From contig NZ_BLPF01000005.1 of the NCBI RefSeq assembly GCF_011764425.1, positions 1 through 64,000 on the forward strand: DNA of 64,000 nucleotides, given 5' to 3'. The notes beneath the pieces are model-generated. The model did no database searches and was not told the DNA's origin. It worked only from the letters and a program-made list of their open reading frames with translations. Source of the DNA: Phytohabitans houttuyneae (GTDB lineage: Bacteria > Actinomycetota > Actinomycetes > Mycobacteriales > Micromonosporaceae). Both the position numbers and the translations under genes were made by a program. Positions 1-64,000 of the stretch are shown in pieces. The first letter of the stretch is position 1; the number at the start of each line of letters is the position of its first letter.

Positions 1-36
1 TGGACGTTGACACGCCTGAGGAGCACACTGGTTCCC

Positions 37-1145
37 ATGCGTGACGTTCTCGACGACCTGTTGCGCTGGTGGCAGGAAGGCCAACCGGTGGGGATGGCGA
101 CGGTCGTCGCCACGTGGAAGAGCGCGCCCCGCCCGCCCGGCGCGACAATGCTGGTCGGCGCCGACGGCACCGCGGTCGGCAGCGTCTCCGGCGGGTGCGT
201 CGAGGGCGCGGTCTACGAGCTGGCCACGGAGGCCATCGCCGACGGGGTGCCGCGCCTCCAGCGGTACGGGGTGAGCGACGACGACGCCTTCTCCGTCGGC
301 CTCACCTGCGGTGGCACGATCGAGCTCTTCGTGGAGCGGGTCGACCGGGAGACGTTCCCGTGGCTGGCGGGCGTGGCCGAGTCGATCGACAAGGGTGAGC
401 CGGTCGCGGTGCTCACCTGCATCGAAGGGCCGCCCGAGCGGCTGGGTCGGCACCTCGTGATCAGGCCCGGCGAGCGCGAGGGCACGCTCGGCTCCGCGCG
501 GCTGGACGACGCGGCCACCGACGACGGCCGCGGGCTGCTCGCCGCCGGTCGCGCCGGGGTGCTCCACTATGGACCCGACGGGCAGCGGCGGGGCAGCGGG
601 CTGAGCGTGCTGGTACGCGCGTACGCGCCACGCCCCGCATGGTCGTCTTCGGCGCCATCGACTTCGCGGCGGCGGTGGCCCGGATCGGCACGTTCCTCGG
701 CTACCGCGTGACGGTGTGCGACGCGCGGCCGGTGTTCGCGACGGCGAAGCGCTTCCCCGACGCGGACGAGGTGGTCGTCGACTGGCCGCACCGCTACCTG
801 GCCGGCGAGGCCGAGGCCGGGCGGCTCGACGAGCGCACGGTGGTGTGCGTGCTGACCCACGACCCGAAGTTCGACGTGCCGGTGCTGCAGGCCGCGCTCG
901 ACATGCCGCTCGCCTACGTGGGCGCGATGGGCTCCCGACGCACCCACGACGACCGCTTGGCGAGGCTGCGCGAGGCCGGGGTCGGCGAGGACGCACTGGC
1001 CCGGCTGGCCTCGCCGATCGGGCTCGACCTGGGCGCCCGCACGCCCGAGGAGACCGCGGTGAGCATCGCCGCCGAGATCATCGCCGCCCGCTGGGGCGGC
1101 CGCGGTGCCCGACTCTCCGAGACCACCGGCCGCATCCACAGCTAG
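37..1145 (+). pseudogene. XdhC-family molybdenum-cofactor insertion factor, split by a frameshift
   Basis: XdhC proteins bind molybdenum cofactor, protect its sulfurated form and load it into xanthine dehydrogenase, whose subunits are encoded at 5765-10590. Two frames are needed to read the family end to end. The N-terminal XdhC/CoxI domain (GSVSGGCVEGAV) runs to about base 632. The C-terminal Rossmann-like domain (VFGAIDFAAAVARIG, then VTVCDARPVFATAKRFP) continues in the next frame from about 636. Adding one C to the CCCC run at 633-636 restores a protein of about 369 residues, normal for the family. I start at ATG 37 (MRDVLDDLLRWW), which fits family N-termini better than TTG 7. The frameshift may be a sequence error; as written the product would lack the Rossmann domain. 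Confidence 0.85.
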
Positions 1146-1819
1146 CGGCCGCGGGTCCCGAAACACTACCGCAACACTTGCGGAATCCGGCCGCATTCAG
1201 TGCCGTCGCTGTTATGCATTTGCGCTGCTAGCCCGGCCTGTTGGCGCCGCCTGGCAGGCGTTGCCGGCTACCGATAGGTTTCCGGAAAACATTGACGCGC
1301 TTTGGGCACGGTGTGATACTCGCTATCCACTGGCGTCGATAGGCGCCAGTCGCACAGGCCCTCCTCGATGGGAGAGTGGCGTGGCGACTTCGGCGGTCGC
1401 CACGCCACGCCTGACCCGCGTCTCACTCCGGCCGCGGCAACGCTCCAGGCCGGTCGGTGGCCGTCCGCTGGGCGTGATGCTTCCGGCGTCGAGGTGGCAT
1501 CAGATCTGGGCTGCCGCGATGCCCGCCGTGGTCGGACCATGCCAGCCGCGCCCACATGCAGGCGACAGCGATGTGCTCGGCTCGTGCTCGCTGCGGGTGG
1601 TCGGCGCTGAACCGCAGCGACGCGGCCGAGCGGACGGCGCGCGTAACGGGCGTCGGTCACGGATCACACACCCGTCGAACGCCCCACTGGCGCGATGCTG
1701 GTCCAACTCGCCTAACCCGAAGGCGCCAGGATCGCCCCATCCCGCTGGACACGTGCCGCCCCGGCGTGATCATGGTGTTACTCGCATCGACCATGGCCTG
1801 TTTGCAATCTCGGGCGAGC

Positions 1820-2043
1820 TAGATGTGAGCTGCCGCTACGCCTGCGGTGCCGTCTCACCCTCCGTGGTCGCCCGGCTCAACCCAGGAGCCCGCTCCGACA
1901 GATCTTGGCAAGTTGGCGTCGAAATAACGCGCCAACTCACCAAGGTCTCGAAGCTCACACCGCCTGCACCCTGATCGGCAGTCACGGACCGCGACGAGGG
2001 CGGACTCGCGCACTCCCGCCTCGAAATGATCTGCGGAGCACAG
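1820..2043 (+). repeat. Interspersed repeat family A, copy A1
   Basis: This segment matches 61979-62217 in the same orientation and 29872-30106 inverted. Shared landmarks in order are GTGAGCTGCCGCT, CAGATCTTGGCAAGTTGG, an AACTCACCAAG core, and a distal GATCTGC block. The proximal hairpin CCGC-7-GCGG is kept while the loop bases differ between copies (TACGCCT here, TGTGCCT in A3). No coding capacity is apparent. The family is described under findings. Confidence 0.8.
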
Positions 2044-2167
2044 GTCGACGCGGCGGTGGTGCCACTAGCCGGCCCGGGGCCTGAGTTGCGAAGCCGGCCG
2101 CCGTAAGCGAACGGGCTCACGCCCAGCGAGTTGAACGGAAGGCTGGCGGGGGAACGCGGGAACTGCG

Positions 2168-2275
2168 CCGCGCGGACCCGGCAGCGGAGGCCGGGGGGTT
2201 CGGCGAGCGCTAGCGAGCCGCCGGCCGTAGCGGTGCCCGCGGGAGCATGCGGTCCGCAGCTGACGCGGACGGGGG
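2168..2275 (+). repeat. Interspersed repeat family C, copy C1
   Basis: About 105 bases that are nearly identical to 30577-30684 and, inverted, to 50219-50321. Landmarks are CGCGGACCCGGCAGCGGAGG, GCGAGCCGCCGGCC, CCCGCGGGAGC and GCGGTCCGCAG. It has no relationship to families A and B that I can see. It lies in a gene-free gap. Confidence 0.8.
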
Positions 2276-2293
2276 CAAATAAGCGACGCCGCG

Positions 2294-2353
2294 GAAAAGC
2301 GGACCGTGGGCAGAAAGCGGACCGGGAAGGCGGACCGGGCGCAAAAGCGGACA
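2294..2353 (+). repeat. Degenerate short tandem repeat (AAAGCGGACCG unit)
   Basis: Four imperfect copies of a unit containing AAAGCGGACCG or GGCGGACCGG follow one another with spacing of roughly 14 to 19 bases. The array lies directly downstream of repeat C1 and about 30 bases from the pucR stop codon. It is too short and irregular for a CRISPR array. Function unknown. Confidence 0.6.
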
Positions 2354-2385
2354 GGGACCGATAGACGACCCGGGGAAAGGCGCCG

Positions 2386-3900
2386 CTAGCGGGACAGGCG
2401 GAGGGCGAGGAAGAAGTCGACCCGGTCCTCGAAGCGGCCCAGGTCGCGGCCGGTCAGGGCCTCTACGCGGCCGATGCGGTAGCGCAGCGTGTTGACGTGG
2501 ACGTGCAGGCGTTCCGCGCACCGGCTCCACGAGCCGCCGCACTCCAAGAACTCGGCCAGCGTGCGGACCAGGTCCGCGTCGTGGGCCTCGTCGTACGCGG
2601 ACAGCGGGCCTAACAGGCGTTCGCGGAAGGCTTCGCGGGCGTCGGCCGGTACGCGGGCCAGGAGCAGTTGGTGTGAGGCCAGCTCGGTCGAGCAGACCAG
2701 CGTGGTGCGGCCCTGTGCGGAGCGGTGCGCGTGGCGTGCCTCCGCGACCGCGCCGGGCAGGGTGGCCACGCCGATCGCGGGCGCGCTCACCCCGATGGTC
2801 AGCTTGCCGGGGCCCAGGCCGGGCGCGAGCGCGTCGAGGGCGGCGCGGAGCGTGGAGGGCACGTCGCGGTCGGCGGTCACGATGCCCAGCACGGTCTGGT
2901 CGGGCAGCTGGGTGACGGCCGCGTGCGGGGTGACCGCGTGCAGCGCCTCCTCCAGCACCGCGACGGTCAGGTCGGGCGGTGTGCGCAGGCCGGTCAGGTC
3001 GGCCGCCACCGCCACGAACGTCGACTCCGGGTCCAGCCCGCACGACTGCACGCCGGCGCGCAGGTCGGCCGCGCCCGCGCCGCTCGCCAGCTGGCGGCCG
3101 AGGCTGTCGGCGAGGCGGCGTTCCACGCGTACCACCTCGTCGAGCTGGGCGCGCTCCAGTGCGACGAGGCTGACCAGCTCGTCGGCGCCGTCGGGCAGGC
3201 CGGACGGCGACCGCGGGTCGGAGGGGAACGCCACGAACCAGGACGCCAGCCGGTGCTCGGGGCGTCCGGGCACGCCGACCAGCACATACCGCCCGTCGCC
3301 CGCCGTCGTGGGCAGCCTCGTGGCCGCCAGGAAGGCGCGGGCCAGCTCGCCGCCGGGCGGTGCGGCCTCCGTGCCGGCGACGGGGCGGCCGGTCGGTGAG
3401 TACACCCAGCAGGCCAGGCCGAGGTCGGCGGCGACGGGTGGGAGCAGGTCGGCCAGGCGGGCACCCGCGGCCATCGCGGCCACGAGGCCTCTTTGCCGCC
3501 CGAGTACCGTGGCGAGCCCGCTGGCGCGCTGCGCCCACAGGGACGGGTCGACCGCGTCGACGATCTCCCGGAACGACACCTCGACCGGCACCTCGAAGAG
3601 CGGGACGCCGTGGCGGGCGCACGCCTCGACGAGGTCGGACGGCACTGTGCCGAAGACCGCGTCGCCCGCGCCGATCGCGGTGACCCGCGCGGCGGCGCAC
3701 GCGGCCACGAACGCCTCGGAGTCCTCGGAACCGCGCCGCCACACCATGCCGGTCAGCACGATCTCGCCGCCGGCCAGGTAGCGGCGAGGGTCGGGGAGGT
3801 CCGTGACGTACACGCGGGTGACCGGGCGGTCACGCCCTTCTGCGCCCGTGAGCAGGGCAAGCTTCAGCCGAGGCTGGTCGAGCACCTCGCGCAGCAGCAT
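2386..3900 (-). CDS. pucR: PucR-family transcriptional regulator of purine catabolism
   Basis: Probable regulator of the adjacent divergent urate/xanthine genes. The 504-residue protein has the PucR layout: an N-terminal purine-catabolism regulatory domain at about residues 5-125 (LTGAEGRDRPVTRVYVTDLP), a middle region resembling CdaR/GGDEF-like segments, and a C-terminal PucR-type helix-turn-helix in the last 60 residues (LAEFLECGGSWSRCAERLHV then HVNTLRYRIGRVEALTG). The start is ATG 3900. B. subtilis PucR governs the analogous puc genes; that this protein does the same here is inferred from family and position. A 12-bp palindrome lies in the divergent intergenic region (see 3926-3948). Whether it activates or represses cannot be told from sequence. 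Confidence 0.88.
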   Translation of the reverse strand: MLLREVLDQPRLKLALLTGAEGRDRPVTRVYVTDLPDPRRYLAGGEIVLTGMVWRRGSEDSEAFVAACAAARVTAIGAGDAVFGTVPSDLVEACARHGVPLFEVPVEVSFREIVDAVDPSLWAQRASGLATVLGRQRGLVAAMAAGARLADLLPPVAADLGLACWVYSPTGRPVAGTEAAPPGGELARAFLAATRLPTTAGDGRYVLVGVPGRPEHRLASWFVAFPSDPRSPSGLPDGADELVSLVALERAQLDEVVRVERRLADSLGRQLASGAGAADLRAGVQSCGLDPESTFVAVAADLTGLRTPPDLTVAVLEEALHAVTPHAAVTQLPDQTVLGIVTADRDVPSTLRAALDALAPGLGPGKLTIGVSAPAIGVATLPGAVAEARHAHRSAQGRTTLVCSTELASHQLLLARVPADAREAFRERLLGPLSAYDEAHDADLVRTLAEFLECGGSWSRCAERLHVHVNTLRYRIGRVEALTGRDLGRFEDRVDFFLALRLSR

Positions 3901-3925
3901 CGCTCACGTCTCCTAGCCGGCACTT

Positions 3926-3948
3926 GTAGGAACCTACGAAAACCCTAC
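3926..3948. promoter_or_regulatory. Candidate operator in the pucR-uraD intergenic region
   Basis: A perfect 12-bp palindrome GTAGGAACCTAC at 3926-3937 is followed by a third half-site CCTAC at 3944-3948. It sits about 25 bases upstream of the pucR start and about 150 bases upstream of uraD. Position makes it a candidate PucR site; binding is not shown. Confidence 0.4.
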
Positions 3949-4091
3949 GGCCCGCATGTTGCGGTTTCGGTGTCAACGCCGGTTCATGGCCGGTTGACGG
4001 ACTGGTGTACTAGCCGAATGAGCGAGAGGCGCGAGGCTACGGGCCGTGCCCACGGCGGTGGACGAGCGCCGAGCGACGGTGCGGGGTAGGC

Positions 4092-4586
4092 ATGGCGTCC
4101 GATCTCGCCGATTTCAATGCGCTGCCAGCCGCGGAGGCCGAGCGGGAGCTTCTCGCGTGCTGCGCCGCACCCGCCTGGGCGAAGGCGGTCGCGGGCGGGC
4201 GGCCGTACCCCGACCGGATGGCGCTGCGGGCGGCTGGCGACGCCGCCGCACGGGCACTGACCTGGCCGGACGTGGTGCTGGCCCTGTCCGCGCACCCGCG
4301 CATCGGGGAGCGACCGGCCGGCGAGGGGCGGGAGGCCGCCTGGTCGCGGCGGGAGCAGGCGGGGGCGGACGACCCGTCGGTGGCGGCGGCGCTGGTGGCG
4401 GCCAACCGGGAGTACGAGGAGAGGTTCGGGCACGTGTTCCTGATCTTCGCGAGCGGCAAGAGCGCGTCCGAGATGCTCGCGGCGGCGCGCGCCCGGCTGG
4501 CACATGACGAGGCGGCCGAGCGTCCCGTCGTGCAGGAGGAGCTGCGCAAGATCGCGCTCCTGCGCCTGGAGAGGCTCGTGCCGTGA
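4092..4586 (+). CDS. uraD: OHCU decarboxylase (2-oxo-4-hydroxy-4-carboxy-5-ureidoimidazoline decarboxylase)
   Basis: Catalyses the last step from urate to S-allantoin, decarboxylating the product of 5-hydroxyisourate hydrolase. The 164-residue protein has normal UraD length and carries the family motifs HPRIGE (catalytic histidine region) near residue 75 and SRREQAG near residue 92, followed by [20 protein letters not shown]. It is first in a tightly packed operon: its TGA overlaps the GTG of uraH by four bases, and uricase follows. The start ATG 4092 gives the expected family N-terminus (DLADFNALP). All neighbours belong to the same pathway, so the assignment is firm. Confidence 0.93.
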
Positions 4587-4908
4587 GCCTGTCCACGCAC
4601 GTACTCGACAACGCGACGGGGGAGCCCGCGCGGGGGTGCCGGTGCGGCTGGAACGGCGGGACGGTGACGGCTGGGCGACCGTCGCCGCCGGCCGCACCGA
4701 CACTGACGGGCGCCTGCGCGACTGGGTGCCCGCCGAGGCGTGGGGCGCGGGTGCGTACCGGCTTGTCTTCGACACCGCAGCCCACCTCGGACCCGGCGCG
4801 TTCTTTCCGGAGGTGGCGGTGGTCTTCCAGGTGGCGGACGCGGCGCGCCACCACCACGTGCCGCTGCTGCTGAGCCCCTTTGGCTACACGACCTACCGGG
4901 GGAGTTGA
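4583..4908 (+). pseudogene. uraH: 5-hydroxyisourate hydrolase, apparently frameshifted
   Basis: Transthyretin-like enzyme that hydrolyses 5-hydroxyisourate, the uricase product, to OHCU. The N-terminus ([15 protein letters not shown]) is read from GTG 4583, whose codon overlaps the uraD stop. The rest ([19 protein letters not shown] to the signature C-terminus YRGS) is in another frame. Restoring one G in the GGGGG run at 4632-4636 joins them into a protein of about 108 residues, normal for the family. As given, the frame runs into out-of-frame sequence and the YRGS active-site tail is lost. The surrounding genes are intact in organisation, so an indel error is the simplest reading; real inactivation is the alternative. 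Confidence 0.85.
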
Positions 4909-4913
4909 GGGTT

Positions 4914-5765
4914 ATGGGGATCGTGCTGGGACCCAACCGGTACGGCAAGGCGGAGACCCGCGTCGTCCGGGTGGTGCGCGACGGCGAGCGGCACGAGCTG
5001 CGCGACCTCAACGTGAGCGTGGCGCTCGCGGGTGACCTCGACGCCACCCACCTGACCGGCGACAACGCGGGCGTGCTGCCCACCGACACCCAGAAAAACA
5101 CGGTGTACGCGTTTGCCAAGGAGCATGGCATCGACCAGCCCGAGGACTTCGCGCTGCGGCTGGCCCGCCACTTCGTGTCGAGCCAGCCGACCATCCACAG
5201 TGCCCGCGTCCACATCGAACAGTACGGGTGGCGCCGCCTCGGCCCGCACTCGTTCCAGCGCGACGGCGCCGAGACGCGCACCGCGACGGTCACCGTGGAC
5301 GGTGCCGGCGAGTGGGTGGTGGCCGGCCTCGCCGACCTCGTGCTGCTCAACTCGACCGACTCGGAGTTCTGGGGTTACGTGAAGGACCCGTACACCACGC
5401 TGCCGGAGACCAAGGACCGCGTGCTCGCCACGGAGGTGTCCGCGCGCTGGCGCTTCGCCGGGCCGGCCGACTGGGCGGCCTCGTACGAGGGGGTGAAGGC
5501 GGCGCTGGTGGCGGCGTTCGTGGAGACGTACAGCTTCTCGCTGCAGCAGACGCTCTACGCGATGGGGCGGCGGGTGCTGGAGGAGCGGCCCGAGGTGGTG
5601 GAGGTGCGGCTGGCGCTGCCCAACAAGCACCACCTGCTGGTCGACCTGGCGCCGTTCGGGCTGGACAACCCCAACGAGGTATTCGTCGCGGCCGACCGCC
5701 CGTACGGGCTGATCGAGGGCACGGTCCTGCGATCCGACGCGCTTTCGTACGACGGGGCGTTCTGA
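4914..5765 (+). CDS. pucL: Urate oxidase (factor-independent urate hydroxylase)
   Basis: Cofactor-independent oxidation of urate to 5-hydroxyisourate, with hydrogen peroxide released. The 283-residue protein has the two uricase (T-fold) repeats. Near the N-terminus is RYGKAETRVVRV with the catalytic lysine at about residue 12. GDNAGVLPTDTQKNTVYAFA carries the conserved threonine of the catalytic pair, and LPNKHHLLVDLAPFGLDNPN is close to the C-terminus. ATG 4914 follows the uraH stop by five bases, and the TGA overlaps the ATG of pucC by one base (TGATG), so translation is probably coupled. All key motifs are present. Confidence 0.94.
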   Translation: MGIVLGPNRYGKAETRVVRVVRDGERHELRDLNVSVALAGDLDATHLTGDNAGVLPTDTQKNTVYAFAKEHGIDQPEDFALRLARHFVSSQPTIHSARVHIEQYGWRRLGPHSFQRDGAETRTATVTVDGAGEWVVAGLADLVLLNSTDSEFWGYVKDPYTTLPETKDRVLATEVSARWRFAGPADWAASYEGVKAALVAAFVETYSFSLQQTLYAMGRRVLEERPEVVEVRLALPNKHHLLVDLAPFGLDNPNEVFVAADRPYGLIEGTVLRSDALSYDGAF

Positions 5766-6613
5766 TGGACTTCCTGCGACCGTCCACATGGGAGGAAGCG
5801 CTGGCCGCCAAGGCGGCGCATCCGGAGGCCGTGCCGATCGCCGGCGGTACCGACGTGATGGTCGAGCTGAACTTCGACCGCCGCCGCCCGCCCGCGCTGA
5901 TCGACCTGACCCGGGTGGCGGCGCTCGGCGAGTGGGGCACGGACGGCGACGAGCTGCGGGTCGGTGCCGGCGTGCCGTACCGGCGGATCATCGAGGAGCT
6001 CGGCGACGCGCTGCCGGGGCTGGCGATGGCGTCCCGCACGGTCGGCTCGCCGCAGATCCGCAACCGCGGGACGGTCGGCGGCAACCTCGGCTCCGCGTCC
6101 CCGGCCGGCGACGCCCACCCGCCCCTGCTCGCCGCCGGCGCCGAGATCGAGCTGGCGTCGGTGCGCGGCACCCGGCGGGTACCCGCGAAGGAGTTCTTCG
6201 TCGGGCCGAAGCGCAGCGTGCTCGCGCCCGACGAGCTGATCGCGGCGTTCCGGGTGCGTCCCACCGCGGGCGCCGAGCAGTTCGCGAAGATCGGCACCCG
6301 CAACGCGATGGTGATCGCGGTCTGCTCGTTCGCCCTGGTGCTCGACGGCGCGGCGCGGCGCGTCGGCACCGGCATCGGCTCGGCCGCGCCCACCCCGCTG
6401 CGGGCAACGGCGGCCGAGGAGTTCCTCGCGGCGGAGCTCGACTGGGAGTCGCGGGCGCCGGTGCCGGTCGCGGTGGCGGCCGAGTTCGCGCGGCTTGTCG
6501 CGGCGGCCGCCACGCCGATCGACGACGTGCGCGGCACGGCCGCGTACCGGCGGCACGCGCTGTCGGTGCTCGCCCGCCGCACGCTCACCTGGGCCTGGGG
6601 AGGAATGCGATGA
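5765..6613 (+). CDS. pucC: Xanthine dehydrogenase FAD-binding subunit
   Basis: Flavin subunit that passes electrons from the iron-sulfur subunit to NAD or another acceptor during hypoxanthine/xanthine oxidation. The 282-residue protein shows the CO-dehydrogenase-flavoprotein fold: PIAGGTDVMVELN near residue 25, the FAD-contacting IRNRGTVGGNLGSASPAGD near residue 98, and a C-terminal CO_deh_flav_C region from about 170. The ATG overlaps the uricase stop, and its own TGA overlaps the next ATG (ATGA at 6610). Gene order FAD subunit, Fe-S subunit, deaminase, Mo subunit indicates one transcript. It could in principle serve another molybdenum hydroxylase, but the urate context makes xanthine dehydrogenase much the best call. 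Confidence 0.9.
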   Translation: MDFLRPSTWEEALAAKAAHPEAVPIAGGTDVMVELNFDRRRPPALIDLTRVAALGEWGTDGDELRVGAGVPYRRIIEELGDALPGLAMASRTVGSPQIRNRGTVGGNLGSASPAGDAHPPLLAAGAEIELASVRGTRRVPAKEFFVGPKRSVLAPDELIAAFRVRPTAGAEQFAKIGTRNAMVIAVCSFALVLDGAARRVGTGIGSAAPTPLRATAAEEFLAAELDWESRAPVPVAVAAEFARLVAAAATPIDDVRGTAAYRRHALSVLARRTLTWAWGGMR

Positions 6614-7053
6614 GGGTCAACTGCACGATCAACGGCGAGAAGCGCCAGGCCGACGACGTGTGGCCGGGCGAGAGCCTGCTCTACGTGCTCCGCGAGCGGC
6701 TCGGGCTCCCCGGCTCGAAAAACGCCTGCGAGCAGGGGGAGTGCGGCTCGTGCACGGTGTACCTGGACGGCACCCCGGTCTGCTCCTGCCTCGTCGCCGC
6801 CGGGCAGGCGGAGGGGCGTGACGTGGTGACGGTGGAGGGGCTGGAGTTCGGGCGGGTGCAGGAGGCGTTCCTTTCGGCCGGTGCCGTGCAGTGCGGCTTC
6901 TGCACGCCGGGGCTGGTCGTCGCGGTGCACGACCTGCTGGCGCGCAACGACAAGCCCAGCGACCCGGACATACGTGAGGCGCTGGCGGGCAACCTGTGCA
7001 GATGCACGGGCTACGAGAAGATCCTCGACGCGGTACGGCTGGCGGCTCGATGA
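6610..7053 (+). CDS. pucE: Xanthine dehydrogenase 2Fe-2S subunit
   Basis: Small 147-residue electron-transfer subunit with two [2Fe-2S] clusters. The plant-ferredoxin-type cluster motif is CEQGECGSC (C-x4-C-x2-C), with a later cysteine in PVCSC. The second, four-helix-bundle cluster is CGFC followed about 31 residues later by CRC. Length and motif order are typical of the small subunit of molybdenum hydroxylases. The start ATG 6610 overlaps the pucC stop and the stop overlaps the ATG of the deaminase gene at 7050, consistent with coupled translation in the purine operon. Confidence 0.93.
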   Translation: MRVNCTINGEKRQADDVWPGESLLYVLRERLGLPGSKNACEQGECGSCTVYLDGTPVCSCLVAAGQAEGRDVVTVEGLEFGRVQEAFLSAGAVQCGFCTPGLVVAVHDLLARNDKPSDPDIREALAGNLCRCTGYEKILDAVRLAAR

Positions 7054-8380
7054 TCGTCATCGAGGGGTGCGCGGTCGCGACCGCCGACGCGGACGGCACG
7101 GAGTTCACCACCGGGCACGTCGCGGTCGATGGTGACCGGATCGTCGCGGTCGGCGCGGGGCGCTACCCGGGCGAGGGGGAGCGGGTCGACGGCACCGGGT
7201 GCCTCGCCACGCCGGGCCTGGTCAACACCCACCACCACCTGTACCAGTGGGCCACCCGCGGCCTCGCCCAGCAGGAAAACCTCTTCGGGTGGCTCACCGA
7301 GCTGTACCCGATCTGGGCCCGCCTCGACGAGGAGGTGGTGGCGGCCACCTCCGCGGCCGGGCTGGGCTGGCTTGCGCTGTCCGGCTGCACGACGAGCACG
7401 GACCACCATTACGTGTACCCCTCCGGGGTGGGCGACCTCATGGCGGCGCAGGTGGCCGCGGCGGGTGAGATCGGGCTGCGCTTCCATCCGTGCCGCGGCT
7501 CGATGGACCTCGGCGCCTCCGCCGGCGGGCTGCCGCCGGACGAGATCGTCGAGGACACCGAGGCCGCGCTGGCCGCGACCGAGGAGGCGATCAACCGCTT
7601 CCACGACCCGTCGCCGGGCGCGATGGTGCGGATCGCGGTGGCGCCCTGCTCGCCGTTCTCGGTGACCGGCAAGCTGATGAGCGAGTCGGCCGCGCTAGCC
7701 CGCCGCCGCGGCGTGCGGCTGCACACCCACCTCGCCGAGACGGCCGAGGAGGAGGAGTACTGCCGGGAGAAGTTCGGCTGCACCCCGGTCGAGTACGCGG
7801 AACGGCTCGGCTGGCTCGGCGACGACGTGTGGCTGGCGCACGCGGTGCACCTCGACGCGGACGCGGTGGCCGCGTTCGGCGCGTCCGGCACCGGCGTCGC
7901 GCACTGCCCGAGCTCCAACGCGCGGCTGGGCGCCGGCGTGGCACCCGTGCCTGACCTGCTCGCCGCCGGCGCCCCGGTCGGGCTCGGCGTCGACGGCGCG
8001 GCCTCGCAGGAGGGTGGTCAGCTCGGCGCCGAGCTGCGCATGGCCCTCTACGCGGCGCGGCTGCGCGGCGGCCACGACGCCCTCACCGCACGCCAGGCCC
8101 TCGCGCTCGGCACGATCGGCGGGGCGCGGTGCCTGGGCCGGGCGGACGAGCTGGGCTCGCTGGAGCCCGGCAAGCTCGCCGACGTGGCGCTGTGGCGCAT
8201 CGACGACCTCGGCCACGCCGGCATCGACGACCCGGTGGCCGCGCTGGTGTTCGGCCCACCGGCCACTGTGGAACTGCTGCTGGTCGGTGGCCGGCCGGTG
8301 GTGGAGCGGGGCGAGCTGCGCACCGCCGACACCCGGGAGCTGGCCCGCCGCGGCGTCCGCGCGCACGAAAGGCTCGTCAA

Positions 8381-8384
<4 letters not shown>
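7050..8384 (+). CDS. 8-oxoguanine deaminase (amidohydrolase superfamily)
   Basis: Predicted to deaminate 8-oxoguanine to urate, feeding the uricase directly downstream in the pathway. The 444-residue protein has the amidohydrolase metal-site motifs: NTHHHLYQW near residue 60, HTHLAET near 230, HAVHLD near 270 and GVDGAASQEGGQ near 315. The segment NLFGWLTELYPIWARL is characteristic of the 8-oxoguanine deaminase branch (EC 3.5.4.32) rather than guanine deaminase or chlorohydrolases. The start ATG 7050 overlaps the pucE stop, and the stop overlaps the pucD ATG at 8381. Its insertion between the Fe-S and Mo subunit genes supports a purine substrate. Substrate identity rests on family resemblance plus context. 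Confidence 0.86.
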
Positions 8385-10590
<2,206 letters not shown>

Positions 10591-10857
10591 ACGGCATCTG
10601 TAGTCGCGCGGTTACCGTGGGCAGGCCCGGCGGGTTCGTTATGTACCGACGGTTTCGGACCGCAGCGCCCGGTTAGCGCCCCCTTATGCGTCCCTTAAGA
10701 CACGCAGGACTTCCAAACTCGGTTCAACCAAGTTCGACCCCCGGTACGTACACGTGGGGCGGAGACGTCTGCGTGAAGCGAGGTGAGCACCCGATGCAGT
10801 GAGCGCGATCAGACCGGGTGAAGGGCAAGTCACTAGGTTGTGGAAGGTCGGTAAGTC

Positions 10858-12810
10858 TTGCTGAAGCGGAAGTATGAAGAGCGCTCCGTGGAACGCGACG
10901 ATGACACAGGGACGGTGGAGACGACGAGCAGCACGACCGGCGCAAAGCGGAAGCTTCCTCGGCTCCCGCTGCTCGGTGGTCTCGTCTTCATCGCGGTGGC
11001 CATGTGGGCCGCCAGCAGCACCTTCGGCGGTGCGCTGGCCTCGGTCTACGTCTTCGCGTTCCTCAACTTCTTCGCCGGCGTGGTCTCGCTGGTGGCGCTC
11101 TCCCTGACGGTCATGTGCGGCCTGGTCGCCACGGACCGCTTCTTCTTGAAGATCGGTCATCGGGTCTTCTTCCAGGGCCTGCACCGGGCGACGGCGATCA
11201 TCGCGGTGGTCTTCCTCGGGCTGCACATCTCGATGAAGGTGCTGGCCGGGTCGGCCACGGTGCTCGACCCGATCGTGCCGTTCGCCAACCCGCTCGACCC
11301 GATCTACATCGGGCTCGGCACGGTGGCCAGCTACCTGATGATCACGACGTTCTGGACCGGGCTGATCCGGGCGCGCTTCGCCGGCAGCGGCAAGCCGTGG
11401 ATGTGGCGCACGCTGCACGCCACGTCCTACGTGGCCTGGCCGGCGGCCCTCGGCCACGGGCTCAACGCCGGCCGGCCGGCCGCGACCTGGGTGTGGCTGA
11501 GCTACGGCGCCTGCCTGATCGGCGTGCTGATCGCGCTGCTGGTCCGGGTGTACGTGAGCCTCGGCCGCCGCACCACCGGCAAGACCGGGCCGTCCGCGGT
11601 GGGTGTCAACGTCGAGACCGCGATCATCCCGCGGATCAGCGAGAGCGGGCTCCGCGAGGGCCTGATGACCTCGACCCGCGAGCAGCGCGCGATCCGCGAC
11701 GACGACATGGAAAACACCGCCACCCGGATGATGACCACCGCCCGGCCGCCGCGCGAGCGGGAGGCCGCGGGGCAGGACACCCGCGTCGGGTACGCGATGC
11801 CCGTGGCGCCGCCCGAGCCCCGCCGCCCGCGCGAGGAGGAGCGGGTGCCGGACGAGCTCGTGTCGCCGGGGGAGCGGCGGGCCGCCCGGTCCGACCGCTC
11901 GGGCGCCCGGCGCTCGCGGCTGGAGCAGATGGACGAGCGGGCCGAGGAGCGGCGCGTCCTGGAGCGGCCTCCGGCCCGCCGGGAGCCGCGGGCCGACGTC
12001 GGCGATCGCATCGACGACCTGCGGCAGCAGGAGCGGCGCGCGTCGCGGTCGGGTTCGCGCGCCGAGGACAAGCGCAGCGCCACCCAGTGGCGCCGCAAGT
12101 CGAAGGGCGGCAAGAAGGAGGAGGTGGAGGCGACCGACCGCGAGTGGTACGAGAGCCTCCGCGGCGACGAGCCGGTCTCCGGGTACGGGCCGGTGTCTGG
12201 CGGCTACGCGCCGACGTCCCCGGCGCCCGCGCCGCAGCCCCAGCGCGAGCGGTACGGCCGGGGCGAGCAGGGCGGCGGCCGACGCCGGGAGGAGAGCCGC
12301 GGTGAGCGGTGGACCTCGCCGGCCGACGAGCGGTACGCGGACATCGACCCGGTGTCGGCGCCGGTCGGGCGGTACGAGCAGAGCCGCGAGCCGGTCTCCG
12401 CACCGGCACCGCGCTACGACCAGAGCCGCGAGCCGGTCTCCGGTCCCGCGCCGCGCTACGACCAGAGCCGCTACGACGAGCCGCGGTACGAGGACGACCG
12501 TCCTCGCCGGGCCGCCCTCCGGCTGGTCACCGACGACGACGCGCCCCGCGCGTCGCGGCGTTCCCGCTCGTCGCGCGGGCAGGAGGAGCCCCGGCAGAGC
12601 CGCCGCGGCGACGGCCGGCACAGCCTCGGTGAAGAGGACGGCCCGATCCAGTACGCGTCGGAGGCCGACTACGACCGGCCCGGCCCGTACCCGCCGGCGG
12701 TGGACCCGGTGCCCTCCGGCCGGTCGCGGCGTGGCCGCCGTGCCGCGGGCGGTGAGGACATGGACAACGGTGCCTACTGGACTCGGCCCCGAGATGGGTA
12801 TGGGAGGTGA
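10858..12810 (+). CDS. Ferric-reductase-like cytochrome b membrane protein with long disordered C-terminal tail
   Basis: Predicted haem-binding integral membrane protein. Residues about 35-230 hold six hydrophobic spans. The candidate haem ligands are histidines in GLHRATAIIAVVFLGLHI and WRTLHATSYVAWPAALGHG, the ferric-reductase-like transmembrane pattern. Residues 230-650 are highly charged and low-complexity, with tandem units of the form RYDQSREPVSxPAP at bases about 12370-12475. The TTG start at 10858 has GGAAGG about ten bases upstream; GTG 10888 is the alternative. The stop overlaps the GTG of the NuoF-like gene by four bases, so the two are probably translated together as an electron-transfer pair. 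Physiological donor and acceptor are unknown. Confidence 0.75.
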   Translation: MLKRKYEERSVERDDDTGTVETTSSTTGAKRKLPRLPLLGGLVFIAVAMWAASSTFGGALASVYVFAFLNFFAGVVSLVALSLTVMCGLVATDRFFLKIGHRVFFQGLHRATAIIAVVFLGLHISMKVLAGSATVLDPIVPFANPLDPIYIGLGTVASYLMITTFWTGLIRARFAGSGKPWMWRTLHATSYVAWPAALGHGLNAGRPAATWVWLSYGACLIGVLIALLVRVYVSLGRRTTGKTGPSAVGVNVETAIIPRISESGLREGLMTSTREQRAIRDDDMENTATRMMTTARPPREREAAGQDTRVGYAMPVAPPEPRRPREEERVPDELVSPGERRAARSDRSGARRSRLEQMDERAEERRVLERPPARREPRADVGDRIDDLRQQERRASRSGSRAEDKRSATQWRRKSKGGKKEEVEATDREWYESLRGDEPVSGYGPVSGGYAPTSPAPAPQPQRERYGRGEQGGGRRREESRGERWTSPADERYADIDPVSAPVGRYEQSREPVSAPAPRYDQSREPVSGPAPRYDQSRYDEPRYEDDRPRRAALRLVTDDDAPRASRRSRSSRGQEEPRQSRRGDGRHSLGEEDGPIQYASEADYDRPGPYPPAVDPVPSGRSRRGRRAAGGEDMDNGAYWTRPRDGYGR

Positions 12811-14345
12811 GCGGCGGGATGGTTCCGGCCGTCGGTCGCGCCGGCCCGGCCCGGTTGACCGCGGGCTTTGAGCAGTTCGGCCGCCTGGATCTCTGGGATC
12901 ACCAGCAGGTCCACGGCGACCTGCGCCCGATGTCGAGCGCGGAGCTCATCTCCCTCGCCGAACAGATCAAGCTCACCGGGCGCGGCGGTGCGGCGTTCCC
13001 GTTCGCCCGCAAGGTCCGCGCGGTCATCGACTCGGCGATGCGGCAGGAGAAGCCGATCGTCGTGGTGGTCAACGCCACCGAGGGCGAGCCGGCCGCGTGG
13101 AAGGACAAGGTGCTGCTCGCCCGCGCGCCGCACCTGATCCTCGACGGCGCCTCGCTCGCCGCGTGGGCGCTGGAGGCCGAGGAGATCGTGATCGGCGTGG
13201 AAAAGGACCACGTCGGCCACGAGTCGCTGCGGCGGGCGCTCGCCGAGCGGCGGATGCCGGCACCGACCCGGATCGTCGGCGTGCCACACCGGTTCATCTC
13301 GGGTGAGGGTGGCGCGCTGGTCCGCGGCATCAACGGCGAGGCGCACATCCCGCCCGGCCGGAAGATCCGATCCAGCGACTCGGGCGTCGACGGGCTGCCC
13401 ACGCTGCTGTCCAACGCCGAGACGTACGCTCAGCTGGCATTCGCGGCGGGCGTCGGGCCGCGGGAGTACGCGGCGGTCGGCACCGGCAAGGAGCCCGGCA
13501 CGGTCCTGCTCACGATCACCGCCAACGGCAAGCCGAGCGTGGTGGAAGCGCCGACCGGCGTGCCGCTGAAGGAGGTCCTGCGCATGTGCGGGACCGGCCC
13601 CGGGCAGGGACTTCTCCTCGGTGGGTACCACGGAAAGTGGATCACCGCGGAGGCCGCCTCTCGGGCGGAGATCTCCCGCGAGAGCCTCACCGAGGTCGGT
13701 GGCACGCTCGGCGCGGGCATCATGGTCCCGCTGCCCGAAGACACCTGCCCGCTCGGCGAGGTGGAGCGGGTCATGCACTACATGGCGGCCGAGTCCGCCG
13801 GCCAGTGCGGCCCGTGCCGGCTGGGCCTGCCGGATCTCGCGCGCACCGTCTCGAAGCTCGTGCAGGGCGGTGGCGGCCAGGCGGCCGTGCGCGCCGCGGC
13901 GGGCGTGGTCAAGGGGCGCGGCGCGTGCAGCCACCCCGACGGCACCACCCGCTTCGCGCTGTCGGCGCTGGAGGTCTTCGCGGAAGACATCGCCATCCAC
14001 GCGTACAGCGAGGGCTGTGGCCGCCCGGTCAAGGGTGTGCTCCCGCTGTCGAGCTCGCCGGAGACGGAGGGTACGACCGGCGGGGTCGGCAAGCTCGTCG
14101 TCGACTGGACCCGGTGCGACGGGCACGGGCTCTGCGCCCATCTGGTGCCCGAGCTGATCCGCCTGGACGGAAACGGGTACCCCGCGATCGCCGACACCCC
14201 GGTGCCGAACTGGCTGGAGGCCGACGCCCGCCGGGCCGTCGACATGTGCCCGGGCCTCGCGCTCCGGCTGACCGGCGTCGCGCAGGGCGGCAAGCGCGGC
14301 AAGACCAAGGAACCCAAGCGCCGCCCGCAGAAGCCCCTGCGTTAG
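12807..14345 (+). CDS. NuoF-like NADH dehydrogenase subunit with SLBB and C-terminal ferredoxin domain
   Basis: Predicted FMN/NAD(H) flavoprotein feeding electrons to the cytochrome b encoded just upstream. The 512-residue protein has the complex-I 51-kDa FMN/NADH core (GRGGAAFPFARK near 58 and NATEGEPAAWKDK near 90), an SLBB segment around 235-290, and the 4Fe-4S region ESAGQCGPCRLGLPDLAR near 331 with GRGACSHPDG. It ends in a single-cluster ferredoxin domain (RCDGHGLCAHLVPELI with a later MCPGLAL). In NuoF the corresponding motif is ESCGxCxPC; here the first cysteine is alanine, leaving three cysteines in that site. It is not part of a nuo operon. The GTG start overlaps the upstream stop. 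Confidence 0.8.
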   Translation: MSGGMVPAVGRAGPARLTAGFEQFGRLDLWDHQQVHGDLRPMSSAELISLAEQIKLTGRGGAAFPFARKVRAVIDSAMRQEKPIVVVVNATEGEPAAWKDKVLLARAPHLILDGASLAAWALEAEEIVIGVEKDHVGHESLRRALAERRMPAPTRIVGVPHRFISGEGGALVRGINGEAHIPPGRKIRSSDSGVDGLPTLLSNAETYAQLAFAAGVGPREYAAVGTGKEPGTVLLTITANGKPSVVEAPTGVPLKEVLRMCGTGPGQGLLLGGYHGKWITAEAASRAEISRESLTEVGGTLGAGIMVPLPEDTCPLGEVERVMHYMAAESAGQCGPCRLGLPDLARTVSKLVQGGGGQAAVRAAAGVVKGRGACSHPDGTTRFALSALEVFAEDIAIHAYSEGCGRPVKGVLPLSSSPETEGTTGGVGKLVVDWTRCDGHGLCAHLVPELIRLDGNGYPAIADTPVPNWLEADARRAVDMCPGLALRLTGVAQGGKRGKTKEPKRRPQKPLR

Positions 14346-14383
14346 CCGGCGCGCGGGGCCGCTGGCTCGGTTACGGTGCTTAA

Positions 14384-15915
14384 GTGACCGAGATTCTCAG
14401 TGACGAGGCCATGCAGTTCGTCACCGACCTGCACCGGCGGTTCGCCCCCCGCCGCGATGAGCTGATCGCCCGCCGCGCGCAGCGGCGTGCCGAGGTCGCC
14501 CGCACCGGCCGGTTCGACTTCCTCCCGGAGACCGCCGAGATCCGCCTCACCGAGTGGCAGGTCCCACCCGCGCCCGCCGACCTGACCGACCGGCGGGTCG
14601 AGATCACCGGACCGACCGAGCGCAAGATGGCCATCAACGCGCTCAACTCCGGAGCCAAGGTGTGGCTGGCCGACCTGGAGGACGCCAACACCCCCACTGG
14701 TCCAACGTGGTCGGTGGGCAGCAAAACCTCTACGACGCCGTGCGCCGGACCATCTCGCTCGACACCGGCGACAAGCACTACGAGCTGGGCGCCGGGCCGT
14801 ACCCGACGATCGTCATGCGCCCGCGCGGCTGGCACCTCGACGAGCGGCACCTCCTGCCGATCGACGGGCGCCCCGCGGTGGGCGCGTTGTTCGACTTCGG
14901 GATGTACTTCTTCCACAACGCGCGCGAGCTGCTGGAGCGAGGCAGCGGGCCGTACCTCTATCTGCCCAAGATGGAGAGTCACCTCGAAGCTCGACTGTGG
15001 AACGACGTCTTCACCCACGCGCAGGAGGCCCTGGGCATCCCGCAGGGCTCGATCCGCGCGACGGTGCTCATCGAGACGATCCCGGCCGCCTTCGAGATGG
15101 ACGAGATCCTGTGGGAGCTGCGCCCGCACGCCGCCGGCCTCAACGCCGGCCGTTGGGACTACCTCTTCAGCATCATCAAGTACTTCCGGGACGCCGGCCC
15201 GTCGTTCGTGCTGCCCGACCGGGCGTCCGTGACGATGACCGCGCCGTTCATGCGGGCGTACACCGAGCTGCTCGTCGCCACCTGCCACCGCCGCGGCGCG
15301 TTCGCGATGGGTGGCATGGCCGCCTTCATTCCCAGCCGGCGCGACCCGGCGGTCAACGAGGTGGCGCTCGCCAAGGTGCGTGAAGACAAGGAGCGCGAGG
15401 CGGGTGACGGTTTCGACGGCTCGTGGGTGGCCCACCCCGACCTTGTGCCGGTGTGCCGCGAGGTCTTCGACGCCGTGCTCGGCGACCGCCCCAACCAGCT
15501 CGACCGGCTGCGGCCCGACGTCGTGGTCACCGCCGACCGGCTGCTCGACATCGCGGCCACGCCCGGCTCGGTGACCGAGGCGGGGCTGCGCAACAACGTG
15601 TCGGTCGCGCTTCAGTACATCGAGGCGTGGTTGCAGGGCAACGGCGCGGTCGCGATCAACAACCTGATGGAGGACGCGGCCACCGCGGAAATCTCCCGGT
15701 CGCAGATCTGGCAGTGGGTACACCAGGGCGTGACGCTTCCGGACGGCACGCCCATCACCGCCGATCTGGTGCGCCGCATCGGTGACGAGGAGCTGGCCCG
15801 GCTCGGCAGCCCGGAGCGGTACAAGACGGCGCGGGAGCTTTTCGAGCGGGTCGCGCTGGCCGACGACTTCGCCGACTTCCTCACCGTGCCGGCCAACGAG
15901 CTGATAGACGACTAG
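14384..15915 (+). pseudogene. aceB: Malate synthase A, apparently frameshifted
   Basis: Condenses glyoxylate, the end product of allantoin breakdown, with acetyl-CoA to malate. The reading begins at GTG 14384 and runs through [20 protein letters not shown]. After the CCCCC run at 14691-14695 the family continues in another frame ([67 protein letters not shown]). One added C restores the canonical DANTPHW motif and a protein of about 510 residues. The DUF6986 gene follows after ten bases, then allB and alc. In Streptomyces coelicolor a malate synthase gene also clusters with allantoin genes (established knowledge). A sequence error is the simplest cause of the break. Confidence 0.88.
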
Positions 15916-15925
15916 CGGGCGGCGG

Positions 15926-17074
15926 ATGCATCCCGACTCGTTCCTCGACTCCGTCTTCGCCGAGCTGGACGGCATGCTCGGCGAGCTCGACGCGGCCCTG
16001 GCCGCCCGCTACCCGGGTGACCAGGGTGGGCGGCAGCCGGTGCACACGGTGTACGTGCCGGCCGACCGCGTGCACGCCGGGCTTGTCGACGAGTGGGGCA
16101 CGGCCGCGCTGGAGGCGCTGAAGGCGCACCCGCCGCTCCCGTTCGGCGAGGAGCTGCGCGAGCGGGTGCTGTCCAAGTTGGAGCGGGAGCCGATCGAAGA
16201 CCTGCGGATCGACTTCGAAGACGGGTACGGGGTCCGTGACGACGCCGCCGAGGACGCCGACGCGGTGGCCGCCGCCGCGGCGCTGCGGGACGGGCCGGCG
16301 CCGCCGTTCGTGGGGCTGCGGGTCAAGAGCCTGGAGGCGGCCACGCGGCGGCGCGCGGTCCGCACGCTGGCCGTGTTCCTTTTCTGGTACGGCGGCCTGC
16401 CGCCCGGCTTCGTCGTGACGCTGCCGAAGGTCAGCGCGCCCGAGCAGGCGCGGGCGATGGCGGTCCTGTGTGGACGGCTGGAGGAGGTGTACGGGCTGCC
16501 GGACGGCGCGCTCCGCTTCGAGGCGCAGGTCGAGACGCCGCCCGCGGTGCTCGGCGCCGACGGGCGGGCAACGGTCGCGCAGCTCGTCGGCGCCGCGGCG
16601 GGGCGGCTGACCGGCCTGCACTACGGCACGTACGACTACAGTGCCGGCCTCGGAATCGCCGCCGCGCAGCAGAGCCTGGAGCACCCGGCGGCCGACCACG
16701 CCAAGGCGGTCATGCAGGTGGCCGCGGCCGGCACCGGCGTACGCCTCTCGGACGGCTCCACCAACGTCCTCCCGGTCGGCGAGACCGAGGCCGTGCAGGA
16801 GGCGTGGGCGCTGCACCACCGGCTCGTGCGCCGCTCGCTGGAGCGCGGCTTCTACCAGGGCTGGGACCTGCACCCGGCCCAGCTTCCCACCCGTTACGCC
16901 GCGACGTACGCGTTCTTCCGCGACGGCGCCCCCGCGGCCCGCGCCCGGCTCGCCGCGTACCGGGAGCGCCGCGCCGGCGGCATCCTCGACGAGCCGGCCA
17001 CGGCCCGGGCGCTGGAGGCGTTTCTGGCCCGCGGTGTCCACTGTGGCGCCCTCGACGCCGAGGAGGCGCTGTGA
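15926..17074 (+). CDS. DUF6986 family protein, HpcH/HpaI aldolase / CitE-like fold
   Basis: Uncharacterised 382-residue protein. Motifs resemble the citrate-lyase-beta / malate-synthase superfamily: [13 protein letters not shown] near residue 94 (compare [10 protein letters not shown] in malate synthase), [16 protein letters not shown] near 160, [13 protein letters not shown] near 195 and [14 protein letters not shown] near 235. These suggest a metal-dependent C-C lyase or synthase acting on an oxo-acid or CoA thioester. It lies between aceB (10-bp gap) and allB (4-bp overlap), so it is almost certainly co-expressed with glyoxylate-producing and glyoxylate-consuming steps. A role with glyoxylate or a ureidoglycolate-related compound is inference only. 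The ATG 15926 start gives the full family length. Confidence 0.82.
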
Positions 17075-18363
17075 CGTTCGATCTCGTCCTGCGGTCGCGG
17101 CGGACCGTCCTGCCCGAGGGGGAGCGGCCCGCCTCGGTGTGCGTGCGGGACGGGCGGATCGCCGAGATCGCGCCGTACGAGGGGGTGGACGGCGTCGACC
17201 TGGAGGACGTGGCGCTCCTGCCCGGCCTCGTCGACACCCACGTGCACGTCAACGAGCCGGGCCGCACCGAGTGGGAGGGCTTCGCCACCGCCACTCGCGC
17301 CGCCGCGGCCGGTGGCGTGACGACCATCGTGGACATGCCGCTCAACTCGCTGCCACCCACCGTCGACGCCGGCGCGCTCGCCGTCAAGCGGGCCGCGGCC
17401 GAGGGGCAGTGCCATGTGGACACCGGCTTCTGGGGCGGCGCGATCCCCGGCAACGCGGGCGAGCTGGCCGCGCTGTACGACGCCGGGGTCTTCGGCTTCA
17501 AGGCGTTTCTCGTCGACTCCGGCGTGCCCGAGTTTCCGCCGCTCTCATCCGCGCAGCTGCGGGAGGCGCTGTCGGCGGTGGACGCGCTCTTCGTCATCCA
17601 CGCCGAGGATCCGGCCGCCATCGAGCCGGCAGCGGGCTCGCCGCACTACGCCGACTTCGTCGCGTCCCGCCCGCCGAGCGCGGAGACCGGTGCGGTCGGC
17701 ACCGTCGTGGCGGCGGCCCGCGAGACCGGCCGGCGCATGCACGTGCTGCACCTGTCGGCGGCCGCCGCGCTGCGGTCCATCGTGGACGCGCCGAACGTCA
17801 CGGTGGAGACCTGCCCGCACTACCTCACGTTCACGGCCGAGGAGGTGCCGGACGGGGCGACGGAGTACAAATGCTGCCCGCCGATCCGCGACGCGGCCAA
17901 CAGGGACGCGCTGTGGCAAGGGTTGGCCAGCGGCGCCATCGACTGCGTCGTGTCCGACCACTCGCCCTGCACACCGGACCTGAAGCGCGCCGACACCGGT
18001 GACTTCGCCGCCGCGTGGGGCGGTATCGCCTCGCTGCAGCTCGGCCTGCCCGTGGTGTGGACACAGGCGACCGGCCGGGGCTTCGGCCTCGCCGACGTGG
18101 TGCGGTGGATGGCCACCCGCCCGGCCGAGCTCGTCGGCCTGCGCCGCAAGGGGCGCATCGCCGTGGGCTACGACGCCGACCTTGTCGCCTTCGACCCGGA
18201 CGCCGCCTTCGTCGTCGACGCGGGGCGGCTGCGGCACCGGCACCCGGTGACCCCGTACCACGGCCGTGCCCTGCTCGGAAAGGTGCACACGACCTGGCTG
18301 CGCGGCTCCATCGTGGACGGTGTGACCCCGCGCGGCCGGCTGCTGTCCCGAGGTGCGGCATGA
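17071..18363 (+). CDS. allB: Allantoinase
   Basis: Hydrolyses the allantoin ring to allantoate. The 430-residue cyclic amidohydrolase has the metal-binding [14 protein letters not shown] near residue 57, the carboxylated-lysine region [11 protein letters not shown] near 140, [35 protein letters not shown] and the metal-binding VSDHSPC near 296. The EPGRTEWEG wording is the allantoinase version rather than dihydropyrimidinase or dihydroorotase. GTG 17071 overlaps the stop of the DUF6986 gene, and its TGA overlaps the ATG of alc at 18360. It continues the purine pathway from the uraD-uricase block located 7 kb upstream. Confidence 0.93.
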
Positions 18364-19376
18364 GTTGGCGCCTGCTGCCCGACCTCGCGGCCCGGTCGCT
18401 GGGCGGCGGCGTGCCGTACGTCTCCGACGAGCTGTTCGCCGCCGGCGACAACCTCGTGACCGACGCTCCGCCGAGCTTCGCGGCGCAGACGTTCGGCCCC
18501 AAGGGCCAGGTCTACGACGGCTGGGAGACCCGACGGCGCCGCGAGCCCGGGCACGACCACGCGATCGTGCGGCTTGGCGCACCCGGCATCGTGCGGGGTG
18601 TCGTCGTGGACACGGCGTTCTTCACCGGCAACTACCCGCCGTACGCCTCGGTCGAGGGCGCGGCGCTCGACGGCTATCCCGGGCCGGCCGAGCTGGCGTC
18701 CGCGCGCTGGGCCCCGCTGGTGCCGAAGTCGCCGCTCGCCGGTGACGCCCGCAACGAGTTCGAGGTGAGCGACACCCACCGCAGCACCCATGTGCGCCTC
18801 ACCATCCACCCGGACGGCGGCGTGGCCCGGCTGCGCGTACACGGTGAGGTCGTGCCCGACCCCGCCCTGCTCCCCGCGGTGCTCGACCTGGCCGCGATGG
18901 AGCACGGCGGTCAGGCGGTCGGGTGCAGCAACATGTTCTACGGCCCGCCACACCGCCTTATCGCGCCCGGCCTCGCGCGGGTGATGGGTGAGGGGTGGGA
19001 GACCGCCCGCCGCCGCGACGACGGCAACGACTGGGTGCTGGTCAAGCTGGCCGGGCCGGGCGTCGTGCGGATCGCCGAGCTGGACACGAGCCACTTCAAG
19101 GGCAACGCGCCGGGTGCGGCCAGCCTCCGCGGAGTGGACGCCCGGGCCGCGGACATAGACGATCCGGCGGCCTGGTTCGACATCCTGCCGCGCACCCGCC
19201 TGCAGCCCGACACCCGGCACCGCTTTGCGATCCCGCCCGCGCCGCCGGCCGCCACGCACGTGCGCCTGGATGTCTTTCCGGACGGCGGCATGGCCCGCCT
19301 CCGCCTCCACGGCGAGCTGACCGCTGACGCCCGGGCCACCCTGGCCGCCCGCTGGCAGGCGACCAGCCGTCTCTGA
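18360..19376 (+). CDS. alc: Allantoicase
   Basis: Hydrolyses allantoate to ureidoglycolate and urea. The 338-residue protein has two homologous jelly-roll-like repeats, about residues 20-170 and 190-335. Each contains the hallmark GWETRRR/GWETARR segment ([20 protein letters not shown] and [19 protein letters not shown]), followed by [13 protein letters not shown] or [12 protein letters not shown] and an HVRL-hydrophobic-PDGG strand. It is the last gene of the allantoin segment. No ureidoglycolate lyase is recognisable in the window, so the next step is either encoded elsewhere or carried out by an unrecognised protein. Confidence 0.93.
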
Positions 19377-19448
19377 CCCCGCCGGGGCTTGCCACGTTGA
19401 TGTGGCGATCGAACTGCTTGACTACCTGGCTCAGGCTTGGCTACGTTC

Positions 19449-19467
19449 TTCCGGAATAGTTCCGGAA
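19449..19467. promoter_or_regulatory. Candidate operator: doubled TTCCGGAA palindrome upstream of manD
   Basis: TTCCGGAATAGTTCCGGAA consists of two perfect TTCCGGAA palindromes separated by TAG, and the whole block is itself nearly symmetric. The inner GGAA-TAG-TTCC resembles the spaced GGAA/TTCC arms of IclR-type operators. It lies 73 bases after the alc stop and 169 bases before manD. No regulator gene is adjacent. Confidence 0.45.
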
Positions 19468-19635
19468 AGATGTCGGCAGCGGTCGCCCTGGCACTTCGCG
19501 TCGCCGGCGCGGCCGCGGGCATTTCCGGCCCACCACGACCTGCCGCGTGCGGGCGGGACGGGTCGTGGTGTGCGCGGGTCGTCGCGGTGGGCGGCGGCCC
19601 GCGCCACCGTCGCGGCGGTCGAGGGAGGACGTCGA

Positions 19636-20844
19636 GTGAGGATCGTGGACGCCCGGGTGATCGTCAGCAGCCCCGGCCGCAACTTCGTCACGTTGAAGCT
19701 GGTCACCGACGAGGGCGTGACGGGCGTCGGCGACGGCACGCTCAACGGCCGTGAGCTCGCCGTTGCGGGCTACCTCAGCGAGCACGTCGTGCCGCTGCTG
19801 ATCGGGCGGGACCCGGCGCGCATCGAGGACACGTGGCAGTACCTCTACAAGGGCGCGTACTGGCGGCGCGGCCCGGTCACGATGAGCGCGATCGCCGCCG
19901 TCGACACCGCCCTCTGGGACATCAAGGGCAAGGTGGCCGGCCTTCCGGTCTACCAACTGCTGGGTGGGCGGTCACGCGAGGGTGTGACGGTGTACGGGCA
20001 CGCCAGCGCGGACACAGTGGACGGTGTGCTGGAGCGGATCGCCGACTTCGTGAAGCAGGGGTACAAGGCGGTGCGCGTGCAGACCGGGATACCAGGACTG
20101 TCCGATGTGTACGGCGTGCACACCGGCCCGGGCGTCTACGAACCGGCCGACGCGGCCATCCCGACCGAGGCGATCTGGTCCACCGAGCGGTACCTCGACA
20201 GCGTGCCCTCGACGTTCGCGCGGGTGCGGGAGGAGTTCGGGCCGCACCTCAAGCTGCTGCACGACGTGCACCACCGGCTCACGCCGATCGAGGCCGCGCG
20301 GCTGGGCAAGAGCCTGGAGCCGTACGCGCTGACCTGGATGGAGGACCCGGTGCCGGCCGAGCTCCAAGAGGGGTTCCGGCTGATCCGGCGGCACACGACG
20401 ACGCCGATCGCGGTGGGCGAGGTCTTCAACAGCATCTGGGACTGCCATCAGCTGGTGAGCGAACAGTTGGTGGACTACGTGCGGGCGACCGTGGTGCACG
20501 CCGGCGGCATCAGCCACCTGCGGCGGATCTTCGACCTGGCCGCGCTCTACCACGTGCGCAGCGGCTCGCACGGCGCCACCGACCTGTCGCCGGTGTGCCT
20601 CGCGGCCGCGCTGCACCTCGACATCAGCATCCCGAACTTCGGGCTACAGGAGTACATGCCGCACGCCGACCTGACCGACGAGGTCTTCCCACACACGTAC
20701 CGGTTCGAGGACGGCTACCTGCACCCCTCGGAGGAGCCGGGGCTCGGTGTGGACATCGACGAGGACCTGGCCGCGCGCCACCCCTACAAGCCGGCGGCCC
20801 TGCCGGTGAACCGCCTCGAGGACGGCACGCTGCACAGCTGGTGA
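19636..20844 (+). CDS. manD: D-mannonate dehydratase (enolase superfamily)
   Basis: Dehydrates D-mannonate to 2-keto-3-deoxy-D-gluconate in hexuronate breakdown. The 402-residue protein has the ManD branch features of the mandelate-racemase/enolase superfamily: [19 protein letters not shown] near 80, [20 protein letters not shown] near 210 with metal and base residues, [55 protein letters not shown], and the near-terminal [13 protein letters not shown]. The start GTG 19636 follows GAGGGAGG by about eight bases. It is separated from alc by 260 bases and ends at a long hairpin, so it is probably its own transcript. Some ManD-like proteins have weak or different activity; substrate not proven. 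Confidence 0.87.
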
Positions 20845-20846
20845 CC

Positions 20847-20877
20847 GGCGCGGGCCCACCGGGCGTGGGCCCGCGCC
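20847..20877 (+). terminator. GC-rich hairpin terminator after manD
   Basis: A perfect 13-bp stem (GGCGCGGGCCCAC / GTGGGCCCGCGCC) with a five-base loop begins three bases after the manD stop codon. There is no U-tract, as is common for high-GC actinobacterial terminators. Confidence 0.65.
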
Positions 20878-20903
20878 CCTCGACCCGTCGAAGTCAAAAA
20901 TAC

Positions 20904-20932
20904 TTGACATGATGTCTGGCGCGCTTTACCTT
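20904..20932 (+). promoter_or_regulatory. Sigma-70-type promoter for the membrane protein/XRE pair
   Basis: A perfect -35 TTGACA (20904-20909), a 17-base spacer and TACCTT (20927-20932) as -10. ATG 20939 is six bases after the -10, so the message would be leaderless. GTCAA at 20893-20897 and TTGAC at 20904-20908 form an inverted repeat over the -35, a candidate autoregulatory site for the XRE protein. Confidence 0.6.
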
Positions 20933-20938
20933 CGGAGC

Positions 20939-21361
20939 ATGTCCTTCGAGGAGAAGCGCTCCTGGATCTACGCGGCCATCGCCGTCGTCGTGCCGGTGGC
21001 GTACGCCGTCGTGATGCTAGGCCGGATCGACGGCACGGATGTCGCCGACGTGTCGTACATCCGGCCGCTGATCACCGCGATCGTCGCCGCGATGGTGCTC
21101 AACATCGCGGCAAACATGGTCGCCGGCATGTTCTCCCGCAAGGAGGAGGTGGACCGCAAGGACGAGCGGGACCGGCAGATCCACCGGATCGGCGAGTTCG
21201 TCGGTTTTCACGTGATGAGCCTCGCGGCGCTGGTGCCGCTGGTGCTGGCCATGACCGAGGTCGACTACTTCTGGATCGCCAACGCGCTCTACCTCGCGTT
21301 CTGCCTGGCCGCGCTCGGCTCGGCGGTGGCGAAGATCGTGGCCTACCGGCGGGGATTCTGA
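20939..21361 (+). CDS. Small integral membrane protein paired with an XRE regulator
   Basis: Unrecognised 140-residue protein with about four hydrophobic spans (near residues 10-30, 45-68, 85-105 and 110-132). A charged loop KEEVDRKDERDRQIHRIGEF lies between spans 2 and 3. I choose ATG 20939 (MSFEEKRSW) because the promoter -10 lies just upstream; an earlier in-frame start at 20909 would fall inside the promoter. The XRE gene begins two bases after its stop, and such membrane protein/XRE pairs are widespread in Gram-positive bacteria. Function unknown. Confidence 0.72.
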   Translation: MSFEEKRSWIYAAIAVVVPVAYAVVMLGRIDGTDVADVSYIRPLITAIVAAMVLNIAANMVAGMFSRKEEVDRKDERDRQIHRIGEFVGFHVMSLAALVPLVLAMTEVDYFWIANALYLAFCLAALGSAVAKIVAYRRGF

Positions 21362-21362
21362 C

Positions 21363-21590
21363 ATGGTCAAGCCGACCCGGGTCACCAACTCGATCCGCAC
21401 GCTGCGCTTCAACCACGGCGAGATGACCCAGGCGGAGCTCGCCGACCGCATCGGCGTCACCCGCCAGACGATCATCGCGATCGAGCAGGGGCGCTACTCG
21501 CCGTCGCTGGAGATGGCCTTCCGCATCGCGCGCGTCTTCAAGGTCCCGCTCGACGACGTGTTCCAGTACCCCGACGACGACCCCGCCTGA
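21363..21590 (+). CDS. XRE-family helix-turn-helix regulator (short)
   Basis: A 75-residue stand-alone Cro/C1-type HTH. The motif is MTQAELADRIGVTRQTIIAI followed by EQGRYSPSLEMAFRIARVFK and an acidic tail DVFQYPDDDPA. It is the short YgzD-like form that usually regulates its own operon with the upstream membrane protein. ATG 21363 lies two bases after the preceding stop. The inverted repeat across the -35 at 20893-20908 is a plausible target (inference). Confidence 0.85.
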   Translation: MVKPTRVTNSIRTLRFNHGEMTQAELADRIGVTRQTIIAIEQGRYSPSLEMAFRIARVFKVPLDDVFQYPDDDPA

Positions 21591-21591
21591 C

Positions 21592-21985
21592 TCACGGCGT
21601 CCAGTCGGCCTGGCTCGCCATCGAGCGCAGCGCGACCCGGTGCGGCGTGAGGCGCATCGCGGCGTTGCGCAGGGCGATCGCGAGCGGGTTGCGCAGCTGC
21701 TGGCCGAAGCGCCCGGTGCGCAGCGCCGCCCGCGCCACTCCCTGAGCGCGGGGCCGGCGCCTCCGGTCGTACTCGCCGAGCGCCGCGGCCACGTCGCCCC
21801 CGGCGCGCATGCCGCGGCGAGCACCACCGCGTCCTCGATCGCCTGGTTGGCGCCCTGCCCGAGGTGGGGCGTCATCGCGTGCGCGGCGTCGCCGAGCAGC
21901 GCGACCGCGCCGAGGTGGTACGCCGGTGGCGGGGTGCCGAGGTGGTAGATGTCGGTGCGGATCACGGCCGCCGGGTCGGTGGGGT
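21592..21985 (-). pseudogene. Remnant of an FAD-dependent monooxygenase (C-terminal third, frameshifted)
   Basis: The minus strand encodes the end of a flavoprotein hydroxylase: VIRTDIYHLGTPPPAYHLG, then ALLGDAAHAMTPHLGQGANQ, the conserved GDAAHxxxPxxGQG motif. It continues after a frame change at the CCCCC run 21797-21801 into GGDVAAALGEYDRRRRPRAQ and the C-terminus. The N-terminal two-thirds, including the Rossmann GxGxxG segment, is absent. Homology begins abruptly at about 21985, immediately beyond the stop codon of the sigma-glycosidase fusion gene on the same strand. This is a real truncation, whatever the cause of the internal frameshift. Confidence 0.8.
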
Positions 21986-21987
21986 GA

Positions 21988-23865
21988 TCAGCGGGCGGCG
22001 ACGAACGCGCGGCCGACGGCCGTTGGCGTGGTGCCGGTGCGGAAGAGGCCGGACTGGTCCTTGTCGGTCGCGGGCAGGCCGAACCAGGCGTACCTGTGCA
22101 GGAACGAGAGGCCGCCCAGCATCTTGGCTGCTGCCGTCACAAACGCGGCCTGCTGGGCCTGGCCCGGAAAGCGCGCGCTGCCGCCGGAAAAGTCGATGAG
22201 CGCAAACTCGGTCAGCCAGATCGGCTTCTTGTACCGCTCGTAGACGGCCTGCAGGTACCGGCGGAGCTGGTCGACCGCGTTGGCCGTGGTGAAGTCCCCG
22301 CCGTACCAGTGCAGGGCCACGAAGTCGACCCGGTAGCCGCGCGACTTGGCGCCGGACATGAAGCGGTCAAGCCAGCCGCCCTGGTCGGCGCCGCCGAACG
22401 CGACCGCCGGGCTGCTCAGCTTGCTGCCGGTGGCCTGGAGCCGTGGCCACAGGTCGAGCGCCTGCTCCACGCTCATGTTGGCCTGGCCCTCCATGTCGGG
22501 CTCGTTGAAGGCGAGCAGGTAGGGACCGGCGGCCTTCGCGGCCGCGAGCGCGGAGTCGTTGACGTCCTTGGTGCCCCAGATCATCGGTACGAACTGGGCG
22601 CCCTTCGGGGTCGTCACGCCGTCGTGGCGCGGGTTCCACGTGTAGTACCAGCTGGCCTTGGAGCTGGCGAGGGCCTGGCTGACGCCGTTGAAGGTCCACA
22701 CCGCGACGCCCTTCTTGGGCGACGTGGCGGCCGGTGGCGCGGCGGGCGCCTTGGTGGTGGCGCGAGCCTTGGGGGTCGGCGTGGGGCTCGCCGGCGGCTT
22801 GGTCGTCGGCAGCGGGGCGGGCGTCGCCGACGGGCTGTCCGCGACCGCGACCGGCAGCGGGTTGGCGGCCGGCTCGGTGTCGGGGGAGCGGCTGAGCTTG
22901 ACGCCGACGAGGGTCGCGGTCACCAGCACCACGACCGTCGCCGCGGCGGTGATCGGCACGGCGAGGCTGCTGCCGCCGGCGACCGCCGCGGCCTTCGCGG
23001 CGCCGGCCACCTTCGCCGCGCCCGCCGCCTTCGCGGACGCAGCGGCTAACGCGGTGGGCGCGGCGGAACCGCCGAACTTGCCGGCGAGCGCGGCCGGCAC
23101 CGGCAGCATCGAGATGCCGGCGAGCAGGCGGTCGATGGGCACGAGGTCACCGGAGGTACGCGCGCAGACGCCGCAGTCGCGCACGTGCCGGGCCAGCCGC
23201 TTGCGCCAGAGCGAGTCCGGCTTGCCGTTCCAGGAAGAGGCAACCGCGCGGAGGGCGGCGCACCCCGGCTGCGCGCGGAGAGCGCGCACGACGGTGCGGG
23301 CGGTCTGGATCTGCTCCTTCATGCGGTGGATTCGCACACCGGCGTGGTTGGGCGAAAGGCCGAGCGCGCCGGCGAGGTCGGAGCGCTCCAGCTCGCCCGC
23401 CTCCTCCAGCCACCAGAGCGCGATCAGCTCCTGGTCGTCGGCGTCCAGCCAGCGGGTCGCCTCGGCCACCTCGCGGCGCTGGTCGGTGAGGCCGAGGCGG
23501 GCGATCGTGAGGTCGGCGAAGTCGGGGCCGGGGTCGGGCACCTCCTGCATCGCCTCGACCGCCACGGGGCGGGCGGGCGTGGTGCGCCGGTGCAGCTCCC
23601 AGTCGCGCACCTGCCGGATCGTGATCGCCACCAGCCAGGGGCGGTAGGCGCTCGGGTCACGCAGGTCGGGCAGGTGGCGCACCACCCGTACCAGCGTCTC
23701 CTGCACCACGTCGTCGACGTCCGCGTGACCGCGCAGCGCGCGCCCGACGATGTTGTAGACCAGCGGGAGCGAGCCGGCCACCAGCGCGTCGAGCGCGTGC
23801 GCGCCGCCCTGCTGCGCCGCGCTGACCAGCGCGGCGTCCGGTGTGGCCCGACCGGTTCGGGACAT
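21988..23865 (-). CDS. ECF sigma factor fused through a membrane span to a GH128-like glycosidase domain
   Basis: A 625-residue chimera. About residues 20-95 are sigma region 2 (HADVDDVVQETLVRVVRHLP) and 130-195 region 4 (LDADDQELIALWWLEEAG, LAGALGLSPNHAGVRIHRMK). Residues 195-250 include a zinc-binding-like HVRDCGVC (H-x3-C-x2-C) as in ZAS anti-sigma domains. One transmembrane span lies near 300-325 and a Pro/Thr/Ala-rich linker to about 385. The C-terminal domain resembles the Asl1/GH128 glycosyl-hydrolase core, with LLAFNEPDMEGQ and IWLTEFALIDF supplying the two expected glutamates and FVALHWYGG between them. The topology places sigma in the cytoplasm and the glycosidase outside. ECF groups with C-terminal extracellular domains are known in actinobacteria. 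No separate anti-sigma gene is adjacent. Confidence 0.85.
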   Translation of the reverse strand: MSRTGRATPDAALVSAAQQGGAHALDALVAGSLPLVYNIVGRALRGHADVDDVVQETLVRVVRHLPDLRDPSAYRPWLVAITIRQVRDWELHRRTTPARPVAVEAMQEVPDPGPDFADLTIARLGLTDQRREVAEATRWLDADDQELIALWWLEEAGELERSDLAGALGLSPNHAGVRIHRMKEQIQTARTVVRALRAQPGCAALRAVASSWNGKPDSLWRKRLARHVRDCGVCARTSGDLVPIDRLLAGISMLPVPAALAGKFGGSAAPTALAAASAKAAGAAKVAGAAKAAAVAGGSSLAVPITAAATVVVLVTATLVGVKLSRSPDTEPAANPLPVAVADSPSATPAPLPTTKPPASPTPTPKARATTKAPAAPPAATSPKKGVAVWTFNGVSQALASSKASWYYTWNPRHDGVTTPKGAQFVPMIWGTKDVNDSALAAAKAAGPYLLAFNEPDMEGQANMSVEQALDLWPRLQATGSKLSSPAVAFGGADQGGWLDRFMSGAKSRGYRVDFVALHWYGGDFTTANAVDQLRRYLQAVYERYKKPIWLTEFALIDFSGGSARFPGQAQQAAFVTAAAKMLGGLSFLHRYAWFGLPATDKDQSGLFRTGTTPTAVGRAFVAAR

Positions 23866-23979
23866 CCGCCTGCCTCCCCTTTCCGCGGCACGCTCCGCGT
23901 GCCGGTGCCGACCCTTCCGTATGTGGAGACCGGCAGGCCAGCCACCGGATTACAGAAAGTCCCCAAGAAGACCGGGAAC

Positions 23980-24483
23980 CTAGGCGGGACTCTTGTACGA
24001 CGGCGCGTGGTGCGCGCCCCGCTGCACACCGTGCGTGAGCAGCGGCAGCGTGCGGTGCGCGACCACCGTCGAGAGGACCACCACACTTGTGGAACGGCGG
24101 ATGCCGGTCGAGCGGTTGAGTTCGAGCAGGATTTGCTGGAGGTCGTCGTTGGAGCGGGCGGCGAGGCGGCAGAGCACGTCGCCGGTGCCGGTCGTCGCGT
24201 ACGCCTCGAGCACGCCGGGGAGCGCCACGAGGTGCTCCGTGACCTCGTCGAGCCGGCCCTGGGCGATCTCCAGCGTCACGTAGGCCTGGACCGGGTAGCC
24301 GGCGGCGGCGAGGTCGATCTCCGGCCCGTAGCCCGTGACGGCGCCGGAGGTGCGCAGCCGCTCCATCCGCGCGGTGACGGTGGCGCGGGCGACCCCGGCG
24401 AGGCGGGACAGCTCCAGGACGCCGATGCGGGGGTGCTCGGTCAGCAGCCGCAGCAGCGCGACGTCGAGTGTGTCTAACTCCAT
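23980..24483 (-). CDS. Lrp/AsnC-family transcriptional regulator
   Basis: A 167-residue feast/famine regulator: winged HTH in residues 1-60 (LDVALLRLLTEHPRIGVLEL, SRLAGVARATVTARMERL), then a RAM ligand-binding domain (VQAYVTLEIAQGRLDEVTEH, GVLEAYATTGTGDVLCRLAA). I start at ATG 24483 (MELDTLD), normal for the family. It is divergent from hppD with 112 bases between the starts, so it may sense an aromatic amino acid and control hppD-fahA. That link is inference from position. Confidence 0.87.
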   Translation of the reverse strand: MELDTLDVALLRLLTEHPRIGVLELSRLAGVARATVTARMERLRTSGAVTGYGPEIDLAAAGYPVQAYVTLEIAQGRLDEVTEHLVALPGVLEAYATTGTGDVLCRLAARSNDDLQQILLELNRSTGIRRSTSVVVLSTVVAHRTLPLLTHGVQRGAHHAPSYKSPA

Positions 24484-24544
24484 CTCTAGCCAATCTGTAT
24501 AGCTATTCGGCAGAAACACTGTGCCAATTGTTCATCCTGACTAG

Positions 24545-25789
<1,245 letters not shown>

Positions 25790-25799
25790 TGTCTGTCCT

Positions 25800-27026
25800 G
25801 TGAGTCCCGTGACGTGGGTGCCCGGCGTCGAGGCCGGGCACCCCTATGGTGTGCACAACCTGCCGTACGGCGCGGTATCCACGGGCGCCGGCGACCCGCG
25901 GCTCGTGGTGCGGATCGGCGACGTGGCGCTCGACCTGGCGGGCGCGTGCGCGCGCCTGGCGCCCGACCTGGCGCCGCTGGTGTCGGGGCCGGTGCTCAAC
26001 CCGCTGCTGGCCGCGCCCGCGTCCACGTGGCGGCGGCTGCGCGAGGCGGTCCGCACGTGGCTGACTGACGAGTCGGTCAGGCCGGTGGTCGAGCCGCTGC
26101 TGGCGCCGATCGGCCGCACCCACCTGCCGTTCGCGGTCGGCGACTACGTCGACTTCTACGCCTCCGCGCACCACGCCTCGGCGATCGGCCGCATCTTCCG
26201 CCCCGACTCGCCGGCGCTGCCGGAAAACTGGAAGCACCTGCCGATCGGCTACCACGGGCGCTCCGGAACGGTCGTGGTGTCCGGCACGCCGATCGCCCGC
26301 CCGCACGGGCAGCGCCGGGTCGCGGGTGGCACGGTCGAGTTCGGACCGAGCCTGCGGCTGGACATCGAGGCCGAGGTGGGCTTCGTGGTCGGCGGCGGCA
26401 CCCGCCTCGGCGAGCCGGTGGCGCTCGCCGGCGCGGCCGAGCACATCTTCGGCGTGTGCCTGGTAAACGACTGGTCCGCGCGTGACCTGCAGGCATGGGA
26501 GTACGTGCCGCTCGGCCCGTTCCTCGGCAAGTCGTTCGCGACCTCGGTGTCCCCGTGGGTGGTACCCCTGGAAGCCTTTGACAACGCGCGGACCGCGCCC
26601 CCGCCGCGCGACGTCCCACTGATGTCCTATCTGGACGATGCGGCACTGCCGCCGTGGGGCCTGGACATCGCGCTTGAGATAGAGCTGAATGGCACCGTCA
26701 TCACCCGCCCGCCGTTCCCGTCGATGTACTGGACCGCCGCGCAGATGCTGGCCCACATGACCGTCAACGGCGCCACGGTCCGCCCCGGCGACCTCTTCGC
26801 CTCCGGCACCGTCAGCGGGCCGGAGCCGGACCAGGCGGGCTCGCTGATGGAGCTGAGCCAGGCTGGCCGGTCGCCGTTCGCGCTGCCGGGTGGGGTCACC
26901 CGGTCGTTTCTGGAAGACGGCGACGAGGTGGTCATCCGGGGACGGGTGCCCGCCGCCGGCGACCGTCCGGAGCTAGGCCTCGGCGAGGTCACCGGGGTAG
27001 TGGTCGCCAAGCCCGCGCTCCAGTAG
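25800..27026 (+). CDS. fahA: Fumarylacetoacetase
   Basis: Last step of the homogentisate pathway: cleaves fumarylacetoacetate to fumarate and acetoacetate. The 408-residue protein has an N-terminal SH3-like domain and the catalytic FAH domain: VGDYVDFYASAHHASAIGRI near 115, LPIGYHGRSGTVVVSGTPI near 145, HIFGVCLVNDWSARDLQAW near 215, and LGKSFATSVSPWVVPLEAF. GTG 25800 is chosen (MSPVTWVPG); GTG 25809 is a close alternative. The last 54 bases overlap the 3' end of the convergent TetR gene. Very likely in one operon with hppD. Confidence 0.93.
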   Translation: MSPVTWVPGVEAGHPYGVHNLPYGAVSTGAGDPRLVVRIGDVALDLAGACARLAPDLAPLVSGPVLNPLLAAPASTWRRLREAVRTWLTDESVRPVVEPLLAPIGRTHLPFAVGDYVDFYASAHHASAIGRIFRPDSPALPENWKHLPIGYHGRSGTVVVSGTPIARPHGQRRVAGGTVEFGPSLRLDIEAEVGFVVGGGTRLGEPVALAGAAEHIFGVCLVNDWSARDLQAWEYVPLGPFLGKSFATSVSPWVVPLEAFDNARTAPPPRDVPLMSYLDDAALPPWGLDIALEIELNGTVITRPPFPSMYWTAAQMLAHMTVNGATVRPGDLFASGTVSGPEPDQAGSLMELSQAGRSPFALPGGVTRSFLEDGDEVVIRGRVPAAGDRPELGLGEVTGVVVAKPALQ

Positions 27027-27602
27027 GTCGAACGCGCCGTTGGCGGCGTCCACCGCCTCCGCGTGCAGCCGCGCGGCCGAGTGGCCCTCGATGAGCCGGC
27101 GCCAGTTTTCCCGGGCGAGGATCCGCTGGACCGCGACGATCTGGCCGGCCGCGAGGCGCGCGGTGCGGTCGCCGCCGAGCGCCTCGGCCAGCGCGTCCTC
27201 CTCCGCGGCGGTGTAGCTGGCCACGCGGGCTGCCAGGCTCGGCGTGGAGAAGACCATCCGGTGGTACGCCAGCACCTGCTCGTGGTCGTTGAGCCCGGTG
27301 ACCGGGTCGCGGCGGTCGAGGCCGTCGAGGAAGTGCCGGCGCAGCGCGGCGAGCGGGCTCTCTCCGGGCCGCCGACCCCGCACGACCCGGGCCGCCTCGC
27401 CCTGATGATCGGCGATGCGGTGCAGGACCAGGTCTTCCTTCGTCGCGAAGTACTTGAACAGGGTCGGCTTGGAGACCTCCGCCGCGTCCGCCACGTCCGC
27501 CACCGAGACGGCGTCGTACCCCCGCTGCAGGAACAGCGAGATCGCGGCCGCCGAGATCGCGTCGTGGGTGCGCTGCTTCTTGCGCTCGCGGAGCCCGGTC
27601 AC
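26973..27602 (-). CDS. TetR-family transcriptional regulator
   Basis: A 209-residue repressor with the N-terminal TetR HTH: GLRERKKQRTHDAISAAAIS, then VSVADVADAAEVSKPTLFKY and FATKEDLVLHRIAD. The C-terminal ligand domain is unassigned. I start at GTG 27602 (MTGLRERKKQRT), the usual TetR distance to the HTH; a TTG at 27626 is the longer option. Its coding end overlaps fahA by 54 bases on the opposite strand. It is divergent from the HelD-like gene, with an inverted repeat between them that could be its operator. Confidence 0.85.
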   Translation of the reverse strand: MTGLRERKKQRTHDAISAAAISLFLQRGYDAVSVADVADAAEVSKPTLFKYFATKEDLVLHRIADHQGEAARVVRGRRPGESPLAALRRHFLDGLDRRDPVTGLNDHEQVLAYHRMVFSTPSLAARVASYTAAEEDALAEALGGDRTARLAAGQIVAVQRILARENWRRLIEGHSAARLHAEAVDAANGAFDLLERGLGDHYPGDLAEA

Positions 27603-27616
27603 GTGGCCGATACTAC

Positions 27617-27640
27617 ACTCGGGCAAATTCTTTACCGAGT
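27617..27640. promoter_or_regulatory. Candidate TetR operator between the TetR and HelD-like genes
   Basis: Inverted repeat ACTCGG (27617-27622) and CCGAGT (27635-27640) with a 12-base AT-rich spacer GCAAATTCTTTA. It lies in the 44-base gap between the two divergent starts, so a bound repressor would cover both promoters. Confidence 0.45.
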
Positions 27641-27646
27641 TAAGCT

Positions 27647-29563
27647 ATGGGCATGACGATGGAAGCGGAGCGGGAGCACCTGGCCGCCTCGCGGGCGGCG
27701 CTGGCCCGCATGCTCGACCTGGCGCGGCACCGCGTCGCCACGGGTGCGCAGGTGGCCGGCGACCGGTACACGGCGGAGACGCTCGGCCGCATGCTCAAGA
27801 GCTACGCCAAGGAGCTGGCCGAGGAGCCGGACGGGCCGCTCTACTTCGGGCGCCTCCGGTTTGCCGACGCCCCTTCCGCCGGTGACCACAGTGGACAGGC
27901 GTACTACATCGGCCGCCGGCACATCGCCGACGAGGCGGGCGAGCCGATGGTCATCGACTGGCGGGCGCCGGTGTCCCGCACCTTCTACCGGGCAAGCGCC
28001 CGCGACCCGCAGGGCGTCCAGGTGCGCCGGCGGTACGGGTGGCGCGACGGCGAGCTGACCGGCTTCGAGGACGAGCACCTGTGGCGCGGGCAGGACATCG
28101 CCAGCCGCATCGTGACCGAAGAGATCGAGCGGCCGCGCGTGGGGCCGATGCGGGACATCGTGGCCACCATCCAGCCCGACCAGGACGACCTGGTCCGCGC
28201 CGACCTCGACGAGTCGGTGTGCGTGCAGGGCGCGCCCGGCACCGGCAAGACCGCGGTGGGGCTGCACCGCGCCGCGTACCTGCTTTACACCCACCGCCGC
28301 CGCCTCAAGCGCGACGGCGTGCTGGTCATCGGCCCGAACCCGGCCTTCCTGCGGTACATCTCCGCCGTCCTGCCCGCCCTCGGCGAGGTCGACATCGCGC
28401 AGCGCACGCTCGACCAGGTGATCGCCCGCCGCCCGGTCACCGGCACCGACAGCGAGGCGGCGGCGGCCGTGAAACACGACCCGCGCATGGCGGCGGTGCT
28501 CAGCCGCGCCCTCTACGCCCGCCTCGGGGAGCCGGCCGGCCCGCTGGTGGTGCCCGAAGACTCGGCCCGGTGGCGCATCTCCGAGCGTGCGCTCGGCCGC
28601 CTGGTCGGCGAGGTCTGGGAGGAGTCGCTGCCCTACGGCATCGCCCGCGAACGCCTCCGCGCCCGCGTGGTCGGCCTGCTCCAGCGGCAGGCCGAAGCCC
28701 GCGGCTACGCGCCGGGCGCCGCGTGGATCCAGCGGATGGGCCGCTCCCGCCCGGTCCGCGACTTCCTGGACCGCGTGTGGCCCTCCGTACGCCCCGAGGA
28801 CGTCGTGGCCACCCTCCTCCGCGACCCGTCCACCGCCGCCGACGGCATCCTGACCCCCACCGAGCAGGAGGCGATCCTCCGCCGCGGCGGCCGGCGGTCC
28901 GCGGCCGACCTTCTGCTGATCGACGAGGTGGCCGGCCTCATCAACCACCCCGAGTCGTACGGCCACATCATCGTCGACGAGGCCCAGGACCTGTCACCGA
29001 TGCAGTGCCGCGCCCTGGCCCGCCGCAGCACGCACGGCTCGCTGACCGTGCTCGGCGACCTGGCGCAGGGCACCGCACCGTGGGCCGCGACGAGCTGGGC
29101 CGAGCAGCTCACCCACCTCGGCAAGCCGAAGGCTCAGCTGGTGACCCTGACGGCCGGCTTCCGCGTGCCCGGCGCGGTGCTCGCGCTGGCCAACCGCCTG
29201 CTCGCGACGCTGGACGTGGACGTACCCCCGACCCAGGCCATGCGGACCGACGGCACGGTGCGCGTCCGCCAGGCCGACGACCTCCGCGCGGCGACGCGGC
29301 AGGCGGTGCGCGAGGCGCTGGGCCACGAGGGCTCGATCGGCGTCATCACGGACGAGCCCTTCACCCCGCCCGACGACCGGGTCACCGCGCTGCCGGCCCG
29401 CCTCGCCAAGGGCCTGGAGTTCGACCACGTGGTGCTGGTCGAGCCCGCCGGCTTGCACCCGCGCCTGCTCTACGTCGCACTGACCAGGGCCGTCTCCCGC
29501 CTGGACATCGTCCACCGCCGCCCGCTGCCGCCCGCGATCCAACCAACCCCTCTCCAGAATTGA
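27647..29563 (+). CDS. HelD/HelR-like RNA-polymerase-associated ATPase (UvrD-fold)
   Basis: A 638-residue superfamily-1 helicase-like ATPase of the HelD group, which dissociates stalled RNA polymerase from DNA; the HelR branch contributes to rifamycin tolerance in actinobacteria (established knowledge). Motifs: N-terminal coiled region (REHLAASRAALARMLDLARH), PMVIDWRAPVSRTFYRA near 105, Walker A QGAPGTGKTAVGLHRAAYLL near 197, Walker B HIIVDEAQDLSPMQCRALA near 442, TLTAGFRVPGAVLALANRLL, LAKGLEFDHVVLVEP and LLYVALTRAVSRLDIVH. The last two are the UvrD motif V/VI equivalents. ATG 27647 is used; ATG 27653 is equally possible. I cannot place it firmly in HelD or HelR, so no symbol is given. Repeat B1 begins at its stop codon. 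Confidence 0.82.
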   Translation: MGMTMEAEREHLAASRAALARMLDLARHRVATGAQVAGDRYTAETLGRMLKSYAKELAEEPDGPLYFGRLRFADAPSAGDHSGQAYYIGRRHIADEAGEPMVIDWRAPVSRTFYRASARDPQGVQVRRRYGWRDGELTGFEDEHLWRGQDIASRIVTEEIERPRVGPMRDIVATIQPDQDDLVRADLDESVCVQGAPGTGKTAVGLHRAAYLLYTHRRRLKRDGVLVIGPNPAFLRYISAVLPALGEVDIAQRTLDQVIARRPVTGTDSEAAAAVKHDPRMAAVLSRALYARLGEPAGPLVVPEDSARWRISERALGRLVGEVWEESLPYGIARERLRARVVGLLQRQAEARGYAPGAAWIQRMGRSRPVRDFLDRVWPSVRPEDVVATLLRDPSTAADGILTPTEQEAILRRGGRRSAADLLLIDEVAGLINHPESYGHIIVDEAQDLSPMQCRALARRSTHGSLTVLGDLAQGTAPWAATSWAEQLTHLGKPKAQLVTLTAGFRVPGAVLALANRLLATLDVDVPPTQAMRTDGTVRVRQADDLRAATRQAVREALGHEGSIGVITDEPFTPPDDRVTALPARLAKGLEFDHVVLVEPAGLHPRLLYVALTRAVSRLDIVHRRPLPPAIQPTPLQN

Positions 29564-29634
29564 GCTACCGCGACGCCCGCGGTGGTCCAGACCGTTGCTC
29601 CCGCGGCCTCACCCTCCGCGGTCGCCCAGCTCAC
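29562..29634 (+). repeat. Interspersed repeat family B, copy B1
   Basis: About 73 bases starting inside the TGA stop of the HelD-like gene. It contains ACCGCG-ACGCC-CGCGGT (a 6-bp stem), then CCGTTGCTCCCGCGGCCTCA and a second stem CCGCGG-9-CCGCGG. It is nearly identical to 56420-56482 and 61705-61766, except that the first loop is ACGCC instead of ATGTC. Confidence 0.8.
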
Positions 29635-29662
29635 CCCAACCCCCGGGTAGCCGACCTCACGC

Positions 29663-29724
29663 TGTCGTCGCGGTCTGTGTCGATCAATGGGGGCGGTGCG
29701 AGCTTCGAAATCTTGGTGAGTTAG
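29663..29724 (-). repeat. Repeat family A, partial inverted copy A4
   Basis: About 60 bases share GTCGTCGCGGTCTGTG and GAGCTTCG-AATCTTGGTGAGTT with the full inverted copy 29872-30106, which lies 150 bases downstream in the same orientation. The proximal hairpin part is missing, so this is a truncated or recombined copy. Confidence 0.65.
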
Positions 29725-29871
29725 CGCGCTCGACTTTCGGAGTAAGGATCGCTTGCCGTGCGACAGCCTCCGGTGTCCTCCCAGCTCACGGTGCCCGCGC
29801 CGCAGTGGCCAGCTTTTACGGGGTAAGGCATTGACCAGGCAAGATGCAAGATCCACTGGTCCGATCTTCTC

Positions 29872-30106
29872 CGCCCGTGCTTCTGGAGATCTTCGAGGCG
29901 GGAGCGCGCGAGTCCGCCCGCAGTTCGGCACCGTCGTCGCGGTCTGTGACTGCCGATCTGGTGCAGGCGGTGTGAGCTTCGCAATCTTGGTGAGTTTGCG
30001 CGTTATTTCGACGCTAACTTGCCAAGATCTGCCGGAGCGGGCTCCTTGGTTGAGCTGGGTGATCGCGGAGGGTGAGCGGCGACCGCGGGCACAGCGGCAG
30101 CTCACC
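29872..30106 (-). repeat. Interspersed repeat family A, copy A2 (inverted)
   Basis: The reverse complement matches A1 and A3 over about 235 bases, including CAACTTGCC-type and GATCTGCC blocks and the CACCAAG core. The end nearest 30100 carries the family hairpin module CGCGGAGGGTGAG...GCGGCAGCTCAC that it shares with family B. Confidence 0.78.
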
Positions 30107-30576
30107 TCTGGGCGGCCGGCTCGGGCGGATCCGTAGAGCTTTCGGAGTGAGGGTTGTCGCGGTTGCCGGCTTCCCGATCGCCGCGCTCTTCTGACCGGCG
30201 GCCACGCGCCAGCTTTCCTGATCGGCGTCGAAGACGGCAACCACCCCGCTCTGTCGCGTCCGGAATCGCCCACCTCAACCCCAAGTTCTCTAGGCCCGCG
30301 GCTCCGTACCGCGGCAGGCGGACGGTCACCGCGCTGGCCAAACCGGGGCCGTGCCCGCGGGCCAGCGCTCTTGGCGGCCCTCAGCCGGCTCTTGCCAGCC
30401 CCAGCCGGCTCCTAGCGGGCGGTCCCGGGCGCGGCGAAGGTGCGGGCCGACCAGCCGGGCTCCAGGCGGGCGCGTCCGGGGCGTGGCGAGGTGCGGGCCG
30501 ACCGTGCGGTGCTCCGGGGCATGGGCGGGCGCCCGCAGACCGTGCGAACGACCGCGGCGCGGGTGGCCTGGGCTTG

Positions 30577-30684
30577 GCGCGCGGACCCGGCAGCGGAGGC
30601 CGGGGGGTTCGGCGAGCGCTCGCGAGCCGCCGGCCGGAGCGGGGCCCGCGGGAGCGTGCGGTCCGCAGGTGACGCGGACGGGGG
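30577..30684 (+). repeat. Interspersed repeat family C, copy C2
   Basis: Nearly identical to C1 (2168-2275): CGCGGACCCGGCAGCGGAGG, then GGGGGGTTCGGCGAGCGCT and CCCGCGGGAGC-TGCGGTCCGCAG. Differences are single substitutions. It lies about 40 bases from the sthA stop codon. Confidence 0.8.
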
Positions 30685-30726
30685 AATGCCGCTGGTGAGG
30701 TGTCGGGCTCGGAGGGTGAGTAGCGG

Positions 30727-32139
30727 TCACGCGCGCATGCGGTCGATGCTGCGCATCTTGTTCATGGCGTCGAGGGCGGCGACCTTGTACGACTCGGCGA
30801 GCGTGGGGTAGTTGAAGACCGTGTCGACCAGGTAGTCGATCGTGCCCTTGCAGCCCATGACCGCCTGGCCGATGTGGATGATCTCGGTGGCGCCGGTGCC
30901 GAAGACGTGCACGCCCAGCAGCGTGCGGTCGTCGGGGGAGACCAGGAGCTTGAGCATGCCGTACGAGTCGCCGATGATCTGGCCGCGGGCCAGCTCGCGA
31001 TAGCGGGAGACGCCGGTCTCGAAGGGGATCCGCTTCTCGGTCAGCTCGTCTTCCGTGCGGCCGACGAAGCTGATCTCGGGGATCGTGTAGATGCCGATCG
31101 GCTGGAGCTCGTGCATCGCGCGCACCGGCTCGTCGCAGGCGTGGTGTGCGGCCAGGCGGCCCTGCTCCATGGAGGTGGAGGCGAGCGCGGGAAAGCCGAT
31201 CACGTCGCCGACCGCGTAGATGTGCGGCACCTCGGTGCGGAAGTGCTCGTCGACCTTGATGCGGCCGCGGTTGTCGGCGCTCAGGCCGGCCGCCTCCAGG
31301 CTGAGCTGGTCGGCCATGCCCTGGCGGCCCGCGGAGTACATGACGACGTCAGCCGCGATCCGCTTGCCGCTCTCCAGGACCGCGAGCGCGCCGGTGGCGC
31401 GGCGCTCGACCGAGGCGACCGTCTCGCTGAACCGGAACGTCACCGCCAGGTCGCGCAGGTGGTACTTGAGTGCCTCGATGATCTCCAGGTCGCAGAACTC
31501 GAGCATGCGGTCGCGCCGCTCGACCACTGTCACCTTGCAGCCCAGCGCGGCGAACATCGACGCGTACTCGATGCCGATCACGCCAGCGCCCACCACGACC
31601 AGCGACTGCGGGACGTGCTCCAGGTTGAGGATGCCGTCGGAGTCGATGATTGTGCGGTCGTCGAACTCGACCGTGGACGGGCGGGCCGGGCGCGTGCCGG
31701 CGGCCACCACGATCTTTTCGGCGGTCACCTTCGACTCGCGGCCGGTGTCGTCGACGACACGCAGCGTGTGCGGGTCGGTGAAGCCGCCGGTGCCGGTGAG
31801 AAGGCGGATGCGGTTGCGGGCGAGCTGGCTGCGGATGACGTCGGTCTCCCGCCCGATGACGTGCTGCGTGCGGGCGGTGAGGTCGTCGACCGTGATGTCG
31901 TCCTTGAGCCGGTAACTCTGCCCGTACATCTCCCGCTGGTTGAGGCCGGTCAGGTAGAGCACGGCCTCACGCAGCGTCTTCGACGGGATGGTGCCGGTGT
32001 TGATGCACACCCCGCCCATCATGTGACGTCGCTCGATGATGGCGACCCGGCGGCCGAGCTTGGCGGCGGCGATCGCGGCCTTCTGCCCGCCGGGGCCGGA
32101 GCCCAGCACGAGCACGTCGAAGTCATACACGTGGACCAT
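30727..32139 (-). CDS. sthA: Soluble pyridine nucleotide transhydrogenase (Si-specific)
   Basis: FAD enzyme that interconverts NADPH and NADH in the cytoplasm. The 470-residue protein has the flavin disulfide reductase fold: FAD-binding [20 protein letters not shown] near residue 10, the NAD(P) Rossmann motif [20 protein letters not shown] near 180, and [20 protein letters not shown] near 305. The redox-disulfide position reads [18 protein letters not shown]: only the first cysteine remains, which separates SthA from lipoamide and mercuric reductases. The dimerisation domain ends with [17 protein letters not shown]. The start ATG 32139 is divergent from the MBL gene. Confidence 0.92.
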
Positions 32140-32203
32140 TCTCGCAGCACCTGGTTACCGGGGCCTTACGAAGAAACGGTCACGACCGTCGTACGGTTGG
32201 GCG

Positions 32204-33256
32204 ATGAGGTTCGGACCTGCCACCTTCGGGGGCCGCCCGCGCGCTGACCAGGTGGGCGCGTCCCCGCAGTACCGGGACGGGCGTTTCCACAACAACGTGG
32301 CCGCCTCCGTGCTCCCGCGCGGCGCGATGCGGGCGGCCATGCGAGAGATGATCTTCGGTAAGCAGGTACGGCGGCCCACGTCGCCGGTCCCGCTCGTGAC
32401 GCCGGGCGCGGCGCCCGCCGAGGGCCTGCACCTCACGTGGTACGGGCACGCGAGCACGCTCGTCGAAATGGACGGCCGGCGGGTGCTCTTCGATCCGGTG
32501 TGGAGCAAGCGGTGTTCGCCGTTCCCGTTCGCCGGGCCGCGCCGGCTGCACCCGCCGCCGGTACCGCTCGAGGAGCTGCCGCCCGTCGACGCGATCGTGA
32601 TCTCGCACGACCACTACGACCACCTCGACCTGCCCACGGTGCGGCAGCTCGTCCGCACCCAGGAGGCGCCTTTCCTGGTGCCGCTCGGCGTGGGCGCCCA
32701 CCTCGACCGCTGGCGGGTGCCGCGGCAACGGATCATCGAGCTTGACTGGGACGACGGCGTCGATCTCGGCCCGGCGCGCCCGGCGGGCGGAGCCGGCCTG
32801 CGGCTCACCGCCACCGCCGCGCGCCACTTCTCCGGCCGGCTCTTCGCCCGCGACCGCACGCTGTGGGGTTCGTGGGTGGTCGAGTCGGGCGACCGGAAGG
32901 TCTTCTACACCGGCGACTCCGGCTACTTCGACGGTTACGCGGCGATCGGGGAGAAGTACGGGCCGTTCGACGCCAGCCTCATCCAGATCGGCGCGTACAG
33001 CCCGGCCTGGCCGGACATCCACATGACGCCGGAAGACGCGGTCAAGGCGCACGTCGACGTGCGGGCGGGGCTGCTGCTGCCGGTGCACTGGGCGACGTTC
33101 GTGCTCTCGTACCACTCGTGGAGCGAGCCGGTCGACCGGCTGTGGCGGGAGGCGAAGGCGTTCGACGTGCCGGTGGCGATCCCGCGCCCGGGTGAGCGGG
33201 TCGACGTGACCGCGCCGGTGTCGGTGGACGCCTGGTGGCAGCCGCTCAGTGGTTGA
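32204..33256 (+). CDS. MBL-fold metallo-hydrolase (NAPE-PLD/UlaG-like)
   Basis: A 350-residue metallo-beta-lactamase-fold protein. Motifs: LTWYGHASTLVEMDGRRVLF near 82, the metal-binding HDHYDHLD near 133, ARHFSGRLFARDRTLWGSWV near 208 and FYTGDSGYFDGY near 238. The closing half resembles N-acyl-phosphatidylethanolamine phospholipase D-like bacterial proteins, but the bacterial substrate is not known. ATG 32204 is preceded by GTTGGGCG. It is divergent from sthA with 64 bases between starts. Cytoplasmic; no signal peptide. Confidence 0.85.
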   Translation: MRFGPATFGGRPRADQVGASPQYRDGRFHNNVAASVLPRGAMRAAMREMIFGKQVRRPTSPVPLVTPGAAPAEGLHLTWYGHASTLVEMDGRRVLFDPVWSKRCSPFPFAGPRRLHPPPVPLEELPPVDAIVISHDHYDHLDLPTVRQLVRTQEAPFLVPLGVGAHLDRWRVPRQRIIELDWDDGVDLGPARPAGGAGLRLTATAARHFSGRLFARDRTLWGSWVVESGDRKVFYTGDSGYFDGYAAIGEKYGPFDASLIQIGAYSPAWPDIHMTPEDAVKAHVDVRAGLLLPVHWATFVLSYHSWSEPVDRLWREAKAFDVPVAIPRPGERVDVTAPVSVDAWWQPLSG

Positions 33257-33326
33257 TCATCCGGGCGACGGCATATTTGATCAAACTGCAATGGTCCCGT
33301 AACGGATCACGCCGACGATCTCCCGC

Positions 33327-34592
33327 ATGCCGAAGAGATCGTTTTCGCGCCTCGGCGCCGTACTCCTCCCCGTCGTGTCCGCCGCGGTCACCGCGGCCCT
33401 CGTCGTCTCCGCGCTCGGCCAGCCATCGGCGGCTCCCGTGCCCGAGGACGGCTCCTCGCCCGTCACGGTCGACGGCGTTCAGACCCTGACCAACATCGAG
33501 AGCGTCGCGTACACCCAGGCCGTCGCCTCGGCGAAGGCCAAGAAGCCAAAGGTGACCGTCATCGGCACCGGAGGCACGATCTCCGGGGTGGCAACCTCGC
33601 GCAGCAGCTTCCAGGACTACCGTTCGGGCCAGATCGCGATCGGCGACATGGTCGGCTACCTCCAGCCGGAGATCGGCGCGGTGGCCGACGTCAGCACGGT
33701 GCAGTTCGGCAACAAGGGGTCCGGCGGGTACACGATCCCCGAGTTCCACGCGCTCACGCTGGCCGTGGAGGCGGCGCTCAAGTCCTCCGACGGCGTGGTG
33801 GTGACGACCGGCACCGACACGATGGAGGAGTTCGCCTACTGGCTGGACCTCTCCGTGCGCAGCCAGAAGCCGGTCGTGCTCACCGGCGCGATGCGCCCCT
33901 GGGCGGCGGTCTCGCCGGACGGCCCGAAGGTGATCGGCGCCGACGGCCCGGCCAACCTCTACAACGCGATCGTGCTCGCCGCCAGCCAGGCCACGTACTG
34001 CTACGGCACCGTGCTGATGCTCGGTGACGAGTTCCACGCCGCGCGGGACGTGACAAAGACCAGCTCGTACCGGATGGACACGTTCCAGACCCGCGAGTTC
34101 GGCGTGCTGGGCTGGATCGACGGCGCGAACATCAAGGTCGGCCGCGCGCCCGCCCGCATCCAGGAGTGCGACGACAAGAGCAAGTGGTACACGCCGTTCA
34201 ACCTCACCAAGCTCGGCCCCGAGGCGCTGCCCCGCGTCGAGGTGGTGACCGGGTACCAGCAGGCCGGGGGCGAGGCGATCACGGCGTTCGCGGACGCGGG
34301 CGTGAAGGGCATCGTCACCGCCGGTACCGGCGCGGGTGGCCTGTCGTCCGCGCAGAGTGCGGCCCGCACGGCGGCGGCGGCCAAGGGTGTGGTCTTCGTG
34401 AGCACCACGCGCACCGGCTCCGGCTCGGTGTACGGCGGCAGCACCACCCAGCCCATCATCGCCGGCGACGACCTGCTGCCACAGAAGGCGCGGCTGCTGC
34501 TCATGCTCAGCCTGGCCTTCGCCGGCGGCGACGTGGAGAAAGTGCGCAAGTGGGTAACCACCCTCGGTAACCCCGAGTTTGATCTGTCCTGA
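33327..34592 (+). CDS. Secreted type II L-asparaginase
   Basis: Hydrolyses asparagine to aspartate and ammonia. The 421-residue protein begins with a positively charged N-terminus and hydrophobic segment (PKRSFSRLGAVLLPVVSAAV), consistent with a signal peptide cleaved near residue 37. The asparaginase/glutaminase core has the nucleophile-threonine motif VIGTGGTISGVAT near 77, the second threonine motif VVTTGTDTMEEFAYWLDLS near 168 and VVLTGAMRPW. PVDG-style and VGRAP segments follow the family. No ansA-type partner is near. Asparaginase function is well supported; export is inferred. Confidence 0.9.
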   Translation: MPKRSFSRLGAVLLPVVSAAVTAALVVSALGQPSAAPVPEDGSSPVTVDGVQTLTNIESVAYTQAVASAKAKKPKVTVIGTGGTISGVATSRSSFQDYRSGQIAIGDMVGYLQPEIGAVADVSTVQFGNKGSGGYTIPEFHALTLAVEAALKSSDGVVVTTGTDTMEEFAYWLDLSVRSQKPVVLTGAMRPWAAVSPDGPKVIGADGPANLYNAIVLAASQATYCYGTVLMLGDEFHAARDVTKTSSYRMDTFQTREFGVLGWIDGANIKVGRAPARIQECDDKSKWYTPFNLTKLGPEALPRVEVVTGYQQAGGEAITAFADAGVKGIVTAGTGAGGLSSAQSAARTAAAAKGVVFVSTTRTGSGSVYGGSTTQPIIAGDDLLPQKARLLLMLSLAFAGGDVEKVRKWVTTLGNPEFDLS

Positions 34593-34608
34593 TCGGTACG
34601 GTGGTGTG

Positions 34609-35718
34609 ATGGCTTCCTCCGCTTCGCTGCGCCGGCGCTTCGCCGACGAGCTGTGGCGTGAGGGGGCCATCACGCGTCCCGAGGTGGCGGAGGCGTTCGC
34701 GACGGTGCCGCGGGAGGTGTTCGTCGCGGAGGGCTTCCACGGCCGCGACGGCACCTGGGTCGCGCCGGGCGACGAAGGCTTCCTCGACGCGGTGTACGCC
34801 AACGACGTGCTGGTCACGAAGATCCAGGACGGTCGCGCGACAAGCTCGTCCAGCCAGCCGTCGCTGATGGCCGCGATGATCGAGGCACTCGACCTGTGGC
34901 CGGGCGCGCGGGTGCTGGAGGTCGGCGCCGGCACCGGCTACAACGCCGCGCTGATGACCGCCGCCGGCGCGCGCGTGACCACAGTGGACGTACAGCCGGA
35001 CGTGGTTGCCAGGGCCGCGACAGCCCTCGCCGCCACCTCATCCACAGTGGACCTCCAGCTCGGCGACGGGTACGAGGGCTGGTTGGCCGGCGACCCGTAC
35101 GACCGGGTGATCGTCACCGTCGGCGTGGCCGGCGCCTCGCCCCGCTGGCTCGACCAGCTCGTGCCCGGCGGCTTCGTGCTGGCGCCGATCCGCCACGCCG
35201 GCCACCATCCTGTGCTCCGCATCGCGCGCGACGGCGCCGGCGCGGTGCACGCGAGGGGCGTCTGCCCCGCCGGCTTCATGTCCGCGGCGGGCCCGCTCTC
35301 CGCGCTCTATCGCGGCGCCCACCCGCTGGGCACCGGCCCGCTGCTCCCGCCGTCGGTGCGCCACCCGGCGCGCTTCGACCCGCCGCTGGACGTGTTCCGG
35401 TACCACGACATGTGGTTCGCGTTCGGCGCGTGGGACGCCCGGACGACGTACGCACAGCCCCCGGACCACGCCGCGGACGGCGGCTGCGCCCTGCTCGACG
35501 AGACCGCTGACGGTGGCGGAGCCACGATCTGGCCGGATGGCGCGGTCGGCGGCAGCGGCCCGCACGCCGAGATGTACGCGGAGCACGCCTCCGCCCTGAT
35601 CGACCGCTGGCTGGCCAGCGGCAGCCCCGCGGTGCCCGCGTGGCAGGCCGCGATGACACTCGACGGCGACCCCGAATGCCCGATCTGGGTCGCCCGGGAC
35701 TGGCGGCTCGCTCCGTAG
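34609..35718 (+). CDS. Protein-L-isoaspartate methyltransferase-like protein
   Basis: A 369-residue SAM-dependent methyltransferase. Residues about 1-60 include the PCMT-like opening ATVPREVFVAEGF. ATSSSSQPSLMAAMIEAL is followed by SAM motif I RVLEVGAGTGYNAALMTA near 101, the acidic VTTVDVQPDV loop, and a GDGYEGWLAGDPYDRVIVTV motif. The extra C-terminal 150 residues are longer than classic Pcm (about 210 residues) and resemble actinobacterial PCMT-like proteins, some of which act in peptide-maturation loci. No precursor peptide or other RiPP gene is nearby, so a specific role is not assigned. Confidence 0.8.
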   Translation: MASSASLRRRFADELWREGAITRPEVAEAFATVPREVFVAEGFHGRDGTWVAPGDEGFLDAVYANDVLVTKIQDGRATSSSSQPSLMAAMIEALDLWPGARVLEVGAGTGYNAALMTAAGARVTTVDVQPDVVARAATALAATSSTVDLQLGDGYEGWLAGDPYDRVIVTVGVAGASPRWLDQLVPGGFVLAPIRHAGHHPVLRIARDGAGAVHARGVCPAGFMSAAGPLSALYRGAHPLGTGPLLPPSVRHPARFDPPLDVFRYHDMWFAFGAWDARTTYAQPPDHAADGGCALLDETADGGGATIWPDGAVGGSGPHAEMYAEHASALIDRWLASGSPAVPAWQAAMTLDGDPECPIWVARDWRLAP

Positions 35719-35733
35719 CGGGCCCGCGCGGCC

Positions 35734-37323
35734 TCACCAGGTGGCGGAGCGGCGGTGGCGGCGCGGGCGGCCGTCGGGGTCGTAGACGAGGCGGTATGCC
35801 GGTACCGCCCACAGCTTTGTCAGGCGGGAGAGGCGCTCCGGCTCGTGCGTCACAAGGCGGCCCGGCGGGCGAGGGCCCTTCTCGCCGCTCTCGTGCCAGT
35901 CGGCCAGCGCCTGTGCGTGCGCCTTCACGGCCGCCACCGCGTCCATCGGGTCGATCAGGTCGGCGTCCTCGCTGCCGTCGTCGGCGCGGTCCAGGTGTTC
36001 GCGCATCAGGCGCAGGCGCAGGTCGCGGGCGAACACGCGGGCGCCGTCGCCGAGGCCGGCCGGGTCGGTGGGGGAGCGGTCGTCGCGGGTCTCGTCGAGT
36101 ACCGCGCACGACAGCTCGCTGTCGTGGGTCCACGAGCGGCGGTTGAAGTTGTCGCTGCCCACGCTCGCCCACACGTCGTCGACGACGCAGACCTTGGCGT
36201 GCACGTACACCGGGTTGCCCTCGTGGTTTTCCACGTCGAAGACATGGACCCGGTCGCCGGCGGCGCGTTTGCACACATCCAAGGCCTTGGCGCGGCCGAC
36301 CTGGTTGGGCGGCCAGGCCAGCTTGCCGTCCACGTCCGGGTAGCGGGGCACGACGGCGATCAGGTGGAGGTTGGGGTTCTGGGTCAGGGCGTCCGCGAAG
36401 AGGTCGGCCACCTCGCGGGACCACAGGTACTGGTCCTCCAGGTAGATCAGGCGGCGGGCGCGCTTGATGGCCTTCGTGTAGCCGCGGGCGATCGTGCGCT
36501 CCCCGTTCGGCGCGAAATCGTACGCCGGCCGCACCGACGGGTACGTGCGCAGCACCTGCACCGCGTGCGGTCCGGTGGGCGGCGGGTCGGGCGGCCGCGG
36601 CGGGAGGCGGTCGGCCTTGAGGTCGGCACCGCCGAGCTTGTCGCGCGCCCAGGCGGTCGGGCTGTGGAAGTCAAGGGGCGTCGGGTCGCTCCACCGCTCC
36701 CGGAACGACGTGTCGAGCGCGCCGACCACCGGCCCCTTCAGCTGGAGTTGGACGTCGTGCCAGGGCGGGTTCGGGCCGTACCGCTCGGACATCCGCACCG
36801 CCTGCGGGTCGCCGCGGTGGTCGGCGTCGTCGCGGCGGCTGTGGCACAGGTCGATGCCGCCGGCGAACGCCACGTCACGTTCGGGGTGCCCGGGGTGCCG
36901 GAGCACGACGAGCTTCTGGTGGTGCGAGCCGCCGCGGCGTACCCGCTGGTCGAGCAGCACCTCACCACCCGCCGCCTCGATGGCCTCGCCGAGGTGGCGG
37001 TTTTCCTCCTCGCTGTACTGGAGCGCGTCGAGGTGCGAGCGCCACATCAGGCCCTTGACCACGACGCCGCGCTTGGCGGCCTGGCACAGCAGCTCGGAGA
37101 CGGTCGGTCCGTCGGGGCGCATCCGCTCGTCCGGGTCGCCCCGCCAGTCCGTGAAGAAGAGGTAGTCCCCCTCCGACATGGCCTCCACGGCGCTGGCGAG
37201 GCGCTCGAAGTAGGTCGAGCCATGAATCAACGGCTCGGTGGTGTTTCCTTCTGTCCAAGCGGGTATGTCGGACACGTCGTTATCGCGTTCCGGCGCGGTG
37301 AGGAACCAGTTCGTCAGCGGCAC
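35734..37323 (-). CDS. Phospholipase D-family protein
   Basis: About 529 residues with two HKD active-site motifs: SHHQKLVVLRHPGHPERD near residue 135 and VHAKVCVVDDVWASVGSDN near 370, as in bacterial PLD-like phosphodiesterases. LFFTDWRGDPDERMRPDGPT and RSHLDALQYSEEENRHLGEA fit a known actinobacterial subfamily. There is no signal peptide. I start at GTG 37323 (VPLTNWFLTAPERDND) because family members begin close to NWFLT; the frame stays open to TTG 37365. It converges with the methyltransferase gene, leaving 15 bases between the stops. Substrate (phospholipid or other phosphodiester) unknown. Confidence 0.83.
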   Translation of the reverse strand: MPLTNWFLTAPERDNDVSDIPAWTEGNTTEPLIHGSTYFERLASAVEAMSEGDYLFFTDWRGDPDERMRPDGPTVSELLCQAAKRGVVVKGLMWRSHLDALQYSEEENRHLGEAIEAAGGEVLLDQRVRRGGSHHQKLVVLRHPGHPERDVAFAGGIDLCHSRRDDADHRGDPQAVRMSERYGPNPPWHDVQLQLKGPVVGALDTSFRERWSDPTPLDFHSPTAWARDKLGGADLKADRLPPRPPDPPPTGPHAVQVLRTYPSVRPAYDFAPNGERTIARGYTKAIKRARRLIYLEDQYLWSREVADLFADALTQNPNLHLIAVVPRYPDVDGKLAWPPNQVGRAKALDVCKRAAGDRVHVFDVENHEGNPVYVHAKVCVVDDVWASVGSDNFNRRSWTHDSELSCAVLDETRDDRSPTDPAGLGDGARVFARDLRLRLMREHLDRADDGSEDADLIDPMDAVAAVKAHAQALADWHESGEKGPRPPGRLVTHEPERLSRLTKLWAVPAYRLVYDPDGRPRRHRRSATW

Positions 37324-37397
37324 GAAACCGTGATTACCCAGGTATGGGTGCCGCCATAACGTCAATGTGACCGAAGCGAGCCCCCCAGGAGGCCACA

Positions 37398-37523
37398 GTG
37401 ACCACCGACTCCATCACCACCGAGCAGGCTCAGGCCCCCGTCGAGGCCGGCCGCGGCCTGCTGCTCACCGTCCTGCTGATGGTCGTGCTCGGCGTCGCCG
37501 GCATGTACCTCGTGTCCCTCTGA
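37398..37523 (+). CDS. Small single-span membrane protein (41 residues)
   Basis: A short frame begins with GTG 37398 behind a perfect AGGAGG (37387-37392) at six-base spacing and ends with TGA at 37521-37523. It encodes a polar N-terminus rich in Thr/Glu/Ala (TTDSITTEQAQAPVEAGR) and one hydrophobic segment (GLLLTVLLMVVLGVAGMYLV). The ribosome-binding site and clean transmembrane pattern make it credible despite its size. It sits between the divergent PLD gene and the convergent pirin gene. Function unknown. Confidence 0.6.
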   Translation: MTTDSITTEQAQAPVEAGRGLLLTVLLMVVLGVAGMYLVSL

Positions 37524-37529
37524 GCACTC

Positions 37530-38522
37530 CTACGACACCGGCGGCGTCTCGCCACCCGAGTGCGGGACCCGCTTGGCGGGGATGACGCCCAGCCGACCCG
37601 CCTGGTAGTCCTCGAACGCCTTCACCAGCTCCTCGCGGGTGTTCATCACGAACGGGCCGTAGTGGGCCACCGGCTCGCGGATCGGCTCGCCGCCCATGAT
37701 GTACAGGTCCAGCGCCGGCGTGTGCGAGTCCTGCCGCTCGTCGGCGGTCACCCGCAGCGCCTCGCCCGGCCCGTGCACGGCCATCTGTCCAGTGTGGAAC
37801 GGGCGGCCTTCGGCGCCGACCGTGCCGCGGCCGCCCAGCACATACACCAAGGCGTTGTAGTCGCTGCGCCACGGCAGCTCGAGCGCGGCGCCGGGCTGGA
37901 GCGTGACGTGCGCGATCGCGATCGGCGTGTGGGTGGTGCCCGGGCCCTGGTGACCGTCGATCTCGCCGGCGATGACCCGGATGAGCGCGCCGCCGTCGGG
38001 CGTCGTGAGCAGGCTCGCCTCGCGGCCGCGGATGTCCTGGTAGCGCGGCGGGCTCATCTTCTTCGCGCGGGGCAGGTTGACCCACAGCTGGAGGCCGTGG
38101 AAGAGGCCGCCGCTCATGACCAGGTGCTCCGGCGGCGCCTCGATGTGCAGGATGCCGCTGCCGGCGGTCATCCATTGCGTGTCACCGTTGGTGATCGTGC
38201 CGCCGCCACCGTTGGAGTCCTGGTGGTCGAAGATGCCGTCGATGATGTACGTGACGGTCTCGAAGCCGCGGTGCGGGTGCCACGGCGTGCCCTTCGGCTC
38301 GCCCGGCGCGTAGTCGACCTCGCCCATCTGGTCGAGGTGGATGAAGGGGTCGAGCTCGGTCAGCGGCACGCCCGCGAAAGCGCGGCGGACCGGGAAGCCC
38401 TCGCCCTCGAAGCCGCTGGGCGCGGTGATGAGGCGGCGGACCCCGCGGAACTCCGTGGTGGCGGGGTCGAGCTTGGGCAAGCGGGGCAGGACGAGTACGT
38501 CGTCGACGGTGATGGCGGGCAT
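37530..38522 (-). CDS. Pirin-family protein
   Basis: A 330-residue bicupin. The N-terminal cupin has metal-binding histidines in GTPWHPHRGFETVTYIIDG near residue 80 and QWMTAGSGILHIEAPPEH near 115. The C-terminal pirin_C domain runs from about 185 (LPWRSDYNALVYVLGGRGTV) to PVAHYGPFVMNTREELVKAF. Bacterial pirins include quercetin 2,3-dioxygenase-like enzymes and redox or stress proteins; the substrate is not predictable. The MarR gene lies 11 bases upstream on the same strand, so the two form an operon and MarR probably controls it. Confidence 0.88.
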   Translation of the reverse strand: MPAITVDDVLVLPRLPKLDPATTEFRGVRRLITAPSGFEGEGFPVRRAFAGVPLTELDPFIHLDQMGEVDYAPGEPKGTPWHPHRGFETVTYIIDGIFDHQDSNGGGGTITNGDTQWMTAGSGILHIEAPPEHLVMSGGLFHGLQLWVNLPRAKKMSPPRYQDIRGREASLLTTPDGGALIRVIAGEIDGHQGPGTTHTPIAIAHVTLQPGAALELPWRSDYNALVYVLGGRGTVGAEGRPFHTGQMAVHGPGEALRVTADERQDSHTPALDLYIMGGEPIREPVAHYGPFVMNTREELVKAFEDYQAGRLGVIPAKRVPHSGGETPPVS

Positions 38523-38533
38523 TGTCGAACTCC

Positions 38534-38998
38534 TTACTGAGCGACCCGCTCGGCGCGCAGGCGCTCGCCGAGCCGGGTGAAAACGCGGGTGAGGACGGCG
38601 ATCTCGGCTTCGTCGAGGTCGTCCACGAAATGTGCGCGCACCGAGCTGAGGTGGTGCGGCGCGGCCGCGCGCAGCGCGCGCAGGCCCTCGGCCGTCAACA
38701 CGGCCTCGCTGCCCCGGCGGTCTTCCGGACAGCTCTCGCGGGCCACCAGCCCGCGCTTTTCCATCGCACCGATCTGGTACGTCAAGCGGCTGGGAGAGAA
38801 CACCAACCGGTTGGCCAGCTCGCCCATCCGCAGGCGCTGACCCGGTGCCTCGGAGAGCAGCACCAGCAGGTGGTAGTCGTTGAAGGTCAGCCCGCTGTCG
38901 GCGCGCAGGTCCTCTTCCAGCTGGGTCATCAGCCGCTGGCTGGACTCGATATACGCCCGCCAGCCAGCCATCTCCGTGGGGGTGAGCGGCTCGGCCAT
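38534..38998 (-). CDS. MarR-family transcriptional regulator
   Basis: A 154-residue winged-HTH regulator (TFNDYHLLVLLSEAPGQRLR, MGELANRLVFSPSRLTYQIG, with the wing CPEDRRGSEAVLTAEGL). It is the first gene of a two-gene unit with pirin. A TTTCA-4-TGAAA palindrome begins 19 bases before its ATG, in the position of an autorepressor operator. MarR/pirin pairs commonly respond to phenolic or oxidative signals; the effector here is unknown. Confidence 0.88.
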   Translation of the reverse strand: MAEPLTPTEMAGWRAYIESSQRLMTQLEEDLRADSGLTFNDYHLLVLLSEAPGQRLRMGELANRLVFSPSRLTYQIGAMEKRGLVARESCPEDRRGSEAVLTAEGLRALRAAAPHHLSSVRAHFVDDLDEAEIAVLTRVFTRLGERLRAERVAQ

Positions 38999-39016
38999 GC
39001 CCCCAAGGTAGCTCTA

Positions 39017-39030
39017 TTTCAAAACTGAAA
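39017..39030. promoter_or_regulatory. Candidate MarR operator
   Basis: TTTCAAAACTGAAA is an inverted repeat (TTTCA/TGAAA, four-base spacer) in a locally AT-rich stretch 19-32 bases upstream of the marR start, overlapping the expected promoter of the marR-pirin unit. Confidence 0.45.
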
Positions 39031-39076
39031 CAACTGTCGGGCGGCGTGCGCGGATGCTCGCCGGCCGCGACCCGCG

Positions 39077-39937
39077 CTACCAGGCGCGGTCGACCTCGGT
39101 GGAGCCGGTGAGCCGGAGCTTGCGCTGGGCACGCTGGTAGAACGTCGTGTGCCCCAGCCGCACCACGCTCGCCGCGCCCGGCACCGCGGACACCTCGACC
39201 GTGTCACCGGCGGAGAGGCGGCCCACCACCGAGCCGTCCGACTCGACCTCCAGATCGCCGCTGGCCGGAAGCACGCGCAATGCCACCTTTTCGCTCTCCG
39301 AGAGCACCAATGCCCGGTTGTACGCCGAGTGCGGCGCGACCGGCGTCACCACGAGGCCCTGCGCCCGCGGCGAGACGATCGGCCCGCCTGCCGAGAAGCT
39401 GTAAGCCGTCGAGCCGGTCGGCGTGGCCACGATCAGCGCGTCGGCCACGTAGTGGATGAAGGGGTGCCCCTCGACGAAGAGCTCGATCGCGGCCATCGGC
39501 CCGCCCGGGCGGCGCACCAGCGCCACCTCGTTGAACGCGAGCACCTCGTGGTCGTGAAACCGCGACCGCACCGCCGAGCGGGCCTCCACCGTGAACCGCT
39601 TGTCGTCTATCGCGGACAGCGCCTCGGGGAGCTGTGGCACGTCGATCTCGGCGAGGAAGCCGAGGCGCCCCAGGTTGACACCGAGCACGGGCGCGCGGCC
39701 GCCGCAGGCGAGGCGCATCGAGCGGAGCATCGTGCCGTCGCCGCCGAGGCTCACCACCAGGTCGGACTCCTCGGCCAGCTTTTCGGCCGGCACCGCCGAG
39801 GCGCCCTCGGTGCGCGCCACCTCCTCCGGCAGCCCGAGAAGCGTGGCCTGGCGCCCGCGCACCCAGGCGCTGATGGTCGACATGGCCGCGCGGCTGTCAC
39901 GCTGTGGGTGCAGCACCAACCCGACTGTGTGGATCAT
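39077..39937 (-). CDS. nadK: NAD kinase
   Basis: Phosphorylates NAD to NADP. A protein of 286 residues from ATG 39937 (MIHTVGLVLHPQRD), where the family normally begins; the frame remains open to ATG 40012. Motifs: SLGGDGTMLRSMRLA (GGDGT, nucleotide binding) near residue 65, VNLGRLGFLAEI, FNEVALVRRPGG and ADALIVATPTGSTAYSFSAG (NE/D and GSTAY motifs) near 165. It is smaller and less conserved at the C-terminus than a main NadK, so it may be one of several paralogues. No partner genes adjacent. Confidence 0.88.
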   Translation of the reverse strand: MIHTVGLVLHPQRDSRAAMSTISAWVRGRQATLLGLPEEVARTEGASAVPAEKLAEESDLVVSLGGDGTMLRSMRLACGGRAPVLGVNLGRLGFLAEIDVPQLPEALSAIDDKRFTVEARSAVRSRFHDHEVLAFNEVALVRRPGGPMAAIELFVEGHPFIHYVADALIVATPTGSTAYSFSAGGPIVSPRAQGLVVTPVAPHSAYNRALVLSESEKVALRVLPASGDLEVESDGSVVGRLSAGDTVEVSAVPGAASVVRLGHTTFYQRAQRKLRLTGSTEVDRAW

Positions 39938-40053
39938 CGGGGTGTCCGGAAAGTCACGGACAAACGGTATCAGCGAGGGACGCTGCGTCGTGGGCGCAAA
40001 GTAGTGCCTCATCCGCCGTGAATACGTTGGATGGGCGGTTAGGGTTCGAGAGC

Positions 40054-40638
40054 GTGGAGATTCTGGAACTGGCCGACTGGCGCGAGCGCGTGGCCCGGAT
40101 GTACCTGTCCGGGCTCGACCTGGGCGAATTCAGGTCGGCTCGCGACAGGTTGTTCGCCGAACACGCACAGTCACCGATACCGCCCGAGGAGCGGGCGTCG
40201 TTCGCCGGCCTCCGCTACTTTCCGCAAAACCCCGAAGCGGTGGTCGAGGTCCCCCTGGAACCGGCCGACGGCGCGCTGACGATCGACACCGGCGGCCCCG
40301 ACGGCGTCGTGCGGTACCGCCGGGTGGCCCGCGCGATCACGCCGTGGGGCCCGCTGACGCTCTTCTGGATCGACGCGTACGGCGGTGGCCTCTTTCTGCC
40401 GTTCCGCGACGGCACGTACGGCTCGATGACCTACGGCGCCGGGCGCTACCTGACGGACACGGTGAAGGGCACGTTCGGGCGGGGGGTGGTCGCGCTGGAC
40501 GGCGGCCGCGCGCGGCTCGACTTCAACTACGCGTACAACCCGAGTTGCGCGTATGACGATCGGTGGGCGTGTCCGCTGGCGCCGGAGGAGAACCGGTTGG
40601 TTGCTCCGATCGAGGCGGGCGAGCTCACGTACCACTGA
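40054..40638 (+). CDS. DUF1684 domain-containing protein
   Basis: A 194-residue cytoplasmic protein of the DUF1684 family. Typical segments are FRSARDRLFAEHAQSPIP, RYFPQNPEAVVEVPLEP, LTLFWIDAYGGGLFLPFRDG, GRYLTDTVKG and LDFNYAYNPSCAYDDRWACP, then LAPEENRLVAPIEAGE. The cysteine pair and the near-terminal acidic motif are conserved in the family but no activity is established. GTG 40054 (VEILELADWRERVARMY) is chosen as start. It is divergent from nadK. Confidence 0.85.
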   Translation: MEILELADWRERVARMYLSGLDLGEFRSARDRLFAEHAQSPIPPEERASFAGLRYFPQNPEAVVEVPLEPADGALTIDTGGPDGVVRYRRVARAITPWGPLTLFWIDAYGGGLFLPFRDGTYGSMTYGAGRYLTDTVKGTFGRGVVALDGGRARLDFNYAYNPSCAYDDRWACPLAPEENRLVAPIEAGELTYH

Positions 40639-40684
40639 CGGTCGTGTCGCGATCCGAGCGGCGCCAGGGTGGGATCATCCGTGG

Positions 40685-41023
40685 GTGGCAGATGTAACCC
40701 TCGATGTGGACCCCGGAACCGGTCAGACCGCCGTCAAGCTGCAGGCCGAGGCGTGGGAGCTGAACATCCGGGGCCAGCTTTCCGACTTCGTCGGCCTGGG
40801 GCGGATTCGAGATGCTGACTGGGACGAGCGCCGCTCGCTGGCGATTGGCACGTGCGCCGGCGCTCCGGTGTTCTGGGCATCGAGCGGCGGCGAGGTCGCT
40901 ATCCTCGTCGGCCAGGACGACGAGACGTGGGATGTCGCGGTCACCGTTCCGTTGTCCTCAGTGGACGAGATCGCAAGCCAGGCCAGCCGCATGACCCAAC
41001 ACCACCAAGCGCCCCGCGCGTGA
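40685..41023 (+). CDS. Hypothetical protein (112 residues)
   Basis: No family recognised. From GTG 40685 the protein is soluble and acidic (ADVTLDVDPGTGQTAVKLQA, WDERRSLAIGTCAGAPVFW, GEVAILVGQDDETWDVAVTV). Its alternating hydrophobic pattern suggests a small beta-rich domain. AGGGTGGG lies about ten bases upstream. The codon pattern is gene-like, with lower GC3 than its neighbours. It follows the DUF1684 gene by 46 bases and converges with the ABC permease gene. Confidence 0.6.
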   Translation: MADVTLDVDPGTGQTAVKLQAEAWELNIRGQLSDFVGLGRIRDADWDERRSLAIGTCAGAPVFWASSGGEVAILVGQDDETWDVAVTVPLSSVDEIASQASRMTQHHQAPRA

Positions 41024-41080
41024 AGCCGCCTAGCGTCAGGTCAATCCCGGATACATCGCGGTCAGGGCCGGCGAGCTGGT

Positions 41081-43096
41081 TCAACCCTTTACCGCGCCCG
41101 CGGTTAGCCCCTCGGTCAGGAAGCGCTGCCCGAAGGCGTACATGACCACGACAGGGATGCTGACGAGCAGCGACGCGGCGGCGAGCTGACCCTGCGGCAC
41201 CACATCCCCGATGATCATTGACTGCATCCCCACGGGCAGGGTCTTGTACTCGTCCTTCGTGATGAACACGAAGGCGAAGAGGAACTCGTTCCAGGCGTTG
41301 GTGAGCGTGAACAGCGCGACCGCCAGCAGCCCCGGCTTGGCGAGGGGCAGCACCACCCGGCCGAACGCCTGGATGCGGCTGCAGCCGTCGACCAGCGCGG
41401 CCTCCTCCAGCTCGACGGGGATCGACGAGAAGTACCCCGTCAGCAGCCAGGTGGCGAAGGGAAGCGTGAAGGTCGGGTACGTCAACACCAGCGACCATAG
41501 CGAGTCGGTGAGCCGCGCCCCGATGAGCAGCTGGTACAGCGGGATGAACAGCAGCGCGCCCGGCATCACGTAGGTGAGCAGCACCGTGACGGTGAAGCCC
41601 TGCGCGCCGCGAAAGCGCAGCCGGGCCAGCGCGTATCCGGCGAGGGCGGCGAAGACGAGTGCCACCGCGGTGGACGCCGCGGAGACGAGGATCGTGTTGA
41701 GGTACCAGCGGCCGAAAGGCTTTGTGGTGAACAGGTCGCCGAACTGCTGCAGGGTCCACGGGGTCGGCCACAGGTCGCGGGTGTGCATGACGATCTGGCC
41801 CTCGGTCTTGAAGGCCGTCACAACGATCCAGTACAGCGGAATCAGCACGAACAGGAGCAGCCCGGCCAGACCGAGAGCGGATCCCAGGCCCGACGCCACC
41901 GACGACGCCCGGCGGCGTCCCCAGCCCTGTAGCGCCGTGACCACCCAGCCGACCGCGGCCACGATCAGCAGCAGCACCCCGAGGACCACCGCCGCCTTCC
42001 AGAAGATGTGTGGCGACGCCCAGGCCAGCAGGCCGGTGACCACCGCGGCGATGACCCACGGCAGCGCCTTGCGCACGGGGCCGGCCTGTCCTATCCCGGC
42101 CCGCCGGCGCGGCGTGGAGTCGCCGTCCCGGCGCAGCAGTCGGACCAGGACGAACACCAGCGCACCGACGACGGGCAGCATCACGAGCGTGACCGCCGCT
42201 CCCGCGCCGTACTGCAGTTGCAGGATCGCCTTGGTGTAGGCGACGAGCACGTAAGGCGCGGTGGCGTCGCCGGGGCCGCCCTGTGTCAGCAACCAGATGA
42301 GGTCGAAGTTGTTGAACGTCCAGATCGACGACAGCGTCACCGTCACGGTCATCACGTGGCGCAGGCCGGGCAGCGTCACGTGGATGAACCGTTGAAACGG
42401 TGAGGCGCCGTCGACGGTCGCCGCCTCGTACTGTTCGGCCGGGATGGCCTTCAACCCGGCGAGGAACGCGACGGTGAAGAACGGCACGCCCTTCCACACG
42501 TTGACGAGGATCACCGACGGCATGGCCAGCGACGGGTCGGAGAGCCAGCCCGCGGGCCAGCTGTCGACCAGGTTCAGGGTGACCAGCAGCGGCCCGATTC
42601 CCGACTGGGTGAGCAGCATGTTGACGCTGCCGAAGATCGGGTCGAGCAGCGAGCGCCAGCTGAACGCCGTGACCACCGTCGGCACGACCCAGGGCAGAAG
42701 AAGCAGCCCGGCCAGCACCGACCGCCCGCGACGCCGATGATGCAGCAGCAAGGCCGCGGACAGCCCCAGCACCACCTTGAACACTTCGGCGTACGCGGTG
42801 AAGACGAACGAGTTCAGCACGCCCGTGCGGAACTGCTCGTCGCTGGCGAGGGCGAGGTAGTTGTCCAGTCCGACGAAGACGCTGTCCTGCCCGTGCCGTT
42901 CCGTCGTGCTGGTGACCACCGACCGGGCGATCGGCAGGAGCACGAGCCCGCCGACCAGAACGGCCGTCGGAGCGAGGAACAGCGCCGCCAGACGCCAGTC
43001 CCGCCCCAGCCGCCGCTGCGTCTTCGTCAGCGAGCCGGACCCCGGCGGCGAAGGTTTCCTCGTCACCGGGGCCGGCGCTGGACGGACCGACGTCAC
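41081..43096 (-). CDS. Sugar ABC transporter permease: natural fusion of MalF-like and MalG-like subunits
   Basis: A single 671-residue protein carries two complete inner-membrane permeases of a CUT1-type carbohydrate importer. Residues about 30-325 are MalF-like, with EAA loop EQYEAATVDGASPFQRFIHV. Residues 400-670 are MalG-like, with EAA loop ELEEAALVDGCSRIQAFGRV. They are joined by a hydrophobic linker containing two or three extra spans (LPWVIAAVVTGLLAWASPHI, AAVVLGVLLLIVAAVGWVVT). Normally the two halves are separate genes. The binding protein is encoded just upstream; no ATPase gene is present, so a shared MsmK-type ATPase is presumed. The sugar is unknown. Confidence 0.86.
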   Translation of the reverse strand: MTSVRPAPAPVTRKPSPPGSGSLTKTQRRLGRDWRLAALFLAPTAVLVGGLVLLPIARSVVTSTTERHGQDSVFVGLDNYLALASDEQFRTGVLNSFVFTAYAEVFKVVLGLSAALLLHHRRRGRSVLAGLLLLPWVVPTVVTAFSWRSLLDPIFGSVNMLLTQSGIGPLLVTLNLVDSWPAGWLSDPSLAMPSVILVNVWKGVPFFTVAFLAGLKAIPAEQYEAATVDGASPFQRFIHVTLPGLRHVMTVTVTLSSIWTFNNFDLIWLLTQGGPGDATAPYVLVAYTKAILQLQYGAGAAVTLVMLPVVGALVFVLVRLLRRDGDSTPRRRAGIGQAGPVRKALPWVIAAVVTGLLAWASPHIFWKAAVVLGVLLLIVAAVGWVVTALQGWGRRRASSVASGLGSALGLAGLLLFVLIPLYWIVVTAFKTEGQIVMHTRDLWPTPWTLQQFGDLFTTKPFGRWYLNTILVSAASTAVALVFAALAGYALARLRFRGAQGFTVTVLLTYVMPGALLFIPLYQLLIGARLTDSLWSLVLTYPTFTLPFATWLLTGYFSSIPVELEEAALVDGCSRIQAFGRVVLPLAKPGLLAVALFTLTNAWNEFLFAFVFITKDEYKTLPVGMQSMIIGDVVPQGQLAAASLLVSIPVVVMYAFGQRFLTEGLTAGAVKG

Positions 43097-43178
43097 CGTG
43101 TCTCCTGGCTCGCTCGCTCGCGCGGCGCCAAAGGCGACGTCGTCCTCCGCCCAGACGCCGCCGCGCCAGCTCGGTCAC

Positions 43179-44608
43179 TCACTGGGGCAGCCCCTGCTGG
43201 GTGAAGGTCTGCACCATCTTCGCGTGCGCGTCCTGCACGGCCTTCGCGGGCGCTGTTCCCTGGATGACCTGCTGCATCATGTCGGTGAGGACGTAGGCCC
43301 CGACGGCGGCCTGCTGGCCGGCGCTGGCCTTCTGCGGGAAGTTCAGGCCGTTCTTCGTGGTCAGGGGCAGCGACTGCTGGGTGATCTTGCGCATGATGGG
43401 GAACGCCGGGTCGCCGCTGGTGAAGAACGGGTCGGCGTCCCAGACCTTTTCCCAGGCGGGCAGTGCCAGGCCGGGGGCCTCCTTCGCCACGCCCAGCAGC
43501 GCGGGCGCGGTGATGAGGTACTGCGCCAGGAGCTTGGCGAGCGCGGCGTTCTTGGCGCCCTTGAAGACGACGAAGCCCTGGGACTGGCCGAGCAGCAGGG
43601 GCTTGTCGGTGGCCGGCCCGATGCAGTCGGAGAAGACGTGGGTCTTGTCGTAGACCGGGTTCTTCTTGGTTTTGGAGTCGGCGTAGACGCTGAACTGGTT
43701 GCGGGTGTAGCCGAGGATGCCGGCGAGCCAGTTCTCGTTGTTGCTGGAGTCGGTCCAGGCGGCCACCCCGGGCGGGAGCATCGGCTTGAACTTGGGGTTG
43801 GTGTAGATGTCGCCCAGGAAGGTCACCGCCTGCACCGTTTCGGGGAGTTGAACGTGACCTTCGTACCGTCGTTGGAGGCGATCGACCCGCCATAGGCGTT
43901 GATCAGTGCCTCGATGATGCCGTTGCCGTCGCCGGACCGGTTCATGGTCATGCCCCAGCCGAACCGGCGCTTGCTCGGGTCGGAGATCTCGAGGCACAGG
44001 TCCCGCAGTTCTTCCCAGGTGTAGATGTCCTTGGGGGTGATGCCCTTCTCCTGCATCCAGTCCTTGCGCAGGAAGGAACCGATCCCGATGAAGTGGTAGG
44101 GAATGGCGAACCACTTGCCGTCGAAGACGCAGAAGTTTTTGGACTCCGCGGTGGGCTCACCGTATATGGCTGTCAGCGCCTGGACGACGTCCGTCACGTC
44201 CTCCAGGTCTCCCAGCGCGTGGAACTGCGCGACGAACCGCGAGTCGGTCATGAACGCCAGGTCGCGCGCCACGCCGCCCTTCACCTCGGCGTCGAGCTTG
44301 GCCACCACGTCGCCGGCGTCGGCCTGTACCAAACTGTTTTCGATTTTCGTCCCGGTGGACTCGGCGAACTTCGCGATCGAGCTGTCAAGCGCCTTGTTCG
44401 CCGCCTCCGAGTACAGCTTCTGCGAAAGCATCCCCATCGAGGTGCCCTTCAACGACGCCGCAGCGTCGAGCAGCTCCTTCGGAACCTCGGCCTGTGCCCG
44501 GGGCGGCGGCGACGAGCTGTCCCCGCACGCGGCCAGGCTCGCCGCGCCGAGTACGCCCACCCCCATTCCCAGAAAGCCGCGCCGAGACCACAACTGGCTA
44601 TCTTCCAC
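43179..44608 (-). pseudogene. Sugar ABC transporter substrate-binding lipoprotein, apparently frameshifted
   Basis: An extracellular solute-binding protein (CUT1 family 1). It starts at GTG 44608 behind AAGGAGG. The leader SQLWSRRGFLGMGVGVLG has a twin-arginine motif, followed by a LAAC lipobox near residue 25, so it is a Tat-exported lipoprotein. The mature part (AKFAESTGTKIENSLVQADA, FAIPYHFIGIGSFLRKDWMQ, YTWEELRDLCLEISDPSKR) runs to VTFNSP. The frame then changes at GGGG 43842-43845 (CCCC on the coding strand) to ETVQAVTFLGDIYTNPKFKP and continues to 43179. One added base restores about 476 residues. The fused permease gene follows after 82 bases. Confidence 0.85.
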
Positions 44609-44711
44609 AGCGATTCGCCTCCTTCGTCCCGCCTCACCGCGTTCTTGGTGCCTCTTCAGCCGTGTCCCGATGGCCCGTGCCCGCGGGCGGCGACTCCGAC
44701 GACCCGGCACA

Positions 44712-44745
44712 TTGTTCGAAATCTCGAACAAGGTTCGAGATTTCG
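44712..44745. promoter_or_regulatory. Strong inverted-repeat operator in front of the sugar ABC genes
   Basis: Two overlapping symmetries occur. TTGTTCGAAATCTCGAACAA (44712-44731) is an 8-bp-arm palindrome. CGAAATCTCGAAC (44717-44729) pairs perfectly with GTTCGAGATTTCG (44733-44745) across AAG. It lies 104 bases before the binding-protein start and just after the IclR stop, so an IclR site is likely. Confidence 0.6.
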
Positions 44746-44835
44746 TACCGAGTGGACGCGACGGTAGAGGACACCAGCGGGAGGTGTCAATGCGTCGATG
44801 GAGCCGGTGCGGAAGTGCCGCCTCGGGGTTCAGGA

Positions 44836-45597
44836 CTAGGCCCGGTACCCCATGCGGGCGGACACCGTGGCGGCGCCCTCGCGCACCAGTCGGGTCCACT
44901 CCGCGTACGCCTGTGAGGTCCAGCGGATGATCGGCGCGGAGACGCTCATCGCCGCGACGGTCGCGCCGGTATGGTCACGGATCGCCGCGGCGACGCAGCG
45001 TACAGCGATGTCGGACTCGCCGTCGTCGACGGCGATGTCCTCGGCCCGAACGCGGTCGAGGTGCGCCCGCAGGCGGTCCGGGTCGGTGATGCTCGCCGGC
45101 GTCATGCCGGGGAGGGCGCCGTTTGCCAGGACGGCGTCCAGGCCCGCCGGATCGAGGCTGGACAGCAGTATCTTGCCGACCGCCGTGCAGTGGGCCGGCA
45201 GCCGCCGCCCGACCCCCGAGACCATCCGGACGGGGTGCGTGCTGTCGACCTTGACCAGGTAGATGACGTCGGCACCATCGAGCACGGCGACGAGGACCGC
45301 CTCGTCGCACGCGGCGGCCACCTCCCGCGCGACGCCCTGCGCCTCGCGGACCAGGTCGAGCCGACCCGCGAACGCGGAGCCGAGCTGGAAGAGGGGCATG
45401 CCAAGCCGGTACCGCACCGGTTGGCCAGGCACGGGAATCAGGTAGGCGCGAGCCACGAGCGTGACGAGCAGCTCATGGACGGTGGTACGGGGCAGGTCGA
45501 GCCGCTCGGCCACCTCGCGGGCCGACAGTTGGGGGCGGTCCAGAAACAGTTCGAGGATGTCGAGTGCGCGGATGACGGCCGGTACCACGCGGGGCAT
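44836..45597 (-). CDS. IclR-family transcriptional regulator
   Basis: A 253-residue regulator. The N-terminal winged HTH (AVIRALDILELFLDRPQLSA, REVAERLDLPRTTVHELLVT) is followed by the IclR effector domain from about residue 75 (VREAQGVAREVAAACDEAVL, RLPAHCTAVGKILLSSLDP, AIRDHTGATVAAMSVSAPI). ATG 45597 has AAAGGA nine bases upstream. It lies directly upstream of the sugar ABC genes on the same strand, with a palindromic site in between. It is the probable local regulator of sugar uptake. Confidence 0.88.
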   Translation of the reverse strand: MPRVVPAVIRALDILELFLDRPQLSAREVAERLDLPRTTVHELLVTLVARAYLIPVPGQPVRYRLGMPLFQLGSAFAGRLDLVREAQGVAREVAAACDEAVLVAVLDGADVIYLVKVDSTHPVRMVSGVGRRLPAHCTAVGKILLSSLDPAGLDAVLANGALPGMTPASITDPDRLRAHLDRVRAEDIAVDDGESDIAVRCVAAAIRDHTGATVAAMSVSAPIIRWTSQAYAEWTRLVREGAATVSARMGYRA

Positions 45598-45955
45598 GTC
45601 GATAGTCCTTTCGGAATGCCGGCCCCGCGTCAACGACCTCCACGCGTAGCGGCACCTAAGTAGCCTAACGGCGTCGGCGCGCAGGGTAGGTCGCGGACCC
45701 AGGGCCGGCAGGAGGGGGTCCGGCCGGCAGCCGCTCCACGCCGACTCCGGGCAAGGTCGGCCTGTTGCTCAGGGCGGTCGGGGCGCTCACGCCGAGACGA
45801 ACCGACGGACATGGGCAACGGCGGCCTTCGGCGAAGGTAGTGCACTCGATCTTGCCGCGAACGGTGCGCCTGTCAATTGGTCGACTGAATTTCCTCAGTG
45901 GAACTGCCATGATGTAAATGACTTATCGCAGATCGAATACCAGGGAAAGGGTGTC
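45598..45955. other. 358-base gene-free interval
   Basis: Divergent intergenic region between the IclR gene and a small plus-strand ORF. I see no repeat copy, terminator or tRNA. From about 45840 onward the base composition becomes visibly less GC-rich than elsewhere in the window. It should contain both divergent promoters, but none is clear. Confidence 0.45.
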
Positions 45956-46255
45956 ATGATGCCTGACCCGACCTGGCTTCCCGCAGGGCCGCTGGGAGAC
46001 CTCATCGCGGATGACACGGCAGACGGTCTCATTCGACTTGCTCGATCGACCGACCCTGCCGAGACGGACCAGTTAATGCGGATCGGTATGACCCGCGGCC
46101 TTCGTCACGCCCGGTTTGCAATCGACGCGATCGCTGTCGAGCGAGAGCTTTCGCGCGCCAAGGAGGCACGACGACTCGAGTTGACGCTAATCGCTGTCAC
46201 AGGCTTGACGTTGCTCGCATCCATCGCACAAGCGATCGCGGCGTTCGTGCGCTGA
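45956..46255 (+). CDS. Small hypothetical protein with a C-terminal membrane span
   Basis: A 99-residue frame with GGGAAAGG seven to fourteen bases before ATG 45956. The N-terminal part is soluble and charged (LIRLARSTDPAETDQLMRIG, AVERELSRAKEARRLELTLI). The last 25 residues form one hydrophobic span (TGLTLLASIAQAIAAFV). Codon use is noticeably less GC-biased than in neighbouring genes (CTT, CGA, TTA, GCA occur), suggesting recent acquisition or weak expression. No family recognised. Confidence 0.55.
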   Translation: MMPDPTWLPAGPLGDLIADDTADGLIRLARSTDPAETDQLMRIGMTRGLRHARFAIDAIAVERELSRAKEARRLELTLIAVTGLTLLASIAQAIAAFVR

Positions 46256-46590
46256 TCACTGCCTCCAGAGCTGTAGCGGGCCTCGCGTCGGCGAGCGTCG
46301 GGCGCGTCAGCACGATGGCCGAGAGGCTTGCCGGCGTCCCTGCCTCCTGATGGATCGACGAGGAGTCCTTGCGGCCAGGTGGTGAAAGAGTTGAAACCCA
46401 CATAGTCGACAGTGAGCCCGATTGTCAGAACGTTACTATCGCCAAACACCACATTGGAAAGCGCCACGTTGACGACGACGCAAGGGTCGTCTACGCGGCT
46501 AGCAGCGCCGCGCCCTTATCGCGATACCTCGTCGGAACTTCTGGGCCGCCGAAGTCAAGCCCTGGCGGCCCCCAGACGTCCATCACCCAG
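46256..46590. other. 335-base gene-free interval of lower GC
   Basis: No recognisable gene, repeat family member or hairpin terminator. Composition is less GC-rich than surrounding DNA, continuing the patch that includes the 45956-46255 ORF. Confidence 0.45.
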
Positions 46591-47100
46591 CTAGCTGGCG
46601 CCGCTAGCCTGCCAATTGAGCCGGGTGAGCAGCTGCCGAGCGGCCTCGGCGTGTTCTGCGTCGACCGTTACCGCGTACTGCGCGGCCTGCAGCGAACTAG
46701 TCGACGTGAAGTCCCGGCGGCCGCCGGTCATCGCGTGTGCGATGGCGCCGAAGACGGCGCCCCACAGCGCGCCGATCAGCACGCCGGCGAGGATCACGCC
46801 GACCCAGTTGGACTCGCTGAAGATGCCGAACAGCAGGCCGATGAAGAGGCCGAACCACGCGCCGGTCGCGGCCCCGGCCAGGCCCGCGCGGACCACCGTC
46901 ATGCGGCCCAGCACGTTTTCCACGAGCCGCAGGTCGGTGCCGACGATCGCCGTGCGTTCGACTGGAAACTCGTTGTCCGAAAGGTAGTCGACCGCGCGCT
47001 GCGCGGCCCGGTAGTCGGGGTAGCTGGCCACGGTGACGGTGGGCCGCGCGGGTGTCTCCGCCGCCCCGCCGACCGGCGGCCCCGTCCAGGACTGGGTCAT
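46591..47100 (-). CDS. General stress protein (YflT/GSP17M-like) with glycine-rich membrane hairpin
   Basis: A 169-residue protein. The N-terminal general-stress-17M domain reads TVTVASYPDYRAAQRAVDYL, SDNEFPVERTAIVGTDLRLV. It is followed by a glycine-rich double span (AGLAGAATGAWFGLFIGLLF, GVILAGVLIGALWGAVFGAI) and a C-terminal repeat of the domain strand (AAQYAVTVDAEHAEAARQLL). ATG 47100 is preceded by GGAGGAGG at five-base spacing. Family members are sigma-B/stress regulated in other Gram-positives; the regulator here is unknown. Confidence 0.83.
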   Translation of the reverse strand: MTQSWTGPPVGGAAETPARPTVTVASYPDYRAAQRAVDYLSDNEFPVERTAIVGTDLRLVENVLGRMTVVRAGLAGAATGAWFGLFIGLLFGIFSESNWVGVILAGVLIGALWGAVFGAIAHAMTGGRRDFTSTSSLQAAQYAVTVDAEHAEAARQLLTRLNWQASGAS

Positions 47101-47166
47101 GAGAGCCTCCTCCGGCTGTGCTCGTCGCGCTCGCTCCGCTCGCTGGCCCGGACGGCCGCCCCGCTC

Positions 47167-47270
47167 AAAACGCAACGGAGCGGTTCGCCCCGCTCCACTC
47201 AAGCGCAACGGAACGGAGCCTCCAACACGGTTCGCCCGCTCCGCCGAGCGCAGCAAAACGCAGCGGAACC
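47167..47270. repeat. Degenerate direct repeats upstream of the general-stress gene
   Basis: Three imperfect copies of AAAACGCAACGGAGCGG-like sequence (near 47167, 47201 and 47255) alternate with GGTTCGCCC. The first forms a small hairpin, GGAGCGG-TTCGCC-CCGCTCC (47177-47196). They lie in the region between the divergent stress-protein and GDPD genes. Confidence 0.5.
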
Positions 47271-47357
47271 CGCCCGAGGCGCTTTCGCCCTCAGCGTGCC
47301 ACCACGTGCGGTTCCCCGTCTGAGGATCGGACAAACGCGCCCGGGTTACCCTGAGCC

Positions 47358-48002
47358 GTGCCTTCGCAGCTCATGGCTATCGCCCACCGCGCCGGCAACG
47401 ACACTGCGGGACTGCGGGCCGCCCTCGACGCCGGGGTTGACCTTGTCGAGGCGGACATCCACCTCTTCAAGGGCGCGCTCGAGGTGCGCCACCTCAAGAC
47501 GCTCGGCCGGGGCTGGCTGTGGGACAAGTGGGTGCTCGTGCGGCGGCGCGAGACGGTACTCCCGGAGTTGCACGAAGTCCTCGCCGCCGCGGACGGTGAC
47601 CATCGCCTCATGCTCGACCTGAAGGGTCCGGCCGCCGCGCTGGCGCCGAAGGTGGCCGCGCTGCTGCGCGAGGTCGCGCCCGGTGCGCCGATCACCGTGT
47701 GCACGAAGCACTGGGGGATGCTCGACGCGTTCGAGGACCCGGTGCGGCGGGTGCTCTCCTCCAGCAACAGGGTCACGCTGCGGCGGCTGCGGGCGCGGGT
47801 GCGGCGCGAGCCCGCGTACGGTGTCTCGATCCGCCGCGAGCTGCTCACCCCCGCGGTGGTCGCCGAGCTGCGCGAGTCGGTCGAGGTGGTCATGGTGTGG
47901 CCGGTCGACACGCCGGAGGCGCTCGCGCACGCCCGCCACCTCGGCGTATCCGCCGTCATCAGCAAGAACCTGGACCTTCTGCGCGGGCTGATGGCAGGGT
48001 GA
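47358..48002 (+). CDS. Glycerophosphodiester phosphodiesterase family protein (short)
   Basis: A 214-residue GDPD-fold protein. It begins AIAHRAGNDTAGLRAALDAG with the catalytic HR (canonical HRG is HRAG here), then VDLVEADIHLFKGALEVRHL containing the metal-binding E-x-D and a histidine. Later come MLDLKG and VMVWPVDTPEALAHARHLGV. It lacks a signal peptide, so it acts in the cytoplasm, probably releasing glycerol-3-phosphate from deacylated lipids. The start is GTG 47358. The LigD-polymerase gene follows after four bases. Confidence 0.85.
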   Translation: MPSQLMAIAHRAGNDTAGLRAALDAGVDLVEADIHLFKGALEVRHLKTLGRGWLWDKWVLVRRRETVLPELHEVLAAADGDHRLMLDLKGPAAALAPKVAALLREVAPGAPITVCTKHWGMLDAFEDPVRRVLSSSNRVTLRRLRARVRREPAYGVSIRRELLTPAVVAELRESVEVVMVWPVDTPEALAHARHLGVSAVISKNLDLLRGLMAG

Positions 48003-48006
48003 GCGA

Positions 48007-48963
48007 ATGGCAGCCGATGAGGAGCGGGACGGCGTCGCACTGACCAATCTGGACCAGGAGCTGTTCGAGGGGGCCGGCGCGACGAAACGGGAGCTCGTCG
48101 ACTACCTCGACGCGCTGCACGAGCGGATCATCCCGGTGCTGCGTGACCGGCCGCTCTCGGTGATCCGGATCCTGCGCGGGCAGGACGCGTTCATGCAGAA
48201 GAACCTCCCCAAGTACACGCCCGACTGGGTGCAGACCGTCACGCGCTGGGCGGACGCCTCCAAGCGCGAGGTGCGGTACGCGCTCTGCAACGACCGCCGC
48301 ACGCTGCTGTGGTTCGGCAACCAGCGGGCGATCGAGTACCACCCGGCCCTCACGCGCGGCGAGCGGTGGGACGCGGTCACCGACCTCATCCTCGACCTCG
48401 ACCCGCCGGAGGGCGACGCGTTCGACCAGGTGGTGGCCGCCGCGCACCTGGTGCGGCAGGCGCTGGCCGACACAGGGCTCACCGGTGCCGTGAAGACGAG
48501 CGGCTCCAAGGGCGTGCACATCTTCGTGCCGGTCGACGAGTCGGTAAACATCATGGACGTCGCCGCCGCCACCCGCGCCCTGGCCGCGCGGGCCGAGCGG
48601 ATCGACCCTGCGATCGCGACGACCGCGTTCATCAAGGAGGACCGCGCGGGCAAGGTCTTCCTCGACTCCACGCGGTCCGGCGGCGCGACGGTCGTCGCGG
48701 CCTACAGCCCACGCCTGCGCCCCGGCCTGCCGGTCTCCTTCCCGGTCGCGTGGGACGACCTCGACCGCGTCAAGCCCTCGGACTTCACGATCCACACCGC
48801 CGCCGGCCTGCTCGGCGACGCCGACCCGTGGGCGGAGCGGCTGCCCGCGCCGCAGCGCCTCCCCGACGATCTCGTCGAAGAGGGGCACACCATCCCCATC
48901 GCCCGCGTGCAGGCCATGCACGAGGGCAAGCGCCGGGCCCGCGCCCGTCGCGAGGGGGTTTGA
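48007..48963 (+). CDS. LigD-type DNA repair polymerase (primase-polymerase domain)
   Basis: A stand-alone 318-residue archaeo-eukaryotic-primase-type polymerase as found in the PolDom of LigD, used in non-homologous end joining and gap filling. Motifs: LILDLDPPEGDAFDQ near residue 137 (metal-binding D-x-D), TSGSKGVHIFVPVDESVN near 163 (nucleotide-binding SGSKGxH), and FLDSTRSGGATVVAAYSPRL then FPVAWDDLDRVKPSDFTIH near 250 (third metal ligand). LSVIRILRGQDAFMQKNLPK near 55 is typical of the family. No ligase domain is fused and no ku gene is in the window. Confidence 0.88.
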   Translation: MAADEERDGVALTNLDQELFEGAGATKRELVDYLDALHERIIPVLRDRPLSVIRILRGQDAFMQKNLPKYTPDWVQTVTRWADASKREVRYALCNDRRTLLWFGNQRAIEYHPALTRGERWDAVTDLILDLDPPEGDAFDQVVAAAHLVRQALADTGLTGAVKTSGSKGVHIFVPVDESVNIMDVAAATRALAARAERIDPAIATTAFIKEDRAGKVFLDSTRSGGATVVAAYSPRLRPGLPVSFPVAWDDLDRVKPSDFTIHTAAGLLGDADPWAERLPAPQRLPDDLVEEGHTIPIARVQAMHEGKRRARARREGV

Positions 48964-48992
48964 GGGGAACCGCCCAGGGAACGACCCCTTCC

Positions 48993-50177
48993 ATGCGAGC
49001 AGTCACCTGGCAGGGGCGGCGCGACGTGAGCGTCGACACCGTGCCCGACCCCAAGCTCCAGGAACCCACCGACGCAATCATTCGCGTCACCTCGACCGGC
49101 ATCTGCGGCTCCGACCTGCACCTCTACGAGGTGATGGGCCCGTTCATGGGCAAGGGGGACATCCTGGGGCACGAGCCGATGGGGGTCGTGGAGGAGGTCG
49201 GCCCGGAGGTGCGCACGATCGCGCCCGGTGACCGCGTGGTGATCCCGTTCCAGATCGCCTGCGGGTACTGCTTCATGTGCACGCGAGGCCTGCAGACCCA
49301 GTGCGAGACCACCCAGGTGCGGGAGAGCGGGATGGGCGCCGCGCTGTTCGGCTACACGAAGCTGTACGGCGAGGTGCCCGGCGGCCAAGCGGAGTTCCTG
49401 CGCGTGCCGCAGGCGCAGTACGGCCCGATCAAGGTGCCGCAGGGCCCGCCGGACGACCGCTTCGTCTACCTCTCCGACGTGCTGCCCACCGCGTGGCAAG
49501 CGGTCGAGTACGCCAACATCCCCGACGGCGGCAGCGTCGTCGTGCTGGGCCTCGGCCCGATCGGCGACATGTCCGCGCGGGTGGCCGCCCACCGCGGCGC
49601 CGGCCGCGTGATCGGCGTCGACCTGGTGCCGGAACGGCTGGCCCGCGCCCGCGCCCTCGGCGTCGAGGTGATCGACCTGCGCGAGACCGACGACCTGGCC
49701 GGCGAGATCCGGGACCGCACCGAGGGCCGCGGCCCCGACTCGGTCATCGACGCGGTGGGCATGGAGGCGCACGGCTCCACCGCCGCGAAGCTGGCCCAGC
49801 AGATGGCCGCCCTCCTGCCCGACGCGGTTGCCGCCAAGATGATGCAGAAGGCCGGCGTAGACCGCCTCACCGCCCTGTACTCCGCGATCGACATCGTCCG
49901 CCGCGGCGGGACCATCTCACTCATCGGCGTGTACGGCGGCGCCGCCGACCCCATGCCGATGCTCACGCTCTTCGACAAGCAGATCCAGCTCCGCATGGGC
50001 CAGGCCAACGTCAAACGGTGGGTCGACGACATCGTGCCGCTGCTCGCCGGCGACGACGACCCGCTCGGCGTGGACACCTTCGCCACCCACAGGCTGCCGC
50101 TGGCCGAGGCGCCGCGCGCGTACGACCTCTTCCAGAAGAAGCAGGACGGCGCCGTGAAGGTCCTCCTCCGCCCGTAG
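48993..50177 (+). CDS. Zinc-dependent alcohol dehydrogenase
   Basis: A 394-residue medium-chain dehydrogenase. Catalytic-zinc motif STGICGSDLHLYE with GHEPMG near residues 35-62. Structural-zinc loop CGYCFMCTRGLQTQC (four cysteines) near 90. Nucleotide fold VVVLGLGPIGDMSARVAAHR near 185 followed by an acidic VIGVDL, which favours NAD over NADP. It resembles the glutathione-independent formaldehyde dehydrogenase / threonine-dehydrogenase-like branch, but the substrate cannot be set from sequence. ATG 48993 follows the LigD-polymerase gene by 29 bases, so the GDPD, polymerase and ADH genes may share a transcript. Confidence 0.87.
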   Translation: MRAVTWQGRRDVSVDTVPDPKLQEPTDAIIRVTSTGICGSDLHLYEVMGPFMGKGDILGHEPMGVVEEVGPEVRTIAPGDRVVIPFQIACGYCFMCTRGLQTQCETTQVRESGMGAALFGYTKLYGEVPGGQAEFLRVPQAQYGPIKVPQGPPDDRFVYLSDVLPTAWQAVEYANIPDGGSVVVLGLGPIGDMSARVAAHRGAGRVIGVDLVPERLARARALGVEVIDLRETDDLAGEIRDRTEGRGPDSVIDAVGMEAHGSTAAKLAQQMAALLPDAVAAKMMQKAGVDRLTALYSAIDIVRRGGTISLIGVYGGAADPMPMLTLFDKQIQLRMGQANVKRWVDDIVPLLAGDDDPLGVDTFATHRLPLAEAPRAYDLFQKKQDGAVKVLLRP

Positions 50178-50578
50178 GTCCCTTGCGCTTGTGGGCCATT
50201 GGTTGGGTCCTGATATGCCCCGGTCCGCGCCAGCTGCGGACCGCATGCTCCCGCGGGCACCGCTCCGGTCGGCGGCTCGCAAGCGCTCGCCGAGATCCCC
50301 GACCTCCGCTGCCGGGCCCGCGGTGCCAGCCCAGAGCCCGCTGAGGCCTGAATCGGCGGCTGCGTCGAGTCGCGGCCTCGACCGCCCCCACGCGCGTCCG
50401 CTGCACGGCGGTGGCCCCGAAGCGGCCGGACCTGTGGCGCCGCACCATCCCGGCTAGCTCCGGCCGCACCGGCCGGCACCGCCTCAGCCGCCGGTGACCG
50501 AGCCCTCAACAAATGAACTACCACCCCGCATCGAGCTGGGCGCATTGCCGCGCCCAGCTCGATAGCCTCCCGCAGCCT
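50178..50578. other. 401-base gene-free interval containing repeat C3
   Basis: Lies between the converging ADH and ABC permease genes. It contains an inverted family C repeat (50219-50321). The remaining 50322-50578 has no recognisable gene or hairpin terminator. Confidence 0.55.
50219..50321 (-). repeat. Interspersed repeat family C, copy C3 (inverted)
   Basis: The reverse complement matches C1 and C2: GCGGACCGCATGCTCCCGCG, GGCGGCTCGC and CTCCGCTGCCGGG correspond block by block. It begins about 40 bases after the ADH stop codon. Confidence 0.78.
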
Positions 50579-51355
50579 CTACACGGACTTCTGGTAGGCG
50601 CGGAACGTGCGAGTCGAGAGCCACACCATCGCGGCCGCCAGCGCCAGCAACGCCCCGCCGCGGGTGAGGACCGCGGGCCAGTCGGGGTCGGCGGAGAGCG
50701 CGTCGCGGCCGGCGCGCACCGCCCAGTCGACCGGGTTGGCCTTGGCGATGGCCTGCATCCAGCCGGGCATCAGGTCTGCGGCCATGAAGGCCGAGGACAG
50801 GAACGTCAGCGGCAGCAGCAGGAACGTGTTGATGCCGATGATGGACTCGCGCTGGCGTACCAGCATGCCGATCGTGTTGGAGAAGGCGCTGAAGACCGTG
50901 CCCAGCAGGACCGACGCGACGACCAGCAGCGCCACGCCGGCCACGCCGCCCGGGTAGTGGGCACCGGCCAGCCAGCCGAGCAGGACGATGACAACCGACT
51001 GGATGGTGGTGCTCACGGCCTGCTCGACGACGTTGGCGTTCATGATGGCGGCGCGGCTGACCGGTGTGGTGAGAAAGCGGTTGAGCGTGCCCCGCTCGAT
51101 CTCCTCCATCGTGCCCATGCCGGCCCACATGTTCGACGAGACGGCGCTCATCACGACCACGCCGGGCACCAGGTAGTCCAAATAGGACGACGTGCCGAAG
51201 CCGGGCAGCTCGACCACCTTGCGGAACAGGCTGCCGAAGAGGAACAGCCAGATGACCGGCTGTACCAGCGTGATGACGAGGAAGGCCGGCTGGCGCACGA
51301 ACGCCTGCAGCCGCCGGTGCGTCATCCACATCGTGTCCGCGGCGAGGGCGCTCAT
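50579..51355 (-). CDS. ABC-2 type exporter permease (DrrB-like)
   Basis: A 258-residue permease with six hydrophobic spans and the ABC-2 signature near residue 85 (MEEIERGTLNRFLTTPVSRA). The N-terminal half has QPAFLVITLVQPVIWLFLFG and the C-terminal half LLLPLTFLSSAFMAADLMPG, typical of the daunorubicin-resistance permease group. Its ATG overlaps the stop of the ATPase gene by four bases. Together they form a two-component exporter of unknown substrate, probably a lipid or antibiotic-like compound. Confidence 0.87.
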   Translation of the reverse strand: MSALAADTMWMTHRRLQAFVRQPAFLVITLVQPVIWLFLFGSLFRKVVELPGFGTSSYLDYLVPGVVVMSAVSSNMWAGMGTMEEIERGTLNRFLTTPVSRAAIMNANVVEQAVSTTIQSVVIVLLGWLAGAHYPGGVAGVALLVVASVLLGTVFSAFSNTIGMLVRQRESIIGINTFLLLPLTFLSSAFMAADLMPGWMQAIAKANPVDWAVRAGRDALSADPDWPAVLTRGGALLALAAAMVWLSTRTFRAYQKSV

Positions 51356-52341
51356 GCCACACCCCCGTCGACCTCGGCGAAGCGGCGGCCGGCGTAGCGC
51401 AGGTACACGTCGTCGAGCGACGGGCGGGCCACCGTCACGGCCGCCACCCGCACGCCCACGCCGCCCAGCGCGGCGAGTGTGGCGGGCACCGACGAGGCGC
51501 CGTCGTCGGCGCGGGCGCTCAGGCGCCGTCCGTCCACTGTGACCTCCCGGACGCCGGGGACGCCGCCGACCGCGGCGCGGGCGCGGTCTTCGCTGCCGGC
51601 CTCGCTCAGCTCCACGTGTACGGCGTCGCCGCGCAGCTCGCCCTTCAGGTCGTCGGGCGCGCCCTCCACCACGACGCGACCACCGTCCACTATGGCCAGC
51701 CGGTCGGCGAGACGGTCGGCCTCCTCCAGGTAATGCGTGGTCAGGACGATCGTGAGCCCTTCGTCACCCGCCAGCCGCGCGATCTCCTCCCACATCGCCG
51801 CGCGCGCTTCCGGATCCAGGCCGGTGGTGGGCTCGTCCAGGAAGAGCACGCGCGGGCGGTGCACCAACCCGAGCGCGACGTCGAGGCGGCGCTGCATGCC
51901 GCCGGAGTACGTGCGGACCGGACGCCGCGCCGCGTCGACGAGGTCGAACCGCTCCAGCAGCTCGGCCACCCGCCCCGTGAGCGCCGTGCCGCGCATCCCG
52001 TAGAGGCGGCCTTGCAGCAGCAGGTTGTCACGACCGCTCGCGGCGGGGTCGGCGCCGGAGCGCTGGGACACGGTGCCGATCTCACGCCGTACCCGATCGG
52101 GGTGGCGGAGGACGTCGTGCCCGGCCACCCGCGCGGTGCCGGCGGTGGGGCGGGCCAGGGTGGTCAGGATCTTGACCGTGGTGGTCTTGCCGGCCCCGTT
52201 GGGGCCGAGCAGGCCGAAGACCTCGCCCGGCCGCACGGCCAGCGACAGGCCGTCGAGGGCGCGGACACCCTTCGGGTACGTCTTCACGAGCTTGTCTGCC
52301 TCGACGGCGAGCGCCGCCGGGGCGGTGGTGGATGTCTCCAC
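51352..52341 (-). CDS. ABC exporter ATP-binding protein (DrrA-like)
   Basis: A 329-residue ATPase: Walker A LLGPNGAGKTTTVKILTTL near residue 50, Q-loop TVSQRSGADPAASGRDN, signature YSGGMQRRLDVALGL near 147, Walker B RVLFLDEPTTGLDPEARAAM, and the H-loop LTTHYLEEADRLADRL. The C-terminal DUF4162-type extension (residues 235-325) is usual for DrrA. GTG 52341 is chosen because GGAGGAGAGA lies immediately upstream; the frame stays open further. Operon with the permease gene. The PadR gene upstream on the same strand is a likely regulator. Confidence 0.9.
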   Translation of the reverse strand: METSTTAPAALAVEADKLVKTYPKGVRALDGLSLAVRPGEVFGLLGPNGAGKTTTVKILTTLARPTAGTARVAGHDVLRHPDRVRREIGTVSQRSGADPAASGRDNLLLQGRLYGMRGTALTGRVAELLERFDLVDAARRPVRTYSGGMQRRLDVALGLVHRPRVLFLDEPTTGLDPEARAAMWEEIARLAGDEGLTIVLTTHYLEEADRLADRLAIVDGGRVVVEGAPDDLKGELRGDAVHVELSEAGSEDRARAAVGGVPGVREVTVDGRRLSARADDGASSVPATLAALGGVGVRVAAVTVARPSLDDVYLRYAGRRFAEVDGGVA

Positions 52342-52456
52342 TCTCTCCTCCGGTGTGATGGCTGAACCATCCCGTGGAGAAGCGCTCCCGACTATCCTTG
52401 CCAGTGCCATCTCGGGCGTCGGGCGCGCGCTTCGCCGCGGGCCGGTTCGAGGTCAA

Positions 52457-52491
52457 GGCCCCGGCGTGGTGTTGCAGCACCCGCCGGGGCC
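52457..52491 (-). terminator. Hairpin terminator after padR
   Basis: A perfect 10-bp stem (GGCCCCGGCG / CGCCGGGGCC) with a 15-base loop that can pair further starts nine bases after the padR stop. It separates padR from the exporter genes, without a U-tract. Confidence 0.5.
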
Positions 52492-52499
52492 GCTCTCAT

Positions 52500-53174
52500 T
52501 CAGGAGTCCGGGTCGCCGTCCTCCTCGTCCTTGGGGTGGCTGCCCAGCTTGGCCAGCTCGGTGATGCTCTCCGGGACCTGCCCTGTGGCGTGCCACTCGC
52601 GCCACGCGTCGACGCCGGTGAGCGTGCCCTCGCGGATCTCCTGGAGCAGCCCGCGGATCCACTCGATCTCGGCCCCGACCATCGCCATGTGGTATTCCAT
52701 CTCGATCAGGAACACCCGGGGCAGGCCCTGCGCCAGGCCGCCGAGCGCCACCCGGCCCTCGGCGAGCTCGGCGTCGAGGATGCGCAGCCGCTGCTCCAGC
52801 AGCTCGACCACCTCGTCGGGCGGGAGCACGCCGATCTCGGCGAGCGCCGCCTCGAAGCGCGGAAACTCCCGCTCAGGCACGCCGACCAGCTCGCGGAGCC
52901 AGTCGCGCACCTCGGCGAGGCCGGCCGGGGTGATCGCGTAGACCGTGCGCTCGGGCCGGCGTCCCTCGCGGGTGGTGCCGGTGGCCTCGACGAAGCCGTG
53001 CTTTTCAAGGTTTTGCATCACGGTGTAGAGCGAGCCCCACTTGATCTTGATGCTGTGGTCCTTGCCGCGGGCGCGGAGGACCGAGGCCAGCTCGTACGGA
53101 TGCATGGGGCGCTCGACCAGCGAATTGAGCACGGTGAGGGCCAGCAGGTTGCTCACCTTGCGCCTCGTCGCCAC
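52500..53174 (-). CDS. PadR-family transcriptional regulator
   Basis: A 224-residue regulator with the PadR winged HTH (RRKVSNLLALTVLNSLVERP, MHPYELASVLRARGKDHSIK, IKWGSLYTVMQNLEKHGFVE) and a long C-terminal Vir_act_alpha_C-type helical dimerisation domain from about residue 95. I start at GTG 53174, which has GAGGGGG at good spacing. A 17-bp-arm palindrome lies immediately upstream (53202-53239). PadR proteins commonly repress adjacent drug-exporter genes, and the DrrAB-like pair lies just downstream. Confidence 0.88.
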   Translation of the reverse strand: MATRRKVSNLLALTVLNSLVERPMHPYELASVLRARGKDHSIKIKWGSLYTVMQNLEKHGFVEATGTTREGRRPERTVYAITPAGLAEVRDWLRELVGVPEREFPRFEAALAEIGVLPPDEVVELLEQRLRILDAELAEGRVALGGLAQGLPRVFLIEMEYHMAMVGAEIEWIRGLLQEIREGTLTGVDAWREWHATGQVPESITELAKLGSHPKDEEDGDPDS

Positions 53175-53201
53175 GCGATCGCACCCCCTCCCGTGCCGCA
53201 C

Positions 53202-53239
53202 TCGTCCCCGTATACTCGCCGACGAGTATACGGGGACGA
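53202..53239. promoter_or_regulatory. Long perfect palindrome upstream of padR (operator)
   Basis: TCGTCCCCGTATACTCG (53202-53218) pairs perfectly with CGAGTATACGGGGACGA (53223-53239) across CCGA. It is 27 bases upstream of the padR start and includes TATAC elements usable as a -10, which fits an autorepressor site. Confidence 0.65.
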
Positions 53240-53254
53240 TCAGCTGGCACACAA

Positions 53255-53287
53255 GAGGGGCGCCCCCGGGTCGCGGGGACGCCCCTC
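53255..53287 (-). terminator. Hairpin terminator between the 53308 gene and padR
   Basis: Stem GAGGGGCG / CGCCCCTC extended by inner CCCC/GGGG pairs. It begins about 20 bases past the stop of the 53308-53907 gene. It has a weak U-tract on the minus strand (CTCTTGTG). Confidence 0.55.
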
Positions 53288-53307
53288 CCTGTGGGGACGC
53301 GGGAGCG

Positions 53308-53907
53308 TCAGGCTTTGCTGAAAGCGTCTTCGAACCGCTGGCGCAGATCGCGCATCTGGTCCTCGTCGAGGAGCTCCTTGAGCGCCTCCTCCTGGTACGG
53401 CGCCGGGATCAGCGAGCGGACCCGGTCCTGGAAGCCCATGCCGGGCTCGACGACCTCGATCTTCATGGGCTCGGTGAGCTGTACCGCCATCGGGCCGGAG
53501 AGCTTCTGCGCGAAGTCCCAGGCCCGGCCCTTCTCGACGATCGCGCACAGGTGGTACGCGTACACGGTGCGCACCTCGGCGACCGTCTTCGCCTCGGCCG
53601 GCTCGAAGCCGAGCGTCCTGACGGCGCACAGCGTCGGGCCCTTGACCGCGTTGGTGTCGCCGATGCTGTGGTGGCCGTGCTGGTGGTGGTCGTTCGGTGT
53701 GGACTGCTCCAGCACCACGGCGATCCGGTCGGCGAGCTGGTTCTGGACCGTCGGCGGGCGGGACGCGCCGCCCGTACCGACCCGCAGCAGCACCGCCACC
53801 GCGGCGGCGATGAGCACCACCGCCCCGACCACGATCCACCTGGCGCGGCCGCGGCGGCGCGGGGGCGGGGCGAGCGGATCCGGCGCGGCGGTGAGGTCGG
53901 TGGTCAT
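53308..53907 (-). CDS. Hypothetical single-span membrane protein
   Basis: A 199-residue protein with no recognised family. It has a short cytoplasmic Pro/Arg-rich N-terminus (LAPPPRRRGRARW), one span near residues 25-42 (IVVGAVVLIAAAVAVLL) and an extracytoplasmic domain. That domain carries a histidine cluster (NDHHQHGHHSIGD), two cysteines (PTLCAVRT and YHLCAIVE) that could form a disulfide, and a charged C-terminal helix (YQEEALKELLDEDQMRDLRQ). ATG 53907 is used. The histidine cluster hints at metal binding, but this is speculation. Confidence 0.68.
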   Translation of the reverse strand: MTTDLTAAPDPLAPPPRRRGRARWIVVGAVVLIAAAVAVLLRVGTGGASRPPTVQNQLADRIAVVLEQSTPNDHHQHGHHSIGDTNAVKGPTLCAVRTLGFEPAEAKTVAEVRTVYAYHLCAIVEKGRAWDFAQKLSGPMAVQLTEPMKIEVVEPGMGFQDRVRSLIPAPYQEEALKELLDEDQMRDLRQRFEDAFSKA

Positions 53908-54004
53908 GTCGACACCGTCCAATCTGGAGGAACCTAGCGGGCGGCCCCGCACCACACCGCGCGGGGCCACCCCATCAGGAGAGGTACATATTCATCAGTG
54001 ATCG

Positions 54005-55461
<1,457 letters not shown>

Positions 55462-55558
55462 TTACCGTACGGGTATGTTGCGCGGATGTGAAGACCCCGC
55501 GTCGAACTCGGTTCACCGCATTTCGAAAAATCGACAAAGATCGATGCAGGACGTCGTG

Positions 55559-55879
55559 CTAGCGGCGCAGGAGGGCCTTGCCCGGCAGGCCGGCGGCGCG
55601 AAGGCGGCGGTCCACGCCGTGCGTGGGGCGGTGCACGACCACCGAGACGGACCGGTCGCCCGCCACGTCACAGCCGGCGACCAAGGCACCCACGCCGAGC
55701 GGGTCGACCCGGCCGGCCTCGCGCAGATCGACGACGAGACGGCGCGAGCGGACCCGGAGCAGCGCGTGCAGGAGCGCGCGCCGCAGCTGCGCCGTGGCGG
55801 CCTCACTGACATTGCCGCGCACCTGCACGACCATGCTGCCGTTGCTCGCCACCCGGGTGCGGACCAAGGCTCCGACCAC
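55559..55879 (-). CDS. STAS-domain protein (anti-sigma-factor-antagonist-like)
   Basis: A 106-residue STAS domain: MVVQVRGNVSEAATAQLRRA, LLHALLRVRSRRLVVDLREA, then GRVDPLGVGALVAGCDVAGD. The usual phosphorylatable serine region DxSxxxxxG reads DPLGVG here, so the canonical serine is replaced. It may therefore not be switched by a standard anti-sigma kinase. GTG 55879 is chosen because GGAGGG lies seven bases upstream; the frame is open to 55936. No partner kinase is adjacent. Confidence 0.72.
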   Translation of the reverse strand: MVGALVRTRVASNGSMVVQVRGNVSEAATAQLRRALLHALLRVRSRRLVVDLREAGRVDPLGVGALVAGCDVAGDRSVSVVVHRPTHGVDRRLRAAGLPGKALLRR

Positions 55880-56044
55880 GCCGTGCCCTCCGTTATCGCC
55901 TAGCCACACGGTAATGCGACGGGATTTCACACGCACATCGGCGAACGGTCACCGTCCGGCAACGATCACCCCAATCCGAAAGTGTCGTACCCCCGCAGGA
56001 CCATCGGACGGTCGAGGAAAAAACGAAGGTCAAGGGAGAGCACA

Positions 56045-56398
56045 ATGATCGGCCGTCTGTCCTCAGTGGTCCTGGACTGCCCGGATCCGCACGCGTTGGC
56101 GGAGTTCTACTCGGAGCTGCTCGGCCTGCCGATCACCCGGGTCGACGGCGACTGGGTCGACATCAGCGACGGCACGACCACGCTGAGCTTCCAGCAGGCG
56201 CCCGACCACATCCCGCCACGCTGGCCGGACCCGGCGTTTCCCCAGCAGTTCCACCTCGACATCACGGTGGACGACATCGACGACGCCGAGCCGCGGGCGC
56301 TGGCCTTGGGCGCGCGCGTGCTGCCGATGGACGAGGAGAAGGTCAGCTTCCGCGTCTACGCCGACCCCGCCGGCCACCCGTTCTGCCTCTGCTGGTGA
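56045..56398 (+). CDS. VOC-family protein (glyoxalase/bleomycin-resistance fold)
   Basis: A 117-residue single-domain VOC protein: SSVVLDCPDPHALAEFYSEL, WVDISDGTTTLSFQQAP, FHLDITVDDIDDAEPRALAL, ending FRVYADPAGHPFCLCW. It resembles glyoxalase_6-type proteins common in actinobacteria, of unknown substrate. The metal-site histidine in FHLDI and the CLCW end are present. ATG 56045 has AAGGGAGAG upstream. Repeat B2 begins 22 bases after its stop codon. Confidence 0.85.
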   Translation: MIGRLSSVVLDCPDPHALAEFYSELLGLPITRVDGDWVDISDGTTTLSFQQAPDHIPPRWPDPAFPQQFHLDITVDDIDDAEPRALALGARVLPMDEEKVSFRVYADPAGHPFCLCW

Positions 56399-56419
56399 TT
56401 TTTATCGATTGGAGAATTT

Positions 56420-56482
56420 GAGCTACCGCGATGTCCGCGGTGGTCCGGACCGTTGCTCCCGCGGCCTCACCCTCCGCGGTCG
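56420..56482 (+). repeat. Interspersed repeat family B, copy B2
   Basis: Contains ACCGCG-ATGTC-CGCGGT, GGTCCGGACC, CCGTTGCTCCCGCGGCCTCA and CCTCCGCGGTCGC, almost identical to B1 and B3. It lies just downstream of the VOC gene. Confidence 0.8.
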
Positions 56483-57230
56483 CACGGCCCCAAACCCCTG
56501 CTCCAGGGGCCGCGGTTAGCGCTATCCGGCGGTCGTCGTTGAAAGCACGGCGGCCCACGGTCCGCGGTCTGCCAGCTAACCCGTTGCGTGCCGGCTCCGC
56601 AGAGTGTGCCGAGGGTTTGGTGCCGTGACTCCGCGTCGCCGCCTGCCTCGGCCGTCCAGGCAGTGGCGCCCCGCGTCTGCCGCACCCGACTGGCGCATCA
56701 GCGGTCACCACGACGAGCCCGAGCGCCTGTGCTGAGGTTGGGCGGTTCAGCATGTGAGGCGCGGAGGGTGAAGGCCGCGGCAGCGCTCCGCACACCGTCG
56801 CCTTGAGCCCGGCAGTAGTGGCCCAGCGGCCAACCAGCGACCTTGGACACTGCCGTCCCCGACTTCGCCGAAGCCCTGCGGTCAAGCCCGCGCTGCGGGG
56901 AGTGTCCCTGTGGGCTTGTAAGGGCGCGAGGCGTGGTCCTCCACAGGTCTCGGCTGGAGGGGCGTGGTGCGCAGCATGGCGTGAGACATCGACGCAGCGT
57001 CGTTGTGTTGAGTTGCTTGTTGCGCCCTTGGATAGGCGCTCACCGCGGATGGAGCTGCCGAACCCGCAGTGCACGCCTCACCTCCTGGTTCCCGTTGCTG
57101 CTTCGGCCGCCGGTCGGCGCGACGGGCTGGGGACGATCAATGGGGGCAAGCCCAGCTGGGTGGCCTCCCGCAGCCCACTCCACGCAGGAGTCCGCGCCCC
57201 GCTGGGGATCGTAAGTGCCGGGGTTGGTTG

Positions 57231-57286
57231 TGCGACCGCGGAGGGTGAGGTGGCAGGAGCAACGAGTCCGGACCACCGCGGACCTC
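57231..57286 (-). repeat. Interspersed repeat family B, copy B4 (inverted, diverged)
   Basis: Reads CGACCGCGGAGGGTGAGG, AGGAGCAACGAGTCCGGACC, ACCGCGGAC, which is the reverse complement of family B with several substitutions. Confidence 0.7.
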
Positions 57287-57343
57287 GGAGGGTGCGGTGG
57301 CGGTCCGAGCGCGGGCCGTGCGCGGGGACTGGGGATTAGGGGG

Positions 57344-57374
57344 TTGCGCCCGATATGAGCGGCACACATATAGT
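57344..57374 (+). promoter_or_regulatory. Promoter of the CBM2-like membrane protein gene
   Basis: TATAGT (57369-57374) as -10 and TTGCGC (57344-57349) as a weak -35 with a 19-base spacer. The GTG start at 57381 is six bases after the -10, predicting a leaderless message. Confidence 0.45.
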
Positions 57375-57380
57375 CGCGGC

Positions 57381-58391
57381 GTGACGGCTGATCCCAGGGG
57401 CACGCACGAGGCGGTCGAGGCGCCCATCCCGCGCCAGCGTGACGCCGGCGTGATGGGATACGTCGCTGAGCTGCAGCAGTTCGACGACAGCATGACCGCG
57501 ACGGCCGATGAGCGGGGGCCGGACAGCGAGCCGGCGGCGGACACGGCCGCGCAGGGGCGTCCTGCCGTGCCCAACCGCGCGCCACGGCCGCGGCGCGCGT
57601 CCGCGGCGGGTCGGACGCAGGCCGTGGCGGGCGGGGAGGCGGCGGAGCCGTCGCGTGGCTCGGGCGGCGGGCGGGGGCCCGAAAGGCACGGATCGCCGCG
57701 GACCGGGGCGGCGTCGGGCGTACCGAAAAAGGAAGGGCGACCGCCGTGGACCCGCACGGAGGTGGGTCTTGCGGTCGCGTTCGTGGTGGTGGCCGTCGTG
57801 GCCATCCTCGGCGGAGGTTATGCCGTCCTGACGGCCAACCGGCCGCCGACCGGTGAGGTGCAGCTGCCGTTGCCGCCGGTGGAGGCCGCGGGGGAGCAGG
57901 ACCCGCCGGTGACGGCCGAGCCCACGCCGGACGCGCCGCGGGCCAGCGGTCCGGGCCAGGGGCCGTCGCCGAGCGCGGCGCCGGGCGGCGGTGCTGATCC
58001 GTCCACTGCGGACAGTGCGGCGCCGGGCGGCGGCGCGTCGCCGACGGTCGGGGCGTCACCGGCGGCGGCCGACCTCTTCGCGCGCTACTCGCGTGCCGAA
58101 AACACCGGGCTGCTCGGGCTGACGGGCTACCGCGGCGAAGTCACCATCTCAAACCGCGGCCTTGGCGCGGCCGACGGCTGGACGGTCACGCTGAGCCTGC
58201 CCGCCGGGCAGAAGGTGGACGGTGTGGTGGGTGCGGACGCGCGGCAGGCGGGCGAGCTGGTCACGTTCACGCCGCTGGCCGGGCGCGGCGAGGTGGCGGT
58301 GGGCGGGTCGGTGTCGTTCACGTTCGACGTGCCGGGGTTGCTGGCCGGCGAGCCCACCGGATGTGCGATCAACGGGCGCCCCTGCGAGTAG
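57381..58391 (+). CDS. Membrane-anchored protein with a C-terminal CBM2-like domain
   Basis: A 336-residue protein. The cytoplasmic N-terminus (1-125) is disordered and rich in Arg/Gly/Pro. One span near 133-152 (LAVAFVVVAVVAILGGGYAV) is followed by a Pro/Gly/Ser/Thr linker to about 235. A C-terminal beta-sandwich then resembles family 2 carbohydrate-binding modules (YRGEVTISNRGLGAADGWTV, VTLSLPAGQKVDGVVGAD, and the final PTGCAINGRPCE with a terminal cysteine pair). No catalytic domain is present, so it probably displays a polysaccharide-binding domain outside the cell. GTG 57381 is chosen because the -10 lies directly upstream. Confidence 0.75.
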   Translation: MTADPRGTHEAVEAPIPRQRDAGVMGYVAELQQFDDSMTATADERGPDSEPAADTAAQGRPAVPNRAPRPRRASAAGRTQAVAGGEAAEPSRGSGGGRGPERHGSPRTGAASGVPKKEGRPPWTRTEVGLAVAFVVVAVVAILGGGYAVLTANRPPTGEVQLPLPPVEAAGEQDPPVTAEPTPDAPRASGPGQGPSPSAAPGGGADPSTADSAAPGGGASPTVGASPAAADLFARYSRAENTGLLGLTGYRGEVTISNRGLGAADGWTVTLSLPAGQKVDGVVGADARQAGELVTFTPLAGRGEVAVGGSVSFTFDVPGLLAGEPTGCAINGRPCE

Positions 58392-58401
58392 TTAGCTTCC
58401 T

Positions 58402-58447
58402 GTTCATCCCGCGCCTACGCGCAGGTTCATCCCGCGCCCACGCGCAG
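58402..58447 (+). repeat. 23-bp tandem direct repeat upstream of the tandem GDPD gene
   Basis: GTTCATCCCGCGCCTACGCG followed by CAG, then the same 23 bases with one change (T to C). It lies between the CBM2-like stop codon and the GDPD start. Confidence 0.7.
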
Positions 58448-58475
58448 GCTGCCCCGCTTCGCGACGATCACGCGC

Positions 58476-60548
58476 GTGATGATGCGGAGAATCGCGCTCG
58501 CGGCCCTGGCCGCGGGCCTGACCCTCACGGCGTTGCCCGGTGCCGCCGTGGCGCACCCGAAGCAGTTGCCCGGCGGCGCCGCGGCGCACCCGGAGCACAA
58601 GCCGGAGTTCGACGTCCAGGCCCACCGCGGCGGGCTCGGCCTGCGGGTGGAAAACACGCTCGCCTCCTTCGGCAACGCGCTGCAGCTCGGCGTCTCCACG
58701 CTGGAGCTGGACGTGCAGATCACCGAGGACCGCCAGGCGGTGGTCACCCACGACCGCCGCGTGAGTGGCAACAAGTGTGTCGACACCGCGCCGGCGACAC
58801 CCGGTGATCCCGAGTTCCCGTACGTGGGCAGGTACGTCAACACCCTCACCCTCGCCCAGGTGCGCACCCTCGACTGCGGCAGCAAGACCCTCGCCGACAA
58901 GCCCGGCCAGGTGGCCGTGCCGGGCGCGCGCATGCCGCTGCTCAGCGAGGTGTTCGCGCTGGTCAACCGGTACCGCGCGTCCGCCGTGAAGCTGAACGTC
59001 GAGACGAAAGTAGAGGCCGGGGCGCCGAGTGAGACGGCGCCGCGCGAGCAGTTCGTCCAGGTGACCGCGGGGGAGGTCCGCAAGGCGGGGCTGCTGCGCC
59101 AGGTCACGATCCAGAGCTTCGACTGGGGCGCGCTGATGCGCATGCGCCAGGTCGAGCCGCGCCTCCCGCTGGTGGCGCTCACCAATATCGACTTCCTGCA
59201 AACCGGCCAGCCGGGCGCCTCGCCGTGGCTGGGCGGCATCGACATCGACGACTTCGGTGGCGACCCGATCAAGGCGATCAAGAGCTTCGGGGTCACCACG
59301 TTCTCGCCGGTGCACGGCACGCCGCAGGGCGGCTCGGTGGTCGATCCCGGCTACAAGCCGTACGTGACCAAGGAGATGGTCCGCCACGCCCACCGCAACG
59401 GCATCAAGGTGGTGCCGTGGACCATCGACGACCTGCCCACGATGGGCAAGCTCGTCGACGACGGGGTGGATGGCATCATCACCGACTACCCCGACCGGCT
59501 CCGCGGGCTGCTCGCGCAGCGCGGCTACAAGCTCCCGCGCGGGTACGCGTCGCCGTTCGACATCCAGGGCCACCGGGGCGCCCGCGCGGTACGGCCGGAA
59601 AACACGCTGCCCGCGTTCGAGTACGCGCTCGCCAACCGCGCGATCTCCACGCTGGAGCTGGACACCGGCGTCACCCAGGACGGGCAGCTCGTGGTGATCC
59701 ACGACCGTACGATCAACGGCTCGCACTGCGTGGACACCGCGCCGGCGTGGGCGGGTGACCCGGAGTTCCCGTACGTGGGCAAGCGCGTGCACGACCTCAC
59801 CCTGCGGCAGATCAAGACCATCGACTGCGGCTCGAAGACGCTCGCCGAGTTCCCGTCGCAGGTGGCGGTGCCAGGCGCGCGGATTCCGACGCTGGGCGAG
59901 GTGTTCGCGCTGGTACGGTCCTCCGGCCGCCACGACGTGCGGCTCAACATCGAAACCAAGATCAGCCCGACCGCCGCCGACACCGCGCCGTACGACGTCT
60001 TCACGCGCCTCCTTGTCTCGTCGGTGCAGCGGGCCGGGTTCGTCGAGCGGGTGACGATCCAGTCGTTCGACTGGCGCACGATCCTGCTGGCCCGCAAGCT
60101 CGACCGGCGGATCGAGACGGTGGCGCTGGTCTGGCAGTACGGCCCGGCCGAGTGCGCCACGGTCGCCGACGAGTGCTCGCTCCAGGCGGCGTACGGGGAC
60201 CGGTCCGTCAAGAGCCCGTGGACCGGTGGGTTGGACTGGTGGAGGTACCGCGACCTGGGCAAGCTGGTCCGCGCGGCCGGTGCCGCCACGGTCTCGTCCA
60301 ACTGGCAGGTGCACGACCCCGCGCAGGTGGCGGCGCCGCACCCGGACTGGTACCTGCGCACCGACCCCTCCTACTTCCACGGGCCGGCGGTGCCGGTGCT
60401 GCAGGAGCGGTACGACCTCAAGGTGGTGCCGTACACGGTCAACGACCCGGCGGTCATGCAGCGCGTGATCGACCTGGGTGTGGACGGGATCATCTCCGAC
60501 GACCCCGACACGCTGGTCGCCGTCGCGGTCCGCAACGGTCTTCGCTGA
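58476..60548 (+). CDS. Secreted protein with two tandem glycerophosphodiester phosphodiesterase domains
   Basis: A 690-residue exported protein: signal peptide (MRRIALAALAAGLTLTALPG, cleavage near AVA-HP), then two full GDPD domains. Domain 1 (about 45-350) has FDVQAHRGGLGLRVENTLAS, STLELDVQITEDRQAVVTHD and VDGIITDYPD. Domain 2 (about 360-685) has FDIQGHRGARAVRPENTLPA, STLELDTGVTQDGQLVVIHD and VDGIISDDPDT. In both, the catalytic His-Arg and second histidine (HDR) are intact. In domain 2 the E-x-D metal motif is also kept. The copies likely arose by internal duplication. It hydrolyses extracellular glycerophosphodiesters, possibly for phosphate or teichoic-acid turnover. Two terminators follow. 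Confidence 0.9.
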   Translation: MMMRRIALAALAAGLTLTALPGAAVAHPKQLPGGAAAHPEHKPEFDVQAHRGGLGLRVENTLASFGNALQLGVSTLELDVQITEDRQAVVTHDRRVSGNKCVDTAPATPGDPEFPYVGRYVNTLTLAQVRTLDCGSKTLADKPGQVAVPGARMPLLSEVFALVNRYRASAVKLNVETKVEAGAPSETAPREQFVQVTAGEVRKAGLLRQVTIQSFDWGALMRMRQVEPRLPLVALTNIDFLQTGQPGASPWLGGIDIDDFGGDPIKAIKSFGVTTFSPVHGTPQGGSVVDPGYKPYVTKEMVRHAHRNGIKVVPWTIDDLPTMGKLVDDGVDGIITDYPDRLRGLLAQRGYKLPRGYASPFDIQGHRGARAVRPENTLPAFEYALANRAISTLELDTGVTQDGQLVVIHDRTINGSHCVDTAPAWAGDPEFPYVGKRVHDLTLRQIKTIDCGSKTLAEFPSQVAVPGARIPTLGEVFALVRSSGRHDVRLNIETKISPTAADTAPYDVFTRLLVSSVQRAGFVERVTIQSFDWRTILLARKLDRRIETVALVWQYGPAECATVADECSLQAAYGDRSVKSPWTGGLDWWRYRDLGKLVRAAGAATVSSNWQVHDPAQVAAPHPDWYLRTDPSYFHGPAVPVLQERYDLKVVPYTVNDPAVMQRVIDLGVDGIISDDPDTLVAVAVRNGLR

Positions 60549-60557
60549 CCGCTCGCG

Positions 60558-60585
60558 AAGGGCCCGCCCGTTTGGGCGGGCCCTT
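60558..60585 (+). terminator. Rho-independent terminator 1 after the tandem GDPD gene
   Basis: A perfect 12-bp stem AAGGGCCCGCCC / GGGCGGGCCCTT with a GTTT loop, followed by CTTGTTG. It starts 10 bases after the stop codon. Confidence 0.9.
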
Positions 60586-60591
60586 CTTGTT

Positions 60592-60612
60592 GCCTGCCCG
60601 TTTGGGGCGGGC
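60592..60612 (+). terminator. Rho-independent terminator 2 after the tandem GDPD gene
   Basis: Stem GCCTGCCC / GGGCGGGC (one G-T pair) with a GTTTG loop, followed by the U-tract TCTTCTTTTT. It looks like a diverged duplicate of terminator 1, to which it is adjacent. Confidence 0.85.
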
Positions 60613-60713
60613 TCTTCTTTTTGTCCGGAAAAGCCGGAAAAACACCTCAAAGGGGTGCATGATGCATATGACGCTCAAACTCGGAACGCTCGCTCTGGCA
60701 ACTGGAGGCACCC

Positions 60714-61646
60714 ATGTCCGAGCCTTTGGCGGTGGGGCAGGTCGACATCGACGACGCGCTCACCGATATGTGGAAGTCCGTGTTCGTGTTCCTGCCCAAG
60801 GCGGTCGCCTTCCTGGCGATCCTCTTCGTGGGCTGGATCGTGGCACGGTTCATCCGGCGCATCGTCCACAAGGGGCTGAAGCGGGTCGGCCTCGACCGCG
60901 CCATGGAGCGGGGCGGGATGGGCCGCGCATTCCAGCGCAGCCGCTACGACGCCAGCACGATCGCCGCCCGCATCGTGTACTACGCGCTGCTCCTGCTCGT
61001 ACTCCAGATCGCCTTCTCGATCTGGGGCCCGAACCCGGTCAGCGACCTGATCACGAGCGTGGTCTCGTGGCTGCCCAAGGCCTTCGTCGCCATCGTCATC
61101 ATGGTCGTCGCGATCGCCATCGCCAACGCAGTGCGCGACCTGGTCGGCAGCGCGCTCGGCGGCCTCTCGTACGGCAAGCTGCTGGCGACGCTCTGCTGGG
61201 TCTTCATCATCGTGCTGGGCGCCATCGCCGCGCTCAACCAGGTCGGCATCGCCACCACGGTCACCACACCGGTGCTGATCGCCGCGCTGGCCACGATCGC
61301 CGGCATCCTGATCGTCGGCGTCGGCGGCGGCCTGATCCGCCCGATGCAGCAGCGCTGGGAGGGCCTGCTCGACCGGGCGGCGACCGAGTCGCAGGCCATC
61401 CGGGCGCAGACGCAGGCGTACAACAGCGGCCGCGACGACACCCGCCGCCAGATGGGCGACCGCACCGCGGAGACGGCGCCGGTGGCCGCGCCGGCGATGT
61501 CCGGGACGGGCGCGCCGCCGCCGGCAGCCGGGGCGCCGGGCATGCCGGGGGCCGGGGCCGGGCAGCCGGGGATCTATCAGGCGGGTGGCGGCGACATGCC
61601 GCCGCGCGCTAACGACGAGACGCAGCGGATCGAGCCTCAGCAGTAG
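60714..61646 (+). CDS. MscS-like membrane protein (conserved TM-helix family)
   Basis: A 310-residue protein with about five spans (near residues 25-45, 85-105, 120-142, 155-178 and 185-210) and a disordered Pro/Gly/Ala tail from 240. The repeats LPKAVAFLAILFVGWIVARF and LPKAFVAIVIMVVAIAIANA are the conserved-TM-helix pattern of the mechanosensitive-channel-related CmpX group. The typical MscS beta domain is missing. ATG 60714 follows GGAGGCACCC. Monocistronic: terminators lie on both sides. Confidence 0.85.
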   Translation: MSEPLAVGQVDIDDALTDMWKSVFVFLPKAVAFLAILFVGWIVARFIRRIVHKGLKRVGLDRAMERGGMGRAFQRSRYDASTIAARIVYYALLLLVLQIAFSIWGPNPVSDLITSVVSWLPKAFVAIVIMVVAIAIANAVRDLVGSALGGLSYGKLLATLCWVFIIVLGAIAALNQVGIATTVTTPVLIAALATIAGILIVGVGGGLIRPMQQRWEGLLDRAATESQAIRAQTQAYNSGRDDTRRQMGDRTAETAPVAAPAMSGTGAPPPAAGAPGMPGAGAGQPGIYQAGGGDMPPRANDETQRIEPQQ

Positions 61647-61667
61647 GCTGGCTGTTTTCGGTGGCTG

Positions 61668-61705
61668 AGGCGGGGGCGCCACATGCGCCCCCGCCTTAAT
61701 TTTTG
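61668..61705 (+). terminator. Rho-independent terminator after the MscS-like gene
   Basis: A perfect 12-bp stem AGGCGGGGGCGC / GCGCCCCCGCCT with loop CACAT and tail TAATTTTTG. Repeat B3 begins at the end of the U-tract. Confidence 0.92.
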
Positions 61706-61766
61706 GGCTACCGCGATGTCCGCGGTGGTCCGGACCGTTGCTCCCGCGGCCTCACCCTCCGCGGGG
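61705..61766 (+). repeat. Interspersed repeat family B, copy B3
   Basis: GCTACCGCGATGTCCGCGGT, GGTCCGGACCGTTGCTCCCG, CGGCCTCACCCTCCGCGG: identical to B2 over nearly all of its length. It starts directly after the terminator of the MscS-like gene. Confidence 0.82.
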
Positions 61767-61978
61767 GTCGGGCGTGTTGGCCTACCGAGCTGGTAGCAGG
61801 AGTGCGCCCACGGGGCTGTTGTGCGATCGCCGCGACTGGGCGTCTCGTCGGCGCGGACGGGCCAGGCCGTCCCTCGGATCAAGCTCGCGCGGCGTGACGT
61901 CCTCACTTCGAGGTGGGCAAGCCGTGTCCGTCCACAGTGCGGCGCCCTCGAGTCCTTTCGCGGTCAGGGTCCGCCCCG

Positions 61979-62217
61979 AGTTGGATGTGAGCTGCCGCTG
62001 TGCCTGCGGTGCCGCCTCACCCTTCGCGGTCGCCCAGTTCTACCCAGGAGCCCGTTCCGGCAGATCTTGGCAAGTTGGCGTCGAAATGGCGCGCAAACTC
62101 ACCAAGATTTCGAAGCTGAAACCGCCTGCGCCTGATCGGTAGTCACAGACCGCGACGGCGGCGTCGAACTGCGAGTGGATTCGCGCACTCCAGCCTCAAA
62201 AGATCTGCAGAAGCACG
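61979..62217 (+). repeat. Interspersed repeat family A, copy A3
   Basis: Matches A1 block by block: GTGAGCTGCCGCTGTGCCTG, CAGATCTTGGCAAGTTGGCG, AACTCACCAAGATTTCGAAG, GATCGGTAGTCACAGACCGC and a distal AGATCTGC. It is the least interrupted copy in the window. Confidence 0.82.
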
Positions 62218-62270
62218 GGTAGGGGACGATCAGACGTGTGGGGGAGCAATCCCAACTCTGAAGGTCGAGA

Positions 62271-62300
62271 CGCACCAACTCACCAAGATTTCGACTGCGG
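62271..62300 (+). repeat. Repeat family A, short partial copy A5
   Basis: CCAACTCACCAAGATTTCG duplicates the conserved core of A3, which lies about 180 bases upstream, followed by diverged sequence. Confidence 0.55.
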
Positions 62301-62507
62301 CGCTGCTTGCGTCCAACGGATGGTCACTGACGGTAGTAAAGCCATCCGCGACGGCGCTGCGGCGTCCGCCGCCGTGAGCGCGGGACCAGCGACCTGGACA
62401 CGCGCCATCCCGGCAGGGCTAGGCGCATTGCTGCCACCAGATCGGTAGCGTCCGCCGCGGCTCGCCGCATACCCGCGGACCGTGCGCGCGGCCGGCCTTG
62501 GTGTGCA

Positions 62508-62568
62508 AACGCGGAGGGTGAGGCCGCGGGAGCAACGGTCCGGACCACCGCGGACATCGCGGCAGCTC
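62508..62568 (-). repeat. Interspersed repeat family B, copy B5 (inverted)
   Basis: ACGCGGAGGGTGAGGCCGCG, GGAGCAACGGTCCGGACCAC and CGCGGACATCGCGGCAGCTC are the reverse complement of B2/B3, except that the outer stem has one changed base. Confidence 0.78.
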
Positions 62569-62647
62569 GCATCCGCTTCGGGTTGGATCTGGAAGGCCAC
62601 CCCGGAGATCTCCACTGGGGGCGGCCACCCGCGGGCCCGCGGTGGCG

Positions 62648-63016
62648 TCAGGCGCGGCGCTGGGCCGGGATCGGTGTGTACGCGAGGTGGCAGACGGCGA
62701 GCAGCCGGGTCAGCACCCAGTCGACGCCGGCCGACCAGTCGATCGGTCCCTCGGGAAGGCGCCAGCCGTGCTCCGCGGCCGCGTCGCGGACGCCCTCGGC
62801 GTAGCCCGCCAGGTGCACCGGCGTCAGCGGCCGCAGGTCGCCCAGCAGGCTGTCGCGGATCGCCGCCGCGTGCTGGTCGATTGCGGCGAGCAGGCCGGGG
62901 TGGCGGGCGGCGGCCTCGAGGCCGGACGTGCCGAACGCCGACATCATCCCGTTGATCTCGGAACGTGCCGAACGCGTGGCGGCGCGCGAAGTGAATCCGC
63001 TGAACAGCCCAGTCAT
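62648..63016 (-). CDS. Small conserved actinobacterial protein (possibly DUF6401-type)
   Basis: A 122-residue, probably cytoplasmic helical protein: AARHPGLLAAIDQHAAAIRD, LTPVHLAGYAEGVRDAAAEH, then WSAGVDWVLTRLLAVCHLAY. The pattern DQHAAAIRD...GYAxGVRD...WxxxDWxLxRLLAVC looks like a small family I associate with Micromonosporaceae (DUF6401), but I hold that name loosely. ATG 63016. It is not part of an obvious operon. Function unknown. Confidence 0.65.
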   Translation of the reverse strand: MTGLFSGFTSRAATRSARSEINGMMSAFGTSGLEAAARHPGLLAAIDQHAAAIRDSLLGDLRPLTPVHLAGYAEGVRDAAAEHGWRLPEGPIDWSAGVDWVLTRLLAVCHLAYTPIPAQRRA

Positions 63017-63116
63017 GGGGATCGACGCTAGCCGGGCTCCGGCGGGCCAGCCTCAACCGGTCGGCTGATTATTGGGGACGCCTGCGGGGTTGAGACCGAT
63101 GTCACGCGGAGTGAGG

Positions 63117-63386
63117 TTACTCTGTGGCAGGGCGTCGTCGCATGGAGTCATCGGCCATGATGACCGTTGCGACCATCACGGCGACGACGATGCTGAACAA
63201 CCACGAGTCGTCGGGCAGCACCTTCGCGGCGACGGGTGCCTGGAGCGCGACGAGGACGAAGCCCAGCCAAGCGAGCTGGCGCTGGCGCGGGGTCAGGAAG
63301 CCGGTGGCTTGAGGAGCACGGCGCATCCGGACAGTTTTGCGCGATGCGCCCCGATCGCCCGTCGGACGTTCGGCTGATGTTGTCAT
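63117..63386 (-). CDS. Small membrane protein, hypothetical
   Basis: An 89-residue frame from ATG 63386. The N-terminus is basic and polar (TSAERPTGDRGASRKTVRMR), followed by two hydrophobic segments (LAWLGFVLVALQAPVAAKVL and WLFSIVVAVMVATVIMA) joined by a short PDDS turn, ending in DDSMRRRPATE. No family recognised. The frame is open to 63413. It is divergent from the MFS gene. Confidence 0.55.
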   Translation of the reverse strand: MTTSAERPTGDRGASRKTVRMRRAPQATGFLTPRQRQLAWLGFVLVALQAPVAAKVLPDDSWLFSIVVAVMVATVIMADDSMRRRPATE

Positions 63387-63472
63387 GTTCGTCCGGTTTG
63401 GACGGCCGGGCATCGGCGCGGATCGTCCAAGATCCGGAGGGCGCCGGCGCCGACTTAAGATCGGTTCTCGTG

Positions 63473-64000
63473 ATGCGTACCCGCGGGGGCATGCTGCTCC
63501 TGGCCTACTTCGCCTTCATCAGCCTCGGGCTGCCCGACGGCCTGCTCGGTGTGGGCTGGCCCTCGATCAGCGAGGAGTTCGACGTGCCCCGCGAGACGGT
63601 GGGCGTGTTGCTCACCGTGGGGACGGTCGGATACCTGACATCGAGCGTGGCGGCCGGGTTCACGATCGCGCGGCTGGGCGTGGGACGGCTGCTCGCCGGC
63701 AGCACCGCGCTGTGTGCGATCAGCCTCGCCGCGTACGCGGTCTCCCCGGCCCTCGCCGTCATGGTCGCGTTCGCGCTGGTGCTCGGCCTCGGCGGCGGCG
63801 CGATCGACTCGGGCCTCAACGCCTACGCGGCCGCGGCCTTCGGGCCCCGCCACATGAACTGGCTGCACGCCTTCTTCGGCCTCGGCGTCGCCATCGGCCC
63901 GCTGATCATGACCACGGCGCTCTCCGCGGGCCTGTCCTGGCGATGGGGGTACGGCGTGGTCGCGAGCGCCCAGGTGATCCTCGCCACCGCCTTCGTCCTC
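63473..64000 (+). CDS. MFS transporter, N-terminal part (runs off the window)
   Basis: A long open frame from ATG 63473 (a GTG lies directly before at 63470) continues past the window end. It encodes at least 176 residues with five to six membrane spans: GMLLLAYFAFISLGLPDGLL, VGVLLTVGTVGYLTSSVAAG, LLAGSTALCAISLAAYAVSP, VMVAFALVLGLGGGAIDSGL. These are followed by the helix NWLHAFFGLGVAIGPLIMTT. GGAIDSGLNAYAAAAFGPRH is typical of the FucP/Bsc6-like sugar-type MFS group. Substrate unknown; incomplete at the 3' end. Confidence 0.88.
   Translation, partial: MRTRGGMLLLAYFAFISLGLPDGLLGVGWPSISEEFDVPRETVGVLLTVGTVGYLTSSVAAGFTIARLGVGRLLAGSTALCAISLAAYAVSPALAVMVAFALVLGLGGGAIDSGLNAYAAAAFGPRHMNWLHAFFGLGVAIGPLIMTTALSAGLSWRWGYGVVASAQVILATAFVL

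What the first reader, a model, noticed from the sequence alone, without database searches (positions are those of the whole stretch)
21988..23865. ECF sigma factor fused to an extracellular GH128-like glycosidase in one membrane protein
Seen: sigma regions 2 and 4, an H-x3-C-x2-C segment, one transmembrane span, a Pro/Thr linker, and a glycosidase core with two candidate catalytic glutamates (NEPD and WLTEF). Known: actinobacterial ECF groups with long C-terminal extensions exist, some with carbohydrate-active domains. Inference: sensing or cutting of a cell-wall or environmental beta-glucan outside could release or alter the tethered sigma factor inside, a one-protein signalling route with the anti-sigma function built in. 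No separate anti-sigma gene lies beside it.
Basis: partly seen in the sequence, partly recalled or inferred. Interest (0 to 1): 0.75.

Follow-up and report, generated by a model that had tools for sequence, protein, structure and literature searches.

The report
Glucan-sensor sigma factor with built-in brake
A soil bacterium carries a single membrane protein that joins a gene switch inside the cell to a sugar-polymer-cutting enzyme outside it, and in its relatives the same promoter sequence sits in front of genes for enzymes that cut that same polymer, so its likely job (sensing fungal or plant beta-glucan) can now be tested directly.

Summary
Observation confirmed. The 625-aa ORF at 21988-23865 (-) is an ECF sigma factor with an invariant Cys/His zinc-type anti-sigma segment, one membrane span, a Pro/Thr/Ala linker and a GH128 subgroup I (endo-beta-1,3-glucanase) domain with both catalytic glutamates intact. 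It is not an assembly artefact: 46 of 76 aligned relatives carry the fusion. The architecture belongs to a described class (ECF52/ECF53 type), so it is a new member of a known kind.

What I add is a promoter-like sequence, TGT(T/A)(A/G)TCC-N15/16-GTCTCC, upstream of most of these genes and exactly once in the 11.3 Mb home genome: at the gene itself. In relatives it also precedes sigma-less GH128, GH16, thaumatin-like and F5/8C+DUF1996 genes (in a second family 12 of 16 strict sites; 3 more are sigma-family genes). In the home family strict sites occur in 24 of 44 genomes with the fusion and 2 of 106 others. Best reading: a positively autoregulated beta-1,3-glucan sensor switching on glucan-degrading exoenzymes. 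Ligand, proteolytic release and promoter use are untested. CAP-headed paralogues share the promoter, and the home genome shows no second exact site.

The parts
21988..23865 (-). sigma-ZAS-TM-linker-GH128 fusion gene, 625 aa
23599..23778 (-). sigma region 2 (res 30-89)
   Evidence: PF04542 1.2e-10
23311..23445 (-). sigma region 4 helix-turn-helix (res 141-185)
   Evidence: sub-threshold HTH profiles; sigma70-ECF model spans res 23-188
23164..23262 (-). built-in zinc anti-sigma (ZAS-type) signature C202-x24-H227-x3-C231-x2-C234
   Evidence: 76 of 76 rows keep all four residues; zf-HC2 in 6 of 55 members at E up to 1, best 3.3e-5; best PDB profile hits are anti-sigma DdvA (E 0.49) and 3hug chain B (E 1.0), weak; no fold match
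22891..22986 (-). single hydrophobic membrane span (res 294-325)
   Evidence: Kyte-Doolittle, only segment at or above 1.6
22726..22890 (-). Pro/Thr/Ala-rich, presumably extracellular linker (res 326-380)
   Evidence: composition; residues 263-351 and most of 355-370 have pLDDT under 50 in the model
21991..22725 (-). GH128 subgroup I beta-1,3-glucanase domain (res 381-625)
22501..22503 (-). catalytic E455 (= E102 of AmGH128_I)
   Evidence: aligned to the residue mutated in 6uat; Glu in 46 of 46 GH128 rows
22207..22209 (-). catalytic E553 (= E199 of AmGH128_I)
   Evidence: aligned to the residue mutated in 6uas and 6ufl; Glu in 46 of 46 GH128 rows
23925..23954 (-). predicted ECF-type promoter of the gene itself, TGTAATCC-N16-GTCTCC
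23873..23882 (-). ribosome-binding-site-like sequence
   Evidence: by reading

Best explanation
A one-protein transmembrane switch for beta-1,3-glucan. At rest the cytoplasmic sigma domain is held inactive by the zinc-type anti-sigma segment fused to it and tethered to the membrane. Outside, the GH128 subgroup I domain binds, and probably still cuts, beta-1,3-glucan (fungal wall, callose or similar). Engagement leads, most likely by stepwise proteolysis through the membrane span, to release or unmasking of the sigma domain, which directs RNA polymerase to TGT(T/A)(A/G)TCC-N15/16-GTCTCC promoters. One target is its own gene (positive feedback). In relatives the others are mainly exported or anchored proteins of beta-1,3-glucanase families (sigma-less GH128, GH16, thaumatin-like) and F5/8C+DUF1996 proteins of unknown activity. 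Shown by sequence: domains, invariant zinc-type residues, intact active site, motif conservation, co-occurrence, identity of downstream genes. Inferred: inhibition by the fused segment, glucan as signal, proteolytic release, actual promoter use.
For: Domains and active site. Zinc-type residues 76 of 76. Motif upstream of 39 of 46 GH128-type genes under a relaxed rule (shuffled mean 0.06) and 16 of 46 under the strict rule (0.0) (the relaxed rule was tuned on these sequences). One exact site in the home genome, at the gene itself; reversed control 0. 54 sites in 41 relatives' genomes, reversed control 2; of the 32 not at the sigma-GH128 gene, 16 precede genes for proteins that look exported or anchored: 5 GH128, 2 GH16, 2 thaumatin, 4 F5/8C+DUF1996, 1 CBM2, 1 alginate-lyase-like, 1 with a sub-threshold PATR repeat. 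In 150 genomes of the family of G010, 16 strict TGTTATCC sites (control 1): 8 F5/8C+GH128, 4 F5/8C+DUF1996, 3 sigma-family genes, 1 unexplained; 12 of the 16 were new (L301 by BLAST only). In 150 genomes of the home family, after checking each GH128 ORF for the sigma part, strict TGTWATCC sites occur in 24 of 44 genomes with the fusion and 2 of 106 others, one of the two being a sigma gene cut by a contig end; without sites directly before GH128 it is 10 of 44 and 2 of 106; TGTWGTCC sites show no link, 8 of 44 and 20 of 106.
Against: In the home genome no exact second site exists; of 15 one-mismatch sites (reversed controls 4; for the 16-nt spacer alone 3 sites and 3 controls) all lie inside some open frame of 200 codons or more, and only one, before a CBM2 + Pel9A-like gene, looks promoter-like, and that is not a beta-1,3-glucanase. 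CAP-headed paralogues carry the same motif (11 of 15, relaxed), so the promoter does not track the GH128 head. Sites also precede AfsR-type regulators (4 genomes) or a 172-183-aa membrane-type protein (5 genomes), and 9 of the 32 look like chance (6 without a convincing gene, 3 rnpA-like). The reversed-pattern control is imperfect: a loose pattern gave 31 hits and 4 controls in the home genome. Same-genus G144 lost the motif; G098 and G132 have TGTAATGC. In same-genus G098 the sigma and GH128 parts lie in different frames. p-values ignore relatedness, and some genomes tested also supplied the motif. Foldseek found no anti-sigma fold for the zinc segment alone.
Confidence: 0.62

Rival explanations
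1. The GH128 part is the main product, a membrane-anchored surface glucanase, and the sigma part serves mainly to control the amount of this one protein (a self-amplifying single-gene circuit) rather than to report glucan to a regulon.
For: Only one exact promoter site in the home genome, at the gene itself; it is the only PF11790 domain found there; catalytic residues conserved in 46 of 46.
Against: In relatives the same promoter sequence precedes separate exoenzyme genes, so a wider regulon is likely at least there.
Confidence: 0.2
2. GH128 is only an anchor or spacer, and the switch is driven by something else (envelope stress, redox or zinc state of the Cys/His segment, phosphorylation).
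For: Heads differ widely on one chassis: 46 GH128, 15 CAP, 6 AbfB, 1 beta-helix, 8 without a Pfam head, of 76; the four zinc-type residues are kept across all of them.
Against: An idle head would not be expected to keep both catalytic glutamates in 46 of 46 rows, nor its promoter to precede genes of the same hydrolase family.
Confidence: 0.12
3. Assembly or annotation artefact joining two genes.
For: In one same-genus genome (G098) the two halves lie in different frames.
Against: The continuous fusion is in 46 of 76 aligned relatives, in 44 of the 70 home-family genomes that hold the GH128 domain, and unbroken in same-genus G144 and G132.
Confidence: 0.01

Closest known systems
ECF52 sigma factors (SCO4117 of Streptomyces coelicolor)
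   Same: Sigma + zinc finger + membrane span + Pro-rich stretch + extracellular carbohydrate domain in one protein; autoregulation and proteolytic release proposed (passages of PMC5826349 and PMC8999054).
   Different: SCO4117 carries a carbohydrate-binding module (smart00776), not a hydrolase. One sigma-type ORF at an NPCBM site in a Streptomyces genome (L285, taken here as an ECF52 example) gave no BLASTP match to this protein at E up to 1. The proposed SCO4117 motif CSGYN-17-SRHA differs.
ECF53 sigma factors
   Same: Reviews describe ECF52/ECF53 as fused to a membrane anti-sigma part, some with predicted glycosyl-hydrolase catalytic domains, without experimental validation (passages of PMC8999054, PMC10766802).
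   Different: Primary classification papers are not held and the ECF53 example WP_030276194.1 was not fetched, so membership is likely but untested.
SigI/RsgI of Clostridium thermocellum
   Same: Membrane anti-sigma factors with interchangeable outer heads (CBM3, CBM42, GH10 and others) that sense polysaccharides and control cellulosome genes, activated by stepwise proteolysis (passages of PMC12203970).
   Different: There sigma and anti-sigma are separate proteins. Here sigma, a zinc-type anti-sigma segment and a GH128 head are one chain.
AmGH128_I endo-beta-1,3-glucanase (PDB 6uaq)
   Same: Same fold and catalytic residues, about 60% identity.
   Different: Solved as a 263-residue chain without a sigma part.

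Membership tests
ECF sigma factor | sigma regions 2 and 4 recognised by ECF models | tested here: met
   PF04542 and NCBIfam sigma70-ECF over their cut-offs, res 23-188; region 4 by sub-threshold HTH profiles only
Zinc anti-sigma domain (class I ASD) | Hx3Cx2C zinc signature (the rule used in PMC7406223, passages) | tested here: met
   C-x24-H-x3-C-x2-C in 76 of 76
Zinc anti-sigma domain (class I ASD) | fold or profile similarity to known anti-sigma domains | tested here: inconclusive
   zf-HC2 in 6 of 55 (best 3.3e-5); two best PDB profile hits are an anti-sigma factor and 3hug_B but at E 0.49 and 1.0; no fold match
GH128 subgroup I | profile, fold and both catalytic glutamates | tested here: met
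GH128 subgroup I | endo-beta-1,3-glucanase activity | not testable with these tools
   needs an enzyme assay
ECF52 | NPCBM-type carbohydrate-binding end and similarity to SCO4117 | tested here: not met
   no NPCBM in the Pfam scan; no match to one sigma-NPCBM-type ORF, L285, at E up to 1; SCO4117 itself was not fetched
ECF53 | membership of the published ECF53 sequence group | not testable with these tools
   papers not held; reference protein not fetched
SigI/RsgI system | separate RsgI anti-sigma with an autocleaving periplasmic domain | tested here: not met
   single chain; a 55-residue low-complexity linker lies between span and GH128

The most novel reading that the evidence does not exclude
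A family of one-protein polysaccharide sensors in actinomycetes in which one sigma/anti-sigma chassis carries swappable outer heads (GH128, CAP, AbfB, pectate-lyase-like helix and others). For the GH128 branch the receptor belongs to the same enzyme family as its own regulon: the promoter that makes the sensor also makes sigma-less copies of the same ectodomain, GH16, thaumatin-like proteins and F5/8C+DUF1996 proteins, a dedicated beta-1,3-glucan (fungal wall or callose) attack regulon. By this logic DUF1996 would be a beta-glucan-active or fungal-wall domain. In the window's genome the circuit may have shrunk to a single gene that switches on itself.
Probability: 0.4. Interest if true: 0.72.

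Novelty: new member of a known kind. Interest (0 to 1): 0.52.

Why it matters
A 2024 review says that predicted glycosyl-hydrolase domains on ECF52/ECF53 sigma factors have no experimental validation (passage of PMC10766802). A concrete promoter, a short list of target gene types and a likely ligand make the question directly testable: does an outer hydrolase act as the sensor of a fused sigma factor? It would also offer a simple beta-glucan-responsive expression tool and a functional hint for bacterial DUF1996 proteins.

Tried and rejected
Assembly artefact: rejected by conservation. ECF52 assignment: not met (only L285 of the NPCBM loci was read in the right frame). Head type dictates promoter: not supported, since 11 of 15 CAP-headed genes share the motif while 0 of 6 AbfB-headed ones do; other heads 3 of 6, 0 of 2 and 0 of 1. 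Home-genome paralogues L002-L004 show no such site upstream. Loose pattern YGTNNTC in the home genome: 31 hits, 4 controls, GC-rich, not followed up; it shows that the reversed-pattern control can understate background. TGTWGTCC variants: 8 of 44 genomes with the fusion, 20 of 106 without, so background. All home-family sites together: 67, reversed control 10. rnpA-like upstream sites (L165, L167, L172; named from recall of the protein) are judged not to be promoters of this sigma factor. Zinc-segment fold search gave nothing useful. Paper searches for a GH128-sigma link, this promoter or its regulon listed no such report, but Huang 2015, Pinto 2019 and Casas-Pastor 2021 were not read and may hold a predicted ECF53 promoter.

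Mended on re-checking: an ORF-length rule (580 aa or more) had called 46 home-family genomes fused; testing each GH128 ORF for the sigma part leaves 44. G073 is sigma-less and in G098 the two parts are in different frames.

Rows dropped before counts: of 88 loci 75 plus P0001 were aligned. Dropped were L001 (same as P0001), L005-L008 (distant or short), L036, L037, L060, L064, L078 (cut by contig ends), and L051, L053, L058 (reading frame broken or masked). The 80 loci are the best of at least 441. For the zinc-segment model 55 of 74 distinct rows were given. The 22 self sites were assigned by eye. Some genomes are the same as (for example G009 and G102), and about ten genomes also supplied sequences from which the motif was read. 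Co-occurrence with the fusion was not tested in the family.

Full report
What is there. The minus-strand ORF 21988-23865 encodes 625 aa. From the N-terminus: sigma region 2 (PF04542, 1.2e-10), a region-4-type helix-turn-helix (sub-threshold Pfam, but the NCBIfam sigma70-ECF model spans res 23-188 over its cut-off), a Cys/His segment, one hydrophobic span at 294-325, a 55-residue linker rich in Pro, Ala and Thr, and PF11790 at 3.2e-50. The C-terminal domain is GH128 subgroup I: 1.4e-89 to 6uaq by sequence and TM-score 0.96 over the solved domain for the AlphaFold2 model. E455 and E553 are the positions altered in the deposited E102A and E199A mutants, and both are Glu in 46 of 46 GH128-bearing rows and in none of the other 30.

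The built-in brake. Across 76 aligned family members four residues, C202, H227, C231 and C234, are invariant, as are W212, W220, R221, K222, R226 and R229 around them. C-x24-H-x3-C-x2-C is the zinc anti-sigma type of signature (Hx3Cx2C is the rule used in PMC7406223, passages read). Profile support is modest: zf-HC2 matches 6 of 55 members at E up to 1 (best 3.3e-5), and the two top PDB profile hits are anti-sigma factor DdvA and 3hug chain B (the RslA anti-sigma partner, recalled), but only at E 0.49 and 1.0. A model of the segment alone found no fold match.

A chassis with changeable heads. Of 76 members (the best-matching loci, not a random sample), 46 end in GH128, 15 in CAP, 6 in AbfB, 1 in a Pel9A-like beta-helix, and 8 have no Pfam head. 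On a tree of the sigma part, GH128 needs two changes and CAP one (long branches noted there). The window's genome holds three further strong members, with an unassigned, an AbfB and a beta-helix head, and a single PF11790 domain, this one.

The promoter. Upstream of most of these genes lies TGT(T/A)(A/G)TCC-N15/16-GTCTCC, often after a short T-run, about 30-150 nt before the start codon chosen by script. A relaxed form is found at 39 of 46 GH128-type, 11 of 15 CAP-type, 0 of 6 AbfB-type and 3 of 9 other genes, against a shuffled mean of at most 0.06 per group; the strict TGTWATCC form at 16 of 46, 4 of 15, 0 of 6 and 1 of 9. The relaxed form was fitted to these sequences, so the tests below use exact patterns. 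In the window the site is 23954-23925 (-): TGTAATCC, 16 nt, GTCTCC. Two of three close same-genus genomes keep it nearly (TGTAATGC...GTCTCC); the third has different DNA there.

What else the promoter precedes. (i) Home genome, 11.3 Mb: exactly one exact site, the gene's own, and none for the reversed pattern. Allowing one mismatch gives 15 more sites against 4 controls. All 15 lie inside some open frame of 200 codons or more, which is common in such GC-rich DNA; one of them (L193) has a T-rich flank and sits 57 nt before an apparently exported CBM2 + Pel9A-like protein (the Pel9A match is just under its cut-off). (ii) 41 genomes holding relatives: 54 sites in 31 genomes, control 2. Of the 32 not at the sigma-GH128 gene, 5 precede GH128 without sigma, 2 GH16+ricin-B, 2 thaumatin, 4 F5/8C+DUF1996, 1 a CBM2 protein, 1 an alginate-lyase-like protein, 1 a protein with a sub-threshold PATR repeat, 2 sigma-family genes, 2 AfsR-type regulators, 1 a membrane-type protein, 1 a methyltransferase, 1 a metallophosphoesterase, 3 rnpA-like genes, and 6 nothing convincing. 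Export was judged by eye. In three Acrocarpospora genomes the F5/8C+DUF1996 gene is divergent from the sigma-GH128 gene and has its own site. (iii) A wider test in 150 genomes of the family of G010 with TGTTATCC only: 16 sites in 13 genomes, control 1. Eight precede F5/8C+GH128, 4 F5/8C+DUF1996, 3 sigma-family genes, 1 nothing clear; 4 of the 16 had been seen before. (iv) 150 genomes of the home family: 67 sites of the full pattern, control 10. GH128 was found in 70 genomes; the sigma part is in the same ORF in 44 of them. Strict TGTWATCC sites lie in 24 of 44 genomes with the fusion and in 2 of 106 others, one of which (L267) is itself a sigma gene cut by a contig end; the TGTWGTCC form is 8 of 44 versus 20 of 106. 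Leaving out sites directly before GH128, it is 10 of 44 versus 2 of 106. Fisher p-values are 1e-13 and 8e-5 but ignore relatedness, and some of these genomes also supplied the motif. The 33 strict sites there are 17 before GH128 (16 fused, 1 sigma-less), 2 GH16, 1 DUF1996, 1 CBM2, 2 sigma-family genes, 2 AfsR-type, 4 a membrane-type protein, and 4 without a convincing gene (one of them a duplicate at a contig end).

How it most likely works. GH128, GH16 and thaumatin-like proteins all include beta-1,3-glucan hydrolases (established knowledge; GH128 subgroup I also from the PDB titles). A receptor whose outer domain is a beta-1,3-glucanase and whose promoter sequence precedes beta-1,3-glucanase-family genes is best read as a beta-1,3-glucan sensor. 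The sigma domain is held by the fused zinc segment until an outside event, glucan engagement, leads to release. Proteolytic release is expected for ECF48, ECF52 and ECF53 (PMC8999054, passages) and is described for the separate RsgI anti-sigma factors with sugar-binding or GH10 heads (PMC12203970, passages); for this protein it is inference. Autoregulation is predicted from the gene's own site.

Limits. The promoter is not specific to GH128 heads, because CAP-headed Streptomyces and Streptacidiphilus members have it too, so paralogues may share regulons. In the window's own genome no second perfect target was found; the regulon there may be the gene itself or use degenerate sites. The reversed-pattern control can understate background (31 hits and 4 controls for a loose pattern in the home genome); the comparison of genomes with and without the fusion does not depend on it. 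No expression data were available.

Known or new. [quoted passage not shown] This protein is not ECF52 by the tests run here; ECF53 is likely but untested. The architecture is therefore a new member of a known kind. I found no report of the promoter or of the glucanase regulon in the held library, but the key classification papers could not be read.

Noticed in passing
window 21099-21965 (-): C-terminal piece of an FAD-binding monooxygenase-type protein (FAD_binding_3, profile 281-317 of 349) starting just after the fusion gene; most of the domain is missing and, by eye, the frame shifts: probably a pseudogene.
   Followed up: partly
window 23887-23903 (-): GGCACGC-GGA-GCGTGCC hairpin in the 5' leader, kept with loop changes in two of three same-genus genomes.
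   Followed up: no
L152, L155, L257, L258: In the promoters of GH16+ricin-B genes the spacer between the two boxes holds the palindrome GGTTCCGGAACC, possibly an extra operator.
   Followed up: no
L061, L071, L075, L076, L083: AbfB-headed Streptomyces members lack the TGTTATCC motif and share a different upstream block (CACACTGTCGCCCTCGACACATCGGCA-like), perhaps their own promoter.
   Followed up: no
L154, L260, L261, L263, L264: A 172-183-aa membrane-type protein (alike by eye; two of the five scanned, no Pfam hit) has a site within 45 nt upstream in five genomes, TGTTGTCC in L154 and TGTTATCC in the others.
   Followed up: no
L151, L156, L255, L256: AfsR/SARP-type (BTAD) regulators with a strict site 6-40 nt upstream in four genomes: a possible link from this sigma family to secondary metabolism.
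   Followed up: no
L004 (G000:C3:1171290) and L193 (G000:C3:1182334): A home-genome paralogue with a Pel9A-like head lies about 10 kb from a CBM2 + Pel9A-like gene that has a one-mismatch site: perhaps the same head-matches-target logic for pectin.
   Followed up: partly
L174, L176, L178, L180, L259, L295, L298, L299, L300: DUF1996, in 8 of these 9 with an F5/8C domain, recurs as a predicted target; its function is unknown and beta-glucan or fungal-wall activity is a guess.
   Followed up: partly
L227 (G098): In a same-genus genome the sigma and GH128 parts lie in different reading frames near the linker: a sequencing error or a broken copy.
   Followed up: no
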